DNA from: a virus
Length of the DNA: 25,253 nt
IMG/VR virus record: IMGVR_UViG_3300042445_003597
Coordinates: 1 to 25,253 of that record
Strand: one strand, 5' to 3'
Every line of letters starts with the position of its first letter. The stretch's first letter is position 1. The notes below the pieces were generated by a model. That model searched no databases and had not been told where the DNA came from. It saw only the letters and a program-made list of their open reading frames with translations. Both the position numbers and the translations under genes were made by a program. Positions 1 through 25,253 of this stretch are shown here, in pieces.

Positions 1-293
1 TTGAGCCTATTCCTGTTATTTCTGTTAACGACTGGGATAACCACGCCGTACACATTGAAGTTCACAACCGTTTCCGTAAGAGCCAGTCGTTTGACTTGCT
101 ACCTCCGGAGATCAAGGCTGAGTTCCAAAAGCACATTGCTATTCACCAAAACGCTTTGCAGAATCAAATGATGCTGCAACAGATGGGCGCACAGATGCCT
201 GTACCTGAACAGGGTGCACCTTCTGACGCTCAACAACCAACTGATCAGGGAACCCCTGAACAGTCCGGAATGACAGAAGAACAGTTAGGATAA
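1..293 (+). CDS. Portal protein, C-terminal end (partial)
   Basis: The reading frame is open from base 3 and ends at TAA 291-293, so the gene starts upstream of the window. The visible tail reads DNHAVHIEVHNRFRKSQSF, then a helix with LLPPEIKAEFQKHIAIH, then a Gln/Met/Pro-rich low-complexity end. The pattern of spaced histidines followed by F-R-K-S and an E-x-x-x-x-F-x-x-H helix is what I know from the C-termini of dodecameric portal proteins of podovirus-like phages. The portal forms the DNA entry/exit ring of the capsid vertex. The position one base before a scaffold gene and just upstream of the capsid gene is the standard portal-scaffold-capsid order. The ATG-like start at 96 is really an internal TTG and is not a start. 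Confidence 0.8.
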   Translation, partial: EPIPVISVNDWDNHAVHIEVHNRFRKSQSFDLLPPEIKAEFQKHIAIHQNALQNQMMLQQMGAQMPVPEQGAPSDAQQPTDQGTPEQSGMTEEQLG

Positions 294-294
294 C

Positions 295-1176
295 ATGTCA
301 CAGGAAGAGACGAGCATCGACGGACTAGAAGTTCAAAATGATGCTCCTGAAGTACAAGAGAACGATAACGTTCTGGAACTGCCAAAGTTTGAAGAGAAGC
401 CAGAGTTTAAACCTCACCCGGCTCACGAAAAGCTTTTGGCAGAGCTGCCAGAAGCATGGCACCAAAAAGTTATTCCGTTCCTGCAGGAACAGGACAAAGC
501 TTACCAAAGTCAGCTTGAAAAGTTTTCACCATACAAAGACTTTATTGATAACGAAGTTGACCCAGCCTACTTGCAGCAAAGCGTTGAGCTAGCTAGGGCG
601 ATCTCTGAAGATCCTCTAACTATTCACGAAAACTTGACTGCTGCTCTTATGCAGCAAGGTTTGTTAAAAGCTGAAGCTGAAGCTGCTGCAGCTGATGTTA
701 TGTCTGAAGAAGGTTTCTTTGACGATGAGTCAGACTTGCCGGACGGTGTGAAGAAACAGCTTGATGCACAAAACCAGCAACTTAAAGAAATGCAAGAGTT
801 TATGCAAAGCCAACAGTTAGAGAGAGAAACTGAGGTTGAGTATGCTCGCATCGAAAACGAGTTTGCTGGTCTTCGCGACGTGTACAGTGTAACCCCACAG
901 CAAGAGACGGCAATCATTGAGTTGATGGAAGCCGGTCTTGCACGCGGAGAAGATCTATCCGTAATTGATGCAGCAAAGAAACTTGTTGCCATCACCGGTG
1001 TAGGTTTTCAGCGTCTTGGCGCAAACCAACAGTCCGCAAATGCGCCTGTAGTTTTAGGTGCCGGCAGCGGAGTCCCATTTGAGTCAGTTCAAATCCCTAA
1101 GGACGAGAAGGGCAAGAAAGAAATGCTTGCCAAACTGTTTGAACAAAACCAAAAACAGTCACCAAACTCGCTGTAA
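295..1176 (+). CDS. Capsid scaffolding protein
   Basis: A 293-aa, strongly acidic, Glu/Gln-rich protein without recognisable enzyme motifs. Residues about 120-185 are rich in Ala, Glu and Gln (runs such as KAEAEAAAADVMSEEGF and QLKEMQEFMQSQQLERETEVEYA) and look like coiled coil. The C-terminus ends in a Lys/Gln-rich helix (KKEMLAKLFEQNQKQ), as expected for the coat-binding tail of scaffolds. Size, charge and position between portal and major capsid gene point to an internal scaffold that guides procapsid assembly and then leaves. It starts two bases after the portal stop, so it is probably translated with it. Identification is from composition and gene order, not from a specific motif. Confidence 0.78.
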   Translation: MSQEETSIDGLEVQNDAPEVQENDNVLELPKFEEKPEFKPHPAHEKLLAELPEAWHQKVIPFLQEQDKAYQSQLEKFSPYKDFIDNEVDPAYLQQSVELARAISEDPLTIHENLTAALMQQGLLKAEAEAAAADVMSEEGFFDDESDLPDGVKKQLDAQNQQLKEMQEFMQSQQLERETEVEYARIENEFAGLRDVYSVTPQQETAIIELMEAGLARGEDLSVIDAAKKLVAITGVGFQRLGANQQSANAPVVLGAGSGVPFESVQIPKDEKGKKEMLAKLFEQNQKQSPNSL

Positions 1177-1187
1177 CTAAAGCTAAC

Positions 1188-1224
1188 AAAAACCCCAACA
1201 TCCAAAGTGTTGGGGTTTTTGTTT
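1188..1224 (+). terminator. Intrinsic terminator after scaffold gene
   Basis: A perfect 13-bp inverted repeat (1188-1200 AAAAACCCCAACA and 1208-1220) with a 7-nt loop TCCAAAG and a U-rich end. It separates portal/scaffold transcription from the capsid transcript. The last T of its T-run (1220) is also the first base of the parS site. Confidence 0.9.
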
Positions 1225-1235
1225 CACGTGAAACA
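1220..1235. promoter_or_regulatory. parS centromere-like site (ParB-binding), perfect consensus
   Basis: The bases are TGTTTCACGTGAAACA, a perfect 16-bp palindrome identical to the consensus parS bound by chromosomal ParB (Spo0J) proteins across bacteria, including actinobacteria. It is non-coding, directly abuts the scaffold terminator on its left, and sits just upstream of the predicted capsid promoter on its right. No parA or parB gene is present in this window, so the natural reader would be the host ParB or a ParB encoded elsewhere in the phage. I found no second full copy in the window. Confidence 0.85.
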
Positions 1236-1253
1236 TATGATACGCTAGAAGTG
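1236..1253 (+). promoter_or_regulatory. Predicted capsid promoter -10 region
   Basis: TATGAT (1236-1241) and the overlapping alternative TACGCT (1241-1246, followed by AGAA as in other promoters here) are good -10 candidates immediately downstream of parS. Transcription would start at about 1248-1253, giving a roughly 100-nt leader before the strong ribosome site of the capsid gene. The -35 is weak (GGGTTT or TTGTTT, depending on which -10 is used), and parS occupies the spacer. A promoter is expected here because the upstream transcript is terminated at 1188-1224. Confidence 0.5.
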
Positions 1254-1350
1254 TCTAAGTACAGCTTTTAACGAAGTCAGGGCATCAGACGTAGTGCGCT
1301 CGCACATTTATCTATTTATTCACTCAACTATCCCTTAGGAGGGAAAACAC

Positions 1351-2583
1351 ATGGCTGGACAGTCCATACTGACCTTTGCATCTGATGCAATCAAGCTAGT
1401 GTACGGTGACCTTCACGAGCAGCTGCGCGACAAGAACCCTGCGCTGCAACTCATTGAAGCATCATCCGCACACATCACCCGTAACGGTAAAGAAGTAATC
1501 TTCGACACCCACATCGGACGCAACCAAGGTATTGGTGCTCGCGGAGTTCGCGAAGTACTACCTACCGCTGGTGCACAGAAGTACAAGCAAGCTCACCTAT
1601 ACCTAACGAACCTATACGGTTCGATCGAGGTTGACGGTCAGCTATTCGAACAAGCTGCTGAAGACTACCAAGCCTTCATCAACGTTGTTGACAACGAAAT
1701 CCGTGGTCTAAAGAAGGACCTTGCTAAGGACCTAAACCGTCAGGTTTACGGCGACGGATCTGGAAAGCTAGCTGTTGTTTCAGCTCAGCCTTCATCTTCA
1801 ACTCTTACCGTTGACTCAGTTAACTGGCTAGAAGAAGGTATGATCGTTGACATTGTTGACCCTACCACTGGTGTTAAGCAACAGTCAGGTGCAGCAAGCT
1901 CGATTGAAATCACAGCAATTAACGAAACCACCAACGTAATCACGGTGACCGGTACCCTTGGTACCTTCAGCACCAACATTAGCGCTGGCGACATTCTAGT
2001 TCGTTCTTCCAACGGAGTAAACTCCTTCGGCAAGGAATGGACCGGTCTAGGTGCTATCGTTAGCGCTACCAGCGAGTTGCACGGCATCAACCCAGCATCA
2101 TACCCGATCTGGAAGTCAACCGTTGAAACTCTCGGAACTCCGGGAACCTCAACCGGTACCCTAACCGAGCTTGCTCTTATCAACCTAGTACAAAAGGTTG
2201 ACAAGAAGGGTGGCGACGTGGACGTAATGCTAGCATCTCCGGGCGTATTCAACGCTTACTGGGATCTACTACAAGGTCTACGCCAGTTCACCAACGGTGC
2301 AACCCTTGAAGGTGGACAGCGAGCATTCTCGTTCGACGCCGTAGGTAAGCCAATCAAGTTCGTTTCGGACTACGCTGCACCTAAGGGTACAGTCTACGCT
2401 CTATCGAGCAAGGAAATCGTAGTTAACCGTAAGAAGGACTGGTCTTGGATGGACCGCGATGGTTCGATGTGGTCACGTCTTGCAGACACCGACGCATACG
2501 AAGCTCGTATCTTCCAGTACAGCCAGCTTGGTACGTACCGTCGTAACGCTCACGCTGTTCTATCGAACATCACTGAGAAGTAA
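1351..2583 (+). CDS. Major capsid protein (HK97-fold-like)
   Basis: 410 aa, preceded by an excellent ribosome site (AGGAGGG 1337-1343, 7 nt from ATG). The N-terminal half carries motifs I associate with podovirus capsid proteins: LREKNPAL-like DKNPALQLIE, RNGKEVIFDTHIGRNQG, a P-domain/spine helix near residues 110-140 (VDNEIRGLKKDLAKDLNRQVYGDGSG), and a late GLRQFTNGATLEGGQ segment. Residues about 150-210 form a Thr/Val-rich beta insertion that may be an accessory I-domain. It builds the icosahedral shell. Leucine is encoded mostly by CTA with some CTT and very little CTG, and most choices are uniform (GTT, AAC, TAC, AAG), consistent with the most highly expressed gene of the phage. It is flanked by terminators on both sides. 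Confidence 0.88.
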   Translation: MAGQSILTFASDAIKLVYGDLHEQLRDKNPALQLIEASSAHITRNGKEVIFDTHIGRNQGIGARGVREVLPTAGAQKYKQAHLYLTNLYGSIEVDGQLFEQAAEDYQAFINVVDNEIRGLKKDLAKDLNRQVYGDGSGKLAVVSAQPSSSTLTVDSVNWLEEGMIVDIVDPTTGVKQQSGAASSIEITAINETTNVITVTGTLGTFSTNISAGDILVRSSNGVNSFGKEWTGLGAIVSATSELHGINPASYPIWKSTVETLGTPGTSTGTLTELALINLVQKVDKKGGDVDVMLASPGVFNAYWDLLQGLRQFTNGATLEGGQRAFSFDAVGKPIKFVSDYAAPKGTVYALSSKEIVVNRKKDWSWMDRDGSMWSRLADTDAYEARIFQYSQLGTYRRNAHAVLSNITEK

Positions 2584-2592
2584 CAACTAAAG

Positions 2593-2633
2593 AAACCCGG
2601 AGTCAGGTCCCGTCTCGCCTGACTCCGGGTTTT
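2593..2633 (+). terminator. Intrinsic terminator after capsid gene
   Basis: A perfect 15-bp inverted repeat (2593-2607 and 2618-2632, core ACCCGGAGTCAGG) with a 10-nt loop and a short T-run. With the terminator at 1188-1224 it isolates the capsid gene as its own transcription unit, which would allow high capsid expression. Confidence 0.92.
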
Positions 2634-2644
2634 CTAATATCCGG

Positions 2645-2656
2645 TACAATAGAAAC
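2645..2656 (+). promoter_or_regulatory. Predicted leaderless promoter for connector operon
   Basis: TACAAT (2645-2650) lies exactly 6 nt before the ATG at 2657 and there is no Shine-Dalgarno sequence between them. In actinobacteria a TANNNT -10 box at this distance is the hallmark of leaderless transcripts that begin at the A of ATG. The position right after the capsid terminator supports a new promoter here. Confidence 0.65.
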
Positions 2657-3082
2657 ATGGCAGACTACATAACTTTCGACCGCATCGACGGCTTATACCA
2701 CGAATACCAGCGCAGAGTCGCTGCAGTAATTCGCGACCTCTACCCAAACGTTCGACTACTACGCCTCGAACCGGGACACCCCAGTTTCAACCCAGAGCGA
2801 CCATACGCCCTAGTTGACGAACCAAACTTAGCCGTACCATACGTGATCCGTACATTAGCTGAATCAGAAATTGATGCACGACTAATCGCATGGCTAGTAG
2901 ATAACGACACACACAAAGCCGGATCAAAAGCAAACAGCTTATTTATCCTCGAAATGGCTGAGAAAGCTCTAAACCAAAAACGTGAGTTAGAATATTTAGA
3001 GGAGAAAAAAGACATGATGAAGTCAGTCATGAAGTCCAAGAAACATGAATACCGTCACGACGGAAAGGTTTTGCGTAAATAA
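2657..3082 (+). CDS. Conserved small head-tail region protein, function unknown
   Basis: 141 aa, probably the first, leaderless gene of the connector operon. The middle reads VRLLRLEPGHPSFNPERPYALVDEPN, followed by a helical region and a very basic Lys-rich C-terminus (KSVMKSKKHEYRHDGKVLRK). No enzyme motif is seen. Its slot between capsid and tail adaptor is where podovirus-like phages put small head-completion or minor virion proteins, so a structural role is likely but unproven. Its stop codon overlaps the next start by one base (TAATG), so the two are translationally coupled. Confidence 0.6.
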   Translation: MADYITFDRIDGLYHEYQRRVAAVIRDLYPNVRLLRLEPGHPSFNPERPYALVDEPNLAVPYVIRTLAESEIDARLIAWLVDNDTHKAGSKANSLFILEMAEKALNQKRELEYLEEKKDMMKSVMKSKKHEYRHDGKVLRK

Positions 3083-3753
3083 TGCCAGCAGAAATTTTCA
3101 CTAAAACATCTAAAGATGTTGCAGATCGTGTGCGCGCAATTTTTGGTGACACCTCTGGTGCACAAATCGACGACGAAACACTCCTACGTTGGATCAACGA
3201 TGGTCAACAAGAAATTGTTAACAACAACGCAATCCTAAAAGACACCAAAATAACAAGCGTTATCGCCGGGGTAGAGGAATACAGTTTCCCAACAGACCGC
3301 GTACAGTACATTGAAGCGATCTATGTTAACGGTCGACCAGTCAAAAACATGTCGCCACAAGAATACCGTGAATACATCCTCACCCAAGACCCATCAAAGT
3401 CTGCTGTAGCTGACGTCCCAGAAGTCTGGTACGAACGAGCCGGAGTAATCACGTTCTACCCAACCCCAAACAAAGACTACAATGATGGTCTAAAACTAGA
3501 ATACGTAAAAATGCCGGTAGCCGTAGCCTCTATTGCAGCTGACCGCATCCTAAGCATCCCAGACCGTTACCTAAACGAACTCGTCAACTACTGCACCGTA
3601 CAAGCGTTAGAGTTAGACGAAAACTATGCAGCAGCAGAGTACAAGAGTAAACAATTCCGAGACGGACTGAACAGATTGAGCCAAAAGGAGAACGTGTCAC
3701 AGATCGATCTCTACGTGCAGATCATGCCAGATCCGGACGATTACCGTGTCTGA
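3082..3753 (+). CDS. Tail adaptor / head-to-tail connector (P22 gp4 / SU10 adaptor-like)
   Basis: 223 aa. The N-terminal helical region (VADRVRAIFGDTSGAQIDDETLLRWINDGQQEIVNNN) has the D-D-x-x-L-x-x-W-I-N-D-G-Q-x-E-I pattern typical of the alpha-helical adaptor proteins that dock under the portal. It is followed by a beta sandwich segment (YSFPTDRVQYIEAIYVNG, then EVWYERAGVITFYPTP) and a final long helix (YLNELVNYCTVQALELDENYAAAEYKSKQF). The same architecture is known in adaptors of P22-like and SU10-like podoviruses. The gene overlaps its neighbours by one base upstream and by eight bases downstream, consistent with fixed stoichiometry with the nozzle protein. Confidence 0.72.
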   Translation: MPAEIFTKTSKDVADRVRAIFGDTSGAQIDDETLLRWINDGQQEIVNNNAILKDTKITSVIAGVEEYSFPTDRVQYIEAIYVNGRPVKNMSPQEYREYILTQDPSKSAVADVPEVWYERAGVITFYPTPNKDYNDGLKLEYVKMPVAVASIAADRILSIPDRYLNELVNYCTVQALELDENYAAAEYKSKQFRDGLNRLSQKENVSQIDLYVQIMPDPDDYRV

Positions 3754-5317
3754 CCTATTACGACAACGTTCAGCAACACTTAAAGACTTTTCCGGTGGTT
3801 TAAATAACTACTGGGACCCGTCATCCATTGCAGAAAACGAAGTCTCATACCTGATCAACATGGAGTTTTCACCAAACGGTGCCCTAGTCTCCAGACCAGC
3901 AATCAGCGAAACAACACTGCCACAAATCCCAGCAAGCGGTACACCACTATACATTGATATCCTCGGATACTTCACCCCGTCGGGTGGTGACCGTTACATA
4001 ATTGCTACAGCTGGCACCAAAACTTACCGACTAAACCTTGACGCCGTAACCCCAGCATGGACTGAACTATGGGCTTCAAAAGCAACCGGTTACGTCCAAT
4101 ACGACAACAAAGTTATTCTTTGCAAAGCAACAACCGGTGGCGCAAGATGGGCTGTCGGAGACGCTAGCGTAACCGCTATCACAACCATGCCCGCGCTTGA
4201 CGGTTTAGTTGTATACCAGTCACGTTTCTTCGGTTGGGGTGTAAGAGGAACAGCCACCGACACCAAAGTGTATTACAGCGACCTAACCACAATCACCACA
4301 CCATTAGGTGTGTACGACTGGAACGTAGACTCTGTAATTAACGTAGGGTTAGGTGACGGTCAATCAATCTCTGGCATCCTAATCGACTACAGTAAGATCT
4401 TTATCTTCAAATCAGCATCAACTTACGCTTTCTCATTCAGCGAACTACCTGAAGAGGGAACACTGTCGCTGATCCAACAAGGTATTGGGGCAGAAAACAA
4501 AAACTGTATTGCCAACTACCAAAACGGTTATGTTGTATTACATGATCAGATCGTTTACCGGTTTCAAAACGGACAGTTTAGCCCGCTAAATGCACAACGA
4601 GTAAACTTTAAACCATTCAACAGCGCTTACCAAAAAGACTTCACCGTGTCAGTGTTTGGTGACCGTGCAATCATCTGGTTCAGCGGATCAATCTATGCTT
4701 TAAACTTGCTTACCGGAACTTGGGCGCAATGGGAATCAACCACAGAAATCGCTCACATTTTCCAAACACCACAAAAATCTTCAACCATTAAACAACACGA
4801 AACAGCGTATGCAATCACAGGGTCAAACACAACCAGTAAATGGAAACTTTACCAAATGGACAATTCACCCGTAACAACTAACGCTGCAGAAGTGTTTACG
4901 TGTAAGCTCCGCACCAGAATTTACGACTTTGACACTCCTGCAGAATGGAAACGTTTATATTGGTGGGCTGCTGATGTTGCAGCAGACGGTGTTATTACAG
5001 CAACTGTTACCGCAATCGCAGCTTCTTCAAACGTTCGTTCATGGGATCAGATCTCAACAAGCACTTGGGATGTTCTTTCAACCCTTACGTGGGATAAGTT
5101 GCTTTCCGAGGACCCTTATGTCACTACAGAACGCACTATTGATGAAGGTGCTCCGCAACGTGCTTTACTCAAACTTGAACACAGTATTCGCTTTAGACGC
5201 GCATATTTTGAGGTATACTTTAGTTGTGATGGTACAGCCGAGACGTCCCCAGCACAAATTTTCAGTATCACACCAATGATTGGTGTGAAAGCTAAGTTAA
5301 CTAAGGGCGTAGCATAA
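3746..5317 (+). CDS. Tail nozzle / stabilisation-type beta-propeller protein
   Basis: 523 aa from a GTG start that overlaps the end of the adaptor gene. The N-terminus LKDFSGGLNNYWDPSSIAENEVSYLINM followed by G-A-L-V-S-R-P is the typical opening of podovirus tail nozzle or tail-tube-B-like proteins (D-F-S-G-G-L-N ... N-E-x-x-x-L-x-N ... G-x-L-x-x-R). The rest is beta-rich with repeated Trp/Tyr strands, consistent with a propeller. It would close the short tail below the adaptor and act as the DNA gate. From about base 4900 (last 130-145 residues) third-base use changes from A/C-rich to T/G-rich, suggesting a recombinant C-terminus. Confidence 0.68.
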   Translation: MSDLLRQRSATLKDFSGGLNNYWDPSSIAENEVSYLINMEFSPNGALVSRPAISETTLPQIPASGTPLYIDILGYFTPSGGDRYIIATAGTKTYRLNLDAVTPAWTELWASKATGYVQYDNKVILCKATTGGARWAVGDASVTAITTMPALDGLVVYQSRFFGWGVRGTATDTKVYYSDLTTITTPLGVYDWNVDSVINVGLGDGQSISGILIDYSKIFIFKSASTYAFSFSELPEEGTLSLIQQGIGAENKNCIANYQNGYVVLHDQIVYRFQNGQFSPLNAQRVNFKPFNSAYQKDFTVSVFGDRAIIWFSGSIYALNLLTGTWAQWESTTEIAHIFQTPQKSSTIKQHETAYAITGSNTTSKWKLYQMDNSPVTTNAAEVFTCKLRTRIYDFDTPAEWKRLYWWAADVAADGVITATVTAIAASSNVRSWDQISTSTWDVLSTLTWDKLLSEDPYVTTERTIDEGAPQRALLKLEHSIRFRRAYFEVYFSCDGTAETSPAQIFSITPMIGVKAKLTKGVA

Positions 5318-5535
5318 TGGCAAGTTATGGAGCACCAAGCTTCAATGAGTTTGCTGCCGGAGCGAAAGTTTACGGTGGTGGGCGAATGAACCCTACCATG
5401 GGTCCAGTTGATAAAACTGGTTACGCTGAGCGTGACCGTAAACGTAAAGTTCGTCGTAACGCTTTGCTTGCACGTCTAAAAGCTAAGCAAAAAGGTGCTT
5501 ATGCTAGCTCTAATGCGTTAAAGGGTGGCATGTAA
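5317..5535 (+). CDS. Small basic virion-region protein, unknown
   Basis: 72 aa, start overlapping the previous stop (TAATGG). Gly-rich N-terminal half and a strongly basic stretch (ERDRKRKVRRNALLARLKAKQKG). No known motif. Its place between nozzle and internal virion genes, and its charge, fit a small DNA-associated or internal head protein, but that is a guess. Third-position base use is T/G-rich, unlike the genes before 4.9 kb. Confidence 0.6.
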   Translation: MASYGAPSFNEFAAGAKVYGGGRMNPTMGPVDKTGYAERDRKRKVRRNALLARLKAKQKGAYASSNALKGGM

Positions 5536-6050
5536 TGGCTAAACCTAACACAAATCCTACCGATGTTGAACTTCAAAACACTGGAGTTTACCGTGACGCT
5601 CTTGCCCCTTACCGTTCAGATTTTCGTTCAAACCAAAACGCTGAACTACAACGCATCAACGAACTTAACCAAAACATTTATGGTCAAAGCGGTCAGTTAG
5701 AAAACTTTAACGCTTCAGCTAGTGACGCTTTGCGTCGGTTAGCAGCCCAATATGCTATGCGCGGTATGTTGCAAAGCGGTGGTTACGGTGGTATGGAACG
5801 TGGTGCTGCTGTTCAAACACAGAAGCAACAAGCCGGTCAACGTAAGCAGATCGAACAACCTTACATGAGTGCCACTAATGCTGAACGTTTAGGTCAGTTT
5901 GGTTTGAACCAAGTTGGTACTGACCCTAATGCTCTTGTAGGTATGCAACAAGACTTTGACTGGTTGACAACTAACGCAGGTCAAGCAGCTCGTGCACGCG
6001 CACTTGCTGAAGCACGTAACTCGTGGCTAACCGGAAGGGTAACAGTCTAA
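5535..6050 (+). CDS. Putative internal virion protein, Gln/Ala-rich
   Basis: 171 aa with TAATG overlap at both ends. Asn/Gln/Ala-rich and predicted largely helical (ELQRINELNQNIYGQSGQLENF, ASDALRRLAAQYAMRGMLQSGG). The segment AAQYAMRGMLQSGGYG is reminiscent of the R-G-x-x-x-S-G motifs in phage proteins that sit next to the giant ejected proteins, but I cannot assign a family. Probably virion-associated, by context. Confidence 0.58.
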   Translation: MAKPNTNPTDVELQNTGVYRDALAPYRSDFRSNQNAELQRINELNQNIYGQSGQLENFNASASDALRRLAAQYAMRGMLQSGGYGGMERGAAVQTQKQQAGQRKQIEQPYMSATNAERLGQFGLNQVGTDPNALVGMQQDFDWLTTNAGQAARARALAEARNSWLTGRVTV

Positions 6051-7270
6051 TGGATCCAGAAGACGAATTTGCAATCTTAAACCCAGTAAAATACGGTGTT
6101 GGTCCTTGGTGGAACAGCCTATTTAACGCTGGCGGAAAAGCTGTAGCTAACATTTTTGACCCAGCTGCCACTGGGCGCCCATCAAATTACTACGGCATGA
6201 CCACTTCGCCAATGAAAGACCCAACCCGAGCTGGTAACAACAAAGACTACGAACGTCCGACTATTCCGGGCGTAGACCCAATCCTGCCCCCTTCCACTGG
6301 CGAAAACATGCAAAGCGACGCATACCTGAACATGCTGTACGGTCTGCTAAAGCAAAGCCAAGGTGGAGGCAGTTACGGATCAGCGCTAAGCTCAATCGGA
6401 AACGAACGTAAAGGCGTTAACAAGCGTTACAAAGAAAATCAAGCGGACATAAAAAATATGTTTGGCAACCTTACCACTATGCGTCGAGGTGACATAGCCG
6501 GAGTAAGTTCTCTAGCAGAAACCGGTCGTGCAAAAAGTGCAGAACAAACTGCTGCACAAGCGACACAAACCCGTGACGCTGAAGCACAACGCCTAGCAGC
6601 AGCAAACCAAGCACGAGCTGCACTAGGTTTAGGTGACATTGCTGGAGCTGCAGCCGGTGGCGACCTAGCAACACAAGCAGCTGAAGCAGGTTTAGCTGAC
6701 CAAGGCTCACTAGCCCAGATCGGTCGAACCGCTAGCGAAGTAAACCAAAACATTACTGAGCAAGCAATCAACGACGAAATCGCCCGTTACTCAACCGACC
6801 AAAACCTTGCACTGCAAGAACTCGGTCGCAGCAGAACCGGCGCACTAAGCGACATTTCTGGGCGTGAACAACAAATCCTCATGCAGCAAGCTGCAGCACA
6901 ACAAGCTGCACAACAAGCAAACACACAACTACAGTTGCAAATTGCTGGACTTGTCAACGAATACGAAGCTGGAAAACTACAAGCAAACACCCCAACCGGT
7001 GTGCTAGGTAAATGGCTATCTGAATACGGTGGCAACGACCCTGCAGCTGGAGCAGCAGCATCAACCGCTTCCGCTTCATTCTGGAACTGGATTCAAAGCG
7101 CAGACAACCTTATGGGCAAAGATGGTAAGCCTATGGACGCCATTAATGCTGTAAGCGCTTTTGCAAAATATGACCCAGAAACTGCAAAGCTAATTCAAGG
7201 AAACCCATCATTGAACTTCTTGCTCACCGGAATCTGGAACAGCGCCCTTACTAAGCCTGCAACTAAGTAA
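6050..7270 (+). CDS. Putative internal/ejected virion protein, coiled-coil rich
   Basis: 406 aa from ATG 6050, which overlaps the previous TAA by one base and has GGAAGGG at 6033-6039 as ribosome site; an in-frame GTG at 6023 is less likely. The middle (about residues 130-310) is Ala/Gln-rich coiled coil (for example QQAAAQQAAQQANTQLQLQIAGL). The segment RGDIAGVSSLAETGRAKSAEQ resembles the low-complexity helices of internal virion proteins that are ejected with DNA. It ends 31 bases before the first giant gene. The assignment is from composition and position. Confidence 0.6.
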   Translation: MDPEDEFAILNPVKYGVGPWWNSLFNAGGKAVANIFDPAATGRPSNYYGMTTSPMKDPTRAGNNKDYERPTIPGVDPILPPSTGENMQSDAYLNMLYGLLKQSQGGGSYGSALSSIGNERKGVNKRYKENQADIKNMFGNLTTMRRGDIAGVSSLAETGRAKSAEQTAAQATQTRDAEAQRLAAANQARAALGLGDIAGAAAGGDLATQAAEAGLADQGSLAQIGRTASEVNQNITEQAINDEIARYSTDQNLALQELGRSRTGALSDISGREQQILMQQAAAQQAAQQANTQLQLQIAGLVNEYEAGKLQANTPTGVLGKWLSEYGGNDPAAGAAASTASASFWNWIQSADNLMGKDGKPMDAINAVSAFAKYDPETAKLIQGNPSLNFLLTGIWNSALTKPATK

Positions 7271-7283
7271 CTTACAGTCTTTT

Positions 7284-7301
7284 ATACGCTAAACTAGACG
7301 T
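7284..7301 (+). promoter_or_regulatory. Predicted leaderless promoter for the giant-protein operon
   Basis: TAAACT (7290-7295) ends 6 nt before the ATG at 7302, the same geometry as at 2645-2656. An overlapping TACGCT (7284-7289) matches the capsid promoter box at 1241-1246. The 31-bp gap carries no Shine-Dalgarno sequence before ATG 7302, supporting a leaderless start. Confidence 0.5.
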
Positions 7302-10300
7302 ATGGCAACTAATCCAGCTTTTGACGCTTTCTTTAAAGATGCTGCTGCGCGCATTGCACAAAACCGCAAAATTGGCGGAGGACAAAGCGAATACGAACTA
7401 GCTAAACTTTCTACGTTTAAGCCGGGCGCATTTAACGAAGCCAAAAAAGCTGAAACCGACTGGAACCTTGGACAAGGCATCATCGATACCTTATCTACAG
7501 GAATCTACGGCGTAGCCGGTATCGGTGCACGTATCGGGGAAAGCACAGGAAAGCTAGCGCAAGGGGACTTCTCAAACGTTTTAGGTGACGTCGTAGGAAA
7601 TATCCCCGGATCAAACTTCCTAGGTGTCGAAGGTGGTTTTTTTGGAGCAGCCGGTAAAGGTATCCAAGAGAAGCGTACTTGGTCTCAAAACCTTAGAGAC
7701 GCTGGCGTCACTGATGAAGGCACTGCAGCTGCAGCAGGTCTTGCTTTAGATATTGCTCTTGACCCAGCTTGGTTGATCGGTGGAGGGTTCATCACCGCTG
7801 GGGCTAAAGGTCTTAACGCTGGTGTAAAAGCAGCGTCAGCAGCAACTAAAGCTGGGGTAAGACTTGATAAAGCTGGCTACGAAGCAATCCAAGCTACCGG
7901 CAAAGACGTAATCCCAACTGCCACAGCAACTCAAGCAGGAGCAGAAGCCGTAGGAAAAGGCTGGTTCCAATCAGCGCAAGGAAACGCCCTATCCGGCGAC
8001 GCTTTTAACAATCTCCTACAAGGTATCCGTCAAGGAAACGTAGAATCATTTGCTGCGCTTAAGCAGAAGAAGATCGACGACAAAGCAGCTAAAGCTCTCC
8101 GTAAAGAAGAAAAGAAAATTGCTACCCAAGGACAAACACTTATTGGTCTGCAAACACCGAAGATCGCTAACGAAGCAAACCTTGTTGAAGATGCTGTTAA
8201 AGCCGGAGAAGAAACTCTTACCGATGTTCCTACTACGCAAACTGACAACATTGTTCCAGAGACTGCTTCACCAGAAGCAGCGCCGGTTGAGCAAGTTAAA
8301 GTTGCTGTAGAAAAGACGGCAAAACAACCACGTAAAACCAAGCCAGCCATAACTAAAGACGTTAACGCTGCAGACGAAGTAGTCACTGCCACCACTGACG
8401 CCCCATCAATCTACAAGCAGTCCCGTGAATTTGTTGCCCCAATGAAAAAGGGTTACATGGAAGCTAACGGAATCAAAGCATTAGACACAGACTTTTCAGC
8501 TGTTAAAGCATCCGACGAAGCACCAGACATTGCAAAAGCTTACGACGACATGGTTAGCGACCCAACAAACCCTGCCGTAATCAGTGCTTACCGTGCACTA
8601 GCAGCCGAAGTCCGTGCACAATACAAATACATGACCGAACAACTCGGTATCAAAGTTAGCTTCATTGACGGCGACCCATACAACGTTGTAAACCCAGCAA
8701 CAGGCAAACTAGGACCAAACTCTAAACTGTTCATGGAAGACATCCTAAACAACAAAAACCTTGTTGTTCGCGACAGTACACAAGACTTCCTAACCGACCC
8801 ACACCCACTGCTAAGTGTCGAAGAAAACAACATGTTCCGTGCCGTGCACGACTTCTTCGGACACGCAGGATCCGGACGTGGCGTACTACAAGACGGCGAA
8901 GAAGCTGCATGGATCTCACACTCACAAATGTTCTCGCCAGAAGCACGTCGAGCCATGACCACCGAAACTCGTGGACAAAACTCGTGGAGAAACACTGAAG
9001 GTTTCGGTTTCGACCCAACAAAACTTATCGATGACGAATCACGTTACAGTTTTGCTCCACAAAAAGCTGCGCTACTACCAGACCGATACACGCTCACCCC
9101 AGCAGAAAAAGAACTACTAGAAGGACTAAACTTAAAGTCCAACAGCTTTATCGGCGCTGTAGGCGCACGTCTATTCCAACTAGGTGACGTACTAGTCGAA
9201 CAACTAGGACGGATCAGCTCACCAACAAAAAGTTTCATTTACAGTGCTGAAGAAATTAAAGCTCTAAAGCCAGAAGTCGAAACAAGAATCTTCGACTACG
9301 AAGGTGCACACCCAGTAGGATCCCCAGCCCACAAAGAGCTAAATTCTTTGTTTAAAGCGCTCACAGAACACATTGCAATTCCTACCGAACGCCCATACGG
9401 TTCAGCATTCAACACCAGCATGTCAATTCTTGGTAAATCAACAGAACAAAAAATTACCAAAGAGTACTTGCAAACCCTAAAAAACGAATACCCTAACCTA
9501 ACGCAAAAAGAACTTAAAGCGATCGCTAAAGAAGAACTTTCAGCAGCAGCCGGCGTAGAAAAAGCTACTGTAGAAGAAGTATCGAAGGTTAAAGACCTAA
9601 GCGTACTAGGCATTATTAGCGCAGCAAAAGGCGCTTCATCAACTTACGACAACCTAGGCACCACTGGTGTTGCTGCAAAAAAACTTCAAGAAGTTCTAGA
9701 CACCCCGATCGATGTTACTGACCTAGTGGAAACAGCTTTGCGTGCAGAGGGGCGTACAGCTGAAAACATTAAGCCTTTCGCCCCAACTTTCTGGGGTATA
9801 CCTAAGGGTGAACGTCGTTGGACCTCGACCATGGTTGACGGTGAACGAGTTGGAAAGATAGAGCCAGAGCTTTACGGTAAACCAAACTTTGCTTCAGAAG
9901 ATCTTATTGCCATGTTCCCTGAAGACCCACTGGTTCTTGACCGAGCAAAACTTCGCATGGCAATGGGAGAAGTAAAGCCTAAAAACGAAGCTACCTCGAT
10001 CAAGAACAGGATCGCACAAGAACGACTTTGGGACGCATTCAGAACCCGCAACGCTGAAGTGTTACCAAAAGTTGAAGAAATGGAACGTCGATCTTGGCAA
10101 GAAGGAATCGTTGAAGGCGAATCTGAAATCTTTAAACGCTTCATCAACAACGAAGTTGTAGGCTTAGGAAAATTACCTGCCAGCTTACCAACCACAGCAA
10201 TCACCACTCACACAGGTACCCCAATGACCACTCTAGGCTCATTGATTGAAAACCTATACCGTGTACGTCAAACACGAACCGATGTTGGCGGAGGACCATT

Positions 10301-11378
10301 TGCTGTAGAACAGGCAGCAAAACTTCGTGCAGAAGTTGCAAAAGGTGGCTACAAATACAAGAACGTTACTATTGGTGGACAGGTTGTCAGAATACAGCTC
10401 GGAACCTACCCAGAACTTTTGCAAGAATACTTGTTACGTAAACTTCTTCCCGCAGCTGAAACTGTTGCAAAGAAGCCAATCATTCCACGTATCGAAACTG
10501 TTGCTGCAGAAATGACCGACGACACTATAAAGCTCGTTAAACAAGCACGTAACGAAGCGTTAGCGCTAGATCTTTTCAGTAACGTTAAAGGCATTAAAAG
10601 CCTTGGTCACGCACGCATCCTAGCAGACGGTGGAATCGAAGCACTAACCGCCTTAGCACGTATCAAGACCAACAAATATTACATTCCCGGGGCACGTGTA
10701 GAACAAGGAACTCAACGCCTAGACCTAATCGGCGTTGGAAGCAGAGAGCAAAACAAGCTTGAAGTAATCCGAGACCCAGCAACCGGTGCGCCAACTAGAG
10801 ATGGTAAACCAGTCGATCTAACTAAAGCCGACACTATTGAAGAAAGCTTCCAAAACAACCTTCTAAACACTGAAGGAACAGGTTGGACTGGTCGCGCACA
10901 AAACAAGTCAGGGTCACCATATGTTGAACAAAGCGGACAAGGAAGCCGTGAACTAGCAATTCTACAAGCTGTACGAGGTTCCATAAAAGAAATCAGTGGA
11001 GCAATCACAGCTAAAGAACTAGCAGCATCCCCAGAGCAAGCACAACTACTTAAAGACGTTATGGCAACACTCGGTATTGACGTTAAAGCAAGCGCAGCAC
11101 CTGCTGCAGTTTTCAAACAATTCCAAAGAGAAGCACGACTAAAACTAGAAGATGTTATCTCAGGAATTGAAGAAGCTGCTAAAATTGAATCAGTAAACCT
11201 TCAAGCATACAAAATTTTCACCGGCGGTGGAAAAGACTTTATGACCATGATTGAACGAGTCAGCATGACTGAAACACAACAACAAGTGGTAAAATTTACT
11301 GAACTAGCTGCCGACCAAGTTGACGAATACTGTCGCGCACTATCATCCGCAATCGAACTAGGAGACGTTCTTGGCTAA
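7302..11378 (+). CDS. Giant polyvalent/internal virion protein with conserved HDxFGH - TExRGQNSW domain
   Basis: 1358 aa. Residues 1-200 are Gly/Ala-rich and partly hydrophobic (IYGVAGIGARIG, AGLALDIALDPAWLIGGGF), of the kind that opens giant ejected proteins. Residues about 260-360 are a low-complexity K/E/P/T linker. Residues about 395-590 form a compact domain with invariant-looking motifs: NPAVISAYRALAAEVRAQY, RAVHDFFGHAGSG (H516, D517, H521), GEEAAWISHSQMF (E533, E534, H540) and TTETRGQNSW (E555-W562). I recall this motif set from large proteins of marine and other phages, where it has no settled function; the conserved His/Asp/Glu suggests a metal-dependent enzyme. Residues 600-1358 are mostly helical and unrecognised. 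It is likely packaged in the capsid and injected. It overlaps the next gene by 8 bp. Confidence 0.65.
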   Translation: MATNPAFDAFFKDAAARIAQNRKIGGGQSEYELAKLSTFKPGAFNEAKKAETDWNLGQGIIDTLSTGIYGVAGIGARIGESTGKLAQGDFSNVLGDVVGNIPGSNFLGVEGGFFGAAGKGIQEKRTWSQNLRDAGVTDEGTAAAAGLALDIALDPAWLIGGGFITAGAKGLNAGVKAASAATKAGVRLDKAGYEAIQATGKDVIPTATATQAGAEAVGKGWFQSAQGNALSGDAFNNLLQGIRQGNVESFAALKQKKIDDKAAKALRKEEKKIATQGQTLIGLQTPKIANEANLVEDAVKAGEETLTDVPTTQTDNIVPETASPEAAPVEQVKVAVEKTAKQPRKTKPAITKDVNAADEVVTATTDAPSIYKQSREFVAPMKKGYMEANGIKALDTDFSAVKASDEAPDIAKAYDDMVSDPTNPAVISAYRALAAEVRAQYKYMTEQLGIKVSFIDGDPYNVVNPATGKLGPNSKLFMEDILNNKNLVVRDSTQDFLTDPHPLLSVEENNMFRAVHDFFGHAGSGRGVLQDGEEAAWISHSQMFSPEARRAMTTETRGQNSWRNTEGFGFDPTKLIDDESRYSFAPQKAALLPDRYTLTPAEKELLEGLNLKSNSFIGAVGARLFQLGDVLVEQLGRISSPTKSFIYSAEEIKALKPEVETRIFDYEGAHPVGSPAHKELNSLFKALTEHIAIPTERPYGSAFNTSMSILGKSTEQKITKEYLQTLKNEYPNLTQKELKAIAKEELSAAAGVEKATVEEVSKVKDLSVLGIISAAKGASSTYDNLGTTGVAAKKLQEVLDTPIDVTDLVETALRAEGRTAENIKPFAPTFWGIPKGERRWTSTMVDGERVGKIEPELYGKPNFASEDLIAMFPEDPLVLDRAKLRMAMGEVKPKNEATSIKNRIAQERLWDAFRTRNAEVLPKVEEMERRSWQEGIVEGESEIFKRFINNEVVGLGKLPASLPTTAITTHTGTPMTTLGSLIENLYRVRQTRTDVGGGPFAVEQAAKLRAEVAKGGYKYKNVTIGGQVVRIQLGTYPELLQEYLLRKLLPAAETVAKKPIIPRIETVAAEMTDDTIKLVKQARNEALALDLFSNVKGIKSLGHARILADGGIEALTALARIKTNKYYIPGARVEQGTQRLDLIGVGSREQNKLEVIRDPATGAPTRDGKPVDLTKADTIEESFQNNLLNTEGTGWTGRAQNKSGSPYVEQSGQGSRELAILQAVRGSIKEISGAITAKELAASPEQAQLLKDVMATLGIDVKASAAPAAVFKQFQREARLKLEDVISGIEEAAKIESVNLQAYKIFTGGGKDFMTMIERVSMTETQQQVVKFTELAADQVDEYCRALSSAIELGDVLG

Positions 11379-14300
11379 GAAACAAAGCAACTGTAAAGTT
11401 GAGACTCTATCTGCTGCTCAAGAAGTCGTAGAAAAAACTCTTTTAGCTGGAGCAAAAGTTGAAGACGTAAACGTTAAAGACGTAATGGCTTACTCAAAAG
11501 AACTAGCAGAAAACGCTTGGGACTCGACCAACAAAATGAACTCCCTTCAACGAGGAGAAGCCGTTGGTATTGGTCAAGAAACTCTGATCCGTCGAGTATA
11601 TGCACCAATTAAAAAAGGAATGGATCAAGAGTTTATTCCAGAAAGCGGTGTAGTAACCGCTGCAAAAGAAGGCACCGCTTACGAACGAGAAGCCCTACAC
11701 CTCGACACCATGAACCAGCACGCCAGAGCCTATGGCGAAGCACGCATCAGCGGTCAAGTCCGCGCACAATACAAAGAAGGCAAAGCTGGACAAAAAGTAA
11801 CCCAAACCGGTGAACTAACCAACAAAGCTGCCAAGGAACTTACTGCACGCCTAACCCTTATGGACGGATCATTGCGTATGCAAGGAATCCCTCTAGTTAC
11901 CATCAAAGCAAACAAAGCTGCTGGCATCATGCACGCCTCATTCCTAACCTCCGGAGACACGCTACGAGTCCTGCTCGCTAACGTTAAAGGCGCTGACGAA
12001 CTAATTGCAAAAAGCCTACAATCAAGCATCCAAGGCACTAAAAACATTCAATTCCAAAACCTTTCAGAAGCAACACGTCGCGTCATCGAACACACTGATC
12101 TAAATAAACCGCTTGACGCTGAAGGTTTAAAAGAACTTGCAGCTGATATTAAAAAAGCTTTAACCACCGGACAAGGCGTACCAATTAACGCTAAGTCTAA
12201 AGCAGCGTTTGCAGAGTCAATGGACTGGGCATCAAGAAGTAAAGCTGGAAAAGACGCCGTAAACAGCCTTGTAACAGCCCTCACAGACCCAAAAGTTATT
12301 AGCGCCCTAGCAGTCGAAAACCGTAAAATGATGGCTGTAGGAGCCATTCTAGCCCGTGGAGACGGCATCCGTATGGCAACAACTGTAGTTGAAACCATTA
12401 AAGCTCTCCCAAACCTTGGAGAACGCCTCGACGGCTTTGGAAAAGTCCTGTTTGAAGGTGGACTAGCTAAGATCTTCAAAAAAGATCTACAAGCCAAACT
12501 CACCCCAGAACGCCTAAACGTAGCATTTGCTGAACAAAACTTCATGCTAGCCATGAGCAAACTAGACCCAGCAACAATCAAACGTATGCGTGACGAATTT
12601 AACCTCGAAGTTGAAGCAGCAAAAGACGCTGCAAAAACACGTCGAGCTGGCGGAGCAAAAGCAAAAACCAAAAAGCGTGTAAACACTGGTGTTATCAAAG
12701 AAAAAGCAAACCAAACTAAAGAAGCAGGACCGGCAGCTGAAGAGCTAGCCAAGAAAGCTGTCGAAACACCAGAAGGTCGAGCAGTAGCCTCAACCGTTGA
12801 AGAAGCCTCACTGATCCAAAAAGAATACATCGAAGCAACCTACGGAACCTTCGTAGGCGGATGGGTGAAACTACAAGGCGCACTATCAAACAAAGCAGCC
12901 ATGGGCGGAGAAATCTCTGCACGCCTAGTCGGACTAGAACACCACTATTTGCTCGACGCCACCGAATACACCGGATCCCTCGCGTATTTAGTCCAAACCA
13001 ACAACCTAGCTGCCAAAGACTACACCCGCATCTTCCAAGCCCTGCAAAAAGGTGAAAAACTTGCAGGCAAAGAAGGCGAAATCCAAAAGCAACTCGAAAC
13101 ACACGTCGAAGTCCTATTTGGAATAGGCAACCAAAACAAACTAGCCAAAGACGGCATCGTCCTCGACGAATTTGTATTCGCACTAAACCGTATCGGACTA
13201 GCACGATTCGCAGACGAATTTGCTGCCGGAGAAGACATCTTCGCCTTCAAAGACTACTGGCGCAAAATAGAACTCGAAGAAGGCGAAAACATCATCGAGA
13301 TCCTATCTAAATTCTATGCAGCAAAACAAGTATCACTTGTACGCCCACACATGGCAGCCAGCCTAGTCACAAAATTCGGTCACAAAGCTGAAGGAAAAAC
13401 TCTACAAGAAGCGTACGACCTCGGATGGAAAGAAATCAGCGACGACACCATCCTAGGATCATACCTAAAAGCAGAGAACCTAAAAGACAAGGTACTGTTC
13501 CCGCCAGAAGTAATCGAAAAAATGCGTGCCCTAAACCACTACCTCGACTACGAACGAGGCTTCAAAGGTAACGCAGCAAAATTCTGGCAAAAACTAGACC
13601 CAGTAGTGTCATTCCTAAAAGCCTCAAACACCATCTGGAGACCCGGACACCACGCCGTATCCACCCTAGGCAACATGATGGTCAACACAGTCGCAGGAGT
13701 AGGCTTACGAGACTACGCCTACGCCATCGAACTACTACGCACAAACGGAGCAGTAGACGTCGACGTCAAACTCCTAGAAGGAATCCTGCGCCGAGAAATC
13801 CCAGAAGGCTACAAATTCACTCCAGTCGAAGACGGCGTAGCAATGGATATAATTAACAAAAAAACAGGTAAGCCAGAAGTTTTCAAAATGTCTGCAACCG
13901 ACCTGAACAAAATTATTGACGGCGCAGCCGGTGTACGAATCACCCCACACCAAGCAAAAGACCTCGTAGCAGACGATATAACCGGCATAATCGGTAAGAA
14001 AAAGAATGCCGTAGTTCGCACAGTATCTACAGCTGACCAAAAACTTGCAGAGTTCTCAGCACTCCGAGACAACCTATTCCGTTACGCCCTATTCGTCAAA
14101 GCACTACGCAAAGGTGGACCATTCAAAGACCTAGACGACGCAGTGTTCTACGCTGCCGGACAAGTCCACGAATTTCACCCAACCGTAGGAACCCTCACCG
14201 GATGGGAACGTAAAAACGCACGAAGAGCATTCTACTTCTACACATGGCAGAAACAAATGCTAGTGAAAATGTTAGAAATGGCTGCAAACCAACCAGCGTT

Positions 14301-14928
14301 CATCACCATCCCATCCAAAATGCAATTTGCTATTGCAGAAATGAACGGGCTAAACCCAAACAGTTTCGGTGACCCACACGACCCACAAAGCATGTACGCT
14401 GCATACAACAGCAACAGCGTTTACGGACCACAATGGATCGACGACACATGGGGTGCCATGGGAATCAAACCATCCGCACCACAGCTCGACGTATTCGACA
14501 GCATCCTAACTAAGTTCAAAACACGCCCACAAGACTCAATGATCGAAAACATTGGAAACCTAACCATCGGTGGAGCATGGGAACTAGCTAAAGCAAACGC
14601 ATCACCACTGTTCAAAATCCCTGCAGAGCTAGCCACCGGCAACCGGTTCAGCGACATGGGACAAATTGACATGAGCCAAGCAGGACTTGCACAATACGCC
14701 CTAGACCAAACCAGCTTAGGATCACTTGCACGTTGGACCAACGTATTCAATACTGGTAAAGACACAGAATACGACCAAGCAAACCGTGACCGTCAAGCAA
14801 CTAACTACCTATTCGGTTTACGCCAAACATTCTACGAATCTCCGGCATCGTTAGCACAAGGACGCGCAGAAATGGTAGACTACTGGCAAAAGACTTACCA
14901 AATCGGTAAATACTACGAAGGAAAATAA
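11371..14928 (+). CDS. Second giant internal virion protein with LPD38-like C-terminal region
   Basis: 1185 aa, read from TTG 11371 with AGGAG at 11360-11364; the start lies inside the end of the previous gene. Residues about 1-410 are mainly helical. Residues about 410-470 are a Lys/Ala/Arg-rich linker. Residues about 700-990 contain WRPGHHAVSTLGNMMVN, LRDNLFRYALFVKAL (R899, D900) and ERKNARRAFYFYTWQKQM, which resemble the large polyvalent-protein associated region LPD38 of giant phage proteins (N-terminal P-x-x-x-x-x-N, R-x-x-x-F-R-x-A, then a hydrophobic F-Y-F-Y-x-W segment that may interact with membrane). Two adjacent giant proteins suggest an ejected complex that forms a conduit or acts early in the host. 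Assignment of LPD38 is from memory of the motif pattern. Confidence 0.6.
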   Translation: MAKKQSNCKVETLSAAQEVVEKTLLAGAKVEDVNVKDVMAYSKELAENAWDSTNKMNSLQRGEAVGIGQETLIRRVYAPIKKGMDQEFIPESGVVTAAKEGTAYEREALHLDTMNQHARAYGEARISGQVRAQYKEGKAGQKVTQTGELTNKAAKELTARLTLMDGSLRMQGIPLVTIKANKAAGIMHASFLTSGDTLRVLLANVKGADELIAKSLQSSIQGTKNIQFQNLSEATRRVIEHTDLNKPLDAEGLKELAADIKKALTTGQGVPINAKSKAAFAESMDWASRSKAGKDAVNSLVTALTDPKVISALAVENRKMMAVGAILARGDGIRMATTVVETIKALPNLGERLDGFGKVLFEGGLAKIFKKDLQAKLTPERLNVAFAEQNFMLAMSKLDPATIKRMRDEFNLEVEAAKDAAKTRRAGGAKAKTKKRVNTGVIKEKANQTKEAGPAAEELAKKAVETPEGRAVASTVEEASLIQKEYIEATYGTFVGGWVKLQGALSNKAAMGGEISARLVGLEHHYLLDATEYTGSLAYLVQTNNLAAKDYTRIFQALQKGEKLAGKEGEIQKQLETHVEVLFGIGNQNKLAKDGIVLDEFVFALNRIGLARFADEFAAGEDIFAFKDYWRKIELEEGENIIEILSKFYAAKQVSLVRPHMAASLVTKFGHKAEGKTLQEAYDLGWKEISDDTILGSYLKAENLKDKVLFPPEVIEKMRALNHYLDYERGFKGNAAKFWQKLDPVVSFLKASNTIWRPGHHAVSTLGNMMVNTVAGVGLRDYAYAIELLRTNGAVDVDVKLLEGILRREIPEGYKFTPVEDGVAMDIINKKTGKPEVFKMSATDLNKIIDGAAGVRITPHQAKDLVADDITGIIGKKKNAVVRTVSTADQKLAEFSALRDNLFRYALFVKALRKGGPFKDLDDAVFYAAGQVHEFHPTVGTLTGWERKNARRAFYFYTWQKQMLVKMLEMAANQPAFITIPSKMQFAIAEMNGLNPNSFGDPHDPQSMYAAYNSNSVYGPQWIDDTWGAMGIKPSAPQLDVFDSILTKFKTRPQDSMIENIGNLTIGGAWELAKANASPLFKIPAELATGNRFSDMGQIDMSQAGLAQYALDQTSLGSLARWTNVFNTGKDTEYDQANRDRQATNYLFGLRQTFYESPASLAQGRAEMVDYWQKTYQIGKYYEGK

Positions 14929-15146
14929 TGAGCGAAGAAACAACCCAAGAACCTGCAGATCTAACCGACACAGAAGCGCAAGAACGAATCCAAAACATGT
15001 TCATAGCGTTAGACAAGATCTACAACCTGCATGCACCAGATCAGACCACTGAACCATGGACTTGCAAGCATTGCACTAACTGTGACGGACCGGTAGAGTT
15101 CCCCTGCCCGACCGAAAAACTAGTTCTCGAATCACTCGGACTATAA
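14928..15146 (+). CDS. Small acidic protein with Cys cluster, unknown
   Basis: 72 aa, TAATG overlap with the giant gene. Acidic N-terminal half, then CKHCTNC-x9-C (EPWTCKHCTNCDGPVEFPCPT), which could bind one Zn ion. It is the last gene of the rightward late operon and is followed directly by a terminator. No family recognised. Confidence 0.68.
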   Translation: MSEETTQEPADLTDTEAQERIQNMFIALDKIYNLHAPDQTTEPWTCKHCTNCDGPVEFPCPTEKLVLESLGL

Positions 15147-15150
15147 AATA

Positions 15151-15178
15151 AAAACCCCCAGAGCAATCTGGGGGTTTT
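15151..15178. terminator. Bidirectional terminator between convergent operons
   Basis: A perfect 12-bp stem AAAACCCCCAGA / TCTGGGGGTTTT with a GCAA tetraloop. T-rich on one side and A-rich on the other, so it can stop both the rightward late operon and the leftward lysis operon. Confidence 0.93.
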
Positions 15179-15194
15179 ACATTAGGTCAGGCAA

Positions 15195-15236
15195 TTAGCA
15201 CTTGCACTTCTGCCCTTTGCACTTGTAACAAGACAT
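15195..15236 (-). CDS. Thirteen-residue Cys/Lys-rich micropeptide
   Basis: The minus strand reads ATG...TAA encoding MSCYKCKGQKCKC. It has a clear ribosome site TTAGGAG five bases before ATG (AGGAG-TGATT-ATG), lies 8 bp after the stop of the preceding gene of the operon, and ends just before the operon terminator. Four of 13 residues are Cys (CxxC-x4-CxC) and four are Lys, suggesting metal binding or a redox/zinc-knuckle-like mini-motif. It is far below usual annotation length. The ribosome site and position make it credible; function unknown. Confidence 0.6.
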   Translation of the reverse strand: MSCYKCKGQKCKC

Positions 15237-15244
15237 AATCACTC

Positions 15245-15547
15245 CTAACTATTCTTAGCTTTTCGCATAGAAAGAGCTTTAGCTTTTGCACGAGCATCAG
15301 CTTTCGAAGACGCACCCCAAACCTGCAAAGACTTCAACAAACGAGTAGGTTCACCATTCTTATACTCCGGACCGGGCATGTTACCCATGCGAGCCAAAAA
15401 CGAAGCACGACGAGGATTACTCCCAGACTTCACCGGTGGTTTAAGATCAGAGCCGGGGTTCGCAGCCTCATAAGACCGGCGCCCCTTCTCGTTCAAACCA
15501 CCAGAAGGATTCTTGCCAGCCTTACGCTGCCAAGCCTCGGAAGCCAT
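15245..15547 (-). CDS. DUF6321-like basic phage protein
   Basis: 100 aa. The pattern W-x-R-K-x-G-K-N-P-x-G-G-L-N-x-K-G-R-x-S-Y, then KPPVKSG..PRRASFLARMGNMPGPEYKNGEPTRLLKSLQVWGASSKADA, matches what I know as the DUF6321 family, common in uncultured aquatic phages. Function unknown; basic charge suggests nucleic-acid contact or a virion role. Start overlaps the stop of the upstream gene (TAATG), so it is coupled in the leftward operon. Confidence 0.75.
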   Translation of the reverse strand: MASEAWQRKAGKNPSGGLNEKGRRSYEAANPGSDLKPPVKSGSNPRRASFLARMGNMPGPEYKNGEPTRLLKSLQVWGASSKADARAKAKALSMRKAKNS

Positions 15548-15750
15548 TACTTCTTCTTACCCTTAAGAAGCTTAAGCATTGTACCCAAAGCCTGAACCTT
15601 AGGAGCATAAATTTTAACACCAGCCCGGTCAGCTGGAGTATCACGCTTAGAAAACTCATCCAAAAAAGATTTACTAAAATTATACTTTTCTTCCATAGCA
15701 CTCTTCTTAGGTTTCTTTCCCGGAGTGTACGGTCCACGCATATCAGACAT
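15547..15750 (-). CDS. Small basic protein, unknown
   Basis: 67 aa with Lys clusters at both ends (PGKKPKKSAMEEKY at the N-terminal side, LKLLKGKKK at the C-terminus). No recognised motif. One-base overlaps (TAATG) on both sides tie it into the lysis operon. One of three successive small basic proteins here. Confidence 0.65.
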   Translation of the reverse strand: MSDMRGPYTPGKKPKKSAMEEKYNFSKSFLDEFSKRDTPADRAGVKIYAPKVQALGTMLKLLKGKKK

Positions 15751-16067
15751 TAGCCGAAGTAGTTTCTGTCACTCTTGCCGCCCTTATCGCGCAGCTTCTG
15801 AATCTTCTGAGTCAACTTCATCTCATTACGAGGAGTTTCCCAAGGAACACCACTTCTCTTAATCCGTTCAGTGCGAGTCTTAGCCAAAGCAGCACGCTTA
15901 GCATCCAACTTACGATCCAAACGAGCTTGCTTAGTAGGAGAGTTGCGTGGCTTAGCTGGTTGTGGAGGTCTTATCCCCATGCTCTGAATCTCGCCACCTT
16001 TAACAGTCTGACCCATAGCCGTAGCACGACCACGCATGCCACCGCCACCAATATCACTTAGCTTCAT
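15750..16067 (-). CDS. Basic protein of the lysis operon, unknown
   Basis: 105 aa, Gly/Met-rich start (GGGGMRGRATAMGQT) and a strongly basic helical stretch (TKQARLDRKLDAKRAALAKTRTERIKRSG). No known family recognised. It overlaps the holin stop by one base (TAATG). Charge and length resemble small DNA-binding or virion proteins. Confidence that it is a gene is good; function is open. Confidence 0.66.
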   Translation of the reverse strand: MKLSDIGGGGMRGRATAMGQTVKGGEIQSMGIRPPQPAKPRNSPTKQARLDRKLDAKRAALAKTRTERIKRSGVPWETPRNEMKLTQKIQKLRDKGGKSDRNYFG

Positions 16068-16348
16068 TATTTCTTACCTTCCTCGAACTTCTGCACAGCA
16101 TCTTGTGCAGCTTTAGCAACCGTTGCCTTCGAAGCTTTACCAGTGATCGCAATAGCATAACCCACTGCAGCAACCACACCCAACATTAAAGTAGTCCAAG
16201 CAATCAAAATACCGACCACAGGATCACCAGTGATAGCAGCACCGCTACCTGCAGCACCACCCAAAACAAACAAGAAAATACCAAAACCGCGCCAAGCGAT
16301 CTCGCCCACCACACCAAGGATCTCCGCAAAACGTTCCTTAAAGCTCAT
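16067..16348 (-). CDS. Two-TM holin
   Basis: 93 aa from ATG 16348 (ribosome site GGAAGG, minus strand), overlapping the end of the endolysin gene by 11 bp. Two hydrophobic segments at about residues 18-39 and 43-68 are separated by a short ITGDP turn, and the C-terminus is a charged Lys/Glu tail (KASKATVAKAAQDAVQKFEEGKK). This is class II-like holin architecture, forming the inner-membrane lesion that releases the endolysin. The direct overlap with the endolysin supports the call. A longer start at 16384 has a poor N-terminus and lies inside the endolysin gene. Confidence 0.75.
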   Translation of the reverse strand: MSFKERFAEILGVVGEIAWRGFGIFLFVLGGAAGSGAAITGDPVVGILIAWTTLMLGVVAAVGYAIAITGKASKATVAKAAQDAVQKFEEGKK

Positions 16349-17138
16349 ACAAAACCTTCCAAGTCTTAGGACCAACAACACCATCAGCCGTCAAATCATG
16401 CTTAACTTGGAACCCAACAACCGCCTTACGCGTGTTAGGACCGAAATCACCGTCTACAGCAATCCCCAGCTTCTTCTGCAAATCCTTAACTAGACTTCCA
16501 GTAGAACCTTCCTTAATTATAGCATCAGGAACAGAAACCACAGGCTTAACGACTGGAATAGGCTTAAGCTCAACAACAACTTCAACACTGTGCGCCGGCA
16601 TCTTCTCAACAGGAGCCTCAACTGGAGTTTCCTCATGAGCTTCCACGTTAACTTTCTCCCACTCAATCGCAGCAGCAGTAAACTTCATCGGGTCATAAAA
16701 ACCTTTACCCGTCGCAAAACCAGCCAACGGTTGCGACTTCAAATGACCAGCCCAAATCTCCCAATGCAAGTGATCACCAGTAGCAAAACCAGTCGCACCC
16801 ATACGACCAACAACCGTACCAGCTTGGATCTTCTGACCAACCTTAACTTTGATCGAACCCTTAACCATATGGAAGTAAGTCCAAGTGACCTTCTTACCCA
16901 TCACCTTCGACTGAACAACAACCTTATTGCCGGCACCATTCGGATCCGTAGAAGTACTAATAGCAACAACTTTGCCATCAAAACAAGCTTCCAAATAAGG
17001 GTTGCCACCCTTCCAAATATCCACACCATTATGGTGCTTCTTCGTCTTCTTAATCGGGTGAATACGGTAACCAAACTTAGAAGTAATCTTCCAGTTTTTA
17101 CCTAACTTACCATCCAACGGAAACTGAGACTTAGCCAT
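16338..17138 (-). CDS. Endolysin: M23 (LytM-type) peptidase with peptidoglycan-binding domain
   Basis: 266 aa. Residues about 15-150 are an M23 zinc metallopeptidase: zinc ligands H36-x3-D40 in HHNGVD and H123-x-H125 in GDHLHWE, plus conserved H90 in TYFHM and G-Y-R-x-H-P near residue 24. Residues about 160-205 form a Pro/Val/Glu-rich linker. Residues 208-266 form a PG_binding_1 repeat (VKDLQKKLGI, DGDFGPNTRKAVVGFQ, ADGVVGPKTW). It cleaves peptide cross-links of the wall. No signal peptide is seen, so export should depend on the holin. The ribosome site (TTAGGAG) lies in the last codons of the upstream TM protein. Confidence 0.93.
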   Translation of the reverse strand: MAKSQFPLDGKLGKNWKITSKFGYRIHPIKKTKKHHNGVDIWKGGNPYLEACFDGKVVAISTSTDPNGAGNKVVVQSKVMGKKVTWTYFHMVKGSIKVKVGQKIQAGTVVGRMGATGFATGDHLHWEIWAGHLKSQPLAGFATGKGFYDPMKFTAAAIEWEKVNVEAHEETPVEAPVEKMPAHSVEVVVELKPIPVVKPVVSVPDAIIKEGSTGSLVKDLQKKLGIAVDGDFGPNTRKAVVGFQVKHDLTADGVVGPKTWKVLYEL

Positions 17139-17140
17139 CT

Positions 17141-17389
17141 TTAACTCCTAACAATCGAATAAACAGCAGTAACAAAACCAACAAAACCAGCAGACACAGC
17201 ACCCCACAACAAACGAGGAATCCACGCACGCTCAGCCGACACAATCTCCAACTTCGACACACGCGCCGGCAAATCAGACAAAGACTTCAACTCAGTCGCC
17301 AACTGAATCAACAACTTATTTGTTTCCTGCTGCTCCTTATAAAGATCATTAATCGTCACTTTAACGTGAGCAGGTTGTGAATCAGACAT
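17141..17389 (-). CDS. Coiled-coil plus C-terminal TM lysis-associated protein (XhlA-like)
   Basis: 82 aa. Residues about 12-55 are a charged amphipathic coiled coil (NDLYKEQQETNKLLIQLATELKSL), followed by one TM helix at about 58-80 (RLLWGAVSAGFVGFVTAVYSIV) and a short basic end. This is the architecture of XhlA-type haemolysin/holin partners, which sit next to endolysin and holin genes. It lies two bases upstream of the endolysin gene and carries the latter's ribosome site in its last codons. It may be a second holin or a holin regulator. Confidence 0.7.
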   Translation of the reverse strand: MSDSQPAHVKVTINDLYKEQQETNKLLIQLATELKSLSDLPARVSKLEIVSAERAWIPRLLWGAVSAGFVGFVTAVYSIVRS

Positions 17390-18039
17390 TAGCTTTGAAC
17401 AGCAATCCAGTTAATCGTCACAGACTCAGCAGAAGCCACGTTACCAGCAGCATCATAAATACGAAACACAACAGCAGAAGAAGAAGTAGAAGAAATAGTA
17501 ACAACCAAATTACTTGAAGCACCCGCAGCAGCAGGATTCAAAGTACCAGTAACAACAGGAGTACCAGAAAAACCTAAACCAGTAAAAGACTGCGTAATGT
17601 CACCGCCACCACCAGTAGTACCAGTAGTAACTCCAGCTTTAATCAAAGTAGGCAAACTCTTCTCAGCAATACGAGCCACAACAAACGCAGTCGACGCAGC
17701 CAAAGTATTAACAGTCCCAGCAGCCTGAGTAGCCACATTCACAGTCTTACCAGTCAAATCCAAAGACGCAGCTAACTTACCAACCGTAACATTAGCATCC
17801 AAAATCTTAGCCGTAGTAACAGCATCAGAAGCAATCTCAGAAGCCCCAACAGCATTAGAAGCAATACGAGCCGAAGTCACCCAATCATTAGCCTCAACCA
17901 AATCCAACCGAGTATCAAGAGCAGCAACAGCCGTATCAATCTTATCCGAATTAGAATTCAAATCCGTAGTACGAAACGGCTCAGCCGAACCCGGAGTAGC
18001 CTTAAACAACGCAATCGTAGGCGTAGACGTAGACGACAT
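17389..18039 (-). CDS. Tail fibre / receptor-binding-type protein
   Basis: 216 aa, Ala/Thr/Ser-rich with few charges. Residues about 55-100 show the spaced pattern S-N-A-V-x-x-x-x-I-x-x-x-A-V-T-T-x-K-I-x-D-x-N-V-T-x-x-K-L-A, typical of trimeric fibre stalks. A Gly-rich hinge (GTTGGGGDIT) leads to a beta-rich C-terminal head (SSNLVVTISSTSSSAVVFRIYDAAG, ending VTINWIAV), similar to small C-terminal heads of phage fibres. It likely mediates host binding. It starts right after the previous stop (TAAATG). Confidence 0.72.
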   Translation of the reverse strand: MSSTSTPTIALFKATPGSAEPFRTTDLNSNSDKIDTAVAALDTRLDLVEANDWVTSARIASNAVGASEIASDAVTTAKILDANVTVGKLAASLDLTGKTVNVATQAAGTVNTLAASTAFVVARIAEKSLPTLIKAGVTTGTTGGGGDITQSFTGLGFSGTPVVTGTLNPAAAGASSNLVVTISSTSSSAVVFRIYDAAGNVASAESVTINWIAVQS

Positions 18040-18786
18040 TTAATCTTCCTTCAAAACAGGTGTAACATCAAAAACCGTCTCAGACACAAGTATATCATCA
18101 GGTTGCGGTTCCGCGATCACAGACAACGGACCAGCACCAGAAGCCAACGCCACCAACTCACGCCCAATATTACGTTTCGTAATCGGATCACGCACATGCC
18201 TCAACACAATATCCTGCACCTGCAACAACAAAGCCGGCACATCCACACCCTGACGCGAATTAGCATCAAACCTACCAGTCAACTGATTAACAAAAGTAAT
18301 CGCCTTCATATCACCCTGCTGCACCAACTGACCCAAAGCCTGATCAGCCAACGGCAAAAACTTCTTCAAATTCTCCGCAGACTTAGCCTCCATAGCAGCA
18401 GCAAAATGCTTCTCACGCATCCACCCATCCAACTCCAAAGCACCAATCTTCAACTGCCTAGCAATCACAGCCGGCTGCTTCAAATTCAACGGATTCAAAT
18501 AAGCTTGCAAAAAATTCTCTTGACGCAACGAAAGATTAGGGTCCGTCGTCGTCTTAATCCCACGGTCAGCCAAAGCACGCTGAAACTTCGACGCACCCCA
18601 AACAAGCTGAACCTCCTCCAACCCCAAACTGGCATCTTGGTCCAAAACAACACTAGGCTCAACGAAAAAACCACGCCGGTCCGCCGCGATTGCCGCAGCC
18701 AATACACGTTCAAAAAGGGCACGCTCCTTCGACCTCTTCTCATCATCCAACCTACTCTCAAACCTAGAAACATCCAACTCAGACAC
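18040..18786 (-). CDS. Small-terminase-like DNA-binding protein (homeodomain/HTH)
   Basis: 248 aa from GTG 18786, which overlaps the last codons of the XRE gene and has GGAGGG upstream; a longer ATG start at 18888 would add 34 Trp/Arg-rich residues inside the XRE gene and is unlikely. Residues about 86-133 read LSLRQENFLQAYLNP...QPAVIARQLKIGALELDGWMREKHFAAAM, the HTH opening seen in phage small terminase subunits (phBC6A51-like). Residues about 140-175 continue with a helical region and QGDMKAITFVNQLTGRFD, also common in that family. It would recognise packaging sites. Its location on the opposite strand to the head genes, behind a regulator, is unusual. Confidence 0.55.
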   Translation of the reverse strand: MSELDVSRFESRLDDEKRSKERALFERVLAAAIAADRRGFFVEPSVVLDQDASLGLEEVQLVWGASKFQRALADRGIKTTTDPNLSLRQENFLQAYLNPLNLKQPAVIARQLKIGALELDGWMREKHFAAAMEAKSAENLKKFLPLADQALGQLVQQGDMKAITFVNQLTGRFDANSRQGVDVPALLLQVQDIVLRHVRDPITKRNIGRELVALASGAGPLSVIAEPQPDDILVSETVFDVTPVLKED

Positions 18787-19270
18787 GAGGCAAACCCTCC
18801 AACGCAACAACATACTCAGCCGAACAACCCAAACGCTCCACCAACCGTTTAGACACAACCTCCGGAAAACCAACCAACCCAGCCTCATACCGAGACACCA
18901 CAGCCGGATTCACACGCAACAAAGACCCCAACTCAGTCACCGACCGAGCCACATCCCCACGCCAAACCCTAAACGAAGGATAATACTGACCCAACAAATA
19001 AGGAGGAATAGCTAAAACATTCGCCACAGACGACTTAACCTGTGCCCCAACACCCAACCAACCAACAATACGAGCCCTAAGCTCACCAACAGAAACACCC
19101 AAACCATCCGACAAAACCTCCAACACACGATCACTAGGCATACGAGTACGCCCATCCTCAACAGCAGTCACAGCAGAACGATTAACACCAGCCCTAGAAG
19201 CCAACTCAACCTGCGACCAACCCAACTCCAAACGACACAAACGCACCGGATGATCCACAATCCTAGCCAT
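18779..19270 (-). CDS. Tandem XRE-type HTH regulator
   Basis: 163 aa with two helix-turn-helix domains. The first (about residues 8-65) reads RLCRLELGWSQVELASRAGVNRSAVTAVEDGR, a clear XRE fold. The second (about 100-158) contains ELGSLLRVNPAVVSRYEAGLVGFP. No protease or oligomerisation domain is seen. A symmetric site 23-38 bp upstream of its ATG (19293-19308) is a good autoregulatory operator. It heads the leftward fibre-lysis operon and has AAGGTGG as ribosome site. It could be a lysogeny-type repressor or a timing regulator for the operon; the absence of an integrase in the window leaves this open. Confidence 0.8.
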   Translation of the reverse strand: MARIVDHPVRLCRLELGWSQVELASRAGVNRSAVTAVEDGRTRMPSDRVLEVLSDGLGVSVGELRARIVGWLGVGAQVKSSVANVLAIPPYLLGQYYPSFRVWRGDVARSVTELGSLLRVNPAVVSRYEAGLVGFPEVVSKRLVERLGCSAEYVVALEGLPRV

Positions 19271-19292
19271 ACAGCTACACCACCTTAATATC

Positions 19293-19308
19293 TATACTAG
19301 ACAGTATA
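19293..19308. promoter_or_regulatory. Symmetric operator/divergent promoter TATACT-AGAC-AGTATA
   Basis: A perfect 6-bp inverted repeat with a 4-bp spacer. Each arm is also a good -10 hexamer (TATACT), one per strand, so the site could serve both as a divergent promoter and as the operator of the XRE regulator whose ATG is 23 bp away. Near copies of its ATACTAGACANTA half occur at 22607-22619 and, inverted, at 25123-25135. Confidence 0.5.
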
Positions 19309-19350
19309 CCCTAAAAATAAAATTCCCAGAACGCTCAGCTAGTATAAGAC

Positions 19351-19364
19351 GGAACGGCTGGAAC
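19351..19364 (+). repeat. ACGGCTGGAA box, copy 1 (solo)
   Basis: GGAACGGCTGGAAC, identical over 14 bp to 19748-19761. The 10-bp core ACGGCTGGAA also occurs at 20719-20728 and 22500-22509. Here it is followed not by a GATG-rich tract but by a 9-codon open frame (MTTCNPRYC, 19366-19395) that ends inside the hairpin. Confidence 0.65.
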
Positions 19365-19375
19365 CATGACAACAT

Positions 19376-19408
19376 GCAACCCTCGCTATTGCTAGCGAGG
19401 GTTGCTTT
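19376..19408. terminator. Hairpin between divergent region and convergent gene
   Basis: A perfect 13-bp stem (19376-19388 and 19393-19405, GCAACCCTCGCTA) with a 4-nt loop TTGC, followed by TTTG. It can end the leftward gene 19413-19649 and also stops any rightward transcript from the 19293 region after fewer than about 110 nt. The T-run is weak on both sides. Confidence 0.7.
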
Positions 19409-19412
19409 GTTG

Positions 19413-19649
19413 TTATCTAATGATTAGTGAGTCATCAAACTTGTCTTCACACTTTTCACAAAGTTCGTACTCTTCGTGGTCATTGAAGTCACGGTCTTCT
19501 GTCCAGTCAATGACTGTCATCGTTGACCATTCGACTTGGAATGAACTAAAGTTGCTTGGCAGTCTTTTACTGCACAGGGCGCATACGTCACCTGCACCTG
19601 CATTGTCGTGTAGTGATACTTCAGTACCTAGAGTGTACTTCTTAGCCAT
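19413..19649 (-). CDS. Small Zn-finger-like protein (CxxC...CxxC)
   Basis: 78 aa from ATG 19649, with AAAGGGGAAA upstream as ribosome site. Two CxxC knuckles (CALC at residues 23-26 and CEKC at 64-67), separated by about 40 residues, suggest a treble-clef or zinc-ribbon fold; the centre is WSTMTVIDWTEDRDF. Similar small proteins are common in actinophages, function unknown. The longer frame upstream of this ATG is antisense to repeat DNA and is not coding. It is convergent with the short rightward transcript and separate from the lysis operon. Confidence 0.72.
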   Translation of the reverse strand: MAKKYTLGTEVSLHDNAGAGDVCALCSKRLPSNFSSFQVEWSTMTVIDWTEDRDFNDHEEYELCEKCEDKFDDSLIIR

Positions 19650-19680
19650 GGTGTTTCCCCTTTGTTTAGTGTTGGTATCT

Positions 19681-19724
19681 CCAACAAGAACAATCTTACT
19701 CAATACTGCAAGCTCTCCCCAATA
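19681..19724 (-). repeat. TTGAGTA element, copy A (promoter of the 19413-19649 gene?)
   Basis: On the minus strand it reads TGGGGAGAGCTTGCAG, then TATTGAGTAAGATTGTTC and TTGTTGG. It is related to the plus-strand elements at 19811-19853, 20766-20809 and 22562-22611. It lies 32 bp upstream of the ATG at 19649 and points towards it, so the family is likely to be promoter-related: TTGAGT could be a -35, or TAAGAT a -10. Confidence 0.5.
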
Positions 19725-19747
19725 GGAAGGGTCAGTTTTCTCGAACG

Positions 19748-19853
19748 GGAACGGCTGGAACAGATGATGCCGATGATGCTGGTGATGTTGGTGGCGTTTG
19801 CTTTGTCTGTTGGGGGAGGGTTGGCGGGGTTGAGTAGTGTTGTTCTTGTTAGC
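19748..19853 (+). repeat. Modular intergenic repeat, copy B
   Basis: ACGGCTGGAA box (19748-19761), then a GATG/GTG-rich tract, then a TTGAGTAGTGTTGTTC element ending TTGTTAGC (about 19811-19853). It shares the last module almost base for base with copy C (20766-20819). It heads the gene cluster 19894-20608. Confidence 0.7.
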
Positions 19854-19910
19854 CAATCGGTTAGCACACGGTCACAACTAATAAGGAGAAATCATGACCG
19901 AGAACAATGA
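19764..19910 (+). CDS. Possible Met-rich hydrophobic micropeptide/leader ORF (copy B)
   Basis: 48 codons directly after the ACGGCTGGAA box, starting MMPMMLVMLVAFALSVGGG and continuing with GLSSVVLVS, a plausible TM helix. It overlaps the first 17 bp of the gene at 19894 in another frame, so it could act as a coupled leader. There is no strong Shine-Dalgarno sequence, and the frame runs through a repeat module that may simply be regulatory DNA. Low confidence. Confidence 0.28.
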   Translation: MMPMMLVMLVAFALSVGGGLAGLSSVVLVSQSVSTRSQLIRRNHDREQ

Positions 19911-20379
19911 GTACGAAGCAACCCCTACGCCAGAGGAGCAACTGGCACAGGAACAGAAGACAGAAGCAGTAAACGGTTTGAGTGAACTTGATTACTCATG
20001 GCGTTACGTTTCTGTTGGTGACACGCCTATTGGTGTTTTACAGCAGGCGCTTGTTACTGCAGAAAAGTACAGTGTGCCTCGCAAGCGTGCACATGACATT
20101 TTGCATGATTGGCTTGAAAGCAACAAGGAAGACAGCAATGTTTTCACTGACGAGGTTATTGAGTTGCTTGAACCTTTGGCAGAAGCGCTTGGTGTTGACG
20201 TAACTGTTGAGGAGAAGCGTGACCTTCGAATTGACGTCACTGTTCGTTACAACCGTCACGCTTGGCAGAAGGATGACGATGTTTGCAGTGAACTCATCGA
20301 CAACCTCTCTGTTCGCATCGATGAGAGTTACAGCGATTACCTAGTTGATTACGACACTGATTCAATCGAGGCTCTGTAA
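19894..20379 (+). CDS. Acidic early-region protein, unknown
   Basis: 161 aa with a strong ribosome site (AAGGAG, 7 nt). Glu/Gln-rich start, then a helical region (VLQQALVTAEKYSVPRKRAHDILHDWL) and a beta-type C-terminal part (DLRIDVTVRYNRHAW...LSVRIDESYSDYLVDYDTDS). The C-terminal style resembles small phage/actinobacterial proteins of unknown function. First gene of a three-gene cluster, overlapping the next start by one base. Confidence 0.72.
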   Translation: MTENNEYEATPTPEEQLAQEQKTEAVNGLSELDYSWRYVSVGDTPIGVLQQALVTAEKYSVPRKRAHDILHDWLESNKEDSNVFTDEVIELLEPLAEALGVDVTVEEKRDLRIDVTVRYNRHAWQKDDDVCSELIDNLSVRIDESYSDYLVDYDTDSIEAL

Positions 20380-20519
20380 TGACCCCGTTCGAAGCGATGG
20401 CTGTTCGTGCTCTCTCACAGCGTTTCGTCAAGTGTGTTGAGTGTGACCGCAAGTTTGACCTTGCAAAACCTGTCGATGCAGACGAATGGTATTACGGTCA
20501 TGATTGCGAGGGTCACTAA
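20379..20519 (+). CDS. 46-aa Zn-ribbon-like miniprotein
   Basis: ATG overlaps the stop of the previous gene (TAATG), and its own stop overlaps the next start in the same way. The sequence has CVEC at residues 19-22 and HDC at 41-43 (GHDCEGH end), a plausible single-zinc ribbon. It is too short for many gene finders, but the double TAATG coupling makes it credible. Confidence 0.65.
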   Translation: MTPFEAMAVRALSQRFVKCVECDRKFDLAKPVDADEWYYGHDCEGH

Positions 20520-20608
20520 TGTGCGATGAATGTGGATTCGAACATGAAGAGCCTGAGAACTCTGCAATGACCATCAAAGAAGAAGGAGAAGAAATCTTCT
20601 TCGGATAA
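20519..20608 (+). CDS. 29-aa CxxC miniprotein
   Basis: Starts on a TAATG overlap and runs to TAA 20606-20608, six bases before the terminator stem. N-terminus MCDECGFEHEEPEN has a CxxC and a His; the rest is acidic (KEEGEEIFFG). Last gene of the cluster. Position and coupling support it; function unknown. Confidence 0.55.
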   Translation: MCDECGFEHEEPENSAMTIKEEGEEIFFG

Positions 20609-20614
20609 AAAGCC

Positions 20615-20661
20615 CCTCACCTCACTGCCTCCCCCCTAGGCAGTGAGGTGAGGTTTTTTTT
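20615..20661. terminator. Strong terminator after first early cluster
   Basis: A perfect 15-bp stem (20615-20629 and 20639-20653, CCTCACCTCACTGCC) with a 9-nt loop and eight Ts. It ends the 19894-20608 cluster; its T-run leads straight into the repeat block at 20662. Confidence 0.95.
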
Positions 20662-20819
20662 GCTTCGCAAACTTATTGAACTCGCTTCGCTCGTATTTTT
20701 TTTTGAATAGAAACGGGGACGGCTGGAATGATGCTGATGATGATGATGATGTGTCGCTGATGCTGATGGGGGAGTGTTGGCATGGTTGAGTAGTGTTGTT
20801 CTTGTTAGCAACCGCTAGC
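20662..20819 (+). repeat. Modular intergenic repeat, copy C
   Basis: Three modules in order. (1) GCTTCGC-N15-GCTTCGC with a 22-bp period (20662-20690). (2) Promoter-like AATAGAAAC and the ACGGCTGGAA box (20706-20733) followed by a GATGATG tract. (3) A TTGAGTAGTGTTGTTC element ending TTGTTAGC (20766-20809). Modules 1 and 2 recur at 22445-22514, and module 3 at 19811-19853 and 22562-22611. It heads the cluster starting at 20848. An open frame MMLMMMMMCR at 20728-20760 is probably too short to matter by itself. Confidence 0.75.
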
Positions 20820-20847
20820 ACACACACACAAACAGAATCGAGTAATC

Positions 20848-21330
20848 ATGTTTCATCCAGAAGTACTAACTACTAATTTGTTTACGTTGCTGAAGCACAA
20901 TCATGCAGGCGTCACGATGGACGTTGAGACGTTGAGTGAGCGCGAAGGCAACTACTATGCCATCGGTGGCTTCGTGCAGTCTTTTGACGGTTTCGGAGCG
21001 TTGCTGTATCGCATCGTGGACGACTTGCCTGCGCTGTTGGACTCGCCAGAGTTTTATGGTGACGTTGAGCGCCGTATTGCTAGCAACCTTGACGCTATCC
21101 GTGAGCACGGTTGCATCGGCGCTTGGTACGCGGACGGTGAGTTGTTCATTGACGTTGTTGAGGCTTGGGACTGCCTTCACAATGCTGGCGTGACTAATGA
21201 AGAGTTTTCGGCTCGTGGACGTACAGCAGTGGCGCAAGGTCATGTGAACAAGCAGGACGCTATTGGTCATGTTTGCATCGGCGTGCAGGGTAATTACGAG
21301 AGCCTCTACTTGAACAAGGCTGGTGTCTAA
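20848..21330 (+). CDS. Early-region protein, unknown (160 aa)
   Basis: 160 aa, mixed alpha/beta, with features such as MDVETLSEREGNYYAIGG, FVQSFDGFGALLYRIVDDLPALLD and WYADGELFIDVVEAW. No family recognised. The ribosome site is weak, so translation may rely on the upstream element. First gene of a cluster of six that are coupled by short overlaps or a 2-bp gap, up to 22401. Confidence 0.7.
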   Translation: MFHPEVLTTNLFTLLKHNHAGVTMDVETLSEREGNYYAIGGFVQSFDGFGALLYRIVDDLPALLDSPEFYGDVERRIASNLDAIREHGCIGAWYADGELFIDVVEAWDCLHNAGVTNEEFSARGRTAVAQGHVNKQDAIGHVCIGVQGNYESLYLNKAGV

Positions 21331-21548
21331 TGAGCAAGAAAACTTTTGTTGTTTGGTACAACGTTGTCGAGACTTGGAAGGTTTGTTTCGAGGCTGAGAG
21401 CATGGACGAGGCGGAGCAATTCGTTACGTTGGTGGCTGAGGGTGACAAACCTATTGAGTGGCTTCACGAGGAGCACAACGGTTGGGAGAAGAACAAAGGT
21501 TTGGACGTTGAGTTTGACCTTGCTTCATTGGAGGACGAGACAGTATGA
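21330..21548 (+). CDS. Small DpnD/PcfM-like fold protein, unknown
   Basis: 72 aa, TAATG coupling. Begins with a beta strand pair (KKTFVVWYNVVETWKVCFEAESMDEAEQFV), the short V-x-A-x-S-x-x-E-A signature frequent in small phage proteins of the DpnD/PcfM type. The gene at 22699 has the same signature. Acidic C-terminus. Function unknown. Confidence 0.65.
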   Translation: MSKKTFVVWYNVVETWKVCFEAESMDEAEQFVTLVAEGDKPIEWLHEEHNGWEKNKGLDVEFDLASLEDETV

Positions 21549-21781
21549 GACTGCCAACCAAGTTCACCCGCTCCACGGTTTGCGAATGCAACTGTGGAGC
21601 GCCGATGTTCCCGAACATCTCTACTGGCGACAAGGACGGCTACGGCTGGACTTGCACAGTCATCAGTTGCGGAGATTACACTGCACCTGAACTTGAACCA
21701 GAAGACCTTGTTGCTGTTGGTGTGCCTGAATGGGTTGCCATCAACTTGGTCACACTTATCGAATCACTAACGGAGGTATAG
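21545..21781 (+). CDS. Cys-rich small protein, unknown
   Basis: 78 aa, ATGA overlap with the previous gene. Four of its five cysteines flank a Gly-rich loop: CECNCGAPMF near residues 13-22 and CTVISC near 37-42, a likely zinc site. The C-terminal half is acidic then hydrophobic (VPEWVAINLVTLIESLTEV). No family recognised. Confidence 0.66.
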   Translation: MRLPTKFTRSTVCECNCGAPMFPNISTGDKDGYGWTCTVISCGDYTAPELEPEDLVAVGVPEWVAINLVTLIESLTEV

Positions 21782-21783
21782 CA

Positions 21784-21963
21784 ATGAACCCTGCACAGCA
21801 AATCAAACTAATCGGCTCGCTCATGGAGCGCATCCAAATCGGTGAGAAGGATTTGGAGATGACCACTGAGCCCGAATGGTATTCGTACCATGAAGGCGCT
21901 ATTGACGCGTTGAAGGAAACGCTTGAACTAATCGAAGCACTAGTGAATGAAGGAGACAACTAA
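21784..21963 (+). CDS. Small helical acidic protein, unknown
   Basis: 59 aa from ATG 21784, chosen because GGAGG lies just upstream (about 21771-21775); a frame extension to 21730 is inside the previous gene. Amphipathic helices (QQIKLIGSLMERIQIGEKDLEM, GAIDALKETLELIEALVNEG). Coupled to the next gene by TAATG. Function unknown. Confidence 0.65.
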   Translation: MNPAQQIKLIGSLMERIQIGEKDLEMTTEPEWYSYHEGAIDALKETLELIEALVNEGDN

Positions 21964-22217
21964 TGCCAAAGTACGACTGCTTATCAGGCACACGTTACAT
22001 CGTGCAAGCACCAAACGAAGAGCAAGCGCTTGAAAGACTAAGCGCCTATTGGATGGGTACAGACTGCCCCTGCGGGCTACCGCAATGGGCTTTCGACCGT
22101 GCCCGTGAACTAGAAGAGGGCGGTGAAATCGCTGGCGACTGGCTCTGCGAATGCGTTGAAGAACAAGAGGTTGACACCGATGTTCAAATCATCCACGTGA
22201 GCGCACCAGATGCGTAA
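21963..22217 (+). CDS. Small acidic protein with CPCG motif, unknown
   Basis: 84 aa, TAATG coupling. Begins MPKYDCLSGTRYIVQAPNEEQALERL, then TDCPCGLP and WLCECVEEQ, giving paired cysteines that could bind metal. The C-terminus is acidic. The next start lies inside its last codons. No family recognised. Confidence 0.66.
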   Translation: MPKYDCLSGTRYIVQAPNEEQALERLSAYWMGTDCPCGLPQWAFDRARELEEGGEIAGDWLCECVEEQEVDTDVQIIHVSAPDA

Positions 22218-22401
22218 CCCGTGTCACTACTGCGAGGAGGCTCCCCGAATGAAGGGGAGCCTCTCTTGCCCCGCCTGCACATTCGTTTGCTACGACTGCG
22301 AACTGAATCACCCGTACGAATTTGGTGGCGCTCCCTGCCTAGCCTGTGACGCCTGCCACGTGAAACACGCTGACGATGGAAGTCAATGCCAGAACGGATA
22401 A
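22210..22401 (+). CDS. Multi-Cys zinc-type miniprotein
   Basis: 63 aa with ten cysteines in five CxxC-like pairs (CHYC, CPAC, CYDC, CLACDAC, final C), resembling small zinc-ribbon/RING-like adaptors. It overlaps the previous gene by 8 bp with no separate ribosome site, and its stop is just before a terminator. Zinc binding is likely; the partner is unknown. Confidence 0.65.
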   Translation: MRNPCHYCEEAPRMKGSLSCPACTFVCYDCELNHPYEFGGAPCLACDACHVKHADDGSQCQNG

Positions 22402-22404
22402 ACC

Positions 22405-22444
22405 ATCCCTGCCTAGCCTTCGGGTTAGGCAGGGATTTTTTTTT
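22405..22444. terminator. Terminator with UUCG tetraloop
   Basis: A 14-bp stem (ATCCCTGCCTAGCC / GGTTAGGCAGGGAT, one G-U pair) closed by C(UUCG)G, then nine Ts. Ends the 20848-22401 cluster and runs into repeat copy D. Confidence 0.96.
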
Positions 22445-22611
22445 GCTCCGCAAACTTATTGAACTCGCTCCGCTCGTACAATTTGCATAGAAAGCGGGGA
22501 CGGCTGGAATGATGATGCTGATGATGCCGGCTCTGCTGATGATGCTGTCACTGCTGATCCTGATGGGGAAGCTTGCAGAGCATTGAGTACAGTAGTACTT
22601 ACATCGATGCT
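22445..22611 (+). repeat. Modular intergenic repeat, copy D
   Basis: GCTCCGC-N15-GCTCCGC (22445-22473), then CATAGAAAG and the ACGGCTGGAA box (22485-22514, 19 bp identical to copy C over GGGGACGGCTGGAATGATG), a GATG-rich tract, and a degenerate TTGAGTACAGTAGTAC element (22562-22611). TTGAGT 22583-22588 with 17 bp to GATGCT 22606-22611 could be the promoter for the gene at 22699. Confidence 0.75.
22509..22586 (+). CDS. Possible Met-rich hydrophobic micropeptide (copy D)
   Basis: 25 codons directly after the ACGGCTGGAA box, starting MMMLMMPALLMMLSLLILMG and ending in KLAEH. It is almost entirely Met/Leu, a clear potential TM helix, and parallels the frame in copy B (MMPMMLVMLVAF...). No convincing Shine-Dalgarno sequence is present. 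GATG repeats can give Met-rich frames by chance, so confidence is low. Confidence 0.32.
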   Translation: MMMLMMPALLMMLSLLILMGKLAEH

Positions 22612-22619
22612 AGACATTA
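22607..22619 (+). promoter_or_regulatory. ATRCTAGACANTA-type site
   Basis: ATGCTAGACATTA, matching 11 of 13 bases of the half-site region at 19294-19306. It coincides with the predicted -10/start of the transcript for 22699. Could be an XRE operator or simply a promoter motif. Confidence 0.35.
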
Positions 22620-22653
22620 GCAAGGTGCAACAAAAAACAAAAAAATTCATGCA

Positions 22654-22670
22654 AGCCAAACAGTTTGGCT
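22654..22670. promoter_or_regulatory. Inverted repeat upstream of 22699
   Basis: AGCCAAAC-A-GTTTGGCT, a perfect 8-bp inverted repeat around one base, 28 bp before the ATG in the leader. It fits an operator or a small RNA hairpin. Confidence 0.45.
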
Positions 22671-22676
22671 AGCTAA

Positions 22677-22696
22677 GTTGCTTTTGAAAGGAGCAA
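22677..22696 (+). repeat. Shared 20-bp ribosome-site repeat, copy 1
   Basis: GTTGCTTTTGAAAGGAGCAA, identical over 20 bp to 25149-25168. It contains the Shine-Dalgarno AAAGGAG, and TTGCT/AGCAA can pair to enclose it. The ATG follows after 2 bases here and after 5 in copy 2. Confidence 0.75.
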
Positions 22697-22698
22697 GC

Positions 22699-22866
22699 AT
22701 GTCTAAGTTATTCAAGGTTGTTTTACAGAGCGATGCTGAGTCGTTCGAGCGTGTTATTGAGGCTGAGTCTTCGGAGCGTGCTGTTGTGTTGGCTGGGGTG
22801 CCTTATGAGGGTTTCTCTGCTGACTTTGTTTCTGTTGTTGACATTACTGATTTCAAAGAGATTTAA
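22699..22866 (+). CDS. Small DpnD/PcfM-like fold protein, unknown
   Basis: 55 aa from ATG 22699 (the ribosome site AAAGGAG fixes the start; an upstream ATG at 22678 lies before it). Sequence style KLFKVVLQSDAESFERVIEAESSERAVVLA matches the V-x-A-E-S-x-x-x-A pattern of the gene at 21330, suggesting related folds. Followed 11 bp later by the next gene with its own ribosome site. Confidence 0.68.
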   Translation: MSKLFKVVLQSDAESFERVIEAESSERAVVLAGVPYEGFSADFVSVVDITDFKEI

Positions 22867-22877
22867 GGAGTAAAAGA

Positions 22878-23402
22878 ATGACGATTATCAATTTGAAGGA
22901 TGCGGACAAGCTTGGTGCTTTTAAGAACCAGACGCATCAGGAGCGCCGTGTGCAGGCTATTCGCAAGGTGTTGTTGGAGAATGTGGATAAGTTTGAGGAG
23001 GCTGGTTGGGCTTTTGATGCTGACCGGTTTGCGGTGTGGTTGGAGGCTACTCAGTGGTTTGTGTCTTCTTCTTCGACTAATGCTTCGTTTCACAATGTTC
23101 CGTATGGTGCTGAGCCTTCTGAGGGTGCGTTGGATTTTAATAAGCCGGAGACGATCTTGGCTCAGGCTTTGGTGCTTGTTGAGCGTGAGGCTGAGGAGTT
23201 TCATGGTGAGTTTGATTCGCCTGCTGACTTTGTTGAGGCGTCTTGGTACTCGATGAACGGTGAGCAGGCTGTTCCGGATGACTTGAAGTGGGTTATTGAT
23301 TGGGGTAAGTTGTGGGAGGGTTCTTGGTCTTATGAGACTTTGGATGTTCCTGTGTTTGATAGGGATGGTAAGTTTCGTCATTTCTTTTGGGCTAATAACT
23401 AG
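22878..23402 (+). CDS. Early-region protein, unknown (174 aa)
   Basis: 174 aa with a good ribosome site (AAGGAG, 8 nt). Helical N-terminal part (RVQAIRKVLLENVDKFEEAGWAFDADRFAVWLEATQWF), acidic middle, aromatic C-terminus (WGKLWEGSWSYETLDVPVFDRDG...FFWANN). No family recognised. Codons are very G/T-rich at the third base. Followed by a terminator-like hairpin. Confidence 0.7.
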   Translation: MTIINLKDADKLGAFKNQTHQERRVQAIRKVLLENVDKFEEAGWAFDADRFAVWLEATQWFVSSSSTNASFHNVPYGAEPSEGALDFNKPETILAQALVLVEREAEEFHGEFDSPADFVEASWYSMNGEQAVPDDLKWVIDWGKLWEGSWSYETLDVPVFDRDGKFRHFFWANN

Positions 23403-23417
23403 TAGTATTTTGTTTGT

Positions 23418-23446
23418 GGGGGCGGGATGGTCTCGCCCCCTTTATT
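23418..23446 (+). terminator. Terminator/attenuator before 23465
   Basis: Stem GGGGGCG / CGCCCCC (23418-23424, 23434-23440), 9-nt loop, followed by TTTATTTG. The T-run is partial, so read-through into 23465 is possible. Confidence 0.7.
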
Positions 23447-23464
23447 TGAAAGGTAGTAAAAATT

Positions 23465-23911
23465 ATGCATGGTAAGTTAACTCCTCGAAGCTTCGAATGG
23501 AATGACACTACGTTGTTGACGGTTCGCCCTTCGGTGACTATTGGTAGTTTGGTTGATTTGATTCAGCAAGGCTATGAGTCTGCTTGTGGTTATTGGTTTG
23601 ACGAAGGCTTCCAGATTACTGATGTGAAGCGTCGCGTGTTTGAAGGTCAGGATTTGAAGGGCTTTAAGTATGTGACGTCGTTTACGTTGGTTGACACTGA
23701 GGGTGTGGTGAAGGATGCCGGCGCTCATTATGTGGTGAACGCTGACACTATCAAGAAGGGTATTGAGCGTGTGTTGAAGGATGGTGGTGGTGTGCGTTCT
23801 GATTTGGTTGCTCAGGTTCAGTCGATTGTTACTGGCGACCCTGACATTGATGATGAGGCGTGTGATGTGATCATTCAGCTTGGTGTGTTTGATGATGTTG
23901 TTTTTGGTTAA
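23465..23911 (+). CDS. Conserved phage hypothetical protein (D-x-E-x-x-D-x-I-x-Q-x-x-x-F-x-x-V-x-G family)
   Basis: 148 aa, ribosome site GAAAGG. The N-terminal part includes GSLVDLIQQGYESACGYWFDEGF and later TLVDTEGVVKDAGAHYVVNADTIKKGIERVL. The C-terminus DIDDEACDVIIQLGVFDDVVFG matches the ending (D-x-E-x-x-D-x-I-V-Q-x-x-x-F-G-E-V-V-Y-G) of a small protein family common in actinophages and aquatic phages. No function known to me. Confidence 0.74.
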   Translation: MHGKLTPRSFEWNDTTLLTVRPSVTIGSLVDLIQQGYESACGYWFDEGFQITDVKRRVFEGQDLKGFKYVTSFTLVDTEGVVKDAGAHYVVNADTIKKGIERVLKDGGGVRSDLVAQVQSIVTGDPDIDDEACDVIIQLGVFDDVVFG

Positions 23912-23926
23912 TCCGTAGGGCGAAAG

Positions 23927-23974
23927 ATCCCCTCGATTCTGGTGTGTGTGCCAGTTTCGAGGGGATTTTTTTTT
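23927..23974 (+). terminator. Strong terminator after 23465-23911
   Basis: Stem ATCCCCTCGA / TCGAGGGGAT, with an inner CTGG/CCAG pairing in the loop, then nine Ts. Confidence 0.94.
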
Positions 23975-24214
23975 GTCTTGTTTTGGTGTTTCCGTATCGG
24001 GTGGACTTTAGGAAGGTTACTCATGCATAATCGACTCATGAGTCGATGATTGATGAGTAGGTAGTTTCTATAGAACCGGACTTGAAATCGGCAATTCGGG
24101 GCATTTAAAGGGCTTTTTGGGGTGCTTTTTTTGGGTGTGTGTCGTTTTTTGGCATGTTATCCTCGAATGAGTAGATGATAGATGATCATGTGCTCATTGA
24201 AGGAAAGAGGTCTT
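23975..24214. other. Non-coding control region before the HTH gene
   Basis: No gene is supported between 23912 and 24214 (303 bp). Besides the terminator it holds an 18-bp palindrome (24030-24047) next to a -10-like CATAAT (24025-24030), two copies of GATGATNGATGA (24045-24056 and 24174-24185), a T-rich stretch (24111-24150) and a tRNA-Ser(UGA) anticodon-arm look-alike (24075-24094). Likely promoter/operator region of the HTH gene and possibly an attachment site. Confidence 0.5.
24030..24047. promoter_or_regulatory. 18-bp perfect palindrome (operator candidate)
   Basis: ATCGACTCATGAGTCGAT reads the same on both strands. It directly abuts a -10-like CATAAT (24025-24030), so a bound dimer would block transcription. 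The downstream HTH gene (24215) is the obvious candidate binder. Confidence 0.6.
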
Positions 24215-24823
24215 ATGACTACGTATCACCCTCGTTTTGGGGAGCTTTTAACCAGTAAAGAAGTAACCGTTTTAACCGGTTTGACTTTGAACCAGTTGCG
24301 TAATTCTCGCGCCCGCAACAGTGGGTTACCGTTCGTGAAACAGGGTGGCTCTTGTTGGTATCGGCGCGCTGATGTTGATGCTTGGGTTGAGTTGAATGGT
24401 GGCGCTCAGTGGGAGTATGTGATCCCTGAGGGCTCCATTGAGACACCTTTGGAGAACGCTGAGGCTTCCGGCGTCCGGTCTGAACAACTAATCAAGTTGG
24501 CTGGCATCACTACCCGCAACTCGTTCACCAAATGGTATACGTGGTTGTTGGAGGATACCGGTTTTGATTATGCAGATATTTATGGCAGGGTGCGCGATTA
24601 CCAGATTGAGTTCCATAAGGAGTTGACTGGGGAAGATCTTACGGAGTTGTTCCCTACTTTGGTTGAGTTCAATTTGATGCGTGCGAAGGATCCGTTCCGG
24701 TTTTGGGGTGCGTTCACTTATGCGGTGCGTAAGGTTGTTGCTGAGGTGTCTGGTTGGGATGTTTCGGATGCTGAGGTGACTGGGGCTCCGGTTGGCGATG
24801 TACCTCCAAACAAGTTAGACTAA
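24215..24823 (+). CDS. HTH protein, excisionase/MerR-like N-terminal domain
   Basis: 202 aa from ATG 24215 (AGGAAAGAGG precedes it; an ATG at 24182 has no ribosome site). Residues about 10-60 read LLTSKEVTVLTGLTLNQLRNSRARNSGLPFVKQGGSCWYRRADVDAWVEL, the winged-HTH layout of excisionases and other helix-turn-helix-17 proteins (T-x-K-E-V-x-x-x-x-G, R-x-S-R..., Y-R-x-x-D-V-x-A-W). The C-terminal 130 residues are helical, with an unrecognised region containing YTWLLEDTGFDYADIYGRVRDYQIEFHKELTGEDL. It could direct excision, copy control or repression; no integrase is seen nearby in the window. Confidence 0.7.
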   Translation: MTTYHPRFGELLTSKEVTVLTGLTLNQLRNSRARNSGLPFVKQGGSCWYRRADVDAWVELNGGAQWEYVIPEGSIETPLENAEASGVRSEQLIKLAGITTRNSFTKWYTWLLEDTGFDYADIYGRVRDYQIEFHKELTGEDLTELFPTLVEFNLMRAKDPFRFWGAFTYAVRKVVAEVSGWDVSDAEVTGAPVGDVPPNKLD

Positions 24824-24835
24824 GGGTATTGGTTT

Positions 24836-24873
24836 GAGGGAGCTTCGTGGACGGCGGGGCTCCCTCTCTTTTT
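24836..24873 (+). terminator. Terminator after HTH gene
   Basis: 8-bp stem GAGGGAGC / GCTCCCTC (24836-24843, 24859-24866), 15-nt loop, then TCTTTTTT. Confidence 0.88.
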
Positions 24874-24885
24874 TGAGGAGTGGAC

Positions 24886-25101
24886 ATGGTTCGTGGTGAT
24901 ATGAAGGTTTGGTTGCAGGCGTCTGGATGGAAGTTTGATTCGAAGGGGAAGCGTTGGTTGAAGGGTGATTTGGTTTTGTGGGTTGAGTCGAGCCTGATTG
25001 ATTCTGATCGGTTGACTTGGTTGTTGACTGATGGGAAGGTGAAGTTGGGGTCGGGTTCTGGCGTTACCGAAACGTTACAATCTTTTTTGCAGAATGTGTA
25101 G
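24886..25101 (+). CDS. Small basic protein, unknown
   Basis: 71 aa from ATG 24886, with GAGGAG five bases before it; the GTG at 24880 would overlap the ribosome site. The sequence has regular Trp/Lys/Leu spacing (MKVWLQASGWKFDSKGKRWLKGDLVLWVE...RLTWLLTDGKVKLG). No family recognised. It begins 12 bp after the terminator. Confidence 0.65.
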   Translation: MVRGDMKVWLQASGWKFDSKGKRWLKGDLVLWVESSLIDSDRLTWLLTDGKVKLGSGSGVTETLQSFLQNV

Positions 25102-25122
25102 TTCAGTGTCATTGCCATCTGC

Positions 25123-25135
25123 TAGTGTCTAGTAT
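25123..25135 (-). promoter_or_regulatory. ATRCTAGACANTA-type site, inverted
   Basis: On the minus strand ATACTAGACACTA, 12 of 13 matches to 19294-19306. It lies 39 bp before the last gene. Confidence 0.35.
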
Positions 25136-25148
25136 GTAAGTTAAATTA

Positions 25149-25168
25149 GTTGCTTTTGAAAGGAGCAA
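25149..25168 (+). repeat. Shared 20-bp ribosome-site repeat, copy 2
   Basis: Same 20 bases as 22677-22696, here 5 bp before ATG 25174. See copy 1 for structure. Confidence 0.75.
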
Positions 25169-25173
25169 AGCTT

Positions 25174-25253
25174 ATGGCTACAAATGATTTAGAGGTAAAG
25201 GTTCCGGTTGAGGTTATCAACTTTTGTGAGTGGGAGGCTATCGGTCAGATCTT
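25174..25253 (+). CDS. Gene start at window end (partial), unknown
   Basis: The start ATG is fixed by the AAAGGAG ribosome site of the shared repeat. The 26 visible residues (MATNDLEVKVPVEVINFCEW...) do not identify a family. It continues beyond the window. Confidence 0.7.
   Translation, partial: MATNDLEVKVPVEVINFCEWEAIGQI

Follow-up and report, generated by a model that had tools for sequence, protein, structure and literature searches.

An Orphan Host-Type parS Site at a Phage Capsid Promoter: A Candidate Loading Site for Host ParB

The Capsid Gene Locus

The window analyzed here, an entire IMG/VR record (25,253 bases), is a fragment of a tailed-phage genome. It runs from the end of a portal gene through a scaffold-like open reading frame (ORF) and the major capsid gene into further structural and internal-virion-like genes, followed by a lysis region on the reverse strand and an early region on the forward strand. 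The following features lie around the start of the capsid gene.

295–1176, forward strand: scaffold-like structural gene, 5′ of the terminator (phrog_33339, annotated function unknown)
About 1185–1223, forward strand: intrinsic terminator hairpin, AAAAACCCCAACA-loop-TGTTGGGGTTTTT, where the upstream operon ends (the stem prediction is listed on the reverse strand; the hairpin is symmetrical)
1220–1235, no strand assigned: chromosomal-type parS palindrome TGTTTCACGTGAAACA, exact, 0 mismatches
1238–1246, forward strand: extended −10 TG-A-TACGCT of the capsid-gene promoter, aligned with the conserved TGnTAnnnT of relatives
1259–1283, forward strand: conserved 5′ leader element of the capsid mRNA, GTACAGC-N10-GTCAGGGC, near-invariant in 24 aligned relatives
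1351–2583, forward strand: major capsid protein gene (phrog_14242 major head protein, E = 6e-96)

The location of the first gene between those for portal and capsid suggests that it encodes the scaffold. The chromosomal parS consensus is TGTTNCACGTGAAACA (PMC7022226), and the 16-mer at 1220–1235 fits that palindrome with 0 mismatches. A first-pass annotation of this DNA had described an exact, noncoding and single parS palindrome of 16 bp that was very unlikely to match by chance, and our analysis agrees on each point. The site is the only match in the window at three or fewer mismatches (shuffled sequences gave a mean of 0.19), it overlaps no ORF of 60 or more amino acids (it falls between the end of the preceding gene, at 1176, and the start of the capsid gene, at 1351), and the chance of one exact 16-mer in 25 kb is P ~6e-6. 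The window record and three contigs of the same type (L002–L004) contain one parS each, with about one-quarter of the genome lying outside these sequences.

The site is embedded in transcription signals. The U-tract of the terminator adjoins and overlaps its 5′ bases, a gap of 2 bases separates its end from the TG of the extended −10, and it spans the capsid promoter's −35/−10 spacer region; TTGTTT at 1219–1224, a weak −35-like sequence, would fall almost wholly within it. The extended −10 and the leader element precede the capsid gene throughout the capsid family. The leader element occurs once in the window and is nearly invariant at the corresponding position of some 70 related loci despite unalignable flanking DNA; it had no match in Rfam and showed no covariation as an RNA structure, and it may act in translation or bind an activator.

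By capsid protein, the closest isolates are Jasminevirus-group phages of Arthrobacter (~40% identity), together with Microbacterium and Cellulosimicrobium phages, which points to an actinobacterium as the probable host. When bacterial genomes were scanned twice for relatives of the capsid, none was found. The same phage species has, 5′ of its terminase region, a gene for tRNA-Gln (TTG) at L345 5036–5108 (contig L003), a possible host marker. The early region of the window contains two intergenic direct-repeat pairs that are 91–95% identical (19807–19853/20763–20809 and 20654–20695/22437–22478), which are probably repeated promoters or terminators.

Partition and Integration Genes

The window record and 11 relatives of 42–46 kb were searched for partition and integration genes. 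No match over cut-off was found to ParB_N (PF02195), to ParA (AAA_31, PF13614) or to HTH_ParB (PF17762), for which there was a single below-cut-off match, and there was no match to tyrosine integrase; the genome of the window species is itself incomplete, and the absence of ParB there covers the sequenced part. The window thus lacks ParA and ParB genes, as first noted, and the accompanying proposal of a plasmid-like prophage finds no support in either the record or its relatives; a prophage or plasmid lifestyle was rejected on this basis.

The same pattern extends to other carriers of the site. ParB_N was over cut-off in three of 80 parS-bearing IMG/VR records, with a weak match in one more, and these same four matches are the ones found among the 28 parS records of at least 30 kb; none of the three over cut-off belongs to the window species. 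Among isolates, ParB_N was present in KaiHaiDragon and not found in Woes, Huntingdon, OneinaGillian, Voltaire, B103, phi29, DSS3P8, Bacchae or Arian.

Distribution of parS in the Capsid Family

The capsid family was represented by 80 viral contigs encoding a related capsid protein. Exact parS occurs at the same place in four of them (L002–L005), whose capsid protein is identical to that of the window and whose DNA is 98.9–100% identical; the five contigs with the window-type site are too similar to one another to reveal purifying selection on it. No other family contig has parS in this intergenic region, not even those that keep the flanks at ~84% DNA identity, and the site is therefore dispensable to the lineage. 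The nearest match in most other family loci is 4–6 mismatches away, which leaves no trail of degenerating copies. A conserved parS position 5′ of the capsid gene was accordingly rejected; the terminator-parS-capsid arrangement, whose conservation in relatives had been put forward as a check, is confined to near-identical contigs (at least 98.9% DNA identity).

A sister lineage carries parS elsewhere, ~3.5 kb 5′ of the capsid gene, exact in L061 and with one mismatch in L060. Here the site lies within a small ORF after the terminase gene and is read in frame as VSRET. The two small ORFs share ~55% protein identity; their site codons are identical save for the last base, and the adjacent codons differ synonymously. 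The ORFs belong to a CxxC-containing family found after the large terminase gene (L061 6325–6765 and homologues), two members of which have an in-frame parS. From these comparisons, the family acquired parS on two or more occasions, each at its own location, and the window site is no ancestral fixture; such a history suits a position-independent DNA signal. The first-pass annotation had held that absence of the site from close relatives with conserved flanks would refute its inference. Formally, that is the pattern seen at ~84% DNA identity, but the criterion asks too much, since parS turns up elsewhere in the sister lineage, and position-independent gain fits better than chance.

Enrichment of parS among Viral Sequences

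In IMG/VR, parS was found in at least 120 stretches, compared with 10 and 6 for two composition-matched palindromes. A near-neighbor control with only the two central bases changed, TGTTTCATATGAAACA, also reached at least 120 stretches; raw counts were therefore insufficient, and both were compared with a fixed flank, which gave 41 stretches for parS and two for the altered palindrome. The excess over control palindromes in viral contigs is thus ~20-fold or more. Dividing 41 and 102 flank-matched stretches by the chance frequencies of the flanks gives a rough estimate of 4,000–7,000 parS stretches in IMG/VR as a whole. The parS query hit 315 deposited phage records, against 0 and 5 for the controls; these records, mostly from Listeria, Microbacterium, Arthrobacter, Gordonia, Bacillus and Lactobacillus phages, are redundant, and some of the Listeria assemblies may contain host DNA. 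Enterobacterial phages are absent from the ten commonest groups among them; Enterobacteriaceae are without chromosomal par genes (PMC7022226).

A sample of 180 IMG/VR parS loci fell into 106 DNA clusters, and many lineages are therefore involved. Most loci (154 of 180) have a single copy, and some contigs have 3–6. Four (L097, L124, L143 and L133) carry 3–5 exact copies within a few kb and could be misclassified host origin regions or multi-parS phages. An extended −10 stands beside parS at two of 104 sites, compared with ~1.4% expected at random positions, and promoter placement was rejected as a general rule for parS; since the motif survey reveals no general tie to promoters, the position in the window may be merely a permissive slot. 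The general enrichment argues strongly that orphan parS in phages is real.

Comparison with Known Systems

The closest parallel is the virulent phage phi29, whose genome (NC_011048) contains four TGTTTCACGTGGAACA sites, each near-perfect parS. According to the account in PMC9437464 of Meijer et al. 2005, Spo0J captures the phi29 genome into the Bacillus subtilis prespore. The window phage resembles phi29 as a virulent phage that has host-type parS without a ParB of its own. It differs in having one exact site, at a capsid promoter, rather than four, and in belonging to an unrelated family, probably of actinobacteria, whereas the host of phi29 sporulates. Actinobacteria, including Arthrobacter and Microbacterium, do not form endospores.

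The window site has the same consensus sequence as the chromosomal parS of host ParABS systems, but it is a single copy on phage DNA and is not near oriC or parAB. Mycobacteriophage RedRock has genes for ParA and ParB, together with iterons of an 8-bp motif (PMC7157519); prophage cassettes of this type likewise place a centromere site on phage DNA, whereas the window phage has neither parA nor parB and its site is of host type. More similar are the Korravirus group and the Glutamicibacter phage Voltaire, actinobacterial phages with intergenic host-type parS and no ParB. The Korravirus locus, common to 105 Arthrobacter records, is flanked by DNA polymerase I and a PurA-like gene. Its 14-bp core GTTTCACGTGAAAC is intact in eight of eight aligned genomes (79–100% identity), and the outer base pair of the site changes symmetrically between T-A and C-G; parS is thus kept across that genus, whereas the window site is restricted to its lineage. 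In Voltaire, an intergenic gap contains a tandem pair of exact parS. In Gordonia phage Woes (L217), the sites at 2581 and 3002 each center a longer perfect palindrome, the arms of which differ; its relative Bianmat (L232) is without these sites in the matched stretch.

Possible Functions of the Site

With CTP bound, ParB loads onto DNA at parS and spreads along it as a clamp; the loaded DNA is then acted on by ParA and SMC (PMC12704722; PMC7022226). By analogy, host ParB very probably binds the candidate site at 1220–1235. Recruitment of host ParB is the best supported part of the earlier interpretation, on the strength of the enrichment over controls, the lack of a phage ParB, the parS of the sister lineage and the precedent of phi29. 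We give a roughly even chance to the fuller proposal that the 16-mer is an orphan parS of host type onto which host ParB loads, with the phage DNA treated as a host centromere. During infection, host ParB-CTP would nucleate at 1220–1235, close into clamps and spread along the phage DNA; the loaded genome would be bound by ParA on the nucleoid and perhaps loaded with SMC. Phage DNA might then be kept with the nucleoid or partitioned to daughter cells during slow or stalled lytic growth, a fate resembling that of the phi29 genome captured by Spo0J. The outcome of loading in this phage could be, for example, piggyback segregation or capsid repression, and the case for a segregation or positioning benefit to the phage seems evenly balanced.

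The transcription signals around the site allow another reading, in which parS is an operator: ParB over the −35/−10 spacer would block the capsid promoter and delay late expression for as long as it occupied the phage genome. The upstream terminator would make this promoter the main source of capsid transcript, parS overlaps the promoter between terminator and extended −10, and in Pseudomonas aeruginosa ParB represses promoters adjacent to intergenic parS3 and parS4 (PMC5521831). Yet the pairing of parS with an extended −10 is not enriched in the survey, the sister lineage carries its parS inside a gene, 3.5 kb away from that for the capsid, and all relatives retain the promoter without parS, so that we regard an operator as unlikely. 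It is quite improbable that the site is a decoy that titrates host ParB or diverts SMC, disturbing host segregation to the advantage of the phage. Orphan parS in many phages without ParB, and contigs with several copies, would suit such a role, but one site per genome is few against the several parS of a chromosome, unless high phage copy number compensates, and most loci are single-copy.

The remaining alternatives deny the site its parS identity or any function. The palindrome might bind another protein (a phage repressor, some other host regulator or a phage ParB-like protein encoded in the missing part of the genome), with the likeness to parS incidental or convergent; the record is a fragment, and it encodes a repressor-like HTH gene at 18779–19270. 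We consider this very improbable, since the full-length relatives gave no match over cut-off to ParB_N, ParA or HTH_ParB, the enrichment is specific to CACGTG-centered parS, and a repressor operator is normally repeated and conserved alongside its promoter. Chance occurrence without function would be consistent with the lack of conservation at ~84% DNA identity, but the controls imply that at most ~5% of viral-contig parS arise by chance, and chance would have had to strike twice in one phage family of ~0.9 Mb total; it is extremely improbable. Loading of host ParB is therefore the reading we prefer.

Biological Implications

Our search of the openly licensed literature, to which it was confined, found no paper on orphan parS in phages beyond phi29, and phi29 with its spore-forming host was the sole case found of a phage using host ParB through parS. 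Orphan parS is well in excess of its matched controls and occurs in phages that infect Microbacterium, Arthrobacter, Gordonia, lactobacilli, roseobacters and many uncultured hosts, which suggests that hijacked chromosome segregation is a general phage trick. A stronger version, in which orphan host-type parS is a widespread and repeatedly evolved strategy in non-sporulating bacteria that here also gates capsid expression, is put forward tentatively and with some doubt. If the general idea is true, phages carrying on the order of thousands of IMG/VR stretches would use borrowed host ParB to position, retain or pass on their own DNA, and this hijacking would be directly testable in cultured phages.
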